From the NCBI GenBank assembly GCA_938034415.1, contig CALHLE010000013.1, positions 1-64,000 on the forward strand: DNA of 64,000 nt. Reading direction: 5' to 3'. The notes beneath the pieces were generated by a model. The model made no database searches and had not been told where the DNA came from. It saw only the letters and a list, made by a program, of their open reading frames with translations. Shown piece by piece: positions 1-64,000 of the stretch. Position numbers and translations under genes: made by a program. Numbering within the stretch: the first letter of the stretch is position 1; every line of letters begins with the position of its first letter. Origin of the DNA: an uncultured Anaerolineae bacterium (GTDB lineage: Bacteria; Chloroflexota; Anaerolineae; J036; Brachytrichaceae).

Positions 1-36
1 GCTTCTCAGGAAGATTAGCGCGCTACAGACGCCGCG

Positions 37-537
37 CTACGGTCGCGGCGCAGCCAGCGCCGCTTCAATAGCCTGCACCAGCTCCTCGGCGTCGGGGCCG
101 GTGCGCGGCTTAAAGCGCGCCAGCACCCGGCCGTCTCGCCCCACCAGGAACTTCTCAAAGTTCCAGGAGATGTCCTCCGGCGGAATAGCCCGCGTGAGCT
201 TCTCGTATAGCGGCGCGCGATTCGGCCCGTTGACCTCGATCTTGTTGAAGACGGGAAAGCTCACGTTGTAGCGCGCGCTGCAAAAGTCCAAGATCTCTTC
301 GATCGTCCCCGGCTCCTGGCCGCCGAATTGGTTGCACGGGAAGGCCAGCACGGTGAAGCCGCGGTCGCGGTATTTCTCGTATAGCGCTTGCAAGCCGGCG
401 TATTGGGGGGTGTAGCCGCACCGGCTGGCCACGTTCACGATCAGCAACACGTCGCCGGCAAAATCGCGCAGCGACTTGGCCGCGTTCTCCGGCGTGACGA
501 CGGTTTCATCTAGGATGTTGGCTGCTTGGGTGCTCAT
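37..537 (-). CDS. glutathione peroxidase family thiol peroxidase
   Basis: A 166-residue protein that reduces peroxides in the cytoplasm. The GPx signature NVASRCGYTPQY carries the peroxidatic Cys40. FGGQEP supplies Gln75, and ISWNFEKF supplies Trp125 and Asn126, which completes the usual Cys-Gln-Trp-Asn set. Cys86 in DFCSARYNVSFP sits where the resolving Cys of two-Cys, thioredoxin-dependent enzymes lies, so thioredoxin is a more likely reductant than glutathione (inference). The catalytic residue is Cys, not selenocysteine. Length is normal for bacterial members. No Shine-Dalgarno sequence is visible; a GATAAT hexamer lies 8 nt before the ATG. The gene stands alone, followed upstream by rarA on the same strand. 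Confidence 0.93.
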   Translation of the reverse strand: MSTQAANILDETVVTPENAAKSLRDFAGDVLLIVNVASRCGYTPQYAGLQALYEKYRDRGFTVLAFPCNQFGGQEPGTIEEILDFCSARYNVSFPVFNKIEVNGPNRAPLYEKLTRAIPPEDISWNFEKFLVGRDGRVLARFKPRTGPDAEELVQAIEAALAAPRP

Positions 538-545
538 CGGGCAGA

Positions 546-551
546 ATTATC
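546..551 (-). promoter_or_regulatory. -10-like hexamer (GATAAT) for the peroxidase gene
   Basis: GATAAT on the minus strand ends 8 nt before the ATG at 537. Transcription starting about 7 nt downstream would give a leaderless or nearly leaderless mRNA. No good -35 element was identified. Confidence 0.4.
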
Positions 552-572
552 GCTCTATGCTGCGCGGCGGGG

Positions 573-2009
573 TCATCGCTCGCGCTTCATGCGTTCGATC
601 TCCTCATGGCTGAGCGCCAGCGCCTCACGCCCTTCGACGCCCAACGCCCGGCGCTGCGCTTCGCGCCAGCGCGCCAACCGCTCGGCGACGATGCGTTCGT
701 AGCCCTGGTCGCTTGGCGTATAAAACGTCAAGCCGGCGATCTCGCGCGGCAGGTAGTTCTGCGGCGTCCAATGCCCCTCGAACTCATGCGGGTAGAGATA
801 GCCCCGGCCATGCCCCAGCCCGCGCGCGTCGCGGTTGGCATCCTTCAGGTGATCGGGCACCTCGCCGGCGCCTTCGGCTTCGATCTGCGCGCGGGCGCGG
901 AAGTAGTGCGTGGCCGTGTTGCTCTTCGGCGCGGTGGCCAAGTACAACGTCGCCTCGACCAGCGGATACATGCCCTCCGGCATGCCCACGTAGTCCAGCG
1001 ACTGCGCCGCCGCAGCCGCCACAACCAGCCCCATCGGGTCCGCCAGGCCGACGTCCTCGCTGGCCAGGATGAGCAGCCGGCGCATGATGAAGCGCGGGTC
1101 TTCGCCGGCGTAGAGCATCTTGGCCAGCCAGTACAGCGCGGCGTCGGGGTCGCTGCCGCGCACGCTCTTGATGAACGCGCTGATGGTGTCGTAGTGCGCG
1201 TCGCCTTCCTTGTCGTAGAGCACGGCGCGCCGCTGGATGCTCTCCTGCGCCACGGACAGGTCAATGTGAATCACGCCGTCGGCGTTGGGCGGCGTGGACT
1301 CGACGGCCAGCTCCAGCGCGTTCAGCGCATTGCGCGCGTCGCCGCCGGCTACGTGAGCGAGATGGCGCAGCGCGTCCTCGTCCACTTGCACCTGCGGGCG
1401 GCCGTCCGGCGTTCGGCGGCTGCCGTAGCCGCGCTCAGGGTCGCTCAGCGCCGTCCGCAGGATGGTGATGATCTGCGCCTCGGTCAGCGGGCGAAGCATG
1501 AACAGGCGCGACCGCGAGATCAACGCGCTATTCACCTCGAAGTAGGGATTCTCAGTCGTCGCGCCGATCAGCACAATGGTGCCGTCCTCGACATGCGGGA
1601 GCAGCGCATCTTGCTGGCTCTTGTTGAAGCGATGGATCTCGTCCACCAGCAGGATGGTGCGCTGGCGGTGTAGCTTGCGGCGCTCCTTGGCATCTTGCAC
1701 CACGCGGCGAATGTCGGCCACCCCGGCCATGACCGCGTTCAACGTCTCAAAATGCGAGCGCGTGCGGTTGGCGATGATGCGCGCGAGCGTGGTCTTGCCG
1801 GTGCCGGGCGGCCCCCACAAGATGATCGAGCTGAACAAACGGTCGGCCTCGATCGCGCGGCGCAGCAGCTTGCCCGGCCCGACGATGTCCTCCTGACCGA
1901 CGAACTCATCGAGCGTGCGCGGCCGCATGCGCGCCGCCAGCGGCGCTTCCACCTTGTCGAACTCGGCTTGAGCGTAGTCGAAGAGGTCGGGCGTCACGTC
2001 GAGCATCAT
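573..2009 (-). CDS. rarA: replication-associated recombination protein A (MgsA/RarA AAA+ ATPase)
   Basis: A 478-residue AAA+ ATPase of the RarA/Mgs1/WRNIP1 family, which acts at stalled replication forks. The N-terminus has [16 protein letters not shown] (about 29-44), Walker A GPPGTGKT at 66-73, Walker [10 protein letters not shown] near 120-128 and sensor 1 IGATTENP near 148-155. The C-terminal part has the RarA tetramerisation region ([32 protein letters not shown]). The reading frame stays open upstream to 2186, but family homology begins at [14 protein letters not shown], so the ATG at 2009 (or the next at 2006) is chosen. It is divergent from the amidohydrolase gene across about 50 bp. 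Confidence 0.95.
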
Positions 2010-2048
2010 AACAGCCCGGTTGATTTTGCGCCGTCGGCCAATCGGCGC

Positions 2049-2054
2049 TATCTT
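2049..2054 (+). promoter_or_regulatory. -10-like hexamer (TATCTT) for the amidohydrolase gene
   Basis: TATCTT ends 6 nt before the ATG at 2061, with no Shine-Dalgarno sequence between. This fits a leaderless transcript. The match to TATAAT is only moderate. Confidence 0.3.
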
Positions 2055-2060
2055 CCCCGC

Positions 2061-2915
2061 ATGCCAAACTTCCCAATCGTTGACGCGCATGTGCACTTGT
2101 GGAACCCGCGCCGCTTTCGCATGGACTGGCTCGCGGGGACTGACCTGCTCGCCCGAACTTACGAGCTGGAGGAATACGCCGAGCATACCCGAGGCATCGC
2201 CATCGAAGCGATGGTCTATCTCGAAGTGGACGTCGCGCCGAGCTACAGACTGCTCGAAGCGCAGTGGGTGAGCACGCTGGCCGAACGCGAGCCACGGCTG
2301 CGCGGAATCGTGGCCAGCGCGCCGGTGGAAGACGGCGACTGCGTCCGCAGCTACCTCGACGCGCTGAAGGCGCTCGGCCCGCGCGTCAAAGGCGTGCGCC
2401 GGCTGTTGCAGGCCGAACGCGATGACGCCTTCGCGCTGCGCCCCGACTTCGTGCGCGGCGTGCAGGCGCTGGCCGATTACGGCTTCTCATTCGACATCTG
2501 CATCGTGCACCGGCAGTTGCCATCGGCCATTGAGCTGGTGCAACGTTGCCCGAACGTCAGTTTCATCCTCGACCACATCGCCAAGCCGGACATCAAGGCC
2601 GGCCTGCGCGATCCCTGGCAGGCGCACATCCGCGCGCTGGCGACGCTGCCCAACGTGGTGTGCAAGATCAGCGGGATGGCGACCGAAGCCGACCATGCGC
2701 GCTGGACGAGCGACGACTTGCGGCCGTACTTCGAGACGGTCTTCGACGCCTTTGGCGAAGACCGGGTGATGTTCGGCGGCGACTGGCCGGTGGTGTTGCT
2801 GGCGTCGAGCTACGCGCGGTGGGTGCAGACGGTGGACGAGCTGACATCCGGCCTGAGCGACGCGGCTAAACGCAAGCTGTGGGCCGAAAATGCTAAGCGC
2901 ATCTACCGACTGTAA
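2061..2915 (+). CDS. amidohydrolase 2 family protein (lactonase-like)
   Basis: A 284-residue TIM-barrel metal-dependent hydrolase of the amidohydrolase_2 family (COG3618 type), which includes L-fuconolactonase and 2-pyrone-4,6-dicarboxylate lactonase. The N-terminal HxH metal motif is in [11 protein letters not shown] (His10 and His12). [12 protein letters not shown] and the C-terminal [11 protein letters not shown] are the typical barrel-end motifs. It probably hydrolyses a sugar lactone, but the substrate cannot be read from the sequence. The open frame extends upstream over rarA on the other strand; the start is placed at the first ATG before the conserved DAHVHLW. Confidence 0.88.
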
Positions 2916-2940
2916 GGCCTTGATTGGCCCAACTTGACCA

Positions 2941-2977
2941 GGCGGGCGAAGGCAGCGCAACCCAGCCTTCGCCTGCC
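2941..2977. terminator. convergent hairpin between amidohydrolase and MBL-fold genes
   Basis: Arms 2941-2953 and 2965-2977 form a 13-bp GC-rich stem with one mismatch and an 11-nt loop. It lies between two convergent stop codons (2915 and 2987), so it probably ends transcription from both sides. There is no strong T-tract. Confidence 0.5.
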
Positions 2978-2986
2978 GGGAGGATT

Positions 2987-3838
2987 TCACTTCACATACA
3001 GATACAGCTCGCCGGGCTGCAAGATGTGCATCTTTTGGCGCGGGGCGAACTGCCGGATGGCGTCGGGCAGATCGCCCGGATTGATGCAATTGCGGATGAA
3101 CAAGTCGTTGTGACCGGGGATGAGCACATCCCAGCCCAGCTCGCGCGCCAGCCAGGCGGCTTCCAGCGGCAGCAGGTTGCCGATGATGCCCAACGATTCG
3201 CGATAGGCGTCGCGCCCGTTCACCGGCACGATGGCCACATCGGCGCGCGGCTGCGCCTTGAGCATCTCTACATAGCCGGGGTAGATCACCGTGTCGCCGC
3301 TGTGATAGAGCGTCACGCCGTTCCACTCGATCAGGAAGCCGAGCCAGCGATGCCCTTTGACCGGATCTTCCTGGAGCTGGTAATGGGCAGAAGGCAGCGC
3401 GGTCACGCGCGCGTCGCCGATGGAGAACGGCCGGCCGACGGCGGGCACGACGCGGCGATCGGGCGGGATGCCGGCGGCATCGGCGATGGCGTGCGACCAT
3501 CCGGTGATGACGAAGGTCGCCTGCGGAGACGCTTGAGCGATCGGGCCGATCGTGTCGGCGTCGGTGTGATCCAAGTGCTCGTGCGAACACAACACGGCGC
3601 GCGCGTTGGTCACTTCATGCGGCGCAATCGGCGGCGGGAACTCGCGGTAGAAGACCTCGTCGGGCGCCGCTTCTGATTTTGACTTGCCGGCGAGGTAGGG
3701 GTCAATGTAGATCAAACCGTCGCCGCTGCCCTTGAGCGCGAAGCCCATCTGGCCCAGCGCCCAGATCGCCAATGCGCCCGGCGGCACGCGCAGCGCATCC
3801 ATCTGCGCGATCAGGTCTTTGCCGTAATGGGTTGCCAT
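2987..3838 (-). CDS. metallo-beta-lactamase-fold hydrolase, UlaG-like
   Basis: A 283-residue MBL-fold protein resembling L-ascorbate-6-phosphate lactonase (UlaG) and related metal-dependent hydrolases. The metal motif SHEHLDH is at residues 85-91, preceded by the YIDPYLAGKS strand near 44-53. HSGDTVIYPGY and IPGHNDLF carry further metal ligands. UlaG itself works on ascorbate 6-phosphate, but no other ula gene is nearby, so only the general fold and hydrolase role are supported. A GAGGA-like ribosome site precedes the ATG. Confidence 0.85.
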   Translation of the reverse strand: MATHYGKDLIAQMDALRVPPGALAIWALGQMGFALKGSGDGLIYIDPYLAGKSKSEAAPDEVFYREFPPPIAPHEVTNARAVLCSHEHLDHTDADTIGPIAQASPQATFVITGWSHAIADAAGIPPDRRVVPAVGRPFSIGDARVTALPSAHYQLQEDPVKGHRWLGFLIEWNGVTLYHSGDTVIYPGYVEMLKAQPRADVAIVPVNGRDAYRESLGIIGNLLPLEAAWLARELGWDVLIPGHNDLFIRNCINPGDLPDAIRQFAPRQKMHILQPGELYLYVK

Positions 3839-3893
3839 AGTCGTCCTCAGTCTGTGAGTGGTGCAAGTTTCACTGGATCGGACTCGCCAAAGG

Positions 3894-4424
3894 CTAAGCG
3901 CTCGGCGGGCGATTCGGCGGCACCGGTTGCAGAATCTTGCGCCGCTCAGGGGTGAGCCGGTCGAGCAAAGCCTGCGAATACTGATAGCCGTAGCGCGTCG
4001 CGCCCCAGCTCACGCCGTAGCGGTAGATCACCACGCGCCGCTCGCCTTCCGGATTCGTTCGGCTGCTGCCGCCGTGCATCAGCCCGTCCACGAACAACAG
4101 CGCATCACCTTTCTTGAGATAGACGGGGATGGCGCCGACGAGATCGTCCATGCGGTCGCCGCGCGCATAGTCGCCGGCCAACGGGTGCGGGAAGTTGGAC
4201 TTGTGGCTGCCTTCCACGCAGTTGTGCAGCTCAAAGCCGGTGTCGTCGGTATAGTCGCAGCGCTGGGCGTTGCCCCACCACTCGCCGCGCTTCAACGGCG
4301 GGAAGGCGTCGAAGGCTTGGTTCAGCGCATCGAGCAGCTCCGGTTCGACGGCGTTCTCTAAGACGAGATAGCCGCGCAAGTCAAATAGATAGTCGTCAAG
4401 CGGGGTGGGCTGTCGGGGTCGCAT
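3894..4424 (-). CDS. phytanoyl-CoA dioxygenase family protein, internally deleted
   Basis: A 176-residue protein with the start and end of an Fe(II)/2-oxoglutarate-dependent PhyH-family oxygenase. Residues 10-71 (DYLFDLRGYLVLENAVEPE to LHNCVE) match the usual N-terminus, and residues 72-173 (GSHKSNFPHP, GDALLFVDGLMHGG, ERRVVIYRYG) match the C-terminal half. As recalled from the family, about 100 residues normally separate LHNCVE from GSHKSNFPHP and carry the first His and the Asp of the iron site. Only the distal His (His117) remains. The frame is kept across the junction near 4210. It overlaps the 3' end of miaB by 29 nt. It is probably inactive as an oxygenase. Confidence 0.7.
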   Translation of the reverse strand: MRPRQPTPLDDYLFDLRGYLVLENAVEPELLDALNQAFDAFPPLKRGEWWGNAQRCDYTDDTGFELHNCVEGSHKSNFPHPLAGDYARGDRMDDLVGAIPVYLKKGDALLFVDGLMHGGSSRTNPEGERRVVIYRYGVSWGATRYGYQYSQALLDRLTPERRKILQPVPPNRPPSA

Positions 4425-5865
4425 GTACGGGATTGTACGATGTGTTGGAGTTTGCGCACACTATCCCCTGCATGCTCCACGGCCCGGCCCATGTGACCGT
4501 CACATGAGCCAGTTTGCCGCGCCAATCCTGCGACGCATCCTCGAAGAACACCAGCTTGTTCTGCGGCGTGCGCCCGCGCCACTTGCCCTTGTGCTGGTCT
4601 TCCACCAGCACCTCTACTGTCTGACCGAGGTAGCGCTGGTTGATCTCACCGCTGATGCGCTCGTGCTGCGCCTCCAGGAGGCGGAAGCGGCGCTCCTTCT
4701 CCTCTTCCGGCACGTCATCGGCCAACTCGCGCGCGGCGAGCGTGTGCGGGCGAGGCGAGTACTTCGCCAAATGCACCACGTCGAGCCGCAGCGCTTCGAG
4801 CAATTCGTAAGTGCGCATGAACTGGGCCTCGGTCTCGCCGCAAAAACCGACGATGATGTCGGTGGCGATGGCGACGTTCGGCACCTTTGCGCGGATGCGC
4901 TCGACCAGCCGGCGGTAGTCGTCGCTGGTATAGCCGCGCCGCATGCGCTTCAGCACGTCGTCGTCGCCTGCTTGCACCGGCACCTCGATGTGCGGCATCA
5001 CCTTGGGCAATTCGCGCACGGCGTCGAGCAGCTCATCGGTCATCCAGTTCGGATGCGAGGTCAAGAATCGCACGCGCTGCAGGCCGGCGATGTCGTTGAC
5101 GGCGCGCAGCAGGTCCACCAGCGGCGTGTGCAGCGGGATGTTCTGAGAGGGGATGCCCGAGGCTGCGCCGGGGTTGTAGCGCTTGATGGCGTAATCGTCG
5201 CCCAGCAGATCGTAGCCGTAGCGGTCTACGATCTGGCCGAGCAACGTCACCTCCTTCACCCCTTGCGCGACGAGCGATTCGACCTCCCGCACGATCTCGG
5301 CGACCGGCCGGCTGCGCTCCGCGCCGCGCCGGAACGGGATGATGCAGAAGGTGCAGGCGTGCGAGCAACCGTACACGATCGGCACGTTAGCCGTCACGCG
5401 CTTGCCGACTTCGTGGGCCGGCAGCCGCAGCGCCAGGTCGAGCTGCGCCGCCGAAAAGTCGCCGTCCTGCAAGGCGAAGCGGGCCTGGGTTTCGGCCTCG
5501 GCCAGGCGCTTGCCTTCGCGCTGTAGCAAAAAGTCCACCATCGGCCCCGGCTCGCTCGGCGCCATGAACACGTCCACCCAGGGGAAGGCCTTCTTCAGCG
5601 GCGTGTTGCCGCGCACCCCTACCAAACAGCCCATCACGCCGACCACCACGTTCGGGTTGCGCTGCTTGATCGGTTTGATCATGTGCAGGTAGCTCAGCGC
5701 CTTGTCCTCTGCGCCTTGGCGCACCACGCACGTGTTCAGCACCAGGACGTCCGCGGCGAAGCGGTCGTCGGTGGCGCGCAGGCCGAGCTTCTCCAACTCG
5801 GACGCCAACCGTTGCGAGTCGGCCTCGTTCATCTGGCAGCCGAAGGTGGCGATGTGATACTTCAT
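4396..5865 (-). CDS. miaB: tRNA-2-methylthio-N6-dimethylallyladenosine synthase
   Basis: A 489-residue methylthiotransferase that adds the 2-methylthio group to i6A37 of tRNA. The N-terminal UPF0004 domain has Cys10 (FGCQMNEADSQR), Cys46 (NTCVVR) and Cys80 (VMGCLV) for the second 4Fe-4S cluster. The radical SAM triad is Cys167, Cys171 and Cys174 in YGCSHACTFCIIP. A TRAM domain follows (LGQTVEVLVEDQHKGKWRGRT). The last 20 or so residues (NTSYNPVHATPTAHPA) extend past the usual end. A TACAAT hexamer lies 9 nt upstream of the ATG and no clear Shine-Dalgarno sequence is seen. Confidence 0.95.
   Translation of the reverse strand: MKYHIATFGCQMNEADSQRLASELEKLGLRATDDRFAADVLVLNTCVVRQGAEDKALSYLHMIKPIKQRNPNVVVGVMGCLVGVRGNTPLKKAFPWVDVFMAPSEPGPMVDFLLQREGKRLAEAETQARFALQDGDFSAAQLDLALRLPAHEVGKRVTANVPIVYGCSHACTFCIIPFRRGAERSRPVAEIVREVESLVAQGVKEVTLLGQIVDRYGYDLLGDDYAIKRYNPGAASGIPSQNIPLHTPLVDLLRAVNDIAGLQRVRFLTSHPNWMTDELLDAVRELPKVMPHIEVPVQAGDDDVLKRMRRGYTSDDYRRLVERIRAKVPNVAIATDIIVGFCGETEAQFMRTYELLEALRLDVVHLAKYSPRPHTLAARELADDVPEEEKERRFRLLEAQHERISGEINQRYLGQTVEVLVEDQHKGKWRGRTPQNKLVFFEDASQDWRGKLAHVTVTWAGPWSMQGIVCANSNTSYNPVHATPTAHPA
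4432..4437 (-). promoter_or_regulatory. -10-like hexamer (TACAAT) for the PhyH-like gene
   Basis: TACAAT on the minus strand ends 7 nt before the ATG at 4424. It lies within the 3' end of miaB, so the deleted PhyH gene may keep its own leaderless transcript. Confidence 0.4.
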
Positions 5866-5874
5866 GGACGGTGA

Positions 5875-5880
5875 ATTGTA
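5875..5880 (-). promoter_or_regulatory. -10-like hexamer (TACAAT) for miaB
   Basis: TACAAT on the minus strand ends 9 nt before the miaB ATG. The predicted transcript would have a leader of only 2-3 nt. Confidence 0.4.
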
Positions 5881-5881
5881 C

Positions 5882-8047
5882 TCAGCGCGCCGGCGATAGG
5901 CCCCATATCGTCATGGCGTTCGTCCGCGCGTGAGTTGCAACGAATGCGCCGTCATCGCTGATCGCGCCGGCGTAAGGCAGGTCTTGGGTCTGGATGCGCC
6001 GCAGCAGCTCGCCGGTCTGCGCGTCCCACAGGCGCAGCTCGCCCGAGGCAAAGACGCGCCGATCCAACGGCTGCTCGGCCGTTTCCGAAGTGGGGATCAT
6101 CAGGGCTGTGATCACCAGTCGCGAATCGCGCGGGAAGAGCACGGTCGCGCTGCTGCCCTGCGGCAAATCCAGCGAGACGCGCTTGCCGGAGGCGACATCC
6201 AACACGTCCACGTCATCACCGAAGTTGACCGCAAACCGGTCGCCGCGCGAGCTGAACGAGCCGGCCAGCGGGCTGCGCCGCAACTGCATGGTCTGGAGGG
6301 TTTGCTGCGCCTGCACATCCCAGACGGCCAACTGTGTCGCGGAGAGCGCGGCCAGCCTGCGCCCGTCATCGCTCAGATAGAGCGCGCCGGCATCCTCAAA
6401 GCCGCTCGGGGCGTCCATCGTCGCGACAACGCGGCCCGCTAGGTCGAACACGCGGATCTCCTGCTCGTCTGCGGCGGCAAAGACTCCCGCCTCGTTATCG
6501 CAGCCGCTGATGAAGCGCGGCGCAAACGACAGCTCGAAGCCGCCCACCGCGCGGTCGGCGGCGATGTCGTGCGCGACGATGCGCCGGTCGTCCAGATAGA
6601 TCAGGCTACGACCGTCAGGGGCAAAGCACAGCAGCGCGCGCGCAGTTTCGGTGACCGGCGCGGCGACGCTCGCCAACAGTCGGCCATCGCGCACACGCCA
6701 CACCGATAGGCCGAGGTCGAGCGTGACCGTGGCAATGTAGGCGTTCGCCCGATCCGGCTCAACCCGAACAACGGGCGTGTCGTGCAGCAGGCGGTTGCGC
6801 ACTTTCCACGTCTGCGCGTCAAAGATGGCGACATCGCCGGACGGGTAGGCCGCGCTCCACGTGAACAGTGCCTTGCCGTCGGCGGAGAAGACGCTGCGCG
6901 TGATGGGCGGGCGCGCGGACGACCGCAACGCTCGGTTCGCCGCGATGTCAAAGCTGGCCAGTTCACCCGACCCGGCCACGAACAGGCGCTTACCCGTCGG
7001 GTCAAAGTTCACCGACCACACCGGCAGGTTGCCGGCCAAGCGGAACTGCGCCCTCGGCTCGTCGTCCTGTAGGTCATAGACCAGCACGCTAGGGCTGATC
7101 AAAACGGCCATGAGGCGGCCGGTGCGGTCGAAGAACGGCTCAACCGCGCCGCCGAGTTCGGTGAAGGCTTTTTTCAGCACCGGCTGGTCGCCCGACAAGT
7201 CCCAGACGGCGAGCGACTCGCCTCCCGAAGCGCCGAACGTTGCGCCGTTTGGGCTAAAGTTCAGATGCTCGATGGCGGTATTGGTGAATACGCCGGTCAG
7301 CGTTACCGGCGGCGCGCCGCTGATGGCGTTAACGATGACGATGTCGCCGCTCGGTTGCGCTGCCGCCACGCGGGAGGCATCCTCGGAGAAGCGGATCATC
7401 TGTGTCGTCGGCGGCAGGGTCTGGCTTTCGCCGACCACCTCGGCATCGTCCAAGCGGATGCGCCGCAACTCGCCCTGGGCGACTACGACCAGCTCGCTGC
7501 CGTCTTCGTTCAGGGCGATGTCGGATGCGATCTCCGCTGAAGGTTGCGGCACGGTGATGGTCTTCACAATCTGCGAGGTTTCGAGGTTATAGATGTCCAC
7601 CGTGCCGTCGAGTTGCATGATGGCCCCCACCTTGCCGTTCGGCGAGGCGGCGTACCAGAAGATCGGCGCAACCTCATTGTTGAGCCGCACCAGTGTGCGG
7701 GTTTGCACGTCGAGCGTGTCCGCGGCGATAACCTCGAAGCCGCGTGAGGTGTAGACCACCAGCCGGTCGCTTGCCGCCGAGTAGATGTGTCGCGGCGGCG
7801 GCTCGTCCAGCCGGAAGACGGGCGCGAGCCGGTCGGCGTTCTCCAGCGTCAGGCCGGTGAGCGGCGCCGGCGTTGCGCGCGGCAGCTCGCCGAGTGGCGT
7901 GGCTGTCACCCTGGAGCGCGGGGCGAGCGTGCGCGTGGGCGCCAGTTGCGGCTCCGGCGCGCCGGACTGTTGGCTGCACGCCGCAAGCGCCAACGCGACG
8001 ATGGCCAGGCGAAGGACGCTTGATGATGAAGAAGTGGATCGCATCAT
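5882..8047 (-). CDS. WD40/beta-propeller repeat lipoprotein
   Basis: A 721-residue secreted lipoprotein. After MMRSTSSSSS a hydrophobic stretch ends in the lipobox LALAACS, so the mature protein would be lipid-anchored at a Cys. The remainder is built of repeats ending in motifs such as VAVWDL, VDIYNL, IRVFDL, LAVWDV and LRLWDA, consistent with one or two WD40-like propellers. No enzymatic motif is visible; a scaffold or sensor role is possible. The frame is open up to 8137, but the signal peptide fixes the start at the ATG at 8047 or 8044. Confidence 0.82.
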   Translation of the reverse strand: MMRSTSSSSSVLRLAIVALALAACSQQSGAPEPQLAPTRTLAPRSRVTATPLGELPRATPAPLTGLTLENADRLAPVFRLDEPPPRHIYSAASDRLVVYTSRGFEVIAADTLDVQTRTLVRLNNEVAPIFWYAASPNGKVGAIMQLDGTVDIYNLETSQIVKTITVPQPSAEIASDIALNEDGSELVVVAQGELRRIRLDDAEVVGESQTLPPTTQMIRFSEDASRVAAAQPSGDIVIVNAISGAPPVTLTGVFTNTAIEHLNFSPNGATFGASGGESLAVWDLSGDQPVLKKAFTELGGAVEPFFDRTGRLMAVLISPSVLVYDLQDDEPRAQFRLAGNLPVWSVNFDPTGKRLFVAGSGELASFDIAANRALRSSARPPITRSVFSADGKALFTWSAAYPSGDVAIFDAQTWKVRNRLLHDTPVVRVEPDRANAYIATVTLDLGLSVWRVRDGRLLASVAAPVTETARALLCFAPDGRSLIYLDDRRIVAHDIAADRAVGGFELSFAPRFISGCDNEAGVFAAADEQEIRVFDLAGRVVATMDAPSGFEDAGALYLSDDGRRLAALSATQLAVWDVQAQQTLQTMQLRRSPLAGSFSSRGDRFAVNFGDDVDVLDVASGKRVSLDLPQGSSATVLFPRDSRLVITALMIPTSETAEQPLDRRVFASGELRLWDAQTGELLRRIQTQDLPYAGAISDDGAFVATHARTNAMTIWGLSPAR

Positions 8048-8111
8048 CGTCACTTCCAGCGCTGCCGGACGCTCGGACTTGCGCCCACAATCCGGCAGCT
8101 CAACTGGCCGA

Positions 8112-8117
8112 ACTATA
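8112..8117 (-). promoter_or_regulatory. possible -10 element (TATAGT) for the WD40 lipoprotein
   Basis: TATAGT on the minus strand lies about 65 nt before the lipoprotein start, in the 196-bp divergent gap with the DarA-like gene. No matching -35 was found. The rest of this gap shows nothing else clear. Confidence 0.25.
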
Positions 8118-8243
8118 ACCCGGCCGACTTGCAGCACGGCCTTCGGAGTGATTGCGGCGACGATGCCGGCCGCTCGTGTATGATGCCATCAATTACATGA
8201 GCCGAGTGAATAACAAGGTGCAAGCGCGGATCGGAGGCCGGCG

Positions 8244-8582
8244 ATGAAGATGATCATGGCCATCGTCCAGGCGGACGATGCGCACAAGGTGACGCAGGCG
8301 TTGAACGAAGCGGGCTATCGCGTCACGCGCATGGCGACGCAGGGCGGATGGCTGCGCCGAGAGAACGCGACGTTGCTGGTCGGCGTGGAAGATACCCGCG
8401 TCGACGATGTGCTGCGCATCCTGCGCAAAGCGGCCCAGCGGCGCATGGCCTATGTCAATGTTCCCGGCGAGGTGATGGGCGCGTATCACCCCCAGCCCCT
8501 CGAAGTCGAAGTAGGCGGCGCGACTGTGTTCGTGCTAAATGTCGAGCGATTCGAGCGACCGGCCGGCGAAGCCAAAGGATAG
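8244..8582 (+). CDS. cyclic-di-AMP receptor, DarA/PstA-like PII family (DUF970)
   Basis: A 112-residue PII-like protein of PF06153. The sequence MKMIMAIVQADDAHKVTQALNE, GYRVTRMATQGGWLRRENATLLVGVED and the C-terminal GGATVFVLNVERFER follow the family closely. Members form homotrimers and bind c-di-AMP in Firmicutes (DarA/PstA); binding here is inferred. A GGAGG ribosome site (8233-8237) precedes the ATG by 6 nt. It is monocistronic, divergent from the WD40 lipoprotein and convergent with the methyltransferase gene. No c-di-AMP cyclase is in the window. Confidence 0.9.
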   Translation: MKMIMAIVQADDAHKVTQALNEAGYRVTRMATQGGWLRRENATLLVGVEDTRVDDVLRILRKAAQRRMAYVNVPGEVMGAYHPQPLEVEVGGATVFVLNVERFERPAGEAKG

Positions 8583-8603
8583 CCTGCGTTCGCCGCAGTC
8601 GGA

Positions 8604-9500
8604 TCATCCCTGCTCAGCGCACGCCGGGCTTAGCCTGGCCCGCGCTACCTTCACCGCCTCTTCGCTAGCGTCAATGCCGATCCAGCGCCGGCCGAGCTTT
8701 TGTGCGGCGACCAGCGTCGTGCCGCTGCCGCAGTACGGGTCGAGCACCACATCGCCGACGTTCGACGACGCGGCCACGATGCGCTCCAACAACGCCAGGG
8801 GCTTTTGCGTTGGGTAGCCGGTGCGCTCTGCTGAGACGTTGATCACCGCCGGTATCTCCCACACATCGCGCAGCAACACATCGGCGTAGTAGCCGTGCGC
8901 GTCGCGCTGCGCGCCGAAGAAGCGTTTGCGGTAGCGCACGCGCTCGCGCTGCGGGTGAAAGGTGTAATCGTCCGACGCGGTGTAGAACAAGATGACGTCG
9001 TGTTTGCGGGCGAAGTGGCGCTTGCCGGCGCCGCCGGTGCGGTAGGCCCACACGATCTCGTTGCGGCAGCGCTCGCGACCCAGCAGCGCATCGAGCATCA
9101 AGCGCAAGTAGTGGCTCATGCGCGCGTCGCAGTGCAGATACAAGCTGCCGGTATCCTTCAAGACGCGGCGCAGCTCGCCCAGGCACGGCGCGAGCGCGGC
9201 GCAATAGGCCAGGGTGCTGCTTTCACCCAGGACGAGGCGCAGCGCCTTTAACGCGCTGCCCAGCGACGCCGGCGATTCGGCCAGCGCGCGCCGATAGACC
9301 GCATCATCCCAGCGCCAGCTATCGCGGAAGCGCGGCCCTTCGCACCGCTTGCCGGTGGCGTAGTAAGCATGGCCGGAGTTGAACGGTGGGTCGGCATAGA
9401 TCAGGTTGACCGAACAATCGGGGATATGCCGCCGGAGGACGGCGACGTTATCGCCGCAGTAGATCGTCCCCGATGGGGTCTCGAAGGCGGGAACGCACAT
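8604..9500 (-). CDS. solitary DNA methyltransferase, beta class (N6-adenine or N4-cytosine)
   Basis: A 298-residue amino-methyltransferase. The catalytic motif IV (ADPPF, 36-40) comes before the SAM-binding motif I (DPYCGSG, about 254-260), which is the beta-class order seen in CcrM-type and type III/II enzymes. Between them lie RKHDVILFY and RTGYPTQKPLALLERIV, typical of the family. No restriction endonuclease is adjacent. The gene starts 8 nt after the parB stop codon and is the last member of the leftward operon that contains parAB. A second, clearly related solitary enzyme is encoded at 56833-57660. The recognition site cannot be inferred. Confidence 0.88.
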   Translation of the reverse strand: MCVPAFETPSGTIYCGDNVAVLRRHIPDCSVNLIYADPPFNSGHAYYATGKRCEGPRFRDSWRWDDAVYRRALAESPASLGSALKALRLVLGESSTLAYCAALAPCLGELRRVLKDTGSLYLHCDARMSHYLRLMLDALLGRERCRNEIVWAYRTGGAGKRHFARKHDVILFYTASDDYTFHPQRERVRYRKRFFGAQRDAHGYYADVLLRDVWEIPAVINVSAERTGYPTQKPLALLERIVAASSNVGDVVLDPYCGSGTTLVAAQKLGRRWIGIDASEEAVKVARARLSPACAEQG

Positions 9501-9508
9501 CCCCCAAC

Positions 9509-10387
9509 TTAATTGCCGCTTCCCACGATCTTCTCGAAGATCGCCCCTAGCTCTTCGTCGGAGTAGAACTCGATGACGATGCGCCCCCCCTTGCGCCCAC
9601 GCACCAACGACACCTTCGTGCCCAGCACATCGCGCAGGCGAGATTCATATTCCTTCGCCCCTTGCCATTCCCGATCGCGCGCGGCTTTCTTCGACGTGGT
9701 CTTTGGGCTGTTCATCCGGCGGATCAACTCCTCGGTTTGCCGGACGTTCAGGCCGCGCTTCTTGATCTCTTCGAGCGCGACCAGTTGATCCACCGCCGAG
9801 CTTAGCCCCAGCAGGGCGCGCGCATGGCCTTCGGTGATGTCGCCTTGCATCAATGCGGCCTGCACCTGGCCAGGCAGCTTGAGCAGTCGCAAGGTGTTGT
9901 AAATGGCGACGCGGCTCTTGCCGACGCGCTCGGCCACCATGTCGGGCGTCAGGCCGAATTCATTGATGAGCTGCTGGAAAGCGGCTGCCTCTTCGAGCGG
10001 GCTGAGGTCGTTGCGCTGGATGTTCTCGATCAGCGCGATTTCCAGCATCTCCTGGGGCGTGGCGTCTTTGAGGATGACCGGGACGTGAGTGAGTCCGGCG
10101 AGCTGCGCCGCGCGCCAGCGCCGCTCGCCGGCGATGAGCGTGTAGGGCGCGCCGGGGCCTTGCGTGCGCGTGACGATGAGCGGCTGGATCACCCCATGCT
10201 CGCGAATGCTGGCCGCTAGCTCCTCAAGCTGTAGCGCCTCTTGTCCGCGCACCATGCGCGGCTGACGCGGGTTGGCGCGAATTTCGGTGACGGCGATTTC
10301 GATGACGCCGCCGCGACCCGCTTCGGCTTCACTCGCGCCGGGGATCAGTGCATCAAGCCCTCGTCCAAGTCCGGTTTTAGGTGCCAT
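9509..10387 (-). CDS. parB: chromosome partitioning protein ParB
   Basis: A 292-residue ParB/Spo0J CTPase that loads on parS sites and helps segregate the chromosome. The N-terminal GLGRGLDALIPG is typical of chromosomal ParB. Box II GERRWRAAQLAGLTHVPV starts at residue 87, and the helix-turn-helix region (TPDMVAERVGKSRVAIYNTLRLLKLP) follows. The C-terminal dimerisation segment includes RKGGRIVIEFYSDEEL. It starts 12 nt after parA ends. No consensus parS (TGTTTCACGTGAAACA) was seen in the window. Confidence 0.97.
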   Translation of the reverse strand: MAPKTGLGRGLDALIPGASEAEAGRGGVIEIAVTEIRANPRQPRMVRGQEALQLEELAASIREHGVIQPLIVTRTQGPGAPYTLIAGERRWRAAQLAGLTHVPVILKDATPQEMLEIALIENIQRNDLSPLEEAAAFQQLINEFGLTPDMVAERVGKSRVAIYNTLRLLKLPGQVQAALMQGDITEGHARALLGLSSAVDQLVALEEIKKRGLNVRQTEELIRRMNSPKTTSKKAARDREWQGAKEYESRLRDVLGTKVSLVRGRKGGRIVIEFYSDEELGAIFEKIVGSGN

Positions 10388-10399
10388 GAGTTAGAGAAT

Positions 10400-11263
10400 C
10401 TAGGGAGTGTCGGCCGTCTGGCGCGCGGTTGCGCCGTCCGGCAACGATTGCGGCGCCGGCGCATCGGCTGCGTTGGGCGGCGCCGCATACGCCGTCGCGG
10501 CTTCGTCCTGCGCCATTAACTCTTCGGCCAGGCTCTTGTAGGCCTGACCGCCCGGCGACGACGGCGCATAAGTCATGATCGGCTGGCCGTGGCTGGGCGC
10601 TTCGCTCAGGCGCACGTTGCGCGGGATGCGTGCGCGAAACACCTTGTCGCCGAAGAATTTCTCCACCTCATCCACTACCTGCTGCGAAAGCGCCGTGCGC
10701 GCGTCATACATCGTCATGATCAGCCCGCGAATTTCGAGTTGCGGGTTCAGCCGCTGACGCACCAGTTGCACGGTGCGCATCAGTTGCGATAGCCCCTCCA
10801 GGGCGAGGTATTCACACTGCACCGGGATCAGCACGCCGCTTGCGGCGGTGAGCGCATTCACGGTGAGCAGGCCGAGCGAGGGCGGGCAGTCAATCAACAC
10901 GTAGTCGTACCTGCCGGCTTCGGCGGCGAGCGCCTGCCGCAGCCGATATTCGCGCGCCAGTTCACCCACCAGCTCGATCTCCGCCGCCGCCAGCGCCGGC
11001 GAGGCCGGGATGACCGACAGATTCAGCCGCGCATTCTTCAGCGTGGCCTTCGCCGGCGTGACGTTGCCCAGCAACACCTCGTAAGAAGAGGCGGCCACCT
11101 TGTTCTTGTCCAGGCCCAGGCTGCTGCCGGCGTTACATTGTGGGTCCATATCCACCAGCAAGACGCGCCGGCCGGCTAGCGCGAGATAGGCGCTGAGGTT
11201 AACTGCCGTCGTGGTCTTGCCCACGCCGCCTTTCTGGTTGGCGATCGCATAAATGCGAGTCAT
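10400..11263 (-). CDS. parA: chromosome partitioning ATPase ParA (Soj)
   Basis: A 287-residue ParA/MinD-type ATPase that works with ParB. The deviant Walker A KGGVGKTTT begins at residue 11. LLVDMDPQCNAGSSLG and VLIDCPPSLGLLTVNAL are the other nucleotide-site motifs. The short N-terminus without a DNA-binding domain is typical of chromosomal Soj proteins. A C-terminal tail rich in Ala, Pro and Asp (about 255-287) is not part of the fold. It lies between pfkB-like and parB genes with gaps of 15 and 12 nt. Confidence 0.97.
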   Translation of the reverse strand: MTRIYAIANQKGGVGKTTTAVNLSAYLALAGRRVLLVDMDPQCNAGSSLGLDKNKVAASSYEVLLGNVTPAKATLKNARLNLSVIPASPALAAAEIELVGELAREYRLRQALAAEAGRYDYVLIDCPPSLGLLTVNALTAASGVLIPVQCEYLALEGLSQLMRTVQLVRQRLNPQLEIRGLIMTMYDARTALSQQVVDEVEKFFGDKVFRARIPRNVRLSEAPSHGQPIMTYAPSSPGGQAYKSLAEELMAQDEAATAYAAPPNAADAPAPQSLPDGATARQTADTP

Positions 11264-11278
11264 GATGAAACGCGGATG

Positions 11279-12124
11279 TTACGCCTTACGCAAGGCGATT
11301 GTACTGCAGCGTTCGAGGTCCTCCTGGGTGGGCAAGCCGGCCAGCCGTTTGCGCGTGACGGATTGAGCGGCAACGCAGTTGGCAAACGCAGCCGCTTCGA
11401 GCGGGTCTTGCCCGCGCTGCAGCGAGATGAACAGCGTCGCTGCGAAGATATCCCCCGCACCGGTGGGGTCCACTTCCTCAACTTGGGGAGCCGGGATGTG
11501 ATGCGGCCGGCCTTCGAGGAACACCACGCACCCCTCTGCGCTTAGGGTGACGACGAAAATCCGGGCTTGGGCGGCCCAGGTGAGCGCCAGCCGCCAATCC
11601 CCGGCCACGTCGTCAATGCTGATCACCGCGGCGTCGGCGCGCGCCAGGACTTGCGGCGCAGCCTCCCAGGGTTTTGCGTAGACGCGGCCGGTCTCGTCCC
11701 AGCGGCGCAGCCAGCCCTGCGGCGTCACGCCGACGAAAGCATCGGCGGGCGCCTCCGTTGCCAATGCCGGACTGACTTCGTCGCACACCGGCGCAAGATG
11801 CATGATCTTTGCGTGCCGCAGCGCGTCGGTCAGGTGAGCCGGCTCCAGCCGCACCGGGCTAGGACGCACATATTGGATTCGCCCGCGCGGGGTGTAGATG
11901 TTCTCGAACTGCGTCGTGGTCGGCGACGGGATGCGATGCACGTGGATGCCCGGCAGGCGCTTTTCGGCGTCGTAGTGCTCCGCCGCTGCGGTCAGCACGC
12001 TCACGCGCTCCACAATGCGCCGGGCAGCCAGTGACGCGAACCAAGCCGTGCCGCCGGGGGTGATGCTGCCATCGCGCCAGACATCTTCGGTGACGTGTCC
12101 GATGGCGAGATAGTCGGGCGGCAT
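11279..12124 (-). CDS. PfkB family carbohydrate/nucleoside kinase
   Basis: A 281-residue ribokinase-like protein. The N-terminus MPPDYLAIGHVTEDVW and GGTAWFASLAARRI match the substrate-binding lobe, and EEVDPTGAGDIFAATLF carries the PfkB signature with the catalytic Asp. The substrate is unknown; the sequence is closest in feel to the divergent Chloroflexota/actinobacterial PfkB proteins. The frame extends to a TTG at 12151, but the ATG at 12124 begins just before the conserved region. Its place between jag and parA is unusual: gidA/gidB or trmE often sit here in other bacteria. Confidence 0.87.
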   Translation of the reverse strand: MPPDYLAIGHVTEDVWRDGSITPGGTAWFASLAARRIVERVSVLTAAAEHYDAEKRLPGIHVHRIPSPTTTQFENIYTPRGRIQYVRPSPVRLEPAHLTDALRHAKIMHLAPVCDEVSPALATEAPADAFVGVTPQGWLRRWDETGRVYAKPWEAAPQVLARADAAVISIDDVAGDWRLALTWAAQARIFVVTLSAEGCVVFLEGRPHHIPAPQVEEVDPTGAGDIFAATLFISLQRGQDPLEAAAFANCVAAQSVTRKRLAGLPTQEDLERCSTIALRKA

Positions 12125-12169
12125 GAGGCAACCCGCGAATGTATGGCGCAATGCTCGGCGCGTCGCGCC

Positions 12170-12994
12170 TTACCGCTTCGGTTTGATCTGCACCTTGCGC
12201 GAAGATCCTTCGCCAAAGCTCTCGGTAAATACGCCGGGGCGGTCGCGCAGCGCCATGTGCACGATGCGCCGCTCGTTGGCCGGCATCGGCTCGAGCGTGA
12301 TGGGCTTGCCGTGAGCCACGACCTTATCGGCCAAGCGCCTGGCCATGTTGATCAAATGCTGTTCACGTCGCCGGCGGTATCCGTTGACGTCCACATTCAC
12401 GCGCAGACTGCTTCGGGTGCGGTGCGACCACATCGTCTGCACGACGGTCTGCAAGGCGTTCAAGCCTTCGCGCTGGTGGCTGAGCATCATCTCTTCGTCG
12501 TGGGCGTTGCCTAGCGTGACATCCACCCAGATGAAAGGTTCTTCATCGCCATTGGCCGGGACGACGCTGTGCGCTTTCACCTCATAGCGCTTCATCCCCA
12601 TGAGCCGCAGGATGTCGCGCACCAGCGTGAGCGCAAGTTCCTCGCCCTCGATTTTTGGCGCAGCGGCTTCCTCAGGCGCTTCGGGCGGAGCCGGCGCGAT
12701 GGGCGACGGCTCAACCGCCTGTGGCGCAGCGGAAGGCGGCTCGGCCGCCGAGGGGGAAGGGGACGACGCTTCAGCAACAGACGGAGCCGCGGCTGCCGAA
12801 GCAGCCTCCTGCATTTCAAGTTCAGCAAACGGCGTCAAACGCACGCGGGCCGGCTTTGCGCCGATCCCCAACACGCCACGGTTGCCTTCGTCGAGCACTT
12901 CAATCTTGACTTCAGCGCGGATGAGGTTGAGCTGCTGCAAACCTTGTGCGATTGCGCTCTCGACGTCGGGGGCTGAAACCTCAATTGCAGGCAT
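12170..12994 (-). CDS. jag: Jag/KhpB RNA-binding protein
   Basis: A 274-residue protein with the three-part Jag layout. An N-terminal Jag_N domain (1-55, IEVSAPDVESAIAQGLQQLNL) is followed by a long Ala/Pro/Glu/Ser-rich linker (about 60-115), a KH-like domain, and a C-terminal R3H domain (PMPANERRIVHMALRDRPGV to SFGEGSSRKVQIKP). Jag/KhpB binds RNA and affects cell division and envelope growth in Firmicutes. The gene follows yidC as in many genomes. The ATG at 12994 is preferred over a TTG at 13018. Confidence 0.93.
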   Translation of the reverse strand: MPAIEVSAPDVESAIAQGLQQLNLIRAEVKIEVLDEGNRGVLGIGAKPARVRLTPFAELEMQEAASAAAAPSVAEASSPSPSAAEPPSAAPQAVEPSPIAPAPPEAPEEAAAPKIEGEELALTLVRDILRLMGMKRYEVKAHSVVPANGDEEPFIWVDVTLGNAHDEEMMLSHQREGLNALQTVVQTMWSHRTRSSLRVNVDVNGYRRRREQHLINMARRLADKVVAHGKPITLEPMPANERRIVHMALRDRPGVFTESFGEGSSRKVQIKPKR

Positions 12995-13020
12995 CTTTCG
13001 ACTGGTTCGATGGAGCAAGA

Positions 13021-13926
13021 TCAGGGTTGCCGCGGAGTAGTCGTCACTCTGCCGCCTTTGGCGCTGTTCTTCGCGGCCGATGCGGAGCGATTCACTCGGC
13101 CGGTGGATTTGGCCTTCACCTTGGACTTGGGGGGCTCGAAGAGCGGCTTCTCGGCGGCTTCCGCTTTAGCGGGCGAAGCTGCGCCGGCGGCGACGCCAAC
13201 GGCCGGCGCGGCGTGCAGCGCGCGGGCGCGGTCGAGGGTCGGTTTGGTGACGTAGTATTGCACGATGCCGATCAGGTTCGAGACAATCCAATATACGCCC
13301 AGCCCAACCGGCGTGCTGAGCATGAAGAAGCCGAACATCAGCGGCATCATCAACTGCATCATCTGGTTGGTCTGCCGCATCGTCGGGTCGGTCGTCGGCG
13401 GCGTCATTACCTTGTTGGCGAAGTAGGTGCTCACCACGACGAGGATCGGGATGATGAAGAGCGGATCAGGCTGGCCGAGATCCCACAGCAGAAAGCGGGA
13501 GTCTATCGGCACCAACGTAGAGAGGCCGGGCAAGAAGCCGTAGAGGTGCTTGCCCAGTTCCAAAGTGCTGAGCGGGGTCACCGTCAGCGTGCGGATGATG
13601 GCTTGGTAAAGCGCAATCAGGATGGGGAACTGAATAAGCAGCGGCAGGCATCCGCTCAGCGGGTTGAAGCCCAACTTGCGCATCTCGGCCTGCAGCCGCT
13701 GCGGGTCGCTTTTGTACTTCTCCTGTAACGCCTTGATCTGCGGCTGCAGCGCTTGCATCTTAAAGGCTGAGATCTGCTGCTTGAGGGTGAGCGGCAGCGT
13801 GACCAGGCGGATGATCAACGTCAATGCGACGATGGCCAGCACGTATTGGTTGAAGAGCAACCCATACAGCAGCAGGAGCGCGTTCGTCATCGGGTTGACG
13901 AACAGGAAGTCAAAGAGATCACCCAT
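13021..13926 (-). CDS. yidC: membrane protein insertase YidC/Oxa1
   Basis: A 301-residue Oxa1-type insertase without the large periplasmic domain of proteobacterial YidC. The first membrane segment is near residues 15-45 ([25 protein letters not shown]), followed by the positively charged coiled region [24 protein letters not shown]. Further membrane segments include [36 protein letters not shown] and [21 protein letters not shown]. The C-terminal tail is Ala/Lys-rich and basic, as in ribosome-binding YidC tails. It lies between nuoI and jag in one leftward run; rnpA and rpmH are absent. Confidence 0.95.
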
Positions 13927-13965
13927 GTGGATTCCAGGGCCTGAACTTTACCAGACCTGCGCGCC

Positions 13966-14721
13966 TTACTCGCTGCTGCTTTTGCCGGTGTCAGCTTGCG
14001 CCGGCTTGTCCGGCTCAGGAGCGGATGATCGGGCTGCGCCGGGCGCGGGGGCCGGCTTGGCCGCCGGCGCGGCACCGCCGGCGGGTTTGGCAGCGTCGGC
14101 TTTGGCCTTAGCTTCGGCAGCTGCTTTCTTCTTCGCCTCTTCGGCAGCGCGATCCTCTAGCTCTCGACGCCAATCGGTCGGGTGGATGGAAGCGTGATAG
14201 GTGTCCGGTTTGGTCAAGCGCGACTTGTCATGCACCAAACGCGCGTGCGGCTCCTGATCGGGATAGTAGCTCAGCTCGTAGTCATGGTCCATCTTGATCG
14301 CGTCGAACGGGCAGAACTCCGCGCAATAGCCGCAGTTCATGCAGATGGTGGTGTCAATGTAGAACTCTTTGGGCTGCGGCACGGGGCGCTTGGTGACCGG
14401 GTCTTCCGTCCGCACAATCCAGATGCATTGCGGCGGGCACACCTTGGCGCAGATGCCGCACGAGGTGCACTTATCGTCCTGCTTCTCGGTGTCGTAGACC
14501 AGAAAGGGCACATATCGGAAGTTCTCCGGCAGCGGCAGGCGCTCGCGCGGATATTCGACCGTGACCAGCCCTTTGTTCTTGGGGCTTTGCCGGCGCAGCG
14601 GACGCGGCTGTCGCGCGCCGCTCTTGTTCAAGACGTACTTCAGGTCTTCGGCGTAGGTATCAATGAAATGCCTGAGGGTCACGCCGAGACCCTTCAGGAT
14701 GCCAGTTCCCATCAAACCCAT
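13966..14721 (-). CDS. nuoI: NADH-quinone oxidoreductase subunit I
   Basis: A 251-residue ferredoxin-like subunit of respiratory complex I, carrying clusters N6a and N6b. The two 4Fe-4S motifs are Cys85, 88, 91, 95 (CTSCGICAKVCPP) and Cys127, 130, 133, 137 (CMNCGYCAEFCPF). The C-terminal 65 or so residues form an Ala/Lys/Pro-rich low-complexity tail that is not part of the core. A GAGGTGA ribosome site lies just upstream of the ATG. A large hairpin separates it from nuoCD. Confidence 0.96.
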   Translation of the reverse strand: MGLMGTGILKGLGVTLRHFIDTYAEDLKYVLNKSGARQPRPLRRQSPKNKGLVTVEYPRERLPLPENFRYVPFLVYDTEKQDDKCTSCGICAKVCPPQCIWIVRTEDPVTKRPVPQPKEFYIDTTICMNCGYCAEFCPFDAIKMDHDYELSYYPDQEPHARLVHDKSRLTKPDTYHASIHPTDWRRELEDRAAEEAKKKAAAEAKAKADAAKPAGGAAPAAKPAPAPGAARSSAPEPDKPAQADTGKSSSE

Positions 14722-14732
14722 TGCTCACCTCG

Positions 14733-14786
14733 GTTTCGAGTTTAGGTTCTTGGCTGCAAGGGCGGCCAAGAGCCTAAACTCGGAAC
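14733..14786. repeat. 25-bp inverted repeat between nuoCD and nuoI
   Basis: Arms 14733-14757 and 14762-14786 match over 25 bp with three T/C differences and a 4-nt loop (AAGG). It fills almost the whole 72-bp gap between the nuoCD stop and the nuoI ribosome site. The three differences would be G-U pairs in plus-strand RNA but A-C mismatches in the nuo mRNA, so the fold is stronger in RNA antisense to nuo, or acts as DNA. There is no T-tract. No second copy was noticed. Confidence 0.8.
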
Positions 14787-14793
14787 GCAGCAT

Positions 14794-16800
14794 TCACCGA
14801 TCGACTTCTCCCAAAACGATATCCAACGAGCCGAGGATGACGACAGCATCGGCGACCTTGTGGCCAACGACCATCTCCTTCAACGAGTTCAGGTTGATGA
14901 ACGAGCTTGAGCGCACGTGGTAGCGATAGGGGTTCTGCCCCCCGTCGCTCACCAGGTAGAAGCCCAGCTCTCCCTTCGGCGTCTCCACGCGGCCGTAAGC
15001 CTCGCCGGCCGGCACGCGGTGGTTGTAGGCTTTCTTGCCGGCCTGAATGTCGCCGGGCTTGGTCTGGTCGAGTTGGTTGAGCGCTTGCTGCACGATGCGC
15101 AGCGACTGGCGCATCTCAGCCACGCGCACGCGATAGCGGTCATACACATCCGCGCCGTAGAAGACCGGAATCTCGAAGTCGAAGCGGTCGTAGATGCTGT
15201 AGGGGTCCACACGGCGGATGTCGTAGGGCACGCCGGCGGCGCGCAGGCACGGCCCGGTCAAGCTGTAGTTGATGCTCCGCTCGGCCGGCAGATAGCCCAC
15301 GCCGATCGTGCGCGCCTTGATGATCTCGTTGTCGGTGAGCAACTGCTCCAGCTCGTCTATCTTGCGCGGGATGCGGTCAAAGGCCAATTCGCGGGCATGC
15401 GCGATTTGTTCCTCGGTGAAATCGCGGCTGACGCCGCCGAAGCGCATGTAGTTGCACATCAGCCGGCTGCCGCTCACCGACTCGAACAGGTCGAGGATCA
15501 AGTCGCGCTCGGTGATGAAGTAGAGCGCCGGCGTGTAGAACGCGCCCAGGTCGTTGAGCAAGAAACCGATTGCCCAGAAGTGCGACTGGATGCGCGTCAA
15601 CTCGGCCATGATCACGCGCAGGTATTCGGCGCGCTCGGTCGGCTTGATGCCCATCATCTTCTCGACCGTGATCACATAGCCCAGCTCGTTGGCGATGCCG
15701 CAGATGTAGTCCAGCCGGTCGGTATAGGGGATGTTATGCAGCCAGGTGTTGCGCTCGCCGATCTTCTCGTGATTGCGATGCAGATAGCCGAGCGCGAGCT
15801 TCAGATCGGTGACCGTCTCGCCGTCGAGCTTGACCACCATGCGCAACACGCCGTGCGTGGAGGGGTGCTGCGGCCCCATGTTGACGATGATCTGGTCGGT
15901 CTGCAGCTCTTCTTCGTCGGCCAGGTTGTTGTGGTTGCGGTCATACACCGGCACCGCTGCACCAACGCCTTTTGGCTGCGGCGCCTGCTGCGCATGGCCG
16001 TTCGGCTCAACCTGAGCGTGGGGCACACCGCTCAACATCGAGTCGTATAGTCCAGCGTCGGGATTGGCGTTGAAGTTCAAAGGGTCGAAGCCGGGTGGAT
16101 AGTTGACGTTGTCGGCCCAAGGCACGCGCTCTTCGGCCAGCTGGTGGTGGCCGCCCGGCCAGCGCGAATCGAATGGCTTGGTGTCCCCTTCGTAATACGG
16201 CTCGTGCCAGTCCTTGCGCAGCGGCCATCCGTAGAAGCCCTCCCAGGTCAGGATGCGGCGCAGGTCGGGATGGCCTTCGAAGCGCACGCCATACATGTCG
16301 TAGATTTCGCGCTCCTGGAATTCCGCGCCGGCGTAGATCGGCGTAAGCGAGGGCACGGCGACTTCCGTAGGCGCGACCGGGTCGCTCCCGCGCGGCACGC
16401 GCACTTTGATAGTGATCGGCTGGCCGCCCTTCGACCGCTGGGGGTGATAGACCACCTGAATGTAGCCCTCTTTAATGTAGTCCACGGCGGTCACGTTGGC
16501 GAGCATGTCGAACCCCAACTGATCGCGCACGTAGGTCATCACTTCGCGCAGCTTGTTTAGGTCGTTCACCAGCACGCCCACATAGGGCGCGGGCGTGATG
16601 ACGTTTTCGCCGAAGTGTTGCTGGAGTTGAACCAATTCCGGCGTCAGCGTGGCGAGCGGCGGGCCTTTGGGCGCGGCATGGCCGGCGGGCTTTGCGGCTG
16701 CCGGCTTAGTCGCCGCGGGAGACGCGGGCTTAGCCGCGGGCGCAGCCTTCGGCGCGGCAGCAGGTTCAGCCGGAGTGGGATGGGTCGTCTCTTCAGCCAT
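14794..16800 (-). CDS. nuoCD: fused NADH-quinone oxidoreductase subunits C/D
   Basis: A 668-residue fusion of NuoC (about 60-220) and NuoD (about 290-668) of complex I. The NuoC part has [14 protein letters not shown], the [19 protein letters not shown] signature and [19 protein letters not shown]. The NuoD part has [29 protein letters not shown] and DQTKPGDIQ and ends in [13 protein letters not shown]. The first 50 residues are an Ala/Pro/Lys-rich extension. The linker (about 225-285) is Asn/Gln-rich. The ATG at 16800 is set by an AAGGAG ribosome site. It starts 11 nt after nuoB ends. Confidence 0.96.
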
Positions 16801-16811
16801 GGTTCTCCTTA

Positions 16812-17474
16812 TCAAGCGGCCGGCTGTTCCGGCGCGGGCGCGGCTTGCGCGGCTTTCTCTTTAATCTCTTGCGCGCGGCGCAGATCCACCAAATCAGGGC
16901 CGAGCGCCGGGACGGGCACGACGTCGTCTTCGCCCTTGCGGTACCAGGGCACGTTGCGCAACGACTGCTTCTCGATCTTCTCCTGCAGCTTGATGAAGCT
17001 GTGCAGCAGGGCTTCGGGGCGCGGCGGGCAGCCGGTAATATAGACGTCCACCGGGATGAACTTATCCACGCCGCTGACGACGTTGTAGCCTTCTTTGAAG
17101 GGGCCGCCGGCCGTGGCGCACGCGCCCATCGCGATCACGTAGCGCGGCTCCGGCATCTGGTTATACAGGCGCACGATCTGCGGGATCATCTTTTTGGTCA
17201 CCGTGCCGGAGACGATCATCAAGTCGGCTTGGCGCGGGCTGGCGCGCATCAGCTCCCAGCCAAAGCGCGCGAGGTCGTGCCGGCTGGCAGCCGTGGCGAT
17301 CATCTCGATGGCGCAGCAGGCCAGGCCGAACAACATCGGCCACATGCTGCGCTTGCGCCCCCAATTGTACAGCTTGTCCAGCGAGGTGATGAAGACGTTA
17401 TTCTTCAGCTCGTCTGGCACCCGCGGGTCGTTCTGAAACTCTTCGGACACGTTCGCATTTGTCGGTTCAGCCAT
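16812..17474 (-). CDS. nuoB: NADH-quinone oxidoreductase subunit B
   Basis: A 220-residue complex I subunit that binds the terminal cluster N2. The unusual tandem Cys53-Cys54 ([11 protein letters not shown]), Cys119 (MGACATAGG) and Cys149 ([11 protein letters not shown]) are the ligands. The open frame runs upstream to 17648, but the family starts in this area; the ATG at 17474 follows a GGAG site, with another in-frame ATG at 17489. The last 20 residues are an Ala/Gln/Pro tail. Only nuoB, nuoCD and nuoI are here, so the other subunits must be elsewhere. Confidence 0.95.
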
Positions 17475-17551
17475 CTCCACACTCTCCATCGCGTCGGCGC
17501 GCCGCAGCTCAGTCGCACGACAATGCGGCAACCTGGCGAACGCGCAACCGG

Positions 17552-17758
17552 CTATAGCAGCTCCGCCCATTCCATTTGGATGCGCTCCAGCCATTCGACC
17601 GGCCATGCCTCGCAGTCGTCGCTGAACCCGTCGAGCCGAATGACCCATTCATGCAATACTCGCAAGTCGAGCGTCGCCGGGTCGGCCACATTCGGGTGCG
17701 CAGAGCGCAGCAGCAGCGCGATCGGGTAGGCGTCATCCCAGTAGAGCGGATCGGCCAT
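17552..17758 (-). CDS. iscX: Fe-S cluster assembly protein IscX-like
   Basis: A 68-residue acidic protein. [39 protein letters not shown] and ILE-like [13 protein letters not shown] follow the IscX/YfhJ pattern, which ends in a W near the C-terminus. IscX binds the cysteine desulfurase IscS and iron and tunes cluster assembly. It lies 77 nt upstream of nuoB in the same direction and back to back with an IscA-type gene, so this is an Fe-S neighbourhood. No iscS or iscU is in the window. Confidence 0.8.
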
Positions 17759-17965
17759 CTCGTGAAACTCGGCGCGATTATACCCATCCGGCTTATTTTC
17801 TGATGAGTCTATGGGACGAGGGCGCGCTCGGGCGTCACCTTGCCCATGCTACAATCTCGCCCGCAAGACACACGAGAATCCGACGGTGGATGCCGGCTGA
17901 AGCTGAAAAGCGGACGCGCGTCCGATTCTGTCGGCGTCTTGAACGAGAAGGAGGGTAAGCAAAAG

Positions 17966-18403
17966 ATGTCGACCGTTAATTTGGCCGAAACGAAGGCCCA
18001 ACTTGAGACGGTAGAACCACCGGCGATGACGCTCAGCCCGGCCGCCGAGGCCAAGCTGCGCGAACTCTTGCACCAGCGCAACATTCCCGACTATGGCCTG
18101 CGCGTATTCGTCGCCGGCGGAGGCTGCTCCGGACTGCAGTACGGCATGGCCTTCGAGGCTCAGCCTCGCGAATTTGACACCGTCGTCAACCAGAACGGCG
18201 TCCGGCTCTTCATTGACCCAACCAGCCTGATGTATCTGAGCGGCGCCTCGATTGACTTCGTGGATAGCCTGATGGGCGGCGGCTTCAAGATTGACAACCC
18301 GAACGCCGTCTCTTCATGCGGCTGTGGCCACTCGTTCCGCACGAAAGACAGCGCCTCGACCGACGAGGGCGCGAGCTGCGGCTCGGGCTGCGGTTGCCAC
18401 TGA
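17966..18403 (+). CDS. IscA/HesB/ErpA-type iron-sulfur carrier with Cys-rich tail
   Basis: A 145-residue A-type carrier. The three conserved ligands are Cys54 (GGGCSGLQYGM), Cys118 and Cys120 (SSCGCGHSF). TLSPAAEAKLRELL begins the domain. After the normal end there is a short extra tail GASCGSGCGCH with Cys138, Cys142, Cys144 and His145, which could bind metal. The first 20 residues are also an extension. The start is fixed by a strong AAGGAGGGTAAG site before the ATG at 17966. A TACAAT hexamer at about 17850 could be its promoter, leaving a leader of about 100 nt. Confidence 0.92.
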   Translation: MSTVNLAETKAQLETVEPPAMTLSPAAEAKLRELLHQRNIPDYGLRVFVAGGGCSGLQYGMAFEAQPREFDTVVNQNGVRLFIDPTSLMYLSGASIDFVDSLMGGGFKIDNPNAVSSCGCGHSFRTKDSASTDEGASCGSGCGCH

Positions 18404-18415
18404 TAACACCGAAGA

Positions 18416-18476
18416 CGAGTTCTGGACGCCGACGCCGCAGCGCTTCCACGCGCATGCGCGCGGCGTCTGGAACTCG
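18416..18476 (+). terminator. hairpin after the IscA-type gene
   Basis: Arms 18416-18430 and 18462-18476 pair over 15 bp with two tandem G-U pairs, and GCGC/ATGCGC repeats lie in the loop. A TTTT run follows at about 18480. It is 12 nt after the stop codon and before the radical SAM gene, so it probably ends the IscA transcript. Confidence 0.55.
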
Positions 18477-18588
18477 GCGCTTTTCCCGCCGGGCAAACAT
18501 CGGCGTTGCATTGTGTCAATTCCCGCGGTGCGGTCTTAGCGTTAGTATGCGTATCTGTTGAGTCGGCAAATTTGTAGAGCGTAGAGCA

Positions 18589-20004
18589 ATGTTCAAGAAC
18601 CTTTTCAATCCAAAGGTAAAGCCGTCGGGCAAAGAACCGAGACGCCTCTGGCTGGACCTGGGCGACCTGGGCGACCTGGTGAACCCTGCCGGACCGCATG
18701 AACAATGGCAGGACCATGGCATGGGCTTGCTGCGCACGATCCTGCATCAGAATGGCGTGATGACCGATATGTTCAGCACGCGCCAGTGCACAAGCTGGGA
18801 GGAAGTGGAGAAGCGCATGAAGGGCTACGACATGCTCATCATGAATGTGCGCAGCTACACCTTCCCAATCGCCTATCGCTCGGCGCAGATCTTCAAGAAG
18901 GTCAATCCCAACGGGATCGTGCTCACCGGCGGCATGCACGCCACCGTTGCGTTGGATGAGATGCTGGCCGTGCCCGAGTTCGACAAGATCTGTCAGGGGC
19001 CGGGTGAGAACATTATCGTCAACCTGGTGACCAATCCGGACGCCTTCCCGCGCGTGATTCTGGGCGTGGGCGCCAAGAGCATGGCGGAGTGGCCGATGAT
19101 TGATCGCACGCTGTGGCCCGAGCCGGCCAGCAAGAAGCTGGCGGCCAAGTTCAATTGGCCGCTGGAGCCGGAATGCGGCTGGGGGCCGCCGCCCGTGGCG
19201 ACCATCCTCACCAGCCGGGTGTGCCCCTGGCAGTGCTCCTTTTGCAACGAGAACAGCTACATCCCCAACATGGGCCGCCGGCCGGTGGACATGGTGATCG
19301 AAGAGCTGAACTACCTGGATGAGACCTACGGCCCAATCGGTTCAGTCGTCATCCACGACTCGATGTTCTTCCAGAACCCTTCCTGGCTGGAGGAGTGGTT
19401 GGACAAGTACCCGAAGTATGCCAACAAGACGTGGCCGTATTGGGCTGCCGCGCGCGCCGACACCGTCCGCCAATGGCCGGACCTGTTCGAGGCGCTCGTG
19501 CGCAAGACGAACTGGAGCACGGTATCCATCGGCTTCGAGAGCGGCAGCGACCGCGTGCTGAAGATCCTCAACAAGGAATGCACCGAGGAAGACAACTATT
19601 TCGCGATTGACCTGCTCACCCGCATCGGGGATGACATGGAAGCCAAGGGCCTGAAGCCGCCGGTGTTCTGGAGCAACATCATGCTCGGCATCCCTGGCGA
19701 AACGCGCGAAGACGCTTTTAAGACCATGCGCATGATCAAGTACACCAAGCGCATCATGCCGTCCATCTCGTTCTACGCGCCCTACCCCGGTTCGGCGCTC
19801 GGCCACCAGATCATCGCCGAAGGCAAGAGCCTGATGTCGAAGGAGAACTATCACCGCTACCCCGACGACGAGAAGGTGAAAGGGATTGACTACCAGTTCT
19901 ATCGCGACCTGCTAAGCGGCAAGTACGACGACGAGATCAACCGCGGCCTGGCCACCATCCGGCAGCAGCGCGTGAATTACTGGGACGCGCTGGCGAAAGC
20001 CTAA
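18589..20004 (+). CDS. B12-binding-type radical SAM protein
   Basis: A 471-residue protein with an N-terminal cobalamin-binding-like Rossmann region (about 40-150: GMGLLRTILHQNG, YDMLIMNVRSYTF, GIVLTGGMHATV) and a radical SAM domain with Cys212, Cys216, Cys219 (SRVCPWQCSFCNENS). SIGFESGSDRVLKILNKE and LGIPGETREDAFKTM are the usual later radical SAM motifs. The DxHxxG cobalamin motif is absent, as in many BchE-like enzymes. The substrate is unknown. A small unrecognised gene follows after a hairpin. Family assignment is firm; function is not. Confidence 0.88.
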   Translation: MFKNLFNPKVKPSGKEPRRLWLDLGDLGDLVNPAGPHEQWQDHGMGLLRTILHQNGVMTDMFSTRQCTSWEEVEKRMKGYDMLIMNVRSYTFPIAYRSAQIFKKVNPNGIVLTGGMHATVALDEMLAVPEFDKICQGPGENIIVNLVTNPDAFPRVILGVGAKSMAEWPMIDRTLWPEPASKKLAAKFNWPLEPECGWGPPPVATILTSRVCPWQCSFCNENSYIPNMGRRPVDMVIEELNYLDETYGPIGSVVIHDSMFFQNPSWLEEWLDKYPKYANKTWPYWAAARADTVRQWPDLFEALVRKTNWSTVSIGFESGSDRVLKILNKECTEEDNYFAIDLLTRIGDDMEAKGLKPPVFWSNIMLGIPGETREDAFKTMRMIKYTKRIMPSISFYAPYPGSALGHQIIAEGKSLMSKENYHRYPDDEKVKGIDYQFYRDLLSGKYDDEINRGLATIRQQRVNYWDALAKA

Positions 20005-20009
20005 CGTTG

Positions 20010-20046
20010 GGCGTCGGCGGCATGGCACAATCGCGCCGCCGACGCC
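20010..20046 (+). terminator. perfect 12-bp hairpin after the radical SAM gene
   Basis: Arms 20010-20021 and 20035-20046 are perfect complements around a 13-nt loop. It begins 6 nt after the stop codon. There is no T-tract, and its end is only 7 nt before the next ATG, so it may instead modulate that gene. Confidence 0.5.
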
Positions 20047-20053
20047 TCCGGAT

Positions 20054-20284
20054 ATGTCCGAAGACACTCGATCCGCTATGAGCAGCTTCTCCAATCCACA
20101 CTACATGTATCTGTTCGACATGAAGAATGGCAAGAAGAAGCTGGCCTACGGCCAATCGCCCGAAGATGCGCTACAGATCCTGGCATTTCGCCTGACCGAA
20201 GAGGAGATGGCGCAGATCATCCCCGACCGGTATGTGAAGATCAACCAGCGTCAGCTTCAAGCCTACGTGGACGAACTCGGCTGA
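20054..20284 (+). CDS. small hypothetical protein
   Basis: A 76-residue protein I do not recognise. It has a Met/Tyr-rich start (NPHYMYLFDMKNGKKKLAYG) followed by an amphipathic region (SPEDALQILAFRLTEEEMAQIIPD) and KINQRQLQAYVDELG. There is no signal peptide, membrane segment or Cys. It is 50 nt downstream of the radical SAM gene. A second start at Met9 is possible. Codon use matches the neighbours and the frame is clean, which supports a real gene. Confidence 0.6.
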   Translation: MSEDTRSAMSSFSNPHYMYLFDMKNGKKKLAYGQSPEDALQILAFRLTEEEMAQIIPDRYVKINQRQLQAYVDELG

Positions 20285-20337
20285 CGGCCGGCGCGCCGAA
20301 TGAGGCAGAGGCGCGCAGTTTCGACGTTGGGCCGGAG

Positions 20338-20613
20338 ATGCAATTGACCGAATCGCAGCGACGCATTGTGCTTGCGATGGCGCGCGGCCTGCGGCTGAAA
20401 GACCACCGCGACATCGAAGGGCATAAGACCTACGCGCTGCATGACCCCAGCGATCGCAGCGAACCGGTGCACCCGGCCGACGTCGAGGCGCTAGTCGAAC
20501 TGGGCCTGATCAGCAGCAACAAGAAATTCCCCTCCGCGACATACTGGTTAACCGAAGCAGGCCGCGCCGTCATCGCTGCCATGCAAGCTGAATCCTCGCA
20601 GGGGCGCGATTGA
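20338..20613 (+). CDS. small hypothetical protein, winged-helix-like
   Basis: A 91-residue protein. SQRRIVLAMARGLRLKDHRD, DVEALVELGLISSNKKFPSATYWLTEAGRAVIAAMQ reads like a winged helix: a recognition helix, then a wing of the form ATYWLTEAGR. DNA binding is plausible but not shown. It lies between the small protein gene and prs, all rightward. Confidence 0.6.
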   Translation: MQLTESQRRIVLAMARGLRLKDHRDIEGHKTYALHDPSDRSEPVHPADVEALVELGLISSNKKFPSATYWLTEAGRAVIAAMQAESSQGRD

Positions 20614-20635
20614 ACACACCCAGCCTTCACATTCA

Positions 20636-20641
20636 TATAAT
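20636..20641 (+). promoter_or_regulatory. -10 element (TATAAT) for prs
   Basis: A perfect TATAAT 26 nt before the prs ATG, followed by a GGGAGG ribosome site, so this gene has a normal leader. TTGAAC at 20610-20615 could be a -35, but the 20-bp spacing is long. Confidence 0.5.
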
Positions 20642-20667
20642 GTTCGCCGAACACGAAGGGAGGCAAC

Positions 20668-21618
20668 ATGCGAGGCATTACCGTTTTTAGCGGCAGCGCG
20701 CATCGTGAGTTGGCGGAAGAGATTTGCCAGCACCTCGGCCTGCCGCTCTCCCCTGTGGACATTCGGCGCTTTAGCAACGACTGCATCCAAGTTCAGCTCC
20801 TGACCAGTTGCCGAGAGGCGGACGTTTTCTTCATCCAGCCGATCTGTCCGCCGGTGCAGGAGAACCTGATGGAGCTGTTGCAGATGCTGGACGCCGCTAA
20901 GGGTTCGGCCGCGGCGCGCCTGACCGCCGTCATCCCCCACTACGCTTATGCGCGATCGGATAAGAAGGACGCGCCGCGCATCTCCATCGCCGGCCGGCTG
21001 GTGGCCGATCTACTCAAGACCGCCGGCGCCGATCGCGTGATCACCATGACGCTGCACTCGCCGCAGGTGCACGGATTCTTCAGCATCCCGGTCGATCACC
21101 TCAACGCGTTGACCACGCTGGCGCGCTACTACAAAGAGCGCGGCGATTTGGACAACGCCGTGGTAGTCTCGCCCGACCTGGGCAACGCCAAGTCGGCGGC
21201 GAAATTCGCGCGCCTGTTGCGGCTGCCGGTGGCCGCCGGCAGCAAACAGCGCATCTCAGACGACCACGTGGTGATCGAGGACATTGTGGGCGATGTGGAC
21301 GGCAAAGACGCCATCGTGCTCGACGACGAGATCGCCAACGCCGGCACGATCGTCGAGACGCTCGAATGCCTGCGACGGCGGAACGCGCGCCGCTTGTCCG
21401 TTGCCTGTACGCATGGGCTGTTCACCGGCAAGGCCATCGAGCGCCTGCGCGCGCAGGCCGACGTGGACGAGATCGTCGCCACCAACACGGTGCCGATCCC
21501 GCCGGAGAAACGCCTGCCGAACATGCACGTGATTTCGATTGCGCCGCTGCTGGCCGAGGCCATCCGCCGCACGCACAACGGCGAATCCATCAGCAGCATG
21601 TTTGAAGAGGAGCTGTGA
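20668..21618 (+). CDS. prs: ribose-phosphate pyrophosphokinase
   Basis: A 316-residue enzyme that makes PRPP from ribose 5-phosphate and ATP. GSAHRELAEEICQHLG opens the protein, IPHYAYARSDKKDAPRISIAGRLVADLL (about 89-116) is the ATP/regulatory flexible-loop region, TLHSPQVHGFFSIPVDHL carries the divalent-metal His, and VVSPDLGNAKSAAKFA follows. The PRPP loop reads IVLDDEIANAGTI at 216-228, where most homologs have a TGGT-type ending. The ribosome site GGGAGG precedes the ATG. Confidence 0.95.
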   Translation: MRGITVFSGSAHRELAEEICQHLGLPLSPVDIRRFSNDCIQVQLLTSCREADVFFIQPICPPVQENLMELLQMLDAAKGSAAARLTAVIPHYAYARSDKKDAPRISIAGRLVADLLKTAGADRVITMTLHSPQVHGFFSIPVDHLNALTTLARYYKERGDLDNAVVVSPDLGNAKSAAKFARLLRLPVAAGSKQRISDDHVVIEDIVGDVDGKDAIVLDDEIANAGTIVETLECLRRRNARRLSVACTHGLFTGKAIERLRAQADVDEIVATNTVPIPPEKRLPNMHVISIAPLLAEAIRRTHNGESISSMFEEEL

Positions 21619-21631
21619 ACGCGGGCGGCCG

Positions 21632-22429
21632 TCACCGCGCAAAGGCCAACTCCAGCCACTGCGCTTCGGGCACGTCTACATAGGCGAAGGCATATTCCCC
21701 CGAACGCGCGGCGACGGCGCGGTAGTTATCCACCCAAGCGACGAAGCCCAACGGGCCGCGCGGCGACGGCGCGCGCAGCACCTCCACCCCGTCCACGCGA
21801 AAGACCGCGACATCGGGCAGCCAGTCCAGCGCGTAGCAGTGCCACTCGGTCATGTCCAGGTCCAGAAGGGCTTCGCGCGCCTGCACCACCGAGCGCGCCG
21901 CCGCCATCGCCAACGCCGAGACACCGGGCAGTTTGAGCGCCAGGTTGCCAGCGGCTACTATCGCCCTAGTCAAGCCGCCCCATGCGCCTTGTTGCTCCGC
22001 GGACGGCAGCCGGGGGCGCAGCGACGCGGCCTTGAAGCCGTGGCCAGGCGCGCCGGGCGCGATCTGCATGTCCGACTCCGGCGAGCTGTAGAAGAACCAG
22101 ACGTTACAGGGCGGTTCGAGCACGCCGCCATCGCGGGTGAAGGGATGGTTCCAAAAGCCGAAGCCGGCCGTGCCCTTCAACGCGCCGGTCGGGTGGGAGA
22201 AACGCGCGCGCAGGCGCAGCCGCTGCGGCGGCCGGTTGGCGAACCGGCGCGGCAGGGCATGCTCGTAGTCGTCGAGCTGCGCATCGGTATAGGCCGCGCG
22301 CGTGGTCGGCGGAATGACCAGGCGGACGACATCGCCCACGCGCTCCACACGTCCGCCGTTGACGAGATGCTCCTTCAGCGATGGGATGGGGGACGAGTGA
22401 TTTAGGTTGTGCGCCGCGCGTCCAGCCAT
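21632..22429 (-). CDS. concanavalin-like lectin/glucanase-type protein (hypothetical)
   Basis: A 265-residue protein. LRLRARFSHPTGALKGTAGFGFWNHPF, CNVWFFYSSPESDMQ and EWHCYALDWLPDVAVFRVDGVEVLRAP look like a GH16-type beta-sandwich, in which the last motif (H.Y...W....I.FYVDG) is characteristic. The ExDxxE catalytic motif of GH16 is not evident, so binding without hydrolysis is possible. No signal peptide. It overlaps the end of argH by 28 nt and is probably co-transcribed with it. The assignment is tentative. Confidence 0.6.
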   Translation of the reverse strand: MAGRAAHNLNHSSPIPSLKEHLVNGGRVERVGDVVRLVIPPTTRAAYTDAQLDDYEHALPRRFANRPPQRLRLRARFSHPTGALKGTAGFGFWNHPFTRDGGVLEPPCNVWFFYSSPESDMQIAPGAPGHGFKAASLRPRLPSAEQQGAWGGLTRAIVAAGNLALKLPGVSALAMAAARSVVQAREALLDLDMTEWHCYALDWLPDVAVFRVDGVEVLRAPSPRGPLGFVAWVDNYRAVAARSGEYAFAYVDVPEAQWLELAFAR

Positions 22430-23832
22430 TGTTCCGCTTGCCGAATCTGCTCCCGCGCAGCGCGCGGAGACGTGCCGCCCGCCACGTCGCGCGACGCTGC
22501 CGACCGCGCGAAGTCGAACACCTGCGCAATGTCGTCGTCGAAGCGGGCCGAGATCGCCTGCCAGTCGCTCGTTTTGAGTTCGCTCAGGCTGACGCTTTTC
22601 GATTCAGCCAGCGCTACCGCGCGACCGGCGAGATGGTGCGCCTCACGGAAGGGCACGCCCTTGCGCACCAGATACTCGGCGACATCGGTCGCCAGCATGG
22701 CCGGGTCCAGCGCCGCGCGCATGCGCGCGACGTTGACCTTCAGCGAGCGGATCGCGCCGGCGGCCACCGGCAGCGCAAGCGCCAGCGTGTCGAGCGAGTC
22801 GAACAGCGGCTCCTTGTCCTCCTGCAAGTCCTTGTTGTAGCTCATCGGCAACCCTTTGAGCATCGTCAGGACAGCGGTCAGATTGCCGATTAGGCGGCCG
22901 GCCTTGCCGCGCGCCAGCTCCATCGCGTCGGGGTTCTTCTTCTGCGGCATCAGGCTGGAGCCGGTGGCGTAGGCATCGTCGAAGGTCACGAAGCCGAACT
23001 CGGCGGTGGAATAGATGATCAGGTCTTCGGCCAGGCGGCTGAGGTGGACACCGATCAAGGCGCAGCAAAACAGCAACTCGGCCACGAAGTCGCGATCGCT
23101 CACCGCATCTAGGCTGTTCTGGGTGATCCCGGCGGCGTCGCGCAGCGAAAAGCCGAGTTCCGCTGCCAGGGCTGCGCGATCGACCGCGAACGGGTTGCCG
23201 GCCAATGCGCCGGAGCCTAGCGGCAGCACCGCCGTGCGCTGCGCGCAATCGTCCAGCCGTTCCACATCGCGGGCGAATTGCCAGAAGTAGCTCAGGCACC
23301 AGTGCGCAAAGGTGATCGGCTGCGCCCGCTGCAGGTGGGTGTAACCCGGCATCAAGGTGCCGATGTGCGATTGCGCCTGCGCCAGCAGCGCGGACTGCGC
23401 GTCATGCAGGGCGCGCTGCGTGTCGCGTATCGCGTCCAAGCAGAACAGGCGCAGGTCGGTCGCCACCTGATCATTGCGGCTGCGGCCGGTGTGCAACTTG
23501 CCGGCCACCTCGCCGACGATCTCTGTGAGCCGGCGCTCGACCGCTGTGTGGATGTCTTCGTCGTCGGGCTTGACCTCAAAGCGCCCCTCGGCGAACTCGG
23601 CGTGCACTGCGCGCAAGCCGCGCGTCAACGTCGCCGCCTCATCTTCGGTGATCACGCCGGCGCGGGCCAGCGCGCCTGCATAGGCAATGCTGCCGCGAAT
23701 ATCGGCGTCCCACAGCCGGATGTCGAACCCGATTGAATCGTTGAAGCGCCTCATCAGGGCGTCGGTCTGGCCGGTGAATCGCCCGCCCCACAGCCGGCCG
23801 GCGGGGGTCGTGTTGTCGCGCTGACCTATCAT
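22402..23832 (-). CDS. argH: argininosuccinate lyase
   Basis: A 476-residue fumarase/aspartase-superfamily enzyme that splits argininosuccinate to arginine and fumarate. LWGGRFTGQTDALMRRFNDSI opens the family, TGRSRNDQVATDLRLF is the second conserved block, and GSSLMPQKKNPDAMELARGK is the superfamily signature with the flexible catalytic loop. Length is normal. Its ATG overlaps the stop of the DnaC-like gene by 4 nt (ATGA), indicating translational coupling. No other arg gene is in the window. Confidence 0.97.
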   Translation of the reverse strand: MIGQRDNTTPAGRLWGGRFTGQTDALMRRFNDSIGFDIRLWDADIRGSIAYAGALARAGVITEDEAATLTRGLRAVHAEFAEGRFEVKPDDEDIHTAVERRLTEIVGEVAGKLHTGRSRNDQVATDLRLFCLDAIRDTQRALHDAQSALLAQAQSHIGTLMPGYTHLQRAQPITFAHWCLSYFWQFARDVERLDDCAQRTAVLPLGSGALAGNPFAVDRAALAAELGFSLRDAAGITQNSLDAVSDRDFVAELLFCCALIGVHLSRLAEDLIIYSTAEFGFVTFDDAYATGSSLMPQKKNPDAMELARGKAGRLIGNLTAVLTMLKGLPMSYNKDLQEDKEPLFDSLDTLALALPVAAGAIRSLKVNVARMRAALDPAMLATDVAEYLVRKGVPFREAHHLAGRAVALAESKSVSLSELKTSDWQAISARFDDDIAQVFDFARSAASRDVAGGTSPRAAREQIRQAEQWLDARRTT

Positions 23833-24596
23833 CGTTTCTCGCTCAGCGGACGGCGGCGGTAATCCGGCGCCGCGTTTTCGATCACCATGCTCAGCTCGGT
23901 GTCCTGCATGCGCGACGCGATGCGATAGTCGAAGTCGTCCGGGTTGACGTTGGTCGCGATCATCGTGGCCAGCCGGTTGCGATAGCGGTAATCGAGGATC
24001 TCGAACAACACGCTATCCGACCACGGCGAGGATGGCTCGGCGCCCAGGTCGTCAATGATCAGCACCGTTGCCGTTTTGAAGATGTTCATCCGGCCGGTGA
24101 AGCTCTCCTGTTCGGTGTTCGATTGCAGGTCAATCGCTTCGCGCAGCGAGGCGAGCAAGTCGGGCATGGTGATGAACAGCGACGGGATGCCGGCCTGCGT
24201 CAGGTGATTGTCCACGGCGGCGCACAGGTGCGATTTGCCGCTGCCGCGTTCGCCCCAGATCACCAACCAGCGCCCGAATGGATTGTTGGCGAACGCCTCG
24301 GCGCTTTCCAGACAGTCCACCAGCGTTTCGTCCTCAACGCCGTTGAAGCGCGTCTTGAAGTTGAGGAAGGTCTGCCTGGACGACAGGGCGCTGCGCGATG
24401 AGAAGTGAGCCAGGGCGGCCAGCTTCCAGCGCTGCGCGGTATCGCACTTGGGGCAGGGTTTCAGTTGGCCCCGCGCGTCCAGCACAAAGCGCTTGTTGCC
24501 GCAGTATTCGCAGTCCACGTCGTCTTGCGCATCCACCGGCGCGTCGGGGTCGCTCCGGCACACTTCCGGCGCGGCGCGCGCGTCAAGGGAGGTCAT
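23829..24596 (-). CDS. DnaC/DnaI-like helicase loader ATPase
   Basis: A 255-residue AAA+ ATPase that probably loads the replicative helicase. A zinc-finger-like Cys29-Cys32...Cys48-Cys51 precedes the ATPase, as in DnaI. Walker A GERGSGKS is at 115-122 and Walker B VLIIDDLGAE near 180, followed by the RYRNRLATMIATNVNPDDF sensor region. The frame is open to 24728, but this would overlap the upstream gene by 146 nt; the ATG at 24596 gives a 14-nt overlap. It sits in the order dnaB, dnaD-like, this gene, argH. Confidence 0.88.
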   Translation of the reverse strand: MTSLDARAAPEVCRSDPDAPVDAQDDVDCEYCGNKRFVLDARGQLKPCPKCDTAQRWKLAALAHFSSRSALSSRQTFLNFKTRFNGVEDETLVDCLESAEAFANNPFGRWLVIWGERGSGKSHLCAAVDNHLTQAGIPSLFITMPDLLASLREAIDLQSNTEQESFTGRMNIFKTATVLIIDDLGAEPSSPWSDSVLFEILDYRYRNRLATMIATNVNPDDFDYRIASRMQDTELSMVIENAAPDYRRRPLSEKR

Positions 24597-26028
24597 CCTG
24601 CTTGCGGCGGCTGGCAATGCGCTGTCGAGCGCGTTCGCGAGCCGCTTCACGGTCGGCCTCGGTGTATTCGACTTGCGGCCGGCTGTAGGTGCGTCCCTTC
24701 CGTTGCGTGGTTTCTCCTCGTCTGCCATTGCTATCCGTCCCTTTCCGCTTCCCCTGCGGCGAAGCGGTCAGCACTTTGCGAATATAGTCCCAGCGCAGCG
24801 CGTTCGCCTCGGCCGCCTTGTCGAAGGCTGCCGCCCAACGCGTCGTGTCGGTGATCTGCGCCGCCAGCGCGTTGATGTCGGCGGCGACGTGCCCGTCGAG
24901 CGTCCGGTTGACGCGCTTCTTGTATTCGGCGAAGGCGAACTGCGCGGTCTCGTTGACCGGCGGCGGGGTGAACACGTCCGGCGATGGGTTTTGCAGCAGC
25001 CTTTTCACGTAAAACCAATCGCGCTTGTTCTGGCTGGCGGCATAGGCGAAGACGCTGCGCCACAGCGACAGGTCGCTCACCTCGTCCCAGAGCAGCCGCA
25101 TCTCATCGGCCACGGTCGCTGTAGGGGGCAACCCGAAGGCCGACTCGTAGAGCGCAACCAGCTCGCGCAGGTGAGCCTCGGCGCGCGCGTCGGCGCGTTG
25201 CAAGGCCAAAAGGGCCTCTTCGCGCTCGGCCAGCAGCGGGATCAGCGCGTCCACGTTCACGTGGCCGTCGCGCGTCACGCGCTTCAGCCCATCGAGCACG
25301 GCGCGCAGGCCGAACATGCCGGTTGCCGCGCGCACCAGGTCGTACTCGCGGCCGGTCGGCTCACGTCCCAGGCGCTCACGCAGATTCACGATCTCCTCGG
25401 GCGGCGGCGCGGCCTTGGACACGATCACCCGGTAGTACTCAGACGGCGCGGCTGGCGGCTGCGCATCCAGGACGGCCAGGCACGCGCGCAGCGTCCGCGG
25501 CGGCGTGTGTCTCGGTCGCGGCGCGCGCAGCGCTGCGCGCAAGGCGGCGATGATTTCATCTTCGGTGTAGCCGCGCGCCAGGCGCTCTTCGAGCGCAGAC
25601 AGGTCTTCCGGCTCAGGTGCGTATACCTCGAGCATCTCCAGGCGCTCAAGCTCAAAGGCGACGCGGGCGAGCAATTCGGCGCTCCGCGACGCGCCGGGCT
25701 TCGGCGGGGCTCCGGCGCTCTCAATCACTTCGACGGCGCGGCGGCCGGCCGCATCATTGGCGAAGTAGTAGCGCAATTCACCCTCGCCGATGCTCGCGCA
25801 CAGCAGCGTCCCGCGCAACACAGCGCGCTGCAGCGCCAGGCGCAAGGTGGTCGTCGGGAAGCTCAGCCCGTTGCGGATGGCCGGATGGTTCAGCAGCTCG
25901 CCCTCGGTGACGAACGGCGTGGCCGCGGGCTTGGCTTCCAGCAGGCTTAGCGCCACCAGGCTGACCTTCAACTCGGCCAGGTCGTCCACCTGCGCCAGCG
26001 TGTTGGCGATGAAGGCATTCACCAGCAT
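24583..26028 (-). CDS. DnaD-domain replication protein (DnaB/DnaD-like primosome component)
   Basis: A 481-residue protein with an N-terminal winged-helix-like part (FVTEGELLNHPAIRNGLSFPTTTLRLALQRAV) and two DnaD-type motifs. The first is near 320-350 (LWDEVSDLSLWRSVFAYAASQNKRDWFYVKRLLQNP) and the second near 405-430 (TRWAAAFDKAAEANALRWDYIRKVLTAS). The W..YV..LL pattern is the DDBH2 signature. The C-terminus is basic. Two DDBH2-like copies resemble Bacillus DnaB. Its neighbours, the replicative helicase and a loader ATPase, support a role in replication initiation or restart. Confidence 0.75.
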   Translation of the reverse strand: MLVNAFIANTLAQVDDLAELKVSLVALSLLEAKPAATPFVTEGELLNHPAIRNGLSFPTTTLRLALQRAVLRGTLLCASIGEGELRYYFANDAAGRRAVEVIESAGAPPKPGASRSAELLARVAFELERLEMLEVYAPEPEDLSALEERLARGYTEDEIIAALRAALRAPRPRHTPPRTLRACLAVLDAQPPAAPSEYYRVIVSKAAPPPEEIVNLRERLGREPTGREYDLVRAATGMFGLRAVLDGLKRVTRDGHVNVDALIPLLAEREEALLALQRADARAEAHLRELVALYESAFGLPPTATVADEMRLLWDEVSDLSLWRSVFAYAASQNKRDWFYVKRLLQNPSPDVFTPPPVNETAQFAFAEYKKRVNRTLDGHVAADINALAAQITDTTRWAAAFDKAAEANALRWDYIRKVLTASPQGKRKGTDSNGRRGETTQRKGRTYSRPQVEYTEADREAARERARQRIASRRKQDDLP

Positions 26029-26059
26029 GACTTTCCGCGCTTAGCGCTCGGCCTATGGC

Positions 26060-27403
26060 TCACAGTTCAATCCGCTCCCTCGCCAGGTTCTTGAAGGAGG
26101 TGAGCCGCTTATCGAAGTACAGCATCGCCTTGCCGGTCGGGCCGTTGCGGTTCTTCGCCACATGGATCTCGGCTATGTTCTTGAACTCGGTATCCGGGTT
26201 ATACAACTCATCGCGATAAATGAACAGGACGATGTCGGCGTCCTGCTCGATGCTGCCGCTCTCGCGCAGGTCGCTCAGCATCGGGCGTTTGTCGCTGCGC
26301 TGCTCGACCAGCCGCGAGAGCTGGCTGCCGGCGACCAGCGGCACCTTCAACTCGCGCGCGATGGCCTTCAGCGAGCGCGAGATGTAGGAAATCTCTTGCA
26401 CGCGGTTGTCGCTGCGCATGCCGGTCTCGCCGGACATGAGCTGCAGGTAATCTACGATGATCAGGTCGAGGCCGTATTCCTGGTAGATGCGGCGCGCCTT
26501 CACTCGTAGGTCGAGCGGGCTGAGCGACGGCGTGTCGTCCAGGAAGATCATCTGATCGGCCATCTGCATCGAGATGCGCGTGAGGGCGCCCCATTCGTCG
26601 TCCTTCAGGTCGGCGATGCGCAGGCGCTGCGAGTCTATGCCGGTCTCGGCGGCGATGAAGCGCTGCACCAGTTGCTCGTTGCCCATCTCCAGGCTGAAGA
26701 TGGCGACGCGTTGGCGATATTTGAGCGCCGCGTGATAGCCGATGTTGAGCATCAACGACGTTTTGCCCACGCCGGGCCGCGCGGCGACGATGATCAGGTC
26801 GCCCTTCTGCAAGCCGCCGGTCAGGCGGTCGAGGTCGTGGTAGCCGGTCGGGATGCCCAACGGTTCGTCGCGGTGCTCGTGCAGGTACTCCAGTCGCTCG
26901 AAGAAGTCGCTCACCGCTTTGCGGATGGGCACCATGTGTCCCTCGCCGTGGCCCTCGGTGACGCCGAACAAGGTCGCTTCGCTCTTCTCGATCACCTGTT
27001 GGATGGGCAGCGATTGGTCGTAGGCGATGCGCGCGATCTCGCTGGCGGCGTTGATCATGCGTCGGCGCACGGCTAATCCCTCCACCGCGCGAGCGTAAGC
27101 CTCTACGTTCAGCGCGGTGGGCACGGCATTAGTGAGCTGGGCGATGTATGGCTCGCCGCCGACCTCGTCGAGCCGGTTGTTGTGCGCCAGCTCCGACGAC
27201 ACCGTGAGCAGGTCTATCGGCTCGCGCCGGTCGTGCAGGCGCAGCATCGCTTCGTAGATCCACTGATGCTTCACCACGTAGAAGTGATCCGGCGTGAGGA
27301 AACTGGCGACGCGCACGACGGCCTCGGGGTCAATCAGCAACGACCCCAAAACGGCCTCTTCGGCCTCAACGCTGTGCGGGGGGACGATGAACGCATCCGC
27401 CAT
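26060..27403 (-). CDS. dnaB: replicative DNA helicase
   Basis: A 447-residue DnaB hexameric helicase. The N-terminal collar domain starts PPHSVEAEEAVLGSLLIDPEA. The RecA-like C-terminal domain has GIPTGYHDLDRLTGGLQKGDLIIVAARPGVGKTS with Walker A, SLEMGNEQLVQRFIA, Walker B LIIVDYLQLM and the arginine-finger region SRSLKAIARELKVP. No intein is present. TAAAAT lies 9 nt before the ATG and no ribosome site is visible. It heads the run of replication genes that ends with argH. Confidence 0.97.
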   Translation of the reverse strand: MADAFIVPPHSVEAEEAVLGSLLIDPEAVVRVASFLTPDHFYVVKHQWIYEAMLRLHDRREPIDLLTVSSELAHNNRLDEVGGEPYIAQLTNAVPTALNVEAYARAVEGLAVRRRMINAASEIARIAYDQSLPIQQVIEKSEATLFGVTEGHGEGHMVPIRKAVSDFFERLEYLHEHRDEPLGIPTGYHDLDRLTGGLQKGDLIIVAARPGVGKTSLMLNIGYHAALKYRQRVAIFSLEMGNEQLVQRFIAAETGIDSQRLRIADLKDDEWGALTRISMQMADQMIFLDDTPSLSPLDLRVKARRIYQEYGLDLIIVDYLQLMSGETGMRSDNRVQEISYISRSLKAIARELKVPLVAGSQLSRLVEQRSDKRPMLSDLRESGSIEQDADIVLFIYRDELYNPDTEFKNIAEIHVAKNRNGPTGKAMLYFDKRLTSFKNLARERIEL

Positions 27404-27412
27404 GGACGAGGG

Positions 27413-27418
27413 ATTTTA
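27413..27418 (-). promoter_or_regulatory. -10-like hexamer (TAAAAT) for dnaB
   Basis: TAAAAT on the minus strand ends 9 nt before the dnaB ATG, so the leader would be about 3 nt. A TTGACA further upstream on this strand is too far away to be its -35. Confidence 0.4.
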
Positions 27419-27510
27419 GCCAGGTCGCCGGTCGCTTTCATCCCCAACTCAGCGTACTCTGTCAACATAGAGGGCGCAAAAATACGCCGTTTATCAACAG
27501 GACATTCACG

Positions 27511-28662
27511 ATGACACTCATAGACGCCTGGGCGCTCCTCGCCGCCGGCGGGCTGGCCGTCGGCGGCGTCAATTTGCTTGTCAACTTGGCCTTCTCCCGA
27601 TGGGTCGCGCGGCGGGCTAAGCCCGTCGGCGCAGATGCCCCGATGGTCTCGGTGCTGGTGCCGGCGCGCAACGAGGCGCACAACATCGAGGCGTGCATCC
27701 GCTCGCTGTTGGCGCAGGACTACCCGAACTACGAAGTGATTGCCCTGGACGACGACTCGACCGACGCGACCGGCGCAATTCTCGACCAACTGGCCGAGCG
27801 GGATGGGCGGCTGCGCGTCATCCACAACCGCCAGCCGCTGCCGCCGGGCGTGAACGGCAAGAGCCGCGCCTGCCAGTTGCTGGCCGAACAAGCGCGCGGC
27901 GAATGGCTGTTGTTCGTGGACGCCGACACCGTGCACCGCGCCGATTCGATTCGCGCCGGCGTCGCGCGCGCCCTGGGTCTGAACGTCGCGCTGTTCTCGG
28001 TTATCCCGCGACAAGTGATGCAGAGCTGGGGCGAACGGCTGTTCACGCCGGTTGGCTTCGCGCTGATCTACAACTTCATCTCGCCCTGGCGCATCTACCT
28101 GGAGCGCCGGCCGCGCCCCCTCAACGCTGCCGCCATCGGCCAGTATTTGCTGGCGCGCCGCGACGCCTACTTCGCAAGCGGCGGGCACGATGCCATCCGC
28201 AATCAAATCCTGGACGACGTAGCCATCGGCAGGCTGTTCAAGCAGCGCGGTCAGCGCATCGCGCTGAGCGACGGCGACTGGGTGAGCTGCCGCATGTATC
28301 GCGGCTTCTGCGAAATGGTGGACGGCTTCTCGAAGAACGCCTTTTCAATCTTGAACGGCTCGCTGGCGATGAGCGCCGTCTTCGTCGCGGCATGCGTCGC
28401 GCTCTTCCTGCTGCCGTTGGCTGCGCTGGTCGGCGGCGCGCTGGCCGGCGCGGTCAACTGGCCGGCTGCCGTCGCCGTCGCGCTGACTGCGGCTAACCTG
28501 GCGCTGGTCAACCGGCGCATCGGCCAGCCGCCGTGGGTCGCGCTGCTCTACCCGCTGCAGATCGCCATCGGCATCGGCGTGCTGCTCAACTCGATCCGCT
28601 GGCGCTACACCGGTCGCACGCGCTGGAAGGGGCGGCTGCTCGCCGACGCAGCGCTGCGCTAG
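27511..28662 (+). CDS. family 2 glycosyltransferase, membrane-associated
   Basis: A 383-residue GT2 enzyme. One N-terminal membrane segment ([22 protein letters not shown]) is followed by [31 protein letters not shown], the DDDST motif, WLLFVDADT (DXD) and the acceptor-site Q.RRW-like region. Two or three C-terminal membrane helices ([20 protein letters not shown] and others) finish the protein. This layout resembles carotenoid/hopanoid-linked GT2 enzymes (CrtQ, HpnB type), but the substrate is not known. It is divergent from dnaB and its stop overlaps that of the DUF2256 gene. Confidence 0.9.
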
Positions 28663-28841
28663 GCCGTCGGCCGTCGGCGCTGACGGCGCGCTTCGCGCTG
28701 GCAGCGTTCGCTGCAATAGACCACGCCTTCCCAGTCGCGCGCCCACTTCTTGCGCCAGACGAACGGCCGGCCGCAGATCGGGCAGACCTTCGTCGGGAGC
28801 TGGGACTTCTTAGGGCGGGGAGGCCGGGCCATCGGGATCAC
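28659..28841 (-). CDS. DUF2256 zinc-ribbon protein
   Basis: A 60-residue protein (57 if the ATG at 28832 is used). [33 protein letters not shown] is the DUF2256 pattern, with two CxxC pairs for one zinc. The C-terminus is very basic ([10 protein letters not shown]). The GTG at 28841 overlaps the upstream stop codon as GTGA, which suggests translational coupling to the secreted protein gene. Function is unknown. Confidence 0.85.
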
Positions 28842-30748
28842 TCAACCCAGTCGGCGGCGGCGACGTCGAAGCGAAGGACGCTCGCGCCATCGCTGAGGGT
28901 CAGCCGGCCGCCTTCGGCGCGCGTGATGCGCAGCGCGCCCGTCGGCGTCGGCGCGGCCAACAAGCGCGGCGGGAAGACGTATTCGCCCGCATCGGTCAGG
29001 CGGAACACGGCGACGCCGCCCGTGTCCTCGCCGCCGCCGCCCGCAGCCGGATCGCGCAGCCGGCCGGCGAACACGATGATCCCCGGCGCTTCCCAGGCGT
29101 TCTCGGCGAGGAAGGTCATCGCGCTGAGCGGCGGCAGCACGTCCGCCACGATGCGCCCTTCGCCGGCCAACGCCAGCGGGCCGACATCCAACGCGCCGGC
29201 GCCGACCACGTTTTGCCAGGTGATGTCGCTCGGCGGCGGCAGCGGCATGGCCGTGCGGGGGTCGGCGTTCAGCGCGTCCTGAAGTTGCTGCCAGCCCTGC
29301 TGGGGCGTGTTGTCGGTCAGCCCGCCGCACGAGCCGCGATCCTGGCAGGCTTGCCACTGGGTGAGCAGGCCGCCAAAGTTGAGCTTAGCTCCTTTGTTCA
29401 ACGCGGCATAGAGGCTCATGCGATACCACTGGTCGGCGTTGATGCCGCTGCGCAGATAGATTTCGGGGAAGGGAATGGCGTAAGGTGGCCGGTTCACCTG
29501 CCACACGTCGTCCACCGTCCAGCCGTTGTTGGGCGATTGGGCAGGGTTGCCGCTGGTGGGGCAGCCATCGCAGGTGCCGAAGTTGACGAACGGGCGAGCC
29601 GTAGCCGAGGCGTAGCCGTTTACCCAGGCTTTGGTGAGCGCCGGCGTGTTCCAGCTCATCTCGATGTCGTTGCCGCCGAACACGGCGAGGCGCTCGGCGA
29701 CGCCGGCCGGCGCGTTCTCCTGAAGCCAGGCGTGCACTTGGTTAATCATCTGCCCCCACGCCTGGCCGTGGGCGAAGCTGGTTTCGGGCTGCAAGGTGGC
29801 GCCGCGATAATTGTTCGTGCCGATGGCCAGGCCCAACTGGGCGAACGACGGCGCGCATTCCCAGTAACCGCGCAGGAACGCCCGGCCGGCCTCGGCCACC
29901 GCAGCGGTCGAAGCGAACGGATAGCCTGGCCGCCGGTAGTAGATCACCCCATACTGGCCGCTATCGCTGCGCCAGGGCTGCCCAAAGGCGAGGATGATCA
30001 TCCCTTGCTCGCCGGCGCTGCCCGCGGCGCAGCCCATCGCGTGGTGCAGCGCCGGGTCCAGTGTGGAGATGTAACGGGAAGTCGTCGCCCGCACGCCCTG
30101 CACGGGGTTGCCGAGGATCAGCGGCAGATAGGCGCTGGCCACGGCGCTGATCGGCGGCGTCGCGCTCGCTTGCGGCACAAAGGCCATCGCGTCGAAGGCC
30201 ACCTTGCGCGCGCCGGCAGGCTCGCCCGTCACGTCCGTCAACTGCACGTAGTTCGGCCCGGACGCGGTGAAGTAGCGCATCCCCAAGCTGACCCACTCGC
30301 CGTAGTAGCGGCTTTGGCTGATGGCCACGGTCGTGGTGACGCCGCCGGCGACGATCTCATAGCGCGCGTTGGCTGTGCTACTGTGGTAGCGCGGGATGAA
30401 GGCGAACACCTCATAAGTCAGCGGACGGGTCGCCGTGATCGGCAGCATCCAGCGCGCATAGTTCACGCGCGTCGTAGGCTCGCTGTAGGTGTAGTACATC
30501 GCCCCGCCATAGAAGTTGAACGTCGTGCCGGTCGCGGTGTACCACCACTGCGGCGGGCCGAACTTCTGGAAATCGGCGTCGGTCTCGTCCACGATGATTG
30601 CCGTCGGCGGCAACGGCGCCTGGCCGGCCGCGGGCGCGCGCGGCTGCACAAGGCCCATCAGGACTACCCCAAGGCCGGCCAGCAGCCGGCTCCATCGTCG
30701 GGTCGTCCGGCCACGCCAGGGCGTGCCGCGAGCGTTCAAGGTGGACAT
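28838..30748 (-). CDS. secreted protein with golvesin/Xly-type carbohydrate-binding domain
   Basis: A 636-residue exported protein. A basic N-terminus and hydrophobic segment ([21 protein letters not shown]) form a signal peptide. Residues about 50-190 ([24 protein letters not shown] to [11 protein letters not shown]) match the golvesin/Xly CBD-like beta-sandwich found in extracellular enzymes. The central region (about 240-470) is Trp- and Asn-rich with paired Cys and may be a glycosidase-like barrel (NDIEMSW, GGLLTQW), but I do not recognise its family. A short C-terminal beta region follows. The ATG at 30748 is chosen. Confidence 0.7.
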
Positions 30749-30756
30749 GTGCGCCA

Positions 30757-30762
30757 ATTCTA
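30757..30762 (-). promoter_or_regulatory. -10-like hexamer (TAGAAT) for the secreted protein gene
   Basis: TAGAAT on the minus strand ends 8 nt before the ATG at 30748; no ribosome site lies between. It fits a leaderless start. Confidence 0.4.
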
Positions 30763-30962
30763 GCCACGATCAAACAGTTCGGCGGGGGAAACGCGCGCAA
30801 GGCCAGGCAAGCAGGCCGGCCCCAGCGCCCCGTTGCGCTCCGAGAGGATGGCCGCTTTTTGCGTTCTGCGCGATAATTTAATCGTAACCGCCCGCAGATG
30901 CTTGAAGTTGCCCATGATTTCTGGGTACAGGAATTTCACACCAACAGAAATGGAGGATTGCA

Positions 30963-31676
30963 TTGTCTGATTCGCCCAAGCGCTCATCTTTCCTTTCGTC
31001 TTTCCTGGCTACGCTGACGCTGGCCGGCGCGGGCGTAATTGGCGCTTACGTAGCCTTCATTCGGCCATGGCATTTGCGCTGGGGCGCCACCGAGGAAGAG
31101 GTCAAGCGGCCGCTGCTCGGCGACTCGCTCATTGAAAACGCGAAGTTGGAAGCCACGCACGCCATTTCGATCCATGCCCCGCCGGAGGCAATCTGGCCAT
31201 GGCTGGTGCAGATGGGCCAAGGACGCGGCGGTTTCTACAGCTATGAGTGGATTGAACGTCTGCTCGGCCTGTATCCCAGCAACGCCAACCACATCATCCC
31301 ATCGCTGCAGGAGTTACACGCTGCCGACGCTGTGCCGCTCACGCCGGATGGCGTCGGGCTGCCGGTGGACATCGTTGTGCCCAACCGCACGATCGTGATG
31401 CACGCCGACGCGCCCATCCAGGCGCGGATCGCCGTGATGCAGGCCGGCTACTATCGGCGCGTGACCTGGACGTTCCATCTAGAGCCGATTGACGCGACGA
31501 ACACCCGGCTCATCGAGCGCTGGCGCGCCGACTGGGAGCCGACGTTTGCGAACACCCTCGTCATCCGCGCCCTGCTGGAGCCGGGTGCTTTCATTATGGA
31601 GCGGCGGATGCTGCTGGGCATCAAGGCGCGCGCCGAGCGCGCCTGGGCGATGCGCGAGCGAACTAACGGGCAGTAA
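30963..31676 (+). CDS. SRPBCC-fold protein with N-terminal membrane anchor
   Basis: A 237-residue protein with one N-terminal membrane segment (FLSSFLATLTLAGAGVIGAYVAFI) and a START/SRPBCC lipid- or polyketide-binding fold (IHAPPEAIWPWLVQMGQGRGGFYSYEWIERLLG). HAPPEAIWPWLVQMG is the usual opening strand and helix. The start codon is TTG at 30963: a GGAGG at 30952-30956 sits 6 nt before it, and no in-frame ATG fits. It ends 14 nt inside the convergent glycosyltransferase gene. The ligand is unknown. Confidence 0.8.
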   Translation: MSDSPKRSSFLSSFLATLTLAGAGVIGAYVAFIRPWHLRWGATEEEVKRPLLGDSLIENAKLEATHAISIHAPPEAIWPWLVQMGQGRGGFYSYEWIERLLGLYPSNANHIIPSLQELHAADAVPLTPDGVGLPVDIVVPNRTIVMHADAPIQARIAVMQAGYYRRVTWTFHLEPIDATNTRLIERWRADWEPTFANTLVIRALLEPGAFIMERRMLLGIKARAERAWAMRERTNGQ

Positions 31677-32889
31677 GCCGCTCGTAGATCTGCTCCAACT
31701 CGGGCGCGATCGCCCGCCAGTCGTAGTTCGCCGAGACGAAGCGATAGGCGCCTTCGCCCAGCGCAATGCGGCGCGACGGGCTGCGCAGCAACTCGGCCAC
31801 GGCGCCGGCGAATTCCTCCGGTCGGTCGGCCACGATCATCTCGCGCCCCGATGTCACCGGGAAGCCCTCGCAGCCGAGTGACGTGCTGACGATGGCGCGG
31901 CGCATGGCCATGGCTTCGAGCAGCTTGAAGCGCGTGCCGCCGCCGGCCAGCAACGGCGCGATGTAAACGTCGGCCTGCGCAATGTAGAAGCGCACATCAT
32001 CCACCTGGCCGGTGAGCGCGATGTCGGGATCGGCGCGCAAGGGGGCGAGCCGCGGGCTGGGCTTCTGGCCGACGATCAACCAGCGCGCGCCGGGATGGGC
32101 TTGCTTGACCGCCGGCCACACGCGCCGGGCAAACCACAACACCGCATCCACATTAGGCCGAAAGTCCATCTTGCCGGTAAAGACGAGGGTCGGCGCGCGA
32201 GAGGCCGGCGCAGGGAAGTCGAAGTTCGCATAGTGGGCGACGTCAATGCCGTTGGAGATCACGGCGGGTCGAACGGATGGTTCGAGGCGCTGTAACGCCG
32301 TCGCATCCTCGGGCGAGACGCACAACACGGCGTCGGCGACGCGCAGCGCCCGGCGCTCAAACGCGCGCAACCGTTGCCATTGCACAAACGAATAGCCCGC
32401 GCCATGCCAGCGCCTGAGGTTGCGCGCGTCGGCCTGGAAGGTGCGCTGTTGCAACACATACTCCGCATTGTGCGCATCAAAGACGAAACGCGCACTGTGA
32501 GGGAGTCGCGCAGCGTCGATCATGTAGCGCGCCAGCTCGATCCCCTCGAATTGCACAACGTCGAAGTGATGACTGCACAGGTGCGCATGGAGCATCCGCT
32601 TGAACGTCGGCGACCACAGCCGCCAGGCCATGTCAGGCAGCGTCGAGGTAACCAGCGTGCGCAGGCGGGCGCCTGGCGCGCGCGCCGGCGCAGGCGCGAT
32701 GGCAACACTCCGGCACGCTTGCCGCAACGGCGCGGGCAGCTCGCCGCGCGCATCCTCAGGCCTCTCGTCGAATGAGAGGAGCCAAATCTCATGTCGGGCT
32801 GCCAGATGCGAGATCAGCCCCCAATTGCGCAGCGCCGTCCCCTGGTGGGGGGGATACGGCAACTGAGGCGTGAGAAAGAGCACGCGCAT
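31663..32889 (-). CDS. family 4 glycosyltransferase
   Basis: A 408-residue GT-B-fold enzyme. MRVLFLTPQLPYPPHQGTALRNW is the donor/acceptor N-terminal start, VSPEDATALQRLEP and VISNGIDVAHY mark the linker, and the C-terminal half has LVFTGKMDFRPNVDAVLWF, WLIVGQKPS and PLLAGGGTRFKLLEAMAMRRAIVST, the retaining GT4 E-x7-E motif. The sequence resembles exopolysaccharide sugar transferases of the GT4 type. The frame is open to 33069, but the ATG at 32889 begins at homology. The second GT4 gene lies upstream on the same strand. Confidence 0.9.
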   Translation of the reverse strand: MRVLFLTPQLPYPPHQGTALRNWGLISHLAARHEIWLLSFDERPEDARGELPAPLRQACRSVAIAPAPARAPGARLRTLVTSTLPDMAWRLWSPTFKRMLHAHLCSHHFDVVQFEGIELARYMIDAARLPHSARFVFDAHNAEYVLQQRTFQADARNLRRWHGAGYSFVQWQRLRAFERRALRVADAVLCVSPEDATALQRLEPSVRPAVISNGIDVAHYANFDFPAPASRAPTLVFTGKMDFRPNVDAVLWFARRVWPAVKQAHPGARWLIVGQKPSPRLAPLRADPDIALTGQVDDVRFYIAQADVYIAPLLAGGGTRFKLLEAMAMRRAIVSTSLGCEGFPVTSGREMIVADRPEEFAGAVAELLRSPSRRIALGEGAYRFVSANYDWRAIAPELEQIYERLTAR

Positions 32890-32948
32890 GGGCGGTTTGA
32901 AGTTTACGAGCCGCGACCGACAAGCAGCAATCGGCCGAGCCGATCGGA

Positions 32949-34118
32949 TCAGCCGAGCGCCGCGCGGTAGACGCCAAGCGTCTCTCGGGCAGCGCGCGCC
33001 CAGGAGAAGTCCCGCGCGCGGGCCAAGCCGCGACGCGCATACTCGGCATGCAAGGCGTCGTCGGCCCACAAGGCGAGTATATGCCGGGCTAATTCAGCAT
33101 CGTCCGTCGGACTGTGGAGCAGCGCAGCGTCGGCGGCGATCTCGGGCAAAGCGCCGGCGCTGCTGCACACCACCGGCGTGCCGTATGACATCGCTTCGAG
33201 CACCGGCAAGCCGAAACCCTCCGAGAGCGACGGCATGACCAGGAGCCGTGCCCGGCGATACAAGGCATCCAATTTATCCTCGCTCACCCATCCCGCGAAC
33301 TCGACGCGCTCGGCCACGCCCAGCGCGCGGGCCGCATCGCCCAGCGCCTCGTCGCGCCAGCCGGCTGCGCCCACGACGACGAGGCGCACCTCGCTTGGCA
33401 AGCGCGCCAGCGCGCGCAGCAGCGTGCTCAGGTTCTTGCGCGGCTCCAAAGTGCCCACAAACAGGATGTATCGAGCATCGAGACTCGGCAGCGCAGAATG
33501 AGCCACTGCGCTGGACTCGCTCTGCGGTTCCCGGTCGGCGGCTTCGTGCACCACGATCACTTTCTCGGGCGCGGCTTCCGGAATCAGGCGCAGGATGTCC
33601 TGGCGCGTGAAGCGCGACACGGCGATGATGCGATCGGCCGCCGACGCCGACCAGCGGATGCGGCTGTAATAGCGCATGCCGTCGGCGCTCATCACCTCCG
33701 GATGCTCCACGAAATACAGGTCGTGAATGGTGATCACCTTGCGGAATCGCCCTCGGCACGTGATGAAGTCTGGGGAGTGAAGCACGGCGCGCGGCGCGCG
33801 GCGCAGACCTAAGCCGGCCAGCTCGATGGGCAGGGTTAGGTGTTCGTAGCGGTGGTGCGCCGGCGTGACCGCGCGAACGATGCCGACGTTCGGGGGCACC
33901 CAGCCGGTATCGGCGTCGCGCCGGTCTAGCAAAATACGCAGCGTGAACCCCGGCGCTCGCAACTCGGCCAGGGCGCGCACCAGCCGCCGCGCATATTGCG
34001 ACACGCCCGCCTTGCGGTAATACATCAGACGGCAGTCCACGAGGACTGAGCAGGGCTTGGGGGCGGCGATGCTCGACACTGCTGAATATCTTATCAGCCG
34101 CGTTCGTCCTCGGGCCAT
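32949..34118 (-). CDS. family 4 glycosyltransferase (mannosyltransferase-like)
   Basis: A 389-residue GT4 enzyme. SVLVDCRLMYYRKAGVSQYARRLV is the typical opening, HDLYFVEHPEVMSADGMRYY and IIAVSRFTRQDILRLIP follow, then the donor-site motifs ILFVGTLEPRKNLSTLLRA and MPSLSEGFGLPVLEAMSYGTPVV. The start is uncertain. The ATG at 34118 gives 13 extra residues; a GTG at 34079 stands 8 nt after a TAAGAT hexamer and just before the conserved region, so a shorter 376-residue protein is plausible. Probably forms a transcription unit with the next GT4 gene. Confidence 0.9.
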   Translation of the reverse strand: MARGRTRLIRYSAVSSIAAPKPCSVLVDCRLMYYRKAGVSQYARRLVRALAELRAPGFTLRILLDRRDADTGWVPPNVGIVRAVTPAHHRYEHLTLPIELAGLGLRRAPRAVLHSPDFITCRGRFRKVITIHDLYFVEHPEVMSADGMRYYSRIRWSASAADRIIAVSRFTRQDILRLIPEAAPEKVIVVHEAADREPQSESSAVAHSALPSLDARYILFVGTLEPRKNLSTLLRALARLPSEVRLVVVGAAGWRDEALGDAARALGVAERVEFAGWVSEDKLDALYRRARLLVMPSLSEGFGLPVLEAMSYGTPVVCSSAGALPEIAADAALLHSPTDDAELARHILALWADDALHAEYARRGLARARDFSWARAARETLGVYRAALG

Positions 34119-34169
34119 GCCGGCCGGCGTGTTGAGGCGCTAAACGCGGCTTGATACAGGCCGCAACTT

Positions 34170-34175
34170 TATAAT
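34170..34175 (+). promoter_or_regulatory. -10 element (TATAAT) for the E1-alpha gene
   Basis: A perfect TATAAT ends 6 nt before the GTG start at 34182, so transcription would begin at or next to the start codon. TTGATA at 34151-34156 is only 13 bp away, too close for a standard -35. Confidence 0.55.
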
Positions 34176-34181
34176 CGGTTT

Positions 34182-35177
34182 GTGACCTTATCCACCGATC
34201 GTTTGCTTGAGCTGTATCGCCAGCTCGTGCTGATTCGCCAGTTCGAGCTGCGCGCGATTGACGAGCGACGCCAGGGATTGATTCCCGGCTTCATCCACCC
34301 CTACATCGGCGAAGAGGCGTGCGCTGTGGGCGCGTGCGCGGCGTTACGCCGCGACGATGTGATCACCAGCACACATCGCGGCCATGGCCACCTGATCGCT
34401 AAGGGAGGCGACGTGCGCTACATGATGGCCGAGCTGGCCGCGCGGGAGGCCGGCTATTGCCGTGGCAAAGGCGGCTCGTTGCACATGACCGACTTCGACC
34501 TCGGCATCCTGGGCGCGAACGGCATCGTCGCCGGCGGCATTCCCATGGCCGTCGGTGCGGCGCTGGCCTTCAAGATGCAAGGCGCGCCCAACGGCGCGGG
34601 GCTGCGCGTCGCCCTGGCATTCTTCGGCGACGGCGCGACCAATCAGGGCGCGTTCCACGAGGCGCTCAACCTGGCCGGCTTGTGGCGGCTGCCGGTGGTG
34701 TTTTTTTGCGAGAACAACCAATATGGCGAAGGCACGCCGCAGCACAAACAAGCCCCGATCACCCAGCTCAGCAAGCGCGCCGAGAGCTACGCCATGCCCG
34801 GCGTCACGGTGGACGGCAACGATGTGTTGGCCGTGTATGAGGCCACGCGACAAGCGGTCGAACGCGCGCGGCGCGGGGATGGCCCATCGTTCATCGAGGG
34901 CGTGACCTATCGCTATCGCGGCCATTACGAGGGCGACCCACAGGTCTATCGCTCGCGCGAGGAGGTCGAACGATGGCAAGCGCGCGACCCCATCCCCCGC
35001 TTTCGCCGCACGCTCGTCGAGCGGGGGATCGCCGAGGAACAGATCGAAGAAGTCGAAGGTCAGGTGCTGACGCTCATCGAGGAAGCCGTAGCCTTTGCGC
35101 GCTCTTCGCCGCCGGCGCGCCCAGAGGACGCGCTAAGTGGCGTATACGGCGATCACCATAACGGCGCGGCGTTCTAG
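34182..35177 (+). CDS. thiamine-diphosphate-dependent 2-oxoacid/acetoin dehydrogenase E1 alpha subunit
   Basis: A 331-residue E1-alpha subunit of the PdhA/AcoA type. The ThDP motif runs from Gly149-Asp150 (FFGDGATNQGAFHEALNL) to ENN at about 177-179. HRGHGHLIAKGGD and GYCRGKGGSLHM are the usual active-site blocks. It decarboxylates pyruvate or a related oxoacid together with an E1-beta subunit and a lipoyl E2. No E1-beta, E2 or E3 gene follows; the next gene is unrelated. The start is GTG, with a TATAAT just before it. lipA is 3 kb downstream. Confidence 0.92.
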   Translation: MTLSTDRLLELYRQLVLIRQFELRAIDERRQGLIPGFIHPYIGEEACAVGACAALRRDDVITSTHRGHGHLIAKGGDVRYMMAELAAREAGYCRGKGGSLHMTDFDLGILGANGIVAGGIPMAVGAALAFKMQGAPNGAGLRVALAFFGDGATNQGAFHEALNLAGLWRLPVVFFCENNQYGEGTPQHKQAPITQLSKRAESYAMPGVTVDGNDVLAVYEATRQAVERARRGDGPSFIEGVTYRYRGHYEGDPQVYRSREEVERWQARDPIPRFRRTLVERGIAEEQIEEVEGQVLTLIEEAVAFARSSPPARPEDALSGVYGDHHNGAAF

Positions 35178-35185
35178 GTGCTCTC

Positions 35186-35298
35186 AGAAAATGACAACAA
35201 ATTTCAAAGTAAAATCTAAGCAACTTGCTGAGTATGACAAATTTGACTTATCCCCAAACACTTTCACTTATCCCCAGTGCGTCCGGAGTTTGTCCACA
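35186..35298. other. candidate replication origin segment: AT-rich stretch plus DnaA-box-like motifs
   Basis: A stretch of 64 nt (35187-35250) is about 28 percent G+C by hand count, in an otherwise GC-rich region. Next to it are two identical TTATCCCCA motifs exactly 20 bp apart (35248-35256 and 35268-35276) and TTGTCCACA (35290-35298). Each differs by one base from the classical DnaA box TTATCCACA; TTGTCCACA is the preferred form in some GC-rich bacteria. A fourth, reversed match (TGTGGATAT) lies at 35456-35464 inside the next gene. No gene lies in 35178-35421. Confidence 0.45.
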
Positions 35299-35421
35299 TT
35301 TTGGCCCTCCTAGGACGCTCGCTGGCCTTTCTTAAAGCATAGATAACTTCGGCCGGCGCTAAGAGGACGCCGTTTTATAGGGGATGCCGCGCGTCTAAGC
35401 CCAACATATAGCCAACAGCCC

Positions 35422-36795
35422 ATGCTCGCCGCTTGTGAACGCGTTGTGAAAGATTTGTGGATATCGCGCTGCGCAAACCGGCGCGCGATCCGCACGCAGC
35501 TACGACGCGCCGCAAGCCTGGCGCTGGCGGCCGGCTTGCTGCTCGCCCTGCTGCGGTCCGAAGCGCCGCCTTATGGTGACCGCGAGGCGCATCTCGACCG
35601 CATGCTGGCCGGCAAACACTTCGACCTGGCAGGTTGGTGGGTCGGGGCGATGGCAGCCAAGCTCGGCTATGAGTTGCTCCTGACGCATGAGAGCATGAGC
35701 GACGCAGAGCAAGTCGCTTTCGTGCAGGATTACATGCGCGATGTGGCCGAGTTCAAGCGTTTGGTTGGCCAGATCGAGGCGATCTACAGCGACCCGAATG
35801 TGGGGGACGCCGCCGCGGCCAGCGCAGGGCTGCGCGCCCAACGCGACGCCCTGCGCGCCAGTCTAAACGCCCGGCAAGACATTGTCGAGGCCATCCTGCA
35901 AGATCAGGTGCAGAGCGTGCTGCGCGAGGAGGGCTTCGCCGTCGCCGGCCAGGTGATGCCGCCGTTGCGCTTCCGCTTCACCGAGCTGCCCGATCTGCTG
36001 GTCGTTTCGCGCCGCGACAAGATCGAGCGCATCGCCTCGCGCGAACTGACCACCGGTTTAACGCTGGAAGAGAAGGCGCGCCTAGAAGAAGCAGTAGATC
36101 GTCGGTTCGACGTGTCGTCGCTGGTCACGCCTATCGGTGGGCTGGGCGCTTACCCGACCATGCTGCCGGAGACGTCCGCGCTCCACTGGGTGCTGGGCGT
36201 CATTGCCCACGAGTGGGTGCACAACTATCTGATCTTCACACTCAGCCCGGTCGGCCTGAACTTCCTCTCTAACTCAGAGGCGCGCACCATCAACGAAACC
36301 GCCGCCGTGATCGTGGAGCGCGAAATCCGCGAACGGGTAGCGCAGCGTTACTACCCGGAGCCGAGCGCGGCGCTGGTCAGCGACGCGCGAGCCACCTCGG
36401 CGACCCATGCCGACCGCAAGTTCGACTTTCGCGTCGAGATGCGCAAGACGCGCGAGCGCGTGGATGAGCTTCTGGCGCAGGGCAAAGTTGAGGAAGCCGA
36501 AGCCTATATGGAGCAGCGCCGCATCCTGTTTGTGCAAAACGGCTACATGATACGCAAACTGAATCAAGCCTATTTTGCCTTTCACGGCGCGTACAACGCC
36601 GATCCGGGCGGCTCGCCCGCCGCCGGGAAGGATCCCATCGGCCCGGCGGTACAAGAGCTGCGTCGGCGCAGCCCGTCGCTCGGCGCTTTTCTGCGCGAGA
36701 TCGCCACCATCCGCGACTTTGCCGACCTACAGCGTCGGCTTCAATCGGCGCAATCCCCGCGCCAGGGGATGCGCGACGCGAAGCGCAAAACCTGA
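35422..36795 (+). CDS. putative membrane-anchored HEXXH metallopeptidase
   Basis: A 457-residue protein. One N-terminal membrane segment (about 30-46, AASLALAAGLLLALL) follows a basic stretch. The central region contains HEWVH at 263-267 within VLGVIAHEWVHNYLIF, a zinc-metallopeptidase HExxH motif, and NETAAVIVERE about 25 residues later offers a Glu (Glu292) that could be the third ligand, as in gluzincins. The helical region 85-170 is charged. I do not recognise the family. The start is uncertain: no ribosome site is clear near 35422. Confidence 0.7.
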   Translation: MLAACERVVKDLWISRCANRRAIRTQLRRAASLALAAGLLLALLRSEAPPYGDREAHLDRMLAGKHFDLAGWWVGAMAAKLGYELLLTHESMSDAEQVAFVQDYMRDVAEFKRLVGQIEAIYSDPNVGDAAAASAGLRAQRDALRASLNARQDIVEAILQDQVQSVLREEGFAVAGQVMPPLRFRFTELPDLLVVSRRDKIERIASRELTTGLTLEEKARLEEAVDRRFDVSSLVTPIGGLGAYPTMLPETSALHWVLGVIAHEWVHNYLIFTLSPVGLNFLSNSEARTINETAAVIVEREIRERVAQRYYPEPSAALVSDARATSATHADRKFDFRVEMRKTRERVDELLAQGKVEEAEAYMEQRRILFVQNGYMIRKLNQAYFAFHGAYNADPGGSPAAGKDPIGPAVQELRRRSPSLGAFLREIATIRDFADLQRRLQSAQSPRQGMRDAKRKT

Positions 36796-36825
36796 CGCAT
36801 GGGCCGCCGCGCTCCCGGACAAGCG

Positions 36826-37461
36826 ATGCTATACGACGTCACCCGCATCCTTACGCCGCACACAGCCGTCTTCCCCGGCGATACGCCGGTGTCCATCGCG
36901 CCCACGCTGCAGATGCGCGCCGGCGACTCATGCAACGTCACGGCCATCACGATGAGCGCGCACGCCGGCACGCACGTGGACGCGCCGCGCCACTACAGCG
37001 ATGACGGCGTCGGCATAGACGACGTGCCGCTCGATGTGCTGATCGGCCCGGCCCGCGTGGTCACCCTGGACGTCGCCGGCGCGATCACCACCGCTGACTT
37101 GCAAAACGCCTTTCGTGACCTGCCCTACGCGATACGCGCTGCGCCGCGTCTGCTCATCCGCACCCGCGCCAGCGACACCCCGGACGACGTCTGGGATGAC
37201 TCCTTCGCCTACTTCGATCCGCAAGCAGCCGAGTGGCTCGGCGCGAACGGCCTGCGGCTGATCGGCACCGACGCGCCATCGGTGGATCCGGCGACAAGCC
37301 GGGCCTTGCCGGCGCACCGCGCTTTCTTGCGACACGACGTCGTCATCGTCGAGAACTTGCGCCTGCAGGGTGTGCCGGACGGCGAGTATGAGCTACTGGC
37401 GCTGCCGCTGAAGATCGCAGGCGGTGACGCCGGGCCGGCGCGCGTCGTGTTGCGCCGGTGA
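36826..37461 (+). CDS. cyclase family protein, KynB-like
   Basis: A 211-residue metal-dependent hydrolase of the cyclase/arylformamidase family. MLYDVTRILTPHTAVFPGDTP, SAHAGTHVDAPRHY (metal-binding HxGTHxDxPxH) and IGTDAPSVDP are the family motifs. KynB hydrolyses N-formylkynurenine; other kyn genes are not in the window, so the substrate is open. An upstream in-frame ATG at 36799 would add 9 residues; the inner ATG matches the family start better. Confidence 0.88.
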   Translation: MLYDVTRILTPHTAVFPGDTPVSIAPTLQMRAGDSCNVTAITMSAHAGTHVDAPRHYSDDGVGIDDVPLDVLIGPARVVTLDVAGAITTADLQNAFRDLPYAIRAAPRLLIRTRASDTPDDVWDDSFAYFDPQAAEWLGANGLRLIGTDAPSVDPATSRALPAHRAFLRHDVVIVENLRLQGVPDGEYELLALPLKIAGGDAGPARVVLRR

Positions 37462-37484
37462 GCGCGCTGCAGCGGCCGTTCTGC

Positions 37485-37490
37485 TAGAAT
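37485..37490 (+). promoter_or_regulatory. -10-like hexamer (TAGAAT) for lipA
   Basis: TAGAAT ends 10 nt before the lipA ATG, predicting a leader of about 4 nt. No Shine-Dalgarno sequence is present. Confidence 0.4.
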
Positions 37491-37500
37491 CCTCGTCATC

Positions 37501-38457
37501 ATGACGCTTACTCCAGACGCGATCCCGACGGCGGAGATTCCTCTGGCGACCGATGCGCGCTCAGCGCCGATGCGTCGGCCGGAGTGGCTGAAAGTGCGCA
37601 TGCCATCCGGCGAGACTTACCACAACCTGAAGCAGTTGATGCGCAGCAAATCGCTGCACACCATCTGCGAGGAGGCCAATTGCCCGAACATCGCCGAGTG
37701 CTGGGGGCGCGGCACAGCCACCTTCCTGATCATGGGCGATGTGTGCACCCGCTCGTGTGGCTTTTGCGATGTGAAGACCGGCATGCCCAGCCCGTTAGAC
37801 TGGGCCGAGCCGTTGCGCGTGGCGCAAGCCGTCAAAGCGATGGACCTCAAGCACGTCGTGATCACGTCGGTGAACCGCGATGAACGCCGAGACGGCGGCG
37901 CGCCGATCTTCGCCCTGACGATCCGCAAGGTGCGCGAGTTGCAACCCGGTTGCACCGTCGAGGTGCTGATTCCGGATTTCAAGGGCAACCGCGCCGCGCT
38001 CGAAATCGTCATGCGCGAGGAGCCGGACATCCTCAACCACAACGTCGAGACGGTGCCGCGCCTGTTCAAGAAAGTGCAGCCGCAGGATCGTTACGAGTGG
38101 GCGCTGGAGACGCTGCGCAACGCCAAGGCGATCCAACCCGACGCGGTCACCAAGACCGGCATCATGCTCGGCCTGGGCGAGACGCCGGACGAAGTGCTGG
38201 ATGTGATGCGCGACCTGCGCGCCGTTGATGTGGACATCCTGACGCTTGGCCAGTATCTGCAACCCAGCAAGCGGCACTTGCCGATCGAGCGCTACTACAC
38301 GCCGCAGGAGTTCGCTGAATTCCGGCGCATCGGCTACGAAATGGGATTCAAGTGGGTCGAGAGCGGGCCGCTGGTGCGCAGCTCGTTCCGCGCCGAGTTC
38401 CAGGCCCGCGCGCTCTCCAAGCGCTGGCGCAGCGCCCAGACAACGCCGGCCGCCTGA
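37501..38457 (+). CDS. lipA: lipoyl synthase
   Basis: A 318-residue radical SAM enzyme that inserts two sulfurs into the octanoyl group of lipoyl domains. The auxiliary cluster ligands are Cys56, Cys61, Cys67 ([13 protein letters not shown]) and the radical SAM triad is Cys82, Cys86, Cys89 ([10 protein letters not shown]). The C-terminal Ser motif VRSSFRAE completes the auxiliary site. Length is normal. The lipoyl protein ligase or transferase (lipB) is not adjacent. It serves E2 and GcvH proteins; an E1-alpha gene lies 2.3 kb upstream. Confidence 0.97.
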
Positions 38458-38515
38458 TCGGGCGCGCCGCTTGGCCAGCGTCGAACACGTTCATGCCTGT
38501 TGACCGACACGAATC

Positions 38516-39742
38516 ATGTACACCTCGAGAAACTCGCATGGCATCATCATTAACGCGCCCGCACGCTCAAAGGGCAAGGCACCGCTAAGTGCTGTGCTGC
38601 TGGCAATTGTGCTGATCGCCGGCGTCGCATTCATTGCAATCTATGCCTTAGCCTCGCGCGAGGCATCCGCCGGCGACCCAGGCATCATCCAAGTCATCTA
38701 CGTTCAACCTACCCCGATGCAGCTCCTGGTCGGCAACTCGTCGGCAGCCGTCGCATCGGCGCTCAAAGCTGACATAGGCGCGTCGTCTGTTATTCCTCAG
38801 CCCCGGCGCGAGTGGTTGGAGTCGGCAGCGCGCCCACTCATGCCCGCGCGCGCCCTGCCAACGACAACGCCTTCGCCCACAGCCACACCGGATACGCAGG
38901 CTGCGCCGCTGCGCGCCGAAGTTGCGCTGCCATCGGACGCATCCGCAGCACTCTCCTGCCCACAACCGACCGGGCAGCTCATCACCGAGACGCTGGACAG
39001 CAACGTCACCGTCGTGCCGATCACCGTGCACATCTACCTGCCGCCGTGCTATGACCCGGAGCGCTACGCCTATCCGACGCTCTACCTGATCCACGGCACG
39101 GCCTTTGAGCAAGGGGGCTGGCTCTACGACGGCGTGCCGCGCGTGGCCGACGTGCAGATGAGCCTGGGCGTGTTGCCACCGTTCATCATTGTGATGCCTG
39201 GCGCGGACATGCGCGCCGGCGAGGCCAGCAAATACTCGTGGACGAATACCGGTCCAGGGTCATACGACGACTTCGTAGTCAACGAGCTGCTCCCCTACAT
39301 TGACCAGAACTACAGCACGTGGGCCGACCGCGAAGGGCGCGCCATCGGCGGCATCTCGCGCGGCGGTTATTGGTCCATCGAGATCGCCTTTGCCCACCCC
39401 GACCTGTTCAGCGCCGTCGGCGGCCACAGTCCATCGGTGTTCACCAAACTGGTGGGCGTGCCGCCCAACTTCAGCATGCTCAGCATGGCGCGCTCGATTG
39501 ATGCGCTGCGCGACCTGCGCATCTGGCTGGACTCCGGCGATGCCGACTGGGCGAAGGTGGACATGCGCAAGCTGATGGGCGACCTGGACGCTGCTGGCGT
39601 GCCGTATTACGCCGAGATCGGCAAAGGCGGCCACGAGGACAGCTACTGGACCTCGCGCGTGCCGGACTATCTGGCGTTCTACTCGGCATCGTGGCCGCGC
39701 GTCCCGCGCGCCAGGTTGCTCGACCGGGCCGCCAACCCCTGA
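38516..39742 (+). CDS. membrane-anchored esterase of the esterase D/PF00756 family
   Basis: A 408-residue protein. A hydrophobic anchor (SAVLLAIVLIAGVAFIAIYALA) is followed by a Pro/Thr-rich linker to about 140, then an alpha/beta-hydrolase domain of the putative esterase family. PTLYLIHGTAFEQGGWLYDG is the oxyanion strand, and GGISRGGYWSIEIAF carries the nucleophile Ser. Later VEIGKGGHEDSYW-like sequence (EIGKGGHEDSYWTS) supplies the catalytic His. It is probably extracytoplasmic. It ends 1 nt before the next ATG, so the two are likely one operon. Confidence 0.85.
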   Translation: MYTSRNSHGIIINAPARSKGKAPLSAVLLAIVLIAGVAFIAIYALASREASAGDPGIIQVIYVQPTPMQLLVGNSSAAVASALKADIGASSVIPQPRREWLESAARPLMPARALPTTTPSPTATPDTQAAPLRAEVALPSDASAALSCPQPTGQLITETLDSNVTVVPITVHIYLPPCYDPERYAYPTLYLIHGTAFEQGGWLYDGVPRVADVQMSLGVLPPFIIVMPGADMRAGEASKYSWTNTGPGSYDDFVVNELLPYIDQNYSTWADREGRAIGGISRGGYWSIEIAFAHPDLFSAVGGHSPSVFTKLVGVPPNFSMLSMARSIDALRDLRIWLDSGDADWAKVDMRKLMGDLDAAGVPYYAEIGKGGHEDSYWTSRVPDYLAFYSASWPRVPRARLLDRAANP

Positions 39743-39743
39743 C

Positions 39744-40733
39744 ATGCGACGCTGGCTCACCTGGATCGGCGTCGCCATCAGCGTCGTCTTCCTATTTCTG
39801 GCGCTGCGCGGGATCCGCTTCGACGAATTCGCGCTGGCGATGCAACGGGCGAACCCGCTGTGGTTGTTGCCGGGCATCGCGTTCTACCTCCTCACCGTCA
39901 TCGCGCGCGCGTGGCGCTGGGCGTATCTACTGCGGCCTTTGAAGGCGTTGAGCGTAGGCCGGGTCTTTCCCATCGTCGTGATCGGCTACATGGGCAACAA
40001 CATCTATCCGGCGCGGATCGGCGAATTGCTGCGCGCCTATGTGCTGCGGCGCGATACGGGCGTGCCCATCGCCTTCAGCCTGGCCACGGTGCTGATCGAA
40101 CGCATGACGGACGGCATCGTGATGATCGGCTTCACCCTGATCGGCCTGCAATCTGCGCCGAACGTGAGCGCGCGAGCCGGACAAGTGATCGCCATCGCCA
40201 TCGCGCTCTTCGCCCTCGCCAGCGCGGCGTTCTTCTGGATGGCGCTGGTGCCGGCGCGCGCCGAGCGGCTGGCCGAGGCGGTCATCACCCGAATCATCCC
40301 GCAGCGCTTCCGGTCGCCGCTGCGGGGCGTGGCGCAGCGCTTCGTTCAAGGCGCGCAGAGCCTGCGCAGCCCGCGCGACGTGTTGGCGGTCTTCCTCAGC
40401 ACGGTCGTGGTCTGGCTGCTGGAGACGATGAAATACGGCAGCGTGGCGCGGGCGTTTGACCTGGCGCTGCCGTTCAGCGGCCTGATGCTGATCAACGGCC
40501 TGTCGAACCTCTTCACGGTCATCCCCGGTGCGCCCGGCGCAGTGGGCACGTTCGACGCCGGCGGGATGCTGGGCATGCGCGCGCTGGGCGTGGACGACTC
40601 GCTGGCAGCAGCCTATGTGCTCACATTACACGTGGTGCTGTGGCTGCCGGTGACGTCGCTGGGCGTGTTCTTCGTGCTGCGCGAAGGCCTGCGCTGGTCG
40701 GACTTGCGGCGGGCCGAAGAGGCAGCGGCGTAA
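39744..40733 (+). CDS. lysylphosphatidylglycerol synthase TM-region/UPF0104 flippase-like protein
   Basis: A 329-residue polytopic membrane protein of PF03706. The WAYLLRPLKALSVGRVFPIVVIGYMGNNIYPARIGELLRAYVLRR block is the family hallmark, followed by VLIERMTDGIVM and the C-terminal NLFTVIPGAPGAVGTFDAGG. Relatives are GT-associated flippases or the MprF membrane domain; the catalytic MprF domain is absent. The ATG follows the esterase stop by 1 nt. Confidence 0.9.
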   Translation: MRRWLTWIGVAISVVFLFLALRGIRFDEFALAMQRANPLWLLPGIAFYLLTVIARAWRWAYLLRPLKALSVGRVFPIVVIGYMGNNIYPARIGELLRAYVLRRDTGVPIAFSLATVLIERMTDGIVMIGFTLIGLQSAPNVSARAGQVIAIAIALFALASAAFFWMALVPARAERLAEAVITRIIPQRFRSPLRGVAQRFVQGAQSLRSPRDVLAVFLSTVVVWLLETMKYGSVARAFDLALPFSGLMLINGLSNLFTVIPGAPGAVGTFDAGGMLGMRALGVDDSLAAAYVLTLHVVLWLPVTSLGVFFVLREGLRWSDLRRAEEAAA

Positions 40734-40740
40734 CACGGCG

Positions 40741-41229
40741 ATGAACCGCGGCGCTGTGAGCGCAGCGCCATGCTCATGCCCAATGCTCATCGCGCTCTAC
40801 GCCCTAGGTGTGCTCGCCGTGAGTGTTTGGAGCGACTTCGCCTTTGCGGGTCACACCGACTTGTTGCGCAGTCCGCTCCCCACTGCCATCACGCTCGTCT
40901 TCGGCGCAATCGTCGGCGACACGGCGGTATCAGTCGAGGAGGCGATCTTCGCGCGGCGCGGCGTGTGGCCGGCGGCCAGGCTGCTATTCCTATTGCGCAT
41001 CATGGCGATGAGCGCCGGGTGGGTGATGCTCGGCCATCTGCTGACGCCGGCGATCGCAATGCTGGTGCAGATCCCGCGCGCCGGCCTAGAGATCCTGCCG
41101 ACGCTCGCGCTCGGGCTGGAGTTCGCGCTGCGGCGGGCGCTGCTGCCGTCGCTGGTCGTGGGATCGGTAGTCGGGTCAGTAGTCAGCCTGACGTTCATCC
41201 GCCGCGCTTCCGCCCAAGCGCGCGTTTGA
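40741..41229 (+). CDS. hypothetical membrane protein
   Basis: A 162-residue protein with about four predicted membrane helices (LIALYALGVLAVSVWSDFAF, PTAITLVFGAIVGDTAVSV, AGWVMLGHLLTPAIAMLVQI, LLPSLVVGSVVGSVVSLTFI). The ATG at 40783 (MLIALYALGV) may be the true start. It follows the flippase-like gene by 7 nt and its end overlaps the convergent recombinase-like gene by 54 nt. I do not recognise it. Confidence 0.6.
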   Translation: MNRGAVSAAPCSCPMLIALYALGVLAVSVWSDFAFAGHTDLLRSPLPTAITLVFGAIVGDTAVSVEEAIFARRGVWPAARLLFLLRIMAMSAGWVMLGHLLTPAIAMLVQIPRAGLEILPTLALGLEFALRRALLPSLVVGSVVGSVVSLTFIRRASAQARV

Positions 41230-42111
41230 AGCGCGGCCCGCCTCGCCCCGGACGATGCGGGCGAGCTTCGCCTCCATCTCCTTCCAGGCCAAGGGCGAAA
41301 GGCCGTATTTGTATTGGAGTTGCTCATCGTCCATCTTTCCGGCGCGGTAGTCGCGCAGCGCGCACGTCCAGCGCAGCATCTCAAAGGTGAGCGACTCCAG
41401 ACCGGCCTGCGGCGCGATCTTGCGGTTGAAGATGTATTCCAGGTTGCGGCCGGTGCAGTCGAACAACCGGCCGCGCGGTTGTCGGCGGCGCAGATGCTCA
41501 TCCAGCGCCTGTAGGCATTCGGCGGAGATGGGCAACTGCCGCTCTTTGAACTTCAAGTGCTTCTTGTCGTAGCGCACCCATATCTGGCGCGCGTCGCGGT
41601 CGAGATCATCCTGCGTCAGCCGCAAGCACTCGCTCTTCTTGATGCCGGTCTCCAACACCAAGCAAATAACGGCGAGGGGGCGTGTGTCAGGGCGCGCGCC
41701 AGCGGCGACCTGGCGGGCGACTTGCAGCACCGTCGCTGCTTGCGCTTCGGTCAGATACGCCGGCAGCGGATCCACCAGCGGCTTGTAGGGCACGCTGTCG
41801 GCAGGGTCTACGACGATATAACCACACTCGCGCAGCCAGCGGAAGAAGACTTTGACCGACGTCAGGCGGCGTTCGACGGACTTGGGGCTATTGGCGTTCT
41901 TGCGGCGCTCTTCATGGGCGATGAACGCGCGAATGTGGTTGCTGGTAATAGAGGTCAGCGATGGGACGAACTGGCTTTCAGCGATGAGAAAGCGGGCGAA
42001 CCGATTCACATCGCCCCAGAAGGCTTTGCGCGTGTTGTCGCTGATCGGCCGGCGCTCAAGGTGTTGCGCGTAGGCCAGCAACGCCTCGTCCAGTCGGGTG
42101 ACCGTCGCCAT
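41176..42111 (-). CDS. tyrosine-recombinase-like protein lacking catalytic residues
   Basis: A 311-residue protein with the two-domain layout of XerC/D-type integrases. Residues 1-105 form the SAM-like core-binding domain (YAQHLERRPISDNTRKAFWGDVNRFARFLI, SVERRLTSVKVFFRWL). The catalytic domain aligns through LVLETGIKKSECLRLTQDDLD and LTFEMLRWTCALRD, but the first Arg is Lys158, the HxLR His is Glu244, the next His is Leu271 and no Tyr is found at the nucleophile position; only Arg247 of the usual set remains. It is therefore unlikely to cut DNA, though it may still bind it. The alignment is by eye. Confidence 0.75.
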   Translation of the reverse strand: MATVTRLDEALLAYAQHLERRPISDNTRKAFWGDVNRFARFLIAESQFVPSLTSITSNHIRAFIAHEERRKNANSPKSVERRLTSVKVFFRWLRECGYIVVDPADSVPYKPLVDPLPAYLTEAQAATVLQVARQVAAGARPDTRPLAVICLVLETGIKKSECLRLTQDDLDRDARQIWVRYDKKHLKFKERQLPISAECLQALDEHLRRRQPRGRLFDCTGRNLEYIFNRKIAPQAGLESLTFEMLRWTCALRDYRAGKMDDEQLQYKYGLSPLAWKEMEAKLARIVRGEAGRASNARLGGSAADERQADY

Positions 42112-42165
42112 GCCGGCAGTGTAGCACAGGTGTTCTGTCCGCAGCGACCGACGCGCCGCGCGTGC

Positions 42166-42171
42166 TATATT
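42166..42171 (+). promoter_or_regulatory. -10-like hexamer (TATATT) for the lamin-tail protein gene
   Basis: TATATT ends 6 nt before the ATG at 42178, again without a ribosome site. Confidence 0.45.
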
Positions 42172-42177
42172 CCGCTC

Positions 42178-42786
42178 ATGCCGTCACCGTTTCGAGCTCG
42201 GAATTGGATCATCTTCTTGCTGATCAACGTGCTCGTCTCGGCGGTCACCGCGTTCCTCGTCGTGCAAGCGTTCACGCAGGCCGCGAGTCGCCCCCCAACG
42301 GGCGCCACAAACCGGCCGCTTGCCGCGACGGACATCCCCCCAGCCCTTGCGGCTGGCACAAACGTCACGCCGACCGGCGGGCCGCTCACGGCCGCTCAGG
42401 CGGACGCCGCCGAAGCCGCGACGCCGCTGCCGCAGCCCACCGCAACGACCGAGACGGTTGCGCAAGCCACCAGAGGCGCAATCCCCAACGTGCGCATCAG
42501 CGCCGTCATCTATCCCGGCCAGCGCACGCGCGAAGCCGTGGTGCTTGTGAACGAAGGGGACGCGGTAGACCTGACCGGCTGGACGCTCACTACCCCGCGC
42601 GGCAAAGCCTACACCTTCGGCAATGTGGTGCTGTTCAGGGAGAGCTTTATCAACTTGCACACGACCAGCGGCGTGGATGTGCCGACCGATCTATTCTGGA
42701 ATCAGCCGGAGGCCATGTGGCGCGTAGGCGATGAAGTGGTGCTGCGCCGCGGGGATGAGGTGATTGCAACGTACATCGTGCGATGA
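42178..42786 (+). CDS. membrane-anchored lamin-tail-domain (LTD) protein
   Basis: A 202-residue protein. A single N-terminal membrane segment (WIIFLLINVLVSAVTAFLVV) is followed by a Thr/Ala/Pro-rich linker (about 35-100) and a C-terminal beta-sandwich from about 103 (NVRISAVIYPGQRTREAVVLVNEGDAVDLTGWTLTTPRGK, ending VGDEVVLRRGDEVIATY) that fits the LTD fold. Such domains occur in extracellular and surface-attached bacterial proteins. The start is placed at 42178 because of the hydrophobic segment; the frame is open far upstream, antisense to the recombinase-like gene. Confidence 0.8.
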   Translation: MPSPFRARNWIIFLLINVLVSAVTAFLVVQAFTQAASRPPTGATNRPLAATDIPPALAAGTNVTPTGGPLTAAQADAAEAATPLPQPTATTETVAQATRGAIPNVRISAVIYPGQRTREAVVLVNEGDAVDLTGWTLTTPRGKAYTFGNVVLFRESFINLHTTSGVDVPTDLFWNQPEAMWRVGDEVVLRRGDEVIATYIVR

Positions 42787-42807
42787 CGCAGGCGCCTTCG
42801 CGCAATC

Positions 42808-42836
42808 TTGACATTCAGCGCCTCTCGTCCGACACT
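42808..42836 (+). promoter_or_regulatory. possible promoter (TTGACA, 17 bp, GACACT) for the AlbA_2 protein gene
   Basis: A perfect -35 TTGACA with a correctly spaced but poor -10. The ATG at 42848 lies 11 nt after it. Confidence 0.25.
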
Positions 42837-42847
42837 TGCTCAACACG

Positions 42848-44209
42848 ATGCTGACCAGCGCCGATCTGAAGAAGCTGCTCGCCGCCGGCCCCAGCGCGCG
42901 CATCGAAGTGCTCTCGCCCAACGCCGCTGCGCCGGAACGCATAGCGCGCTCGCTGGTCGCGCTGGCCAACGCGCGCGGCGGCGTGCTCGTCATCCCTTTC
43001 GGCGCAAAGGACAAGGTCTCGCCCGACGAGGCGCGCGACCGCGCGCTGCAGGCGATGCTCATGAGCGAGCCGCGCCTGATTGCGCCGCTGCCCTATTTCG
43101 TCGGCGGCGATCCGAATGCGCCGGAAGCCCTGATCGTCGAGGTGCCGGAGGGCCTGCCCAACGTGTATAGCCTGGACGGGCGCTACCTGACCCGCGAGAA
43201 CGGGCGCAACGTCGTCCTGGGGGCGCGAGCGCTGCGCGAGCTGATGCTCGCGCGCGGCGAGGGCACGTGGGAGTCGGCCACGCCGAGCGGCGCAGGCCGT
43301 GACGACCTGGACTGGCCGAAGGTGGAGGCCTATGCGCAGCAGGCGACGGTCGGCGATGAGGACGCGGAGGACGTGCTGTTGCGGCGCGGATGCCTGGTCA
43401 AACGCGGTCAGCAGGTCAAGCCCACCTTCGCCGGGCTGTTGTTGTTCGGCCGGCAGCCCCAGCGCTGGGTGCGCGGCGCGGAGATCCTCTGCGCGCGCTT
43501 CGGCGGCGTTGAGATGGGCGATGTCTTCGCCCGGCAGACCATTGGCGGAACCTTGCCGGAACAGATCCGCCGCGCCGAAGCCTTCCTGGCCGAGAACTTG
43601 CCGCACCGCTCGCGGCTGCGCGACTGGCAGCGCCGCGACGAGCCGCTCTACCCGCCCGGCGTGTTGCGCGAAGCGGTGGTCAATGCCGTCGCGCACCGCG
43701 ATTACCGCCTAACCGGCAACCAAATTCACGTGCTGGTGTTCAGCGACCGCGTGGAGGTGCGCAGCCCCGGCCGCTTGCCCGGCCACATCACCCTGAAAAA
43801 CTTGCTGCGCGAACGCTATTCGCGCAACGAGGCGATCGTCCAAGTGTTGGCCGACATGGGCTTCATCGAGCGGCTGGGCTATGGCATAGACCGCATGGTG
43901 CGCGCCATGAAAGAAGCCGGCCAACCCCCGCCGGCGTTTGAGGAGACCGACGCCGGCTTCGCCGTGACGCTTTACGCCAAGTCCACCGAGCCGGACGCGC
44001 TCCCTACGCCGCAGACGGCACAGCAGCAGCGCTGGCAGAAGATGCTGGCCTATCTGAAGGCCAACGGCCGCATCACCAACCGCGATTACCAGGAGCTATG
44101 CCCCGAGGTGAACCCGGAGACGCTGCGGCGCGACTTCGTGGACATGGTGGAGCGCGGCCTCATCTTGCGCATCGGGGACAAACGCGGGACATACTACATC
44201 CTCAAGTAG
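42848..44209 (+). CDS. AlbA_2 domain/RecG-like ATP-binding protein (COG2865)
   Basis: A 453-residue protein. The N-terminal part (ARIEVLSPNAAAPERIARSLVALANARGGVLVIPFG) is an AlbA_2 (schlafen-type) domain. PPGVLREAVVNAVAHRDYRL and FSDRVEVRSPGRLPGHIT match the HATPase-like/COG2865 C-terminal region, and a winged helix follows (LKANGRITNRDYQELC, LRRDFVDMVERGLI). Members are called putative transcriptional regulators or ATP-dependent helicases; the role is not established. The ATG at 42848 is preferred over a TTG at 42836. Confidence 0.82.
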   Translation: MLTSADLKKLLAAGPSARIEVLSPNAAAPERIARSLVALANARGGVLVIPFGAKDKVSPDEARDRALQAMLMSEPRLIAPLPYFVGGDPNAPEALIVEVPEGLPNVYSLDGRYLTRENGRNVVLGARALRELMLARGEGTWESATPSGAGRDDLDWPKVEAYAQQATVGDEDAEDVLLRRGCLVKRGQQVKPTFAGLLLFGRQPQRWVRGAEILCARFGGVEMGDVFARQTIGGTLPEQIRRAEAFLAENLPHRSRLRDWQRRDEPLYPPGVLREAVVNAVAHRDYRLTGNQIHVLVFSDRVEVRSPGRLPGHITLKNLLRERYSRNEAIVQVLADMGFIERLGYGIDRMVRAMKEAGQPPPAFEETDAGFAVTLYAKSTEPDALPTPQTAQQQRWQKMLAYLKANGRITNRDYQELCPEVNPETLRRDFVDMVERGLILRIGDKRGTYYILK

Positions 44210-44222
44210 CATCCTCAAGTAG
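44197..44222 (+). repeat. 13-bp tandem duplication spanning the stop codon
   Basis: Two direct copies of CATCCTCAAGTAG lie head to tail at 44197-44209 and 44210-44222. The first contains the last codons (CTC AAG) and TAG of the AlbA_2 gene; the second repeats them after the stop. It looks like a slippage duplication. Confidence 0.85.
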
Positions 44223-44277
44223 CATCGCGCGCGCCGCGATTCAGCGCAACCAGGCTGTCGTCCACGGCCGCAGCCCC

Positions 44278-44751
44278 CTATTCCCGCATAAATCGGCGCA
44301 TCTCTGCCTCGATGCGCTTGCTGAGCGCCATGGCGTTAATGGCGTGCTGTTGCAGGGCAACCTCCTCCGGCGTTCGCGGTTCCCACTGCGGCACCGCCAT
44401 CGGCCGACCTTCTGCATCTATGGCCGCGTAGCCGATGATGCAGTGCGTGGTCTGGGTGTAGACGCCGTCGCGCGGGTCGCTGGCGCGCACGTCCACTGCG
44501 ACGTGCATGCTGGTGCGGCCGGTGTGGATCAGCCGGGCATGCACCTCCACCAGGCTGCCGATGAGGATCGGCCTGACGAAGCGAATGCCGCCGACATAGA
44601 CCGTGACGCAGGTCTGGCCGCTCCAAGCGATGGCGACAGCCGCGCCGCCCTCATCAATCCACTTCATCACCGCGCCGCCATGCACCTTGCCGAGCACGTT
44701 CTGCTCGGTGGGCCGGGCGAAGAAGCGCAGGGTAACTTCATGAGGACGCAT
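44278..44751 (-). CDS. acyl-CoA thioesterase, hotdog fold
   Basis: A 157-residue hotdog-domain thioesterase resembling YciA/BACH enzymes. GKVHGGAVMKWIDEGGAAVAIAWSG carries the catalytic Asp in the central hotdog helix, and VYVGGIRFVRPILIGSLVEVHARLIHTGRTSMHVAVDV is the beta-sheet typical of acyl-CoA thioesterases. It probably hydrolyses acyl-CoA to free fatty acid. It is divergent from mutS across only 32 nt. Confidence 0.9.
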   Translation of the reverse strand: MRPHEVTLRFFARPTEQNVLGKVHGGAVMKWIDEGGAAVAIAWSGQTCVTVYVGGIRFVRPILIGSLVEVHARLIHTGRTSMHVAVDVRASDPRDGVYTQTTHCIIGYAAIDAEGRPMAVPQWEPRTPEEVALQQHAINAMALSKRIEAEMRRFMRE

Positions 44752-44767
44752 AGCGATACCCGCATGC

Positions 44768-44773
44768 TATCAT
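44768..44773 (+). promoter_or_regulatory. -10-like hexamer (TATCAT) for mutS
   Basis: TATCAT ends 10 nt before the mutS ATG, within the 32-nt divergent gap. The gap has no other room for a leader or ribosome site. Confidence 0.35.
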
Positions 44774-44783
44774 CATCGCGCCG

Positions 44784-47393
44784 ATGTCCGAAGCAAGCGT
44801 GACGCCGATCCGCCGGCAGTACCTCGAACTCAAGCGCAAGTATCCCGATTGCATCTTGTTCTTCCGACTCGGCGATTTTTACGAGACCTTTGACGCCGAC
44901 GCCGAGCTGGTGGCGCGCGAATTGGACGTGGTGCTGACCTCGCGTCCGGTGGCCAAAGACGTGCGCATCCCGATGGCCGGCGTGCCCCACCACGCTGCTG
45001 AGGGCTACATCGCCCGGCTGATCGCGCGCGGCTATCGCGTCGCCATCGCCGACCAGGTCGGCAACGAAGCGATCAACGGCCTGATGCCGCGCGAAGTGCG
45101 CCGCGTCATCACCCCCGGCACCGTCGTCGAGCCGGGCATGCTGGACGCAGCGCGCCCCAGCTACCTGGCCGCAGTCATCGGCGCAGCGGCAAACGATGGG
45201 CGACAAGCCGCGACGCAATCGCCCATCGGCCTGGCCTACTGCGACATTACCACCGGCGAGTTTTACGCCGCGCAACTGGAGAGCGCGATCGAGCTGGAGC
45301 GCGAGCTGGCGCGCATCCAGCCGCGTGAACTGCTTGCGCCGGACGGTGGAGGACGCCAGGCACAGGTCGGCCGGGACGACGAGTCGCGTCCCATCACCCC
45401 TCTCCCCGCCTATCGCTTCGAGTTGAGCCACGCGCGCCAGACATTGCTCGACCATTTCAAGGTCAGCACGCTGCAGGGGTTCGGGTTGGAGGAGAAGCCA
45501 TACGCCCTGCGCGCCGCCGGCGCCATCGTCGCCTACCTGCGCGAGACGCAGCCGGCGGCGCTGAACCAACTGCGCGAGCTGCGCACCTATGCCGCGTCGC
45601 AGTTCATGGGGTTGGACGCCGTGACACGCCGCAACCTAGAGTTGCTAGAGCCGCTCCGGCCAACCGCCGGCGGGGGCAAGACGCCGCCGACGTTGCTGGG
45701 CGTGCTCGACAGGACGCTCTCGCCGATGGGCGCGCGCCTGCTGCGCGCGTGGATCGCCCAGCCGTTGCTCGACAAGGCGGCCATCGAAGCTCGCCTGTCC
45801 CTGGTGGACGCGCTGTTCGGCGATGCGCTGTTGCGGGCCAAGCTGCGCGACGCACTGAAGCACATGCCCGACCTGGAGCGGCTGACGACGCGCGCGCTCA
45901 GCGGCATCGCCACGCCGCGCGACCTGCTGAATTTGAAGGCGGCGTGCGCCTGCGCCGTGGGCATTGCCGAGGAGATCGCGGGCGCGAATCCCCCATCGCT
46001 CATCGCCGATCTCCACCCCTGGACGGCTAGCCTGCGCGCCGTCGCCGACCTGGTCGCTGCGGCGATCAAGGACGAGCCGGACGACGATGGTTTCATCCGG
46101 CCGGGCTTCAGCGCCGAGCTGGACGGCGTGCATCTGGCTGCGCGCGACGCTAAGCACTGGGTGGCCAACCTTGAGCGGGTTGAGCGGGAACGCACCGGCA
46201 TCAAGTCGCTCAAGGTCGGCTACAACAAAGTGTTTGGCTACTACATCGAGGTGACGCATGCGCACCGCGACGCCGTGCCCGGCGACTACATCCGCAAACA
46301 AACGCTGACCAACGCCGAGCGCTACATCACGCCGCAGTTGAAGGAGTATGAGGCGCTCATCCTGAGCGCCGACGAGCGCATCGCCGAGATCGAACGGCGC
46401 TTGCTCATCGAGATCAACCAGGCCATCGCCGCGCACGCCGGGGCGCTGCTGGAGGCGGCGCGCGCCATCGCGCGCCTCGATGTCGCTGCGGCGTTGGCCG
46501 AGGTGGCCGCCCGCAACCATTACTGTCGCCCGCGCTTCAACGACGAAGGCCGCATCGCCATCAAAGACGGCCGGCATCCGGTGATCGAGCATTTGCTGCG
46601 CGAAGTCCCGTTCACGCCGAACGACGCCTATCTCGACCGTGACGCGCGCATTCTGATCATCACCGGCCCGAACATGAGCGGCAAGAGCAGCTACATGCGC
46701 CAGGTGGCGTTGATCGCGCTGATGGCGCAGATCGGCAGCTATGTGCCGGCGCGCGAGGCCGACCTGTGCATCGTGGATCGCATCTTCACCCGCATCGGCG
46801 CGCAGGACGAGCTGGCCGCCGGCCAGAGCACCTTCATGGTCGAAATGGTGGAGACGGCCCACATCCTGCACCATTGCACATCGCGCAGCCTGGTCCTCCT
46901 CGACGAGATCGGGCGCGGCACCAGCACCTACGATGGCCTGGCCATCGCCTGGGCCGTCGTCGAGTATCTGCACAACCACCCCGAGCATCGCCCACTGACG
47001 CTGTTCGCCACGCACTATCACGAGCTGATCCAACTGGCCGATGTGTTGCCGCACGTGCGCAACTACAACGTCGCGGTCAGCGAGGAAGGCGGACAGATCG
47101 TCTTTCTGCATAAGGTGATCGCCGGTGGCGCCGACCGGTCGTACGGCATCCACGTCGCACAGTTGGCCGGACTGCCGCCGGCCGTGGTGCACCGCGCGCA
47201 GGACGTGTTGAAGGAACTGGAGGACGGGCAATTGGTGCGTGAGCGCCAAACGCCGGCTGAGGGTCGCCCGGTGCAGATGTCGCTCTTCGCCGAGCCGTCG
47301 CCGGCGCTGGAGAAGCTCAAGCAACTCGATCCCAATACGCTCAGCCCGCTCGAGGCGCTGACGGCGCTTTATGAGTTGAAGAAGCTCCTGTGA
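44784..47393 (+). CDS. mutS: DNA mismatch repair protein MutS
   Basis: An 869-residue MutS1 protein. The N-terminal mismatch-binding domain has FFRLGDFYETFDADAEL with the Phe-x-Glu wedge motif, connector and lever domains follow, and the ATPase domain has ITGPNMSGKSSYMRQVALIALMAQIG (Walker A), LVLLDEIGRGTSTYDGLAIAW (Walker B) and the dimer-linked ATHYHEL motif. The end EALTALYELKKLL is the usual C-terminal helix. No mutL follows in the window. Confidence 0.97.
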   Translation: MSEASVTPIRRQYLELKRKYPDCILFFRLGDFYETFDADAELVARELDVVLTSRPVAKDVRIPMAGVPHHAAEGYIARLIARGYRVAIADQVGNEAINGLMPREVRRVITPGTVVEPGMLDAARPSYLAAVIGAAANDGRQAATQSPIGLAYCDITTGEFYAAQLESAIELERELARIQPRELLAPDGGGRQAQVGRDDESRPITPLPAYRFELSHARQTLLDHFKVSTLQGFGLEEKPYALRAAGAIVAYLRETQPAALNQLRELRTYAASQFMGLDAVTRRNLELLEPLRPTAGGGKTPPTLLGVLDRTLSPMGARLLRAWIAQPLLDKAAIEARLSLVDALFGDALLRAKLRDALKHMPDLERLTTRALSGIATPRDLLNLKAACACAVGIAEEIAGANPPSLIADLHPWTASLRAVADLVAAAIKDEPDDDGFIRPGFSAELDGVHLAARDAKHWVANLERVERERTGIKSLKVGYNKVFGYYIEVTHAHRDAVPGDYIRKQTLTNAERYITPQLKEYEALILSADERIAEIERRLLIEINQAIAAHAGALLEAARAIARLDVAAALAEVAARNHYCRPRFNDEGRIAIKDGRHPVIEHLLREVPFTPNDAYLDRDARILIITGPNMSGKSSYMRQVALIALMAQIGSYVPAREADLCIVDRIFTRIGAQDELAAGQSTFMVEMVETAHILHHCTSRSLVLLDEIGRGTSTYDGLAIAWAVVEYLHNHPEHRPLTLFATHYHELIQLADVLPHVRNYNVAVSEEGGQIVFLHKVIAGGADRSYGIHVAQLAGLPPAVVHRAQDVLKELEDGQLVRERQTPAEGRPVQMSLFAEPSPALEKLKQLDPNTLSPLEALTALYELKKLL

Positions 47394-47447
47394 ACGGCGG
47401 CGCGCTTCGCGCTCGCCGGCAATCGGCGCGCAGCAAGAAGCCAAGCC

Positions 47448-49199
47448 TCAGGGAGACTTGGCCTCAGCGACTGGTGAGACTGACTGGGTTTGAGATTCGA
47501 CGATCAGCGGTTTGATCAGCGGCGCGCCGTTGTCGTACTCGATGGCCGCCTCGATGAACGCCTTGAACAGCGGATGCGGGCGATTCGGCCGGCTCTTGAA
47601 TTCCGGATGGAACTGGCTGCCCAACATGAACGGGTGATCCCGCAGTTCGCAGATCTCCACCAGCCGGCCGTCCGGCGAGAGGCCGCTAAACACGAGGCCG
47701 GCGGCGCCCAGCGATCTGCGGAACTCATTGTTGAACTCGAAGCGATGGCGATGACGTTCCTGAACGGTGACGGCGCCGACGGCCGAGCCGCCGCGCATGT
47801 CGTCGGCGGGGTTTGCGCCGGACGACTCGCTTTTGCCCAGCGCGCTCACGTAGGCGCGATGCGCGCGCGTGCCGGGCACGAGCTGGCACGGATACACGCC
47901 CAAGCGCATCGTCCCCCCCATGTCGCTGATGTCGCGCTGGTCGGGCATCAAGTCAATCACCGGATAGGGGGTGGTGTGGTTGAACTCGGTGCTGTTCGGC
48001 TCGCGGCTGTTCAGCACAAAGCGGGCGAACTCAATGCACATCACCTGCATGCCCAGGCACAGCCCGAGGTATGGCACCGCGTTTTCGCGCGCGTATTGGG
48101 CCGCGATGATCTTGCCCTCGATGCCGCGATAACCAAACCCGCCCGGCACCACGATGCCCGCCACGCGTTCCAGGCGATCCAGCCCCTCGCCGCGTTCGAG
48201 CGCCTCGCTGTTGAGCCAGGCCAACTGCACATCGCGTCCGCAGGCTATGCCGGCGTGATAGAGCGCTTCGCGCACGCTTATGTAGGCATCATGTAGCTCG
48301 ACATACTTGCCCACGATGGCGATATGCAGCGGCGGTTTGGGCCGACGCATCTCCGCGCACATCGCCCGCCACGCGCTCAGATCAGCCGACGGGCAGCCCA
48401 ATTGCAGCCGCTCACATAGGTAATCGCCGAAGCCCATATCCTCCAGCATCAGCGGCACTTCGTAGAGGTAGTTCGTGGTCACCATGGGCAAAACCGCGCG
48501 CGGCTCGACATCGCAAAACAGGGCGATCTTCTCGCGCAGCGCGTCGTCCACCGGCTCGTCGCTGCGCGCGATGATGGCGTCGGGTTGGATGCCGGCGCCG
48601 CGCAGATCGCGCACGCTGTGCTGCGTGGGCTTGGTCTTCAATTCGCCGGTGGCGCCCACCTTGGGCAGGAAGGTGACATGCACGTAAAACGTGCTGTCGC
48701 GTCCCACGTCGCGACGCATCTGGCGAATGGCCTCGATAAACGGCATGGCCTCGATGTCGCCGACCGTGCCACCCACCTCGACGATCACCACATCGGCGAC
48801 GCTGCTCTTGGCCACCAGCGAGATCCGCCGCTTGATCTCGTTCGTCACGTGCGGCACCACTTGGATGGTCTTGCCGAGGTAGTCCCCCCGGCGCTCCTTG
48901 CTGATGACCTCGTTGTAGACCTGGCCGGTGGTCACGTTGCATGCGCGCGTCAGGTTCTCATCAATGAAGCGCTCATAGTGGCCTAGGTCGAGGTCGGTCT
49001 CCGCGCCATCTTCGGTCACGAAGACTTCGCCGTGCTGGTAGGGCGACATCGTGCCCGGATCGACGTTGAGGTATGGGTCGAGCTTCTGGATCGCGACGCG
49101 CAGCCCGCGCGCTTTTAGCACGCGGCCGATGGCAGCCGCCGTCACGCCTTTGCCCACCGAGCTGACGACGCCGCCTGTGCAAAAAATGAACTTAGGCAT
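47448..49199 (-). CDS. pyrG: CTP synthase
   Basis: A 583-residue enzyme that makes CTP from UTP, ATP and glutamine. The N-terminal synthase domain starts [32 protein letters not shown] and has [21 protein letters not shown]. The C-terminal glutamine amidotransferase has the catalytic Cys in [11 protein letters not shown] and His-Glu in [10 protein letters not shown]. An insertion-like Ser/Gly/Ala stretch lies near 440-455 ([17 protein letters not shown]). The start is fixed by GGGAG upstream of the ATG at 49199. The frame is open up to 49304 but homology begins at MPKF. Confidence 0.97.
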
Positions 49200-49285
49200 G
49201 ATTGCTCCCTTGAATAAATCCTGAACTGACTGATTTGACCTTTCTATTGTTCTCTCCGTCCTCGCGCGCGCAAGCATGGAAAGCG

Positions 49286-49315
49286 CAGTAGGGAGCACGG
49301 GCATGCTCCCTACTG
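49286..49315. repeat. perfect 12-bp inverted repeat upstream of pyrG
   Basis: Arms 49286-49297 and 49304-49315 (CAGTAGGGAGCA and its complement) with a 6-nt loop. It lies in the 5' region of pyrG, about 87-116 nt before the start codon. The rest of 49200-49285 shows no other clear signal. Confidence 0.75.
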
Positions 49316-49380
49316 ATGAATTCGGGGTAGGTGACGCGCAAAGGGATCGATTGAGATGTCTTGGCGCTGCAGCACGCCGA

Positions 49381-49386
49381 ATTATA
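49381..49386 (-). promoter_or_regulatory. -10 element (TATAAT) for pyrG
   Basis: A perfect TATAAT on the minus strand, about 180 nt upstream of the pyrG start. A TTGAGT at 49402-49407 (15-bp spacer) could serve as -35. The transcript would contain the 49286-49315 hairpin in its leader. Confidence 0.4.
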
Positions 49387-49464
49387 TAGCGCCGGCGGCA
49401 AACTCAAACGCTCGTCTAATCGGGCCGCAGCTCCCATCGTAGTTGCCCCGTTGCCCTGCAGGGC

Positions 49465-49493
49465 TTGACAACGCAGCTTAAAGTCATTAGTAT
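49465..49493 (+). promoter_or_regulatory. sigma-70-type promoter of the SAM riboswitch unit
   Basis: TTGACA at 49465-49470, a 17-bp spacer and TAGTAT at 49488-49493. Transcription would start near 49500, about 25 nt before the riboswitch. It is the best full promoter in the window. Confidence 0.75.
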
Positions 49494-49524
49494 TGCGCCT
49501 CGACAATTTAAGTTCGTAAGCACA

Positions 49525-49622
49525 CTCTTATCCAGAGCAGTGGAGGGACCGGCCCGATGAAGCTGCGGCAACCTGGAGCGAACAAGGTGCCAATTCCGGC
49601 AGCGAAAACTGGAAGATGAGAG
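49525..49622 (+). promoter_or_regulatory. SAM-I (S-box) riboswitch aptamer
   Basis: The sequence follows the SAM-I consensus in order: CTCTTATC, GTGGAGGGA, GGCCCGATGAA, GCGGCAACC, GGTGCCAATTCC, GGCAGCGAAAACTGG and GATGAGAG. P1 pairs CTCTTATC with GATGAGAG, P2 has GCAG/CTGC, P3 ACCT/AGGT, and P4 the CAG/CTG stem with a GAAAA-type loop. These are the conserved SAM-binding core positions. It binds S-adenosylmethionine and reduces expression of downstream sulfur genes when SAM is plentiful. The next gene is a sulfurtransferase. Confidence 0.93.
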
Positions 49623-49644
49623 CGCGCTAATGCACCAAGCCGTT

Positions 49645-49678
49645 ATCGCCCTCTTGCACAGTTTCGCAAGAGGGCGAT
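49645..49678 (+). terminator. riboswitch expression-platform terminator hairpin
   Basis: Perfect 13-bp arms 49645-49657 and 49666-49678, with an 8-nt loop and the weak T-rich stretch TCGCTTCT after it. The left arm contains CCTCTT, which could pair with the 3' strand of P1 (GAGAG, 49618-49622). That would make P1 and the terminator exclusive with an antiterminator. Confidence 0.7.
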
Positions 49679-49725
49679 TCGCTTCTGACGAGAGTGTTCT
49701 TGCGGACCCGCCCTGGAGGTACGGC

Positions 49726-49782
49726 ATGGACACGATCACGCACAGAATACCCCTCGCAACTATGCGGTGCTTGTGTATTTAG
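49726..49782 (+). CDS. candidate 18-residue leader peptide with two Cys codons
   Basis: A short ORF, MDTITHRIPLATMRCLCI, with a GGAGG at 49715-49719, 6 nt before its ATG. The codons for Cys15 (49768-49770) and Cys17 (49774-49776) are the last but three and last but one sense codons. The TAG stop (49780-49782) overlaps the first bases of a GC-rich hairpin (left arm from 49781). Leader peptides with Cys codons control sulfur genes in mycobacteria by ribosome stalling; here the role is an inference from position, codon content and geometry. The sequence downstream to 49981 otherwise lacks a convincing ORF. Confidence 0.5.
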   Translation: MDTITHRIPLATMRCLCI

Positions 49783-49817
49783 CGGGTCGGCCGCTCCGAC
49801 GCGGCATGTGACCCGCT
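49781..49817 (+). terminator. second hairpin in the sulfurtransferase leader
   Basis: Outer arms 49781-49788 and 49810-49817 (8 bp) and inner arms 49790-49794 and 49801-49805 (5 bp), followed by TTTCCCC. It starts inside the stop codon of the 18-codon leader ORF. It could be a terminator or attenuator; the T-tract is weak. Between 49818 and 49981 I see no further clear structure apart from the ribosome site GAGGAG at about 49964. Confidence 0.5.
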
Positions 49818-49981
49818 TTCCCCATCTGCGCCCTGTCGCCAAATTTCGCGCGTGGCCGGTCGGCGCTTGTGTAGGCCGGCTCGCCTTTGGCGCACCTCGC
49901 TGTCAGGCGCATGAACCTGATGCGAGATCAACTTGATCAATCTGACTGATTTCAATCCGATTTGAGGAGTAAAGTCACGCT

Positions 49982-50830
49982 ATGAGCACATCTGCATATG
50001 CCCATCCCGAAGCATTGGTCAGCACCGACTGGCTGGCTGAACATCTCAACGATCCGAACGTGCGCATCGTGGAATCAAACGAAGATCCGCTGCTGTATGA
50101 CACCGGTCACATCCCCGGCGCAATCAAGATTGACTGGACAACCGACCTGAACGATCCGGTGAAGCGCGATTACTTGGACTCGGCGCACTTCGCGGAGCTG
50201 CTGAGCAGCAAGGGCATCGCCAACGACTCGTTTGTGGTGTTCTACGGCGACAAGAACAATTGGTGGGCGACCTATGCCTTCTGGGTTTTCCAACTGTTCG
50301 GTCACACGAAAGCCGCCATCTTGAACGGCGGGCGCAAAAAGTGGATCGACGAGGGTCGTCCGCTGACGCGCGAAGTGCCCGCATATCCGCGCACCCAGTA
50401 CAACGCGCCGCCGCGCGACGACAAGACCATCCGCGCCTTCCGCGACGAGGTGCTGAAGCACGTGCAGAGCAACGGCGTGCTGGTGGACGTGCGCAGCCCG
50501 GCCGAATACACCGGCGAACGGCTGCACATGCCCGAATATCCGAACGAAGGCGCGCTGCGCGGCGGCCATATTCCCGGCGCGAAGAACATCCCCTGGGCGC
50601 AGGCCGTGAGGGAAGACGGCACGTTCAAGCCCCGCGAGGAACTCGAAGCGCTCTACCGCAGCAAAGGCATCACGCCGGACAAGGAAATCATCGCCTATTG
50701 CCGCATCGGCGAGCGCAGCAGCCACACGTGGTTTGTGCTCACCTATCTGCTCGGCTACCCGCGCGTGAAGAACTATGACGGAAGCTGGACCGAGTGGGGC
50801 AACAGCGTCGGCTTGCCGATAGAGAAATAA
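49982..50830 (+). CDS. thiosulfate sulfurtransferase (CysA/SseA-type rhodanese)
   Basis: A 282-residue protein of two rhodanese domains. The first (about 8-130) lacks the catalytic Cys, and the second ends in the active-site loop [22 protein letters not shown], with [11 protein letters not shown] after it. This is the form of actinobacterial CysA2/SseA sulfurtransferases, which pass sulfane sulfur from thiosulfate to acceptors. The riboswitch and leader upstream tie it to methionine/cysteine supply. The ATG at 49982 follows GAGGAG at about 12 nt. Confidence 0.93.
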
Positions 50831-50833
50831 GCA

Positions 50834-50874
50834 TGGCGGGCTGATGATCGCAACGCGCAATCATCAGCCCGCCA
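50834..50874 (+). terminator. 15-bp hairpin after the sulfurtransferase gene
   Basis: Arms 50834-50848 and 50860-50874 pair perfectly over 15 bp with an 11-nt loop, 4 nt after the stop codon. No T-tract follows. It probably separates the sulfurtransferase transcript from the next gene. Confidence 0.6.
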
Positions 50875-50956
50875 GACTTCAGCAGTCCTAGGCTACTTGT
50901 GCTTGCCCTGCGCCGACGACATCTCATCGCCGGAACTGTGGGGCTTTCTTTCTCGC

Positions 50957-52171
50957 ATGTGCAGTTACCGCTTTGACACTCGGCTGGTACACATCGGCGA
51001 GCGGCCGATCAGTCGGGCCGCCTGGCGCGACGCCACACCGACCAGCGCGCCTATTCACTGTAGCGCCACCTTCCTATATCCGACGGCGCAGGCGCTGGAC
51101 GAAGCGTTCGCGGCGGGCGGCGACCAAGTGGTCTACACGCGCTGGGGCAACCCCACCGTTCAGGCGCTGGAGGCGCTGATGGCCGACCTGGAGGAGGGGC
51201 GCGGGGCCATCGCTTGCAGCTCCGGCATGGCGGCGTTGTATCTGGCGTTGCTGGCCGCCGGCACGCCGCGCGGCGCGACCGAGCCGCATCCGCGCCGCAT
51301 CCTCGCCTCGCGCGATCTCTACGGCGCAACCGAGGCGCTGCTGCGCGACTTTTTCGCCGCGCAGTCCGTCGCGGTGCGCTACTGCGACATGAGCGACCTG
51401 GCCGAGGTCAAAGCGGCAATCGGCGCACACGCGCCGGATGTGGTGCTGCTCGAATCGCTATCCAACCCATTGCTCAAGTGGGCGGATGTGGAAGCCATCG
51501 CGCATTATGCGCATCAGGCCAATGCGCGCGTCGTTGTGGATGCCACCCTGGCGACGCCGGTGTTACACCGGCCGTTGACGCAAGGCGCGGACTTCGTCGT
51601 GCACAGCGCGACGAAGTACCTCGGCGGCCATGCAGACGCGACCGGCGGCATCCTCGTTGCGCGCACCGGCCTGTTGCTCGATACGGCGCGGCGCTACGCT
51701 ATCCAGCTCGGCGTGAGCCTAGGCCCATTCGAGGCGCGGTTGATCGCGCGCGGCATCCACACGCTGGGGCTGCGGGTGCGCCGGCAATGTGAGAGCGCGC
51801 TGATCATCGCCCAGGCGTTGCAGAAACACCCGCGCGTCCGTCGCGTGATCTACCCGGGCTTGCCCGAGCATCCCCATCATCGCCTGATGTCGTTGCAGAC
51901 GTGCGGCCTATTCGGCGGCCTGATCTCGTTCGAGCTGGCCGACGCCACGCGCACGGCTGCCTTCGCCTTCATAGACCGGCTGAAGCTGATCCTGCCTGCG
52001 ACCAGCCTGGGCGACATCTACTCGCTGATCACGTATCCGGCGATCTCATCGCATCGCGAACTGAGCGAAGCGCAGCGCGCCGAGCGCGGCATCGGCGATG
52101 GCCTGCTCCGCTTATCGGTCGGCATCGAGGACCCGCAAGACATCTTGGCCGACCTTGAAAGCGCGCTGTAG
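50957..52171 (+). CDS. Cys/Met metabolism PLP-dependent enzyme (cystathionine gamma-synthase/lyase family)
   Basis: A 404-residue fold-type I PLP enzyme. FDTRLVHIGERP and YTRWGNPTVQALEALMADLEEG are the family start; ACSSGMAALYLALLA is the PLP-phosphate loop; DATLATPVLHRPLTQGADFVVHSATKYLGGHADATGG carries the catalytic Lys; PAISSHRELS is the C-terminal motif. Choice between cystathionine gamma-synthase, beta/gamma-lyase and methionine gamma-lyase cannot be made from the sequence. The ATG at 50957 begins the conserved part. It lies downstream of the SAM riboswitch unit, though a hairpin intervenes. Confidence 0.9.
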   Translation: MCSYRFDTRLVHIGERPISRAAWRDATPTSAPIHCSATFLYPTAQALDEAFAAGGDQVVYTRWGNPTVQALEALMADLEEGRGAIACSSGMAALYLALLAAGTPRGATEPHPRRILASRDLYGATEALLRDFFAAQSVAVRYCDMSDLAEVKAAIGAHAPDVVLLESLSNPLLKWADVEAIAHYAHQANARVVVDATLATPVLHRPLTQGADFVVHSATKYLGGHADATGGILVARTGLLLDTARRYAIQLGVSLGPFEARLIARGIHTLGLRVRRQCESALIIAQALQKHPRVRRVIYPGLPEHPHHRLMSLQTCGLFGGLISFELADATRTAAFAFIDRLKLILPATSLGDIYSLITYPAISSHRELSEAQRAERGIGDGLLRLSVGIEDPQDILADLESAL

Positions 52172-52182
52172 CCCGGCAAAAA

Positions 52183-52216
52183 AAGCCAGGCTTCCGGATT
52201 AGAAGAAGCCTGGCTT
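52183..52216. terminator. bidirectional terminator between the PLP enzyme and the amino-acid-binding lipoprotein
   Basis: Perfect 12-bp arms 52183-52194 and 52205-52216 with a 10-nt loop. On the minus strand a run of seven T follows the hairpin, which is a canonical terminator for the binding-protein gene ending at 52250. On the plus strand CCCTTTG follows, which is weaker. Confidence 0.85.
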
Positions 52217-52249
52217 CCCTTTGTGCAGCGGTTGACCGATTCTGAAGGG

Positions 52250-53440
52250 CTATCGGAACGGCGGCGAGTAGAGCAGTCCGCCCTGCGTGTACAGGTTGTT
52301 GATGCCGCGCGGGATGGCCGTCTTGGTGTTCGGGCCGAGGTTGCGATCGTAGATCTCGCCGTAGTTGCCGACGGCCTTAATCACGTTCACGGCCCAGTCC
52401 TTGCTCAGGCCCAGCTTGGCGCCCAAGTCCACCTTCTCGTCTGCGCCCAGCAAGCGTCGCACTTCAGGGCGCGTATCGCTCGCAGCGACGCTGTCCACGT
52501 TCTCGGCGGTGATGCCGAATTCCTCGGCGGCGAAGGTGGCGAACACCGTCCACTGCACGATGTCAAACCATTGATCGTCGCCGTGGCGCACCATCGGCCC
52601 CAGCGGCTCCTTGGACAGCGTCACATCGAGGATGACGTGGTCGTCGGGGTTGGGCAACACCGAACGGCGAGAGACGAGGCCGGATTTGTCGGTGGTCACC
52701 GCATCGCAGCGCCCTTCCGCATAGGCGCCAAACGTGCCGTTCGCGTCCTCGAACACGGCCGGCGTGTATTTCAAATTGCGCGCCGCCATCTGATCGGCCA
52801 GGTTCAACTCGGTGGTGGTGCCCTTCTGCACGCAGATCGTCGCGCCGTCCAGCTCTTCCAGCTTGGTGATGTTAGCATCCTTGGGCACCATGATGCCCTG
52901 GCCGTCGTAAAAGGTCGTAGCGACGAAGTTTGCGCCGTTGTCGGTGTCGCGGGTAAGCGTCCAGGTGGTGTTGCGGATGAGCACGTCAATTTCGCCGCTT
53001 TGCAGCGCGGCAAAGCGCTGCTCAGCCGTCAGCGGGCGATACTCCACCTTGTTCACGTCGTTGAAAATCGCCGCCGCCAGGGCTTTGCAATAGTCAATGT
53101 CGAAGCCGCTGAATGCGCCGGCGGAATCCACGAAGCCGAAGCCTGGGACTTGGCTGTTCACGCCGCAGATCAACTTGCCGCGCGCTTTGATAGCCTTGAG
53201 CGTCTCGCCAAAGCCCGAAGGCGCAGCAGGCGCAGCGGGCGCCGGCGCAGGAGTGGGAGCAGCCGCGCTAGTATCTGCAGGCGCGGCAGTCACCTCGACG
53301 ACGCGGGTCACCTCGACGATGCGGGTGACCTCGACCGGCGCCGCCGGAGCGGCGGGGGCTGCCGCCGGAGGCGAGGCGCAAGCTGCGAGCGCCATCGGAA
53401 CTGCCACGAGCAAGCTGAGCACCTTTCTTGAACGTATCAT
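52250..53440 (-). CDS. general L-amino-acid ABC transporter substrate-binding lipoprotein (AapJ-like)
   Basis: A 396-residue solute-binding protein. The signal peptide ends in the lipobox MALAACASP. An Ala/Pro linker with a repeated VEVTR unit (about 36-52) follows. The binding domain begins TLKAIKARGKLICGVNSQVPGFGF and has DIDYCKALAAAIFND, LQSGEIDVLIRNTTWTLTRD and NYGEIYDRNLGP near the end, as in AapJ. It captures L-amino acids outside the membrane. The permease and ATPase genes are not next to it. The ribosome site AAGGAGG is strong. Confidence 0.92.
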   Translation of the reverse strand: MIRSRKVLSLLVAVPMALAACASPPAAAPAAPAAPVEVTRIVEVTRVVEVTAAPADTSAAAPTPAPAPAAPAAPSGFGETLKAIKARGKLICGVNSQVPGFGFVDSAGAFSGFDIDYCKALAAAIFNDVNKVEYRPLTAEQRFAALQSGEIDVLIRNTTWTLTRDTDNGANFVATTFYDGQGIMVPKDANITKLEELDGATICVQKGTTTELNLADQMAARNLKYTPAVFEDANGTFGAYAEGRCDAVTTDKSGLVSRRSVLPNPDDHVILDVTLSKEPLGPMVRHGDDQWFDIVQWTVFATFAAEEFGITAENVDSVAASDTRPEVRRLLGADEKVDLGAKLGLSKDWAVNVIKAVGNYGEIYDRNLGPNTKTAIPRGINNLYTQGGLLYSPPFR

Positions 53441-53523
53441 CTCGTCTCTCCTCCTTTGATTGTGACTAGCTTGATCGAATTGGTTGGGCGGCTACAGCTC
53501 TGCAAAAGCTGCGCCACGCGCGA

Positions 53524-53529
53524 ATTATA
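53524..53529 (-). promoter_or_regulatory. -10 element (TATAAT) for the amino-acid-binding lipoprotein
   Basis: A perfect TATAAT on the minus strand, about 84 nt upstream of the start. No convincing -35 lies at the expected distance. Confidence 0.4.
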
Positions 53530-53659
53530 TGTAAGCCGAACAAATGCGCATCTGAAAGGGCGCGTTTCCGGCGAGGGGCCATGCTCGCGCCTACCCCTGT
53601 TCCAACCCGCCAACGCGCAACGATTTGAAACAGCGAAAGCCCGCGCGAGGACGCTGAAA

Positions 53660-53665
53660 TAGAAT
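53660..53665 (+). promoter_or_regulatory. -10-like hexamer (TAGAAT) for moeA
   Basis: TAGAAT ends 6 nt before the moeA ATG; a transcript would begin at about the A of the ATG. Confidence 0.45.
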
Positions 53666-53671
53666 TGCGCC

Positions 53672-55018
53672 ATGCGCAAATTCGACCTGCTCACGCCGGC
53701 GGATGCCATGGCGAAGTTGAACGCTGCGCTCGACGCGGCCGGCTACGGGCCGGCGCGCGGCATCGCCGCGACCGAAACGGTGCCGACGACCCAAGCGCGC
53801 GACCGCGTGCTGGCGCGCGACATCGTCTCGCCCATCCCCATGCCGGAGTTCCGCCGCAGCACGGTGGACGGCTACGCCGTGCGCGCCGACGCTACGCCGG
53901 GCGTGCTGCGCGTGGTCGGCGAGGTGCGCATGGGCGAGCTGGCGCCGTTCGCCATCCGACACGGGGAGGCGGCGCTGGTGCACACCGGCGGCAACCTGCC
54001 CGAAGGCGCCGACGCCGTCGTGATGCTGGAGGATACCGTGCCGCTGACGCTGGACGACCGACGACAGGCAGAGCCGGCGGATGGCTCGCTGCCCTCCGTG
54101 CTTGTGAGGCAGTGGAAGATTCAGACTAACAAGAAGCTGACGCCGGGCGAGAACGCGATCCAGCCCGGCGAGGACGTCAAGGCCGGCGAGGTCGTCATCC
54201 GCGCCGGCATGCGCCTGCGCGAGCAGGAGATCGGCGGGCTGCTGGCGCTGGGCATCACGCGGGTCGAGGTCGTGCGCAAGCCGCGCGTCGCGCTGATCGC
54301 CAGCGGCGACGAGCTGGTGCCGGCGGAGGCCGAGGCGCGCCCCGGCCAGGTGCGCAACATCAACGCGCCGATGCTGGCGGCGCTGGTGGCGCGCCACGGC
54401 GGCGAGCCGCTCGACTTCGGCATCCTGCCCGACTCGCGCGTGGCGTTCGAGGCGGCAGCGCAGCGCGCGATGCGCGAAGCCGATATGGTCATCTTCATGG
54501 CCGGCAGCAGCGTGGGCGAGCGCGACTTCGCGCCCGATGTGGTGAACGCGATGGGCAAGCCGGGCATCCTCGCGCACGGCATCTTGTTCCGCCCCGGCAA
54601 GCCCACCCTGTTCGCCGTGTGCGACGGCAAGCCGGTCTTCGGGCTGCCGGGCAACCCGATCAGCGCGCTGGTGACCGGGACGCTGTTCGCCATGCCAGCG
54701 CTCTGGCGCATTCAAGGGGCGCTTAACCCGCCCGAGCCGCGATTCGTCCGCGCCACGCTCACCCGCGAGGTGAAGTCGCCGAAAGAACTGGAGCATTGGT
54801 TCCCGGTCAAGCTGGGCATGGGCAATCCGGAGCCCGACGCGCTGCCTGGCGCGGCATCCTCGGCCGCCCAACTGCCATCGTTCCCGTGGGCAGAGCCGAT
54901 CTCGACCAAGTCCAACCTGATCTTCGGCCTGGCGCGCGCCGACGGCATCGCCTGCGCGCCGATCGGCGTGGATCGTCTAGCAGCCGGCGCAGAAATCGCA
55001 GTGCGGCTGTTCGACTGA
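53672..55018 (+). CDS. moeA: molybdopterin molybdenumtransferase
   Basis: A 448-residue enzyme that inserts molybdate into adenylated molybdopterin. It has MPEFRRSTVDGYAVRADA, HTGGNLPEGADAVVMLEDT, GVRITRVEVVRKPRVALIASGDELV-like domain III start, and GLPGNPISALVTGTLF near the C-terminus. Domain IV follows. A short insertion (about 135-150, RRQAEPADGSLPSVLVRQ) is present near domain II. No other molybdenum cofactor genes are in the window. Confidence 0.96.
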   Translation: MRKFDLLTPADAMAKLNAALDAAGYGPARGIAATETVPTTQARDRVLARDIVSPIPMPEFRRSTVDGYAVRADATPGVLRVVGEVRMGELAPFAIRHGEAALVHTGGNLPEGADAVVMLEDTVPLTLDDRRQAEPADGSLPSVLVRQWKIQTNKKLTPGENAIQPGEDVKAGEVVIRAGMRLREQEIGGLLALGITRVEVVRKPRVALIASGDELVPAEAEARPGQVRNINAPMLAALVARHGGEPLDFGILPDSRVAFEAAAQRAMREADMVIFMAGSSVGERDFAPDVVNAMGKPGILAHGILFRPGKPTLFAVCDGKPVFGLPGNPISALVTGTLFAMPALWRIQGALNPPEPRFVRATLTREVKSPKELEHWFPVKLGMGNPEPDALPGAASSAAQLPSFPWAEPISTKSNLIFGLARADGIACAPIGVDRLAAGAEIAVRLFD

Positions 55019-55033
55019 CCACAGCCGAGGCGG

Positions 55034-55474
55034 TCATGCTTGAGGCGGGAGCGCGCGCGCCGCTTCCTCCAGCAGGCGGCGGGTGGCATCGTAGGTGATG
55101 ATGGCGCGCGCCTCGTCGTAGGTCGCCCAGCGGTAATCGCGCAACTCTGCGGCCTGCAAGCGCACGCGCGGGTCGCGCACAATGCCGAGGAAGTAGCGCA
55201 CGGTCTTGGCCACCGTCTGGCGCGGGTTGTGCCATGCGGCCTTGGTGTAGTGCTCCTCGAAGGTCGGTTCGGGGTAGAGCGTGACGTCGCCGATGCCGGT
55301 CTCTTCGCGCAGCTCGCGCCGCGCGGCTTCCATCTCGCTCTCGCCCGGCTCGGCATGGCCCTTGGGGAAGGACCAATGCCCGCTGTTGTGTTGCACCAGC
55401 AGGAAGTAGGTCTGGCCGTCCTTGCGATAGACGGGGATGACGCCGAAGGATTGCTCGGTGGTCTGAAGCGACAT
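55034..55474 (-). CDS. NUDIX hydrolase (diadenosine polyphosphate hydrolase-like)
   Basis: A 146-residue NUDIX protein. The Nudix box is GHAEPGESEMEAARRELREETGIGD (GX5EX7REUXEEXGU), after FLLVQHNSGHWSFPKGH. This WSFPKG form occurs in Ap4A hydrolases and bis(5'-nucleosyl)-tetraphosphatases. The long upstream frame is not real; the ATG at 55474 is the first before homology. It is convergent with moeA. Confidence 0.9.
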   Translation of the reverse strand: MSLQTTEQSFGVIPVYRKDGQTYFLLVQHNSGHWSFPKGHAEPGESEMEAARRELREETGIGDVTLYPEPTFEEHYTKAAWHNPRQTVAKTVRYFLGIVRDPRVRLQAAELRDYRWATYDEARAIITYDATRRLLEEAARALPPQA

Positions 55475-55552
55475 TTGGAAGGGACATTCTAAACGCGCGC
55501 CGGCCGCGGCCTCTGTTAGCATTAAGCGCCTGGAGGATCGTCCCTGCGCGCC

Positions 55553-56836
55553 GTGACGCTGACCGCGCCAGTTGCGACACACTCGGCCGCCGACGCCCCG
55601 CTCCCTGCCGGGCTTCGCGGCTACGCTGCGCTGCTGCGCCGCAACCCCAACGCGCGCAAACTGTGGCTGGCGCAGGTCGTCTCGCAGCTCGGCGACTGGT
55701 TCAACACCATTGCGCTGCTTGGCCTGCTGGTGGAGCTGACCGGCAACCCTGCCGCCGGCAACCTGATCAGCCTGGCGCAGATCGTGCCGGTCGCCATCGC
55801 CGGCCTGTTCCTCGCCGGCGTCGTCGCCGACCGCTACGACCGCAGGGCGATCATGATGATCACCAGCTTGGCGCGCGGCGCAATTGCGCTGAGCTTCTTG
55901 CTCATCCGCACGCCGGATGCGGCGTGGATCGCCTACGCCGGCACGGTGGCCATCGCTATCGGCACGGCGTTCTATATGCCGGCGGCATCGGCGGCGCTGC
56001 CGAACATCGTCGCGCAGAACGAGTTGACAGTGGCCGCGATGCTCGGCCAAACCACGTTCGCCACCATGCTGTTCGTCGGCGCCTTCCTCGGCGGCGCCGT
56101 GACCGCCCTGCTGGGTCGAGAGGCCGCGTTCATCGCCAACGCGTCGTCGTTCTTGATCGCGACCTGGTTGATATGGCGCACGCGGGCGAACTTCAGCGCC
56201 CGGCGCGAACAGCAGACGCTCGGCGGGATGAGCGCGCTGCGCGTGCTGACCGAGGGCATGCGCTACCTCAAAGAGGACGCCTTCGTGCGCAACTACTTGT
56301 TGGCCAAGCCGGCCGTGGCGTGGGCCTTGGGCGGCTTTGGCCTGTTCGGCACCTACTCGCTGACGATCTACGGCGCGGGCGACTTTGGGACATCCCTGCT
56401 GTTCGCCGGGCGCGGGATCGGCGCGTTCATCTCGCCGCTGCTCGTGAGCGGCGCGGCCTCGTTGCAAGACGTGCGCCGGCTGCATCGCTTCATCGTCGTC
56501 GGCATGGGGCTGGTCATCCTGGGCTACTTCCTCTTCGCCTTCACGCGCTCGCCGCTGGCCGGCATGCTCTGCGCCGGGGTCGCGCATTGGGGCAACGCCT
56601 GGGCGATGACGCTGAGCGGCCTGATCGTCCAGGCGCACACGCCGGACTACGTGCGCGGGCGGGTGATGGCCCTGGACAACGTCGGCTGGGCGGTGGTCTC
56701 GGCGCTCTCGAACCTGATCGTCGCCTCGGTCGCCGTCCGGTTCACGCCGCAGGCCGGCGTGCTGGCCGCCGTGGCGCTCACGGTCGTCAGCGTGATCGGG
56801 TGGCTGATCGCCATGCGACGGATGCCTGCGCGATGA
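55553..56836 (+). CDS. major facilitator superfamily transporter
   Basis: A 427-residue, twelve-helix MFS protein of the MFS_3/enterobactin-exporter type. RKLWLAQVVSQLGDWFNTIALLGLLVEL is helix 1 with the QLGDWF motif; GLFLAGVVADRYDRRAIMMITSL is the conserved A motif (GxxaDRxxRr). The substrate is unknown. The likely start is GTG at 55553 with GGAGG 16 nt upstream. Its TGA overlaps the ATG of the following methyltransferase (ATGA). Confidence 0.9.
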   Translation: MTLTAPVATHSAADAPLPAGLRGYAALLRRNPNARKLWLAQVVSQLGDWFNTIALLGLLVELTGNPAAGNLISLAQIVPVAIAGLFLAGVVADRYDRRAIMMITSLARGAIALSFLLIRTPDAAWIAYAGTVAIAIGTAFYMPAASAALPNIVAQNELTVAAMLGQTTFATMLFVGAFLGGAVTALLGREAAFIANASSFLIATWLIWRTRANFSARREQQTLGGMSALRVLTEGMRYLKEDAFVRNYLLAKPAVAWALGGFGLFGTYSLTIYGAGDFGTSLLFAGRGIGAFISPLLVSGAASLQDVRRLHRFIVVGMGLVILGYFLFAFTRSPLAGMLCAGVAHWGNAWAMTLSGLIVQAHTPDYVRGRVMALDNVGWAVVSALSNLIVASVAVRFTPQAGVLAAVALTVVSVIGWLIAMRRMPAR

Positions 56837-57660
56837 ACGACGCGCTCTACATCGGCGACTGCCTGGACGTGCTGGGCGGCCTGCCCGACGGCTGCGCGCA
56901 CCTCATTTACCTCGACCCGCCGTTCAACACCCACCGCCGGCGGGTCGGGCGCGCGCGTGGCAAGCCCGACCTGGCCTACAATGACGCGTTCGGCTCGCCG
57001 GCCGGCTACATCGCCTACATGCGCCCACGGGTCGAGGCGATGCGCCGCACGCTCGCCCCCAACGGCTCGCTGTTCTTCCATTGCGACTGGCGCATGAGCC
57101 ATCACGTCCGGCTGATGTTGGACGACGTGTTCGGGGGGCACGCGAGAGGGGGGAAAAGCCGGGCGGTTTTCGTCAATGAGATCATCTGGCGCTACGGCCT
57201 GGGCGCCAGCAAGGCGCGCCGCCGGCTGCTCACCAAGCACGACGTGATCTTCTGGTACGCCAACGGCCCCGACTACACCTTCAACCTGATCCGCGAAGCG
57301 CCGACGCCGGCGATGTTGGCGAAGTATTGCCACACCGACGCGCAGGGCCGCCGCTACATGATCAGCTATGGCCGGCGCTACTATCTGCAAGGGGGCAAGC
57401 CGTTGGATGACGTGTGGGACATCCCGGCCATTGCGCCCACCTCGCGCGAGCGCGTGGGCTATCCAACGCAGAAGCCGCTGGCGCTGCTGAAGCGCATCAT
57501 TGCGCTGGCCAGCAACGCCGGCGATTGGGTGCTCGACCCGTTCTGCGGCAGCGGCACGACGCTGGTCGCAGCGCAGGCACTGGGCCGCCGGTGGATCGGC
57601 ATAGACGCGAATCCGGAGGCCATCGCGCTGGCGCGCGCGCGGCTGGCGGGCGGCGCATAG
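56833..57660 (+). CDS. solitary DNA methyltransferase, beta class
   Basis: A 275-residue paralog of the enzyme at 8604-9500. DPPF is at 28-31 (LIYLDPPFN) and motif I (VLDPFCGSGTT) is near the C-terminus, the beta-class order. Shared blocks include SLFFHCDWRMSHHVRLMLDDVFG, TKHDVIFWYANGPDYTF, DVWDIPAI and GYPTQKPLALLKRIIALASN. No endonuclease is adjacent. The ATG overlaps the MFS stop by 4 nt, so it may be translated with the transporter. Confidence 0.88.
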   Translation: MNDALYIGDCLDVLGGLPDGCAHLIYLDPPFNTHRRRVGRARGKPDLAYNDAFGSPAGYIAYMRPRVEAMRRTLAPNGSLFFHCDWRMSHHVRLMLDDVFGGHARGGKSRAVFVNEIIWRYGLGASKARRRLLTKHDVIFWYANGPDYTFNLIREAPTPAMLAKYCHTDAQGRRYMISYGRRYYLQGGKPLDDVWDIPAIAPTSRERVGYPTQKPLALLKRIIALASNAGDWVLDPFCGSGTTLVAAQALGRRWIGIDANPEAIALARARLAGGA

Positions 57661-57677
57661 CCTGAGCGGGCCGGGCG

Positions 57678-58937
<1,260 letters not shown>

Positions 58938-58944
58938 AGCCGCG

Positions 58945-58950
58945 ATTATC
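58945..58950 (-). promoter_or_regulatory. -10-like hexamer (GATAAT) for proA
   Basis: GATAAT on the minus strand ends 7 nt before the proA ATG, without an intervening ribosome site. Confidence 0.4.
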
Positions 58951-58981
58951 ACCCGGCGCGGCAGGAGCGGGATTCGGCACC

Positions 58982-59821
58982 TTAGGCCGGCGCGCCCGAC
59001 CGGCAACTGAACTGCGGCGTGAAGCCGAAGGCGGCCTCGGCGCGCTTGCCGCTGATTAGCGCGTCGTAGCCCTGGATGTCGGCGCGCAGCTCGGCATCGG
59101 GGTAATAGCGCGCGATCAGCTCGCGCGAGGGCAAATCCACGTGCGTGTCGCGCGCGGCGATGAACGCGACGGTGTGCGAGCCCGCCGGCAGCGGCGCAGT
59201 CGCGGCCAGGTAGCACGCCCGCGCGCAGTCGTGGATGTGCACATAGTGCGGCAGCGGATAGCGCCGGCCGGGCGGGATCGGCTCCGGCAGACGCGGCCAA
59301 CGCTGGACGGTGACCACGTCGGTGAAGCGCAGGCTCACGGTGGTGAGGCCGAAATCGCGGGCGAAGTAATCGGCGATCACCTCGCCGACGTGCTTGGAGA
59401 GCGCGTAGTCGCTCTGCGGGTCCACGGGGTGATCTTCGTCCAGCGGGAAGTAGCGATAGCGCACCGGCCGGTGCGGCGGCACGGTGTGGTTCACCTGAAT
59501 GGACGACGCCCAGACCACGCGCGGCACGCCCAGGTGCGCCGCCGCCAAGAAGACGTTGTAGGTGATGGCGATGTTGGTCATGAAAGTCTGCGCGTTCGGG
59601 AACAGCCGACTGTCGGGGATGGCGGCCAGGTTGATCACCGCGTCCGCGCCGCGCACGACATCGTAGCAACTGCCCAAGTCGGTCAGGTCGGCGGCGAGGT
59701 ACGCGAGTCCATCGCCGCGCCCGACGTTGTCCACGCCGAGCACCTGTGCGCCCTGGCCGCGCGCGTATTCGACAACCACAGAGCCGATGTTGCCTTTGGC
59801 ACCGGTGACGACGATCTTCAT
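58982..59821 (-). CDS. NAD-dependent epimerase/dehydratase (extended SDR)
   Basis: A 279-residue extended short-chain dehydrogenase. [16 protein letters not shown] is the NAD-binding TGxxGxxG motif and YALSK ([16 protein letters not shown]) the catalytic Yxxx[12 protein letters not shown] gives the Ser. Close relatives include uronate dehydrogenases and UDP-sugar epimerases. The neighbouring mannonate dehydratase-like gene makes a uronate role plausible. The ATG at 59821 is chosen over a GTG at 59824. Confidence 0.85.
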
Positions 59822-59876
59822 CACAAGCTATGCGAATGGTCCAATCTGCTGTTGGCTGTTGCGACCCCGGCCCGCC

Positions 59877-60857
59877 TCACGCCTCGCGCTTTTGGCGGTA
59901 CACGGCCTCGCGCAGCCCTCGAATATAGCCGATGGCGTAGAGCCGGCCGAACGACGAGTAGCCGGCGTGCTCGTTGCTATCGCCCTCGACGGTGGGCACA
60001 TGGTCGGGGCGCAGCACGCCCTCGAAGCCGATGTCGCGGTAGGCTTCCATACAAGCCAGCATGTCGGTCTTGCCGTCGTCGTGCCAGGCTTCCTCGAAAT
60101 GGCGCACGTCGCCCTTCACATCGCGAAAGTGCACGAAGCTGATCTTGCCTTGCCGCCCGAAATGGCGGATCACCCCCGGCAGGTCGTCGGTCATCAGGGT
60201 GAAGTTGCCCTGGCACAAGGTGATGGTGTTGTAATCGCTGGGCACCAGGTTCACAAGGCGCTGGAAGTTTTCCACGCTGGTGAGGATGCGCCCCACGCCG
60301 CGCAGCGGGGAGAGCGGCGGGTCGTCGGGGTGGGCGCTGAGCTTGACGCCGGCCTTTTCGGCCACCGGCAGCATGATCTTGAGGAAGGCTTCGAGATTCT
60401 TCCACAAGTCCTCCTCCTTTACTTCGGGCAGCGGCGGCCCTTTCTCAAAGTCGCTCAGGTCAAACGCGGTCACCAGCGAGCCGCCTCGCGATGGCGCGCT
60501 GGTGCGGGTGCGCGTCCAGTTCATCACGGCCATCCAGGCGTAGCACCACACCGGGATCTCCAGGCGGCCCATGTTCTCGATCAGCGTGATGCACCATTCG
60601 ATCTCCTGATCCTTGCCCGGCAGGCCGCGCATGATCTTGTCCATCGGCGGGCGCGCTTCGATCACGGCCAGCTTGAAGCCGCCGTCTTCGTAGCGCTTCT
60701 TCATGCGCAGCAAGGGCATGAAGTCGTAGGGCGTTTCGCCCGGGCCGCAGTCGCTCGGCAGGGGCAACCCGCCCACAGCGTAGTCCACGCCGGCCTGCTT
60801 GGCCAGCTTCCACAACGGCGAAGGGTTCGGGGGAAGGTATTCGGCGATCTTGATCAT
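59877..60857 (-). CDS. mannonate dehydratase family protein (UxuA-like)
   Basis: A 326-residue TIM-barrel protein. MIKIAEYLPPNPSPLWKLAKQAGV, KLSAHPDDPPLSPLRGVGRILTS, GNFTLMTDDLPGVIRHFG, FVHFRDVKG and LRPDHVPTVEGDS contain the conserved His, Asp, Cys (TLCQGN) and metal ligands of the UxuA family, which dehydrates D-mannonate to 2-keto-3-deoxygluconate. Length is shorter than E. coli UxuA, as in other short UxuA-like proteins. It lies between the SDR and beta-helix genes on the same strand. Confidence 0.87.
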   Translation of the reverse strand: MIKIAEYLPPNPSPLWKLAKQAGVDYAVGGLPLPSDCGPGETPYDFMPLLRMKKRYEDGGFKLAVIEARPPMDKIMRGLPGKDQEIEWCITLIENMGRLEIPVWCYAWMAVMNWTRTRTSAPSRGGSLVTAFDLSDFEKGPPLPEVKEEDLWKNLEAFLKIMLPVAEKAGVKLSAHPDDPPLSPLRGVGRILTSVENFQRLVNLVPSDYNTITLCQGNFTLMTDDLPGVIRHFGRQGKISFVHFRDVKGDVRHFEEAWHDDGKTDMLACMEAYRDIGFEGVLRPDHVPTVEGDSNEHAGYSSFGRLYAIGYIRGLREAVYRQKREA

Positions 60858-60879
60858 GCGGCATGGTCGCCGGCCGAGT

Positions 60880-62961
60880 TCAATCACGGCGGTCGGGCGG
60901 TCGTGGGCCGACGTCGGAGAGGTCAATCGGCCGGAAGCCCAGCCGCCACGCCGGCGAATCGGGCGACAGCGTGAAGTCGAAGCGGGCCGGATCGGTGAAC
61001 CCCGGATCGGCGATGATGGAGTTGCGGTCGTTGCCGGTGGCGGCCTGCCATTGCGCCAGGCCGAACGCCGGCGCGGCGTGGATGCGTCCGTCGCGCTGCG
61101 TGGCCATCAACGTCGGCTCGCCGCCGGCCGCGTCCCAGAACAGGTTGAGGTCGCTGATGACGCTGCGCTTCGAGAAGTCGTTGGCATAGCCGCCGATGAA
61201 GATCGGCTGGCCATGGGCGAGGAGGATGTTGCGCTCAAACGTGTATGACACATGCTCCTCCGCCCGGCTGAGCGCGACCATCCCCTCGCGCCCGAACGCC
61301 CAGATGTTGTTGCGCAGGATGTTCTCGCGGCCGTAGTGCGTGTGGTGCGGCTGGCTGCTGGTGTTATAGCACACGTTGTCCTCCACCAGGATGTGCGCGC
61401 TGCCCTCGTCCAGGTAGATCGCCCAGCCGCCGTAGTTGGCCTTCTCCACGTCGTGGATCAGGTTGCCGCGGATGACTGTGCCGGGCTGCACGCCGAGCGT
61501 GTAGATGCCGCCCATGTCGCTCAGCCAGCCCTTGCCCAGGTCGTGGATGTGGTTCTTTTCCAGGCGGTTGTCGCGGCTGACGCTCTCCGCATAGCCCCAC
61601 ACCCAGCCGCACGAGATGCCGCTGTAGTAGAAGTCGTGGATGTGGTTGTGCGCGATGCGGTTGCCGAAGGTGTGCCGGGCCAGGATGCCCACGGCGCTGT
61701 GAAACACCTTGCCGCCGTCGTGGATGTGGTTGTCGGTGATGCAGTGGTCGCCGTTGCGGCGGCAGGGCGGGCCGCAAGCGTCGGCGCCGCCGAGCTTGAC
61801 CCCGCCGCCGCCCAGGTCGCCGATGTCGTTGCCGACGATGCGAATGCCCCGGCAGCCGTCGCCCAGCTCGATGCCGTAGTAGCCGACGCGCCGCACGACG
61901 CAATCTTCAATGGCGCAATAGCGCGCGCCGGTCAGCGCAAGCGCGCCGGGCAGATGGCAGGCCGCTTGCGGCGAGAGGTCGAACGCGCGCCAGTCCGCAT
62001 GCTCAAAGACGATCCCCCGGAAGCACAAGAACTCGACGTAGCGGCTGTGGTCGGGGTCGCCGTCCAGCCTCAGCAATTGCTCCACCGCCGGCGCGTAGGC
62101 CTCGATAGCTTCGATGCGCTCGCCGGGCAGCGGCACGTAGTACAGCCGGCCCGTCGTGCGGTCCAGATACCACTCACCCGGCTCGGTCAACGCCTCGAAG
62201 ACGTTGTCCACGTAGTAGCGCGCATAGCGCGGCGTGAAGTCGTCGCGCAGGGCGAACACGGTGCGACGCGTGAAGACCACCTCGCGCGCCTCCGGGTCGT
62301 AGGACGCGACGGACATGCGCTCCTCGACCCAGTAGTGCAGCAACACCACTTCGACGTCGTCCAGGTTGCGCCAGGCGTCGAACTGGCCGGGCGCCGCGGT
62401 GAACCGCTCGCTGCCGTCGAATAGATCGGCTATCGAGGCGTTTTCGAGGCGGATGTTCGCTGCGTGCGCGATGCGATAGAAGTCGTCGCGCCCGTCGCTA
62501 CCCGGCGCGATCTTGGGCAGGCGCGGGCGGTGGCGGCGTTCGCCGTTGACGAAGAGCTGCCGGAAGACCCACTTGCCGGCGGCGACGTCGGGCAGTTCGG
62601 CCATCCAGACTTCGCCCAGCGTGGGGTAGATGGGGTGAGGCGCAACGCGCCAGCCGGTAATCCGCCGCCCGCCGCTGAGAACGGGCTGTTCGCCCGGATA
62701 GGCGGCGTACGTCACCGGCGCGGAGTCGTCCGGCGTGAAGACGAGCGGCGCGGCCAGTTCGTAGCGTCCCCCGCGAATCCAGACCGTCGCCGGGCCGCGC
62801 CATCGGCCTTGCTGTTTGCGTTGGCGCAGCAGGTCGCGCGCGCGGGCGAGCGAGGCCAGCGGCCCATCGGTGCCTTCGGCGTTGGGGTCGGGCAGCCGGC
62901 CAGACCATTTGTCATCCCCAAGTGGCGAGACGAAGAGATCATCGGGTTGAAAGATGGGCAT
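60880..62961 (-). CDS. right-handed parallel beta-helix protein (glycosidase/lyase-like)
   Basis: A 693-residue protein with no signal peptide. The N-terminus (FVSPLGDDKWSGRLPDPNAEGTDGPLASLARARDLLR) is typical of GH141-like and pectate-lyase-type beta-helix enzymes. An inserted beta domain follows (about 100-320). Residues about 340-620 repeat short GIRIVGNDIGDLGGGGVKLGG, ITDNHIHDGG, IAHNHIHDF and LEKNHIHDLG-like rungs. It probably acts on a plant or algal polysaccharide. An AGGAG ribosome site precedes the ATG. Confidence 0.85.
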   Translation of the reverse strand: MPIFQPDDLFVSPLGDDKWSGRLPDPNAEGTDGPLASLARARDLLRQRKQQGRWRGPATVWIRGGRYELAAPLVFTPDDSAPVTYAAYPGEQPVLSGGRRITGWRVAPHPIYPTLGEVWMAELPDVAAGKWVFRQLFVNGERRHRPRLPKIAPGSDGRDDFYRIAHAANIRLENASIADLFDGSERFTAAPGQFDAWRNLDDVEVVLLHYWVEERMSVASYDPEAREVVFTRRTVFALRDDFTPRYARYYVDNVFEALTEPGEWYLDRTTGRLYYVPLPGERIEAIEAYAPAVEQLLRLDGDPDHSRYVEFLCFRGIVFEHADWRAFDLSPQAACHLPGALALTGARYCAIEDCVVRRVGYYGIELGDGCRGIRIVGNDIGDLGGGGVKLGGADACGPPCRRNGDHCITDNHIHDGGKVFHSAVGILARHTFGNRIAHNHIHDFYYSGISCGWVWGYAESVSRDNRLEKNHIHDLGKGWLSDMGGIYTLGVQPGTVIRGNLIHDVEKANYGGWAIYLDEGSAHILVEDNVCYNTSSQPHHTHYGRENILRNNIWAFGREGMVALSRAEEHVSYTFERNILLAHGQPIFIGGYANDFSKRSVISDLNLFWDAAGGEPTLMATQRDGRIHAAPAFGLAQWQAATGNDRNSIIADPGFTDPARFDFTLSPDSPAWRLGFRPIDLSDVGPRPPDRRD

Positions 62962-63147
62962 CGGTGACTCCTGAGCGTGATTGTGCGGATTCCTCGCAGC
63001 GCACCGTAGGATTATCGCCCCAGACGAGAAAAGCGGTAGCGAGACGTGAGAGACCCCACGACACGCCGGCAAAGAGACGCCCGACGCCCGATTGGAATCC
63101 TGCGTGCACCGCGACAAGACGCGCGTCATAGCCCGCCCGCCGGCCTG

Positions 63148-63330
63148 GTGACGCCCGAAACCGACCCCGACGCGGGCGAGAAGAAGAAGCGCCCTGAACT
63201 GGTCTGGGCTGGCGAGGCCGAGCGCGCAGAGCCGCTGCGCCGGGCGGTGGCGTCCTACAAGCGCGCCCACGGCTGGAGCAGCCGGCTCATCGCCGGCGAT
63301 TCATTGCCGGTGATAAACTCGCCGCAGGTC
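63148..63330 (+). pseudogene. remnant of an adenine-specific DNA methylase N-terminus
   Basis: In one frame the segment reads KKKRPELVWAGEAERAEP and then GWSSRLIAGDSLPVINS. As I recall the family, this matches the start of large site-specific DNA methylases that travel with SNF2-type helicases (PxLVW-G-, then NW-NRLI-GDSLLVM-SL). The catalytic DPPY region should follow but does not; the sequence runs straight into the next remnant. A decayed gene is the best explanation. The segment 62962-63147 holds the promoter side of the beta-helix gene and no clear gene. Confidence 0.55.
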
Positions 63331-63349
63331 CACAGGAGAGATTGCCAAC

Positions 63350-63560
63350 ATGAGCGAGAAACAGTTGCTACGCGAAGGCCAGATTCTCACCGGCTCGCTC
63401 TTCAACGAGCCGATGCGGGTGGAGACCGTGCGCGCGAACGGGCCCGACATGTGAGTGGCAGGCTTAGTCGGCACGCAATCGGAACAGTTCCGCAAACGCG
63501 GCGCGATCTCGAGGGCCTCACCATCTTGGACGCGCAGCACACCTACGACGCTGACGGTCG
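63350..63560 (+). pseudogene. remnant of a SNF2/DEAD-type helicase N-terminus
   Basis: From an ATG with an upstream AGGAGAG site, the frame reads MSEKQLLREGQILTGSLFNE and on to RANGPDM, then a TGA stop at 63452-63454. Reading through, VAGLVGTQSEQFRK continues the same protein. About 30 nt later, in another frame, GLTILDAQHTYDADG appears. In intact proteins of this family these blocks follow each other in one frame at the N-terminus. Here there is a nonsense codon where Trp is expected, then a frameshift or small deletion, and the rest is missing. Confidence 0.65.
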
Positions 63561-63613
63561 AGGCAAACAACCTAGAGTGGGGCATATTCGGTCATGATTG
63601 CATGAAGTAAAAG

Positions 63614-64000
<387 letters not shown>

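Follow-up and report, generated by a model that had tools for sequence, protein, structure and literature searches.

Organization of the leader region

The window analysed here is the whole stretch of 64,000 nucleotides from contig CALHLE010000013.1 of an uncultured Anaerolineae bacterium, read on the forward (+) strand, on which all features described below lie. The gene at 49982–50830 encoded a CysA-type thiosulfate/mercaptopyruvate sulfurtransferase with two rhodanese domains. Its nearest PDB entries (1uar, 3p3a, 3hwi, and 3aax) were bacterial thiosulfate sulfurtransferases, and its closest named relatives were chloroflexotan, on which ground an actinobacterial origin of the DNA was rejected. 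This gene was predicted to be the regulated one. A Cys/Met-metabolism PLP enzyme (50957–52171, ATG at 50957; Pfam PF01053, E 1.1e-108) was the probable second gene of the operon, and the same neighbour was found in locus L135.

The intergenic region before the sulfurtransferase (49305–49981) contained a promoter-like site, a SAM-I aptamer, a terminator-like hairpin, a leader ORF, and a leader hairpin. The promoter-like site TTGACA-17-TAGTAT (49465–49493; TTGACA at 49465, TAGTAT at 49488) had a counterpart at the same position, with a closely similar sequence, before the riboswitch of the other genus loci. The SAM-I (S-box) riboswitch aptamer (49525–49622) matched Rfam RF00162 with 82.6 bits (E 5.6e-18; gathering score 44.4). 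RF00162 alone reached the covariance-model threshold in the window, and no T-box was found there. The terminator-like hairpin of the SAM-I expression platform (49645–49678) had a 13-bp stem (z -4.3), the tail TTCGCTTCT, and a weak U-run; it was kept in five other genus loci.

The leader ORF (49726–49782) ran from an ATG at 49726 to a TAG at 49780–49782 and encoded the 18-residue peptide MDTITHRIPLATMRCLCI, whose C-terminal end was Cys-Leu-Cys-Ile-stop. Cys15 was encoded by TGC (49768–49770) and Cys17 by TGT (49774–49776). A Shine-Dalgarno site GGAGG (49715–49719) preceded the ATG with a 6-nt spacer, and GGAG was kept in the other genus loci; with this site and a distance of about 230 nt to the promoter-like site, the ORF was not leaderless. 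A sequence-only reading of this DNA had described such an ORF with GGAGG before its ATG, a Cys-Leu-Cys-Ile-stop end, and a stop codon overlapping the foot of a 37-nt hairpin, and all of these were found (the last at 49780–49817). Its placing of the ORF between the SAM-I terminator and the sulfurtransferase was confirmed by the RF00162 match and the rhodanese domains. The leader peptides matched none of the Cys-rich leader families of NCBIfam.

Short ORFs with at least two Cys codons among their last six codons were found in about 12% of leader-free 450-nt upstream regions, so the window's ORF, taken by itself, could be due to chance. The conservation seen on comparison with homologues made chance highly improbable for it.

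Leader hairpin and predicted masking by the ribosome

The leader hairpin of 37 nt (49781–49817; -25 kcal/mol) started inside the stop codon of the ORF. The stretch 49770–49825 had z = -3.6, and none of 200 shuffles was equally stable. TTCCCC followed the hairpin directly and opened a G-poor pyrimidine tail (49818–49830), a candidate termination tail by its family-wide composition. In 23 loci of the window's family, the first 10 nt after the hairpin contained 9% G and about 75% C+T, and the 20 nt after the hairpin were strikingly G-poor in this family (9–13% G). The tail was thus pyrimidine-rich and not a clean U-run. No U-run terminator was found at the window's locus, nor any other strong terminator downstream in the window's genome. 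One weak U-run candidate was found in the genus (L137 only), and terminators beyond the leader hairpin were scattered weak candidates in the family.

Ribosome positions were modelled with the standard footprint, in which the edge is placed 15–16 nt from where the P-site codon starts. A ribosome paused for Cys17 would have its edge at 49786–49787; the predicted hairpin energy then changed from -25.3 to -11.5 kcal/mol, a cost of about 14 kcal/mol, and the outer stem was lost. A ribosome waiting for Cys15 would have its edge at 49780–49781 and leave the stem intact. The earlier proposal that a ribosome on either Cys codon would block the hairpin therefore held for Cys17 and failed for Cys15.

The stem started 7 nt after the first base of the Cys17 codon. 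Since only a stall at Cys17 would mask the stem, and since Cys17 is also the invariant rare codon, Cys17 should be the sensor. Of the 191 Cys codons in 39 long window ORFs, 25 (13%) were UGU. Because UGU is normally decoded by wobble pairing with the only tRNA-Cys(GCA), it would be the slower codon. In contrast to these leaders, cysteine T-boxes are reported to use UGC (PMC2940859).

Homologous leaders and their conservation

In 28 genomes of the family, the pattern TGYYTNTGYNNNTAGCGGG, which left synonymous positions free and required the Cys codons and TAGCGGG, matched 25 times, compared with 7 matches of the reversed control. Of the 25 sites, 22 had both leader and hairpin, followed either by a sulfur-related gene or by the end of the contig. 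The pattern matches L134, L146, L148, L150–L152, L155–L157, and L159 were rejected as chance, having no leader ORF or no hairpin or lying inside a gene. L259 was also rejected as a leader, and L258 was neither accepted nor rejected.

A covariance model built from the pattern matches was run on a class sample of 396 genomes and had matches in 47 of them. At least 50 homologous leaders were recognized, and 50 of them, a part of the covariance-model matches, were read one by one. They came from five families of the class, as counted from genomes some of which were incomplete bins. In a phylum sample of 400 genomes with strict filters, no match was found outside the window's family at E ≤ 0.005, and the members in other families of the class came from the class sample only. 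Three of the nine genus genomes gave no match, and the upstream regions of L008 and L009 had no leader.

The Cys-x-Cys-x end was present in all 50 homologues, and UAG followed it in 47; in the other three, the frame lacked UAG and continued into the hairpin. The first Cys codon was UGC in 45 and UGU in 5, and the second was UGU in 50 of 50, compared with 13% UGU in the window's ORFs. The codon between them varied (Leu in 33, Ser in 14, and Phe, Val, or Ile in the rest), as did the codon after the second Cys. The distance from the first base of the second Cys codon to the start of the stem was always 7 nt. Five pairs of the outer stem were examined; they were pairable in 50 of 50, and one of them was seen as G-C, G-U, and A-U. 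The comparison of related leaders that the sequence-only reading had suggested thus gave a kept ORF and kept Cys codons, both across the class and in the six genus genomes, where the 18-codon ORF with its invariant C-L-C-x-stop and the hairpin were found in 6 of 6 loci. Compensatory changes in the hairpin were found in part: the inner helix showed G-C to A-U in genus g1, where the shuffle control was weak (87 of 500), and A-U to G-C and C-G to U-A in family f38 and one f31 locus.

These counts were partly affected by ascertainment, because both the Cys codons and TAGCGGG were required by the pattern, whose matches in turn served to build the model. Two checks were free of it, a gene-first search and selection on the first 16 codons of the DUF4395 leader. 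In the gene-first search, the leader was present at each of the six cysK genes that share 79% identity or more with the L142 gene, with one Val for Leu and one shifted stop among them, and in genus g7 the five stand-alone DUF4395 genes had it without exception. Purifying selection (pN/pS 0.23) was seen on codons 1–16 of the DUF4395 leader, a part that the pattern does not cover. For the genus g1 peptide, pN/pS was 0.74 over the whole length and 0.85 without the last four codons; as selection over this whole peptide was weak, the coding argument rests on the Cys end.

In L118, L120, L144, L149, and L117, the peptide M.ARL..HL[IV]YQAYRGCLCR before a DUF4395-thioredoxin gene was conserved as a protein. 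Four of these five leaders looked leaderless, with TATCAT about 7–10 nt before the ATG.

Downstream genes and tandem arrangement with SAM-I

In the window's genus, the leaders headed sulfurtransferase operons in three genomes (G000, which is the window's own, G003, and G004) and an SsuA-like ABC operon in three others (G001, G005, and G006). A sulfurtransferase gene and a DUF4395 gene lay about 3–4 kb further along in G006, probably in the same operon as the SsuA-like ABC genes. Across the class, the leaders were followed by cysK, by a ThiS/CysO-like carrier and then a rhodanese-ThiF fusion, or by a sulfurtransferase; further genes encoded an NMT1/SsuA-like binding protein, OsmC, DUF4395 with thioredoxin, beta-carbonic anhydrase, and a Peripla_BP_6 transporter. 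The ORF after cysK looked like cysE on the basis of a weak hexapeptide-repeat match. Nearly all of the at least 50 leaders preceded cysteine or sulfur genes. As most of the downstream genes serve cysteine supply or sulfur trafficking, the signal would be cysteine rather than leucine or serine.

The window's genome (2.8 Mb) contained three SAM-I riboswitches. A mismatch-tolerant pattern search of this genome gave three sites, namely the window's leader, a second leader on contig C18, and C9:34421, which was about 66 kb away from the SAM-I site of its contig. Since the other pattern sites were not behind SAM-I, only the window's riboswitch precedes a Cys leader in this genome. A SAM-I riboswitch immediately upstream of a Cys leader was found in 11 loci (six in the window's genus and five in genus g7), which preceded four kinds of gene or a contig end. 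The order SAM-I, SAM hairpin, Shine-Dalgarno site, 18-codon ORF with C-L-C-x-UAG, and hairpin was kept in 6 of the 9 genus genomes. The putative dual-input arrangement for SAM and cysteine is conserved across the 11 loci, and such a series would be predicted to keep the gene off unless both SAM and charged tRNA-Cys are low.

The second leader of the window's genome (L187; G000:C18:46500-49500, minus strand, about 1564–1440) was of another type. It had a 40-codon ORF ending in MACLCTARAGRLEADARR before the stop and a hairpin GCGCGGGCT/AGCCCGCGC, and it lay before a Peripla_BP_6 ABC transporter; core sites of this type were near-identical in G002, G003, G004, G006, and G008. At L262, a classical C-L-C-R-UAG leader preceded a Peripla_BP_6 protein, a hint at a sulfur compound as the transporter's substrate. 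In G333 (L261), a C-L-C-S-UAG ORF lay about 460 nt before an SsuE-like FMN reductase gene, with an indistinct hairpin.

Proposed mechanism and alternative explanations

The leader of the window is likely a two-input RNA attenuator composed of a SAM-I riboswitch and a Cys leader peptide. RNA polymerase would pass the riboswitch first, where plentiful SAM would stop transcription. The transcripts that escape would encode the 18-residue leader peptide. With enough Cys-tRNA, the translating ribosome would pass Cys15 and Cys17, halt at UAG, and leave, after which the stop-codon hairpin would fold and the sulfurtransferase operon would be off, most likely because transcription would terminate at the hairpin or directly behind it. 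Under a shortage of Cys-tRNA, the ribosome would wait at the UGU of Cys17 and cover the left arm, so that no hairpin would form and the operon would be expressed. The interpretation of the locus as a Cys-responsive attenuator, put forward in the sequence-only reading, thus appears largely to hold. Coverage of the stem by a ribosome at the stop codon until its release counts against the simple model, and severe starvation is not simply explained, since a ribosome stalled at Cys15 would leave the stem free.

The window's leader belongs to a class-wide set that would form a ribosome-read cysteine regulon. A broad formulation of this regulon seems somewhat favoured, in which Chloroflexota of this class read cysteine on C-x-C(UGU)-x-UAG leaders, the invariant wobble-read UGU at a fixed distance before the stop-codon hairpin would be the sensor, and in two genera the leader would act in series with SAM-I, with the gene fully on only when SAM and cysteine are both low.

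The output step appears to differ by family. In f38 and the f31 locus L204, a canonical intrinsic terminator started about 160–210 nt downstream of the Cys codons, and its left arm contained GCCGG..CTCATC(G), with CTCATC or a variant of it. A conserved GCGATGAG was found just after the leader hairpin in the loci L153, L154, L158, L192, and L195–L208 (all of f38 except L204, which is f31). This element could pair with the left arm of the terminator as an antiterminator, and in these loci the leader hairpin may serve as the opening half of a classical attenuator. Constrained equilibrium folding of the f38 leaders with and without a ribosome mask did not reproduce the switch, and the terminator stayed stable in most. 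In the window's family, there was no f38-like terminator apart from scattered weak candidates, and the 20 nt after the hairpin were G-poor, and for these reasons the leader hairpin itself is probably the place where transcription ends.

The lack of a U-run after this hairpin is a poor argument against termination, because the SAM-I hairpin of the same RNA also has a weak U-run. It bears on the main rival, an output dependent on Rho, in which the Cys-sensing leader would be the same and Rho, after the ribosome leaves, would load on the G-poor, pyrimidine-rich RNA past the hairpin, while a stalled ribosome would prevent Rho from stopping transcription. The low G content after the hairpin in the 23 family loci, the genus's own loci with no U-run terminator apart from one weak candidate, and the presence of a full Rho gene are consistent with it, and Rho was proposed for actinobacterial cys leaders without terminators (PMC1262725). 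However, at only about 20 nt the G-poor stretch is small for Rho loading, this model assigns no clear function to the conserved hairpin, and weak U-runs may be normal in the genus, as the SAM-I terminator indicates. A Rho-dependent output is considered unlikely, and termination at the leader hairpin is preferred.

Control of translation is less probable still and is regarded as quite unlikely here. It would require that the ribosome position alter RNA folding so as to sequester the sulfurtransferase's ribosome-binding site, a mechanism reported for mycobacterial polycysteine ORFs and cited as translation attenuation in PMC13236596. The leader hairpin, however, ended 165 nt before the gene start and paired within itself, and the spacer between hairpin and gene showed little conservation among the genus loci. 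A further reading, in which the ORF arose by chance and the hairpin is just a second terminator or a processing site, would fit the frequency of Cys-ending short ORFs in GC-rich upstream regions (about 12%), but codons, stop position, spacing, and gene context were conserved in 50 loci of five families, and the gene-first search with cysK and DUF4395 also contradicted it, which makes this explanation highly improbable. The preferred reading is still an attenuator whose hairpin would end transcription unless a ribosome waits at Cys17.

Comparison with known cysteine leaders

The chloroflexotan leaders resemble the mycobacterial polycysteine leaderless ORFs in being short ORFs with Cys codons near the stop, before cysteine genes, at several loci per genome, and many of them look leaderless, with TATAAT or TATCAT 7–10 nt before the ATG. 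Unlike the polycysteine run, they have two Cys codons in a fixed C-x-C-x-stop, followed by a conserved hairpin that begins in the stop codon. The mycobacterial ORFs are reportedly (in work attributed to Canestrari, from 2020) governed by a translational mechanism involving the ribosome position, unlike the output proposed here. The window's ORF further differs in having a Shine-Dalgarno site and sitting behind a SAM-I riboswitch. Because it has neither the polycysteine run nor the leaderless start, it was not placed in the mycobacterial family.

Actinobacterial cys-operon leader peptides (PMC1262725) also have Cys codons near the stop upstream of cys genes, but in runs and without a conserved hairpin, whereas the hairpin is the most conserved part of the chloroflexotan leaders. 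In Rhodobacterales, uORFC-8-2 before cysS (PMC8632094) likewise combines two conserved Cys codons with an attenuation structure; in this alphaproteobacterial case, however, the Cys codons are adjacent and inside the stem, the terminator has a U-run, and cysS is the single target, while the window's Cys codons are one codon apart and outside the stem and the gene is a sulfurtransferase. The upstream half of the window's leader is a full member of SAM-I (RF00162), here with a second, putatively cysteine-reading control in series. As in the control of ubiG in Clostridium acetobutylicum (PMC2940859), RNA would regulate one sulfur operon by cysteine and SAM signals; ubiG uses a Cys T-box and an antisense S-box RNA, in contrast to a leader peptide in series with a sense S-box. 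A literature search for cysteine leader-peptide attenuation in Chloroflexota found no earlier description. The C-x-C(UGU)-x-UAG-hairpin form, the tandem SAM-I, and the chloroflexotan host are found in none of the known cysteine leaders compared, and the window's leader, judged from its sequence, is a new form of putative ribosome-mediated attenuation.

Control by cysteine leader peptides, known from Actinobacteria and one alphaproteobacterial case, would thereby reach into a class of Chloroflexota, where the leader signature is compact and can be searched for. A single leader that joins a riboswitch for a metabolite with a sensor based on translation would act as a natural gate with two inputs, serving the methionine and cysteine branches. 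The poorly known genes tied to cysteine supply (DUF4395, the OsmC protein, beta-carbonic anhydrase, and the Peripla_BP_6 transporter) would gain testable functions, and the invariant UGU beside a fixed hairpin makes codon-specific stalling directly testable.

Additional elements in the leader region

The sequence GCTTGTGTA at 49865–49873 repeated the same nine letters that span Cys15 to Cys17. This repeat was located in a hairpin GGCCGG..GGCCGG downstream of the leader; it was found in L137 as GCTTGTGTG and was absent from L135.

A long helix of 49510–49532 with 49687–49708 (15 of 16 pairs around UUCGUAAGCACACUCU/AGAGUGUUCUUGCGGA; duplex -22 to -28 kcal/mol) enclosed the entire SAM-I riboswitch and its terminator and overlapped the 5' strand of the aptamer helix P1. 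The helix was absent in genus g7 and present in 6 of 6 leaders of the window's genus, where it may open the aptamer after transcription has proceeded beyond it.
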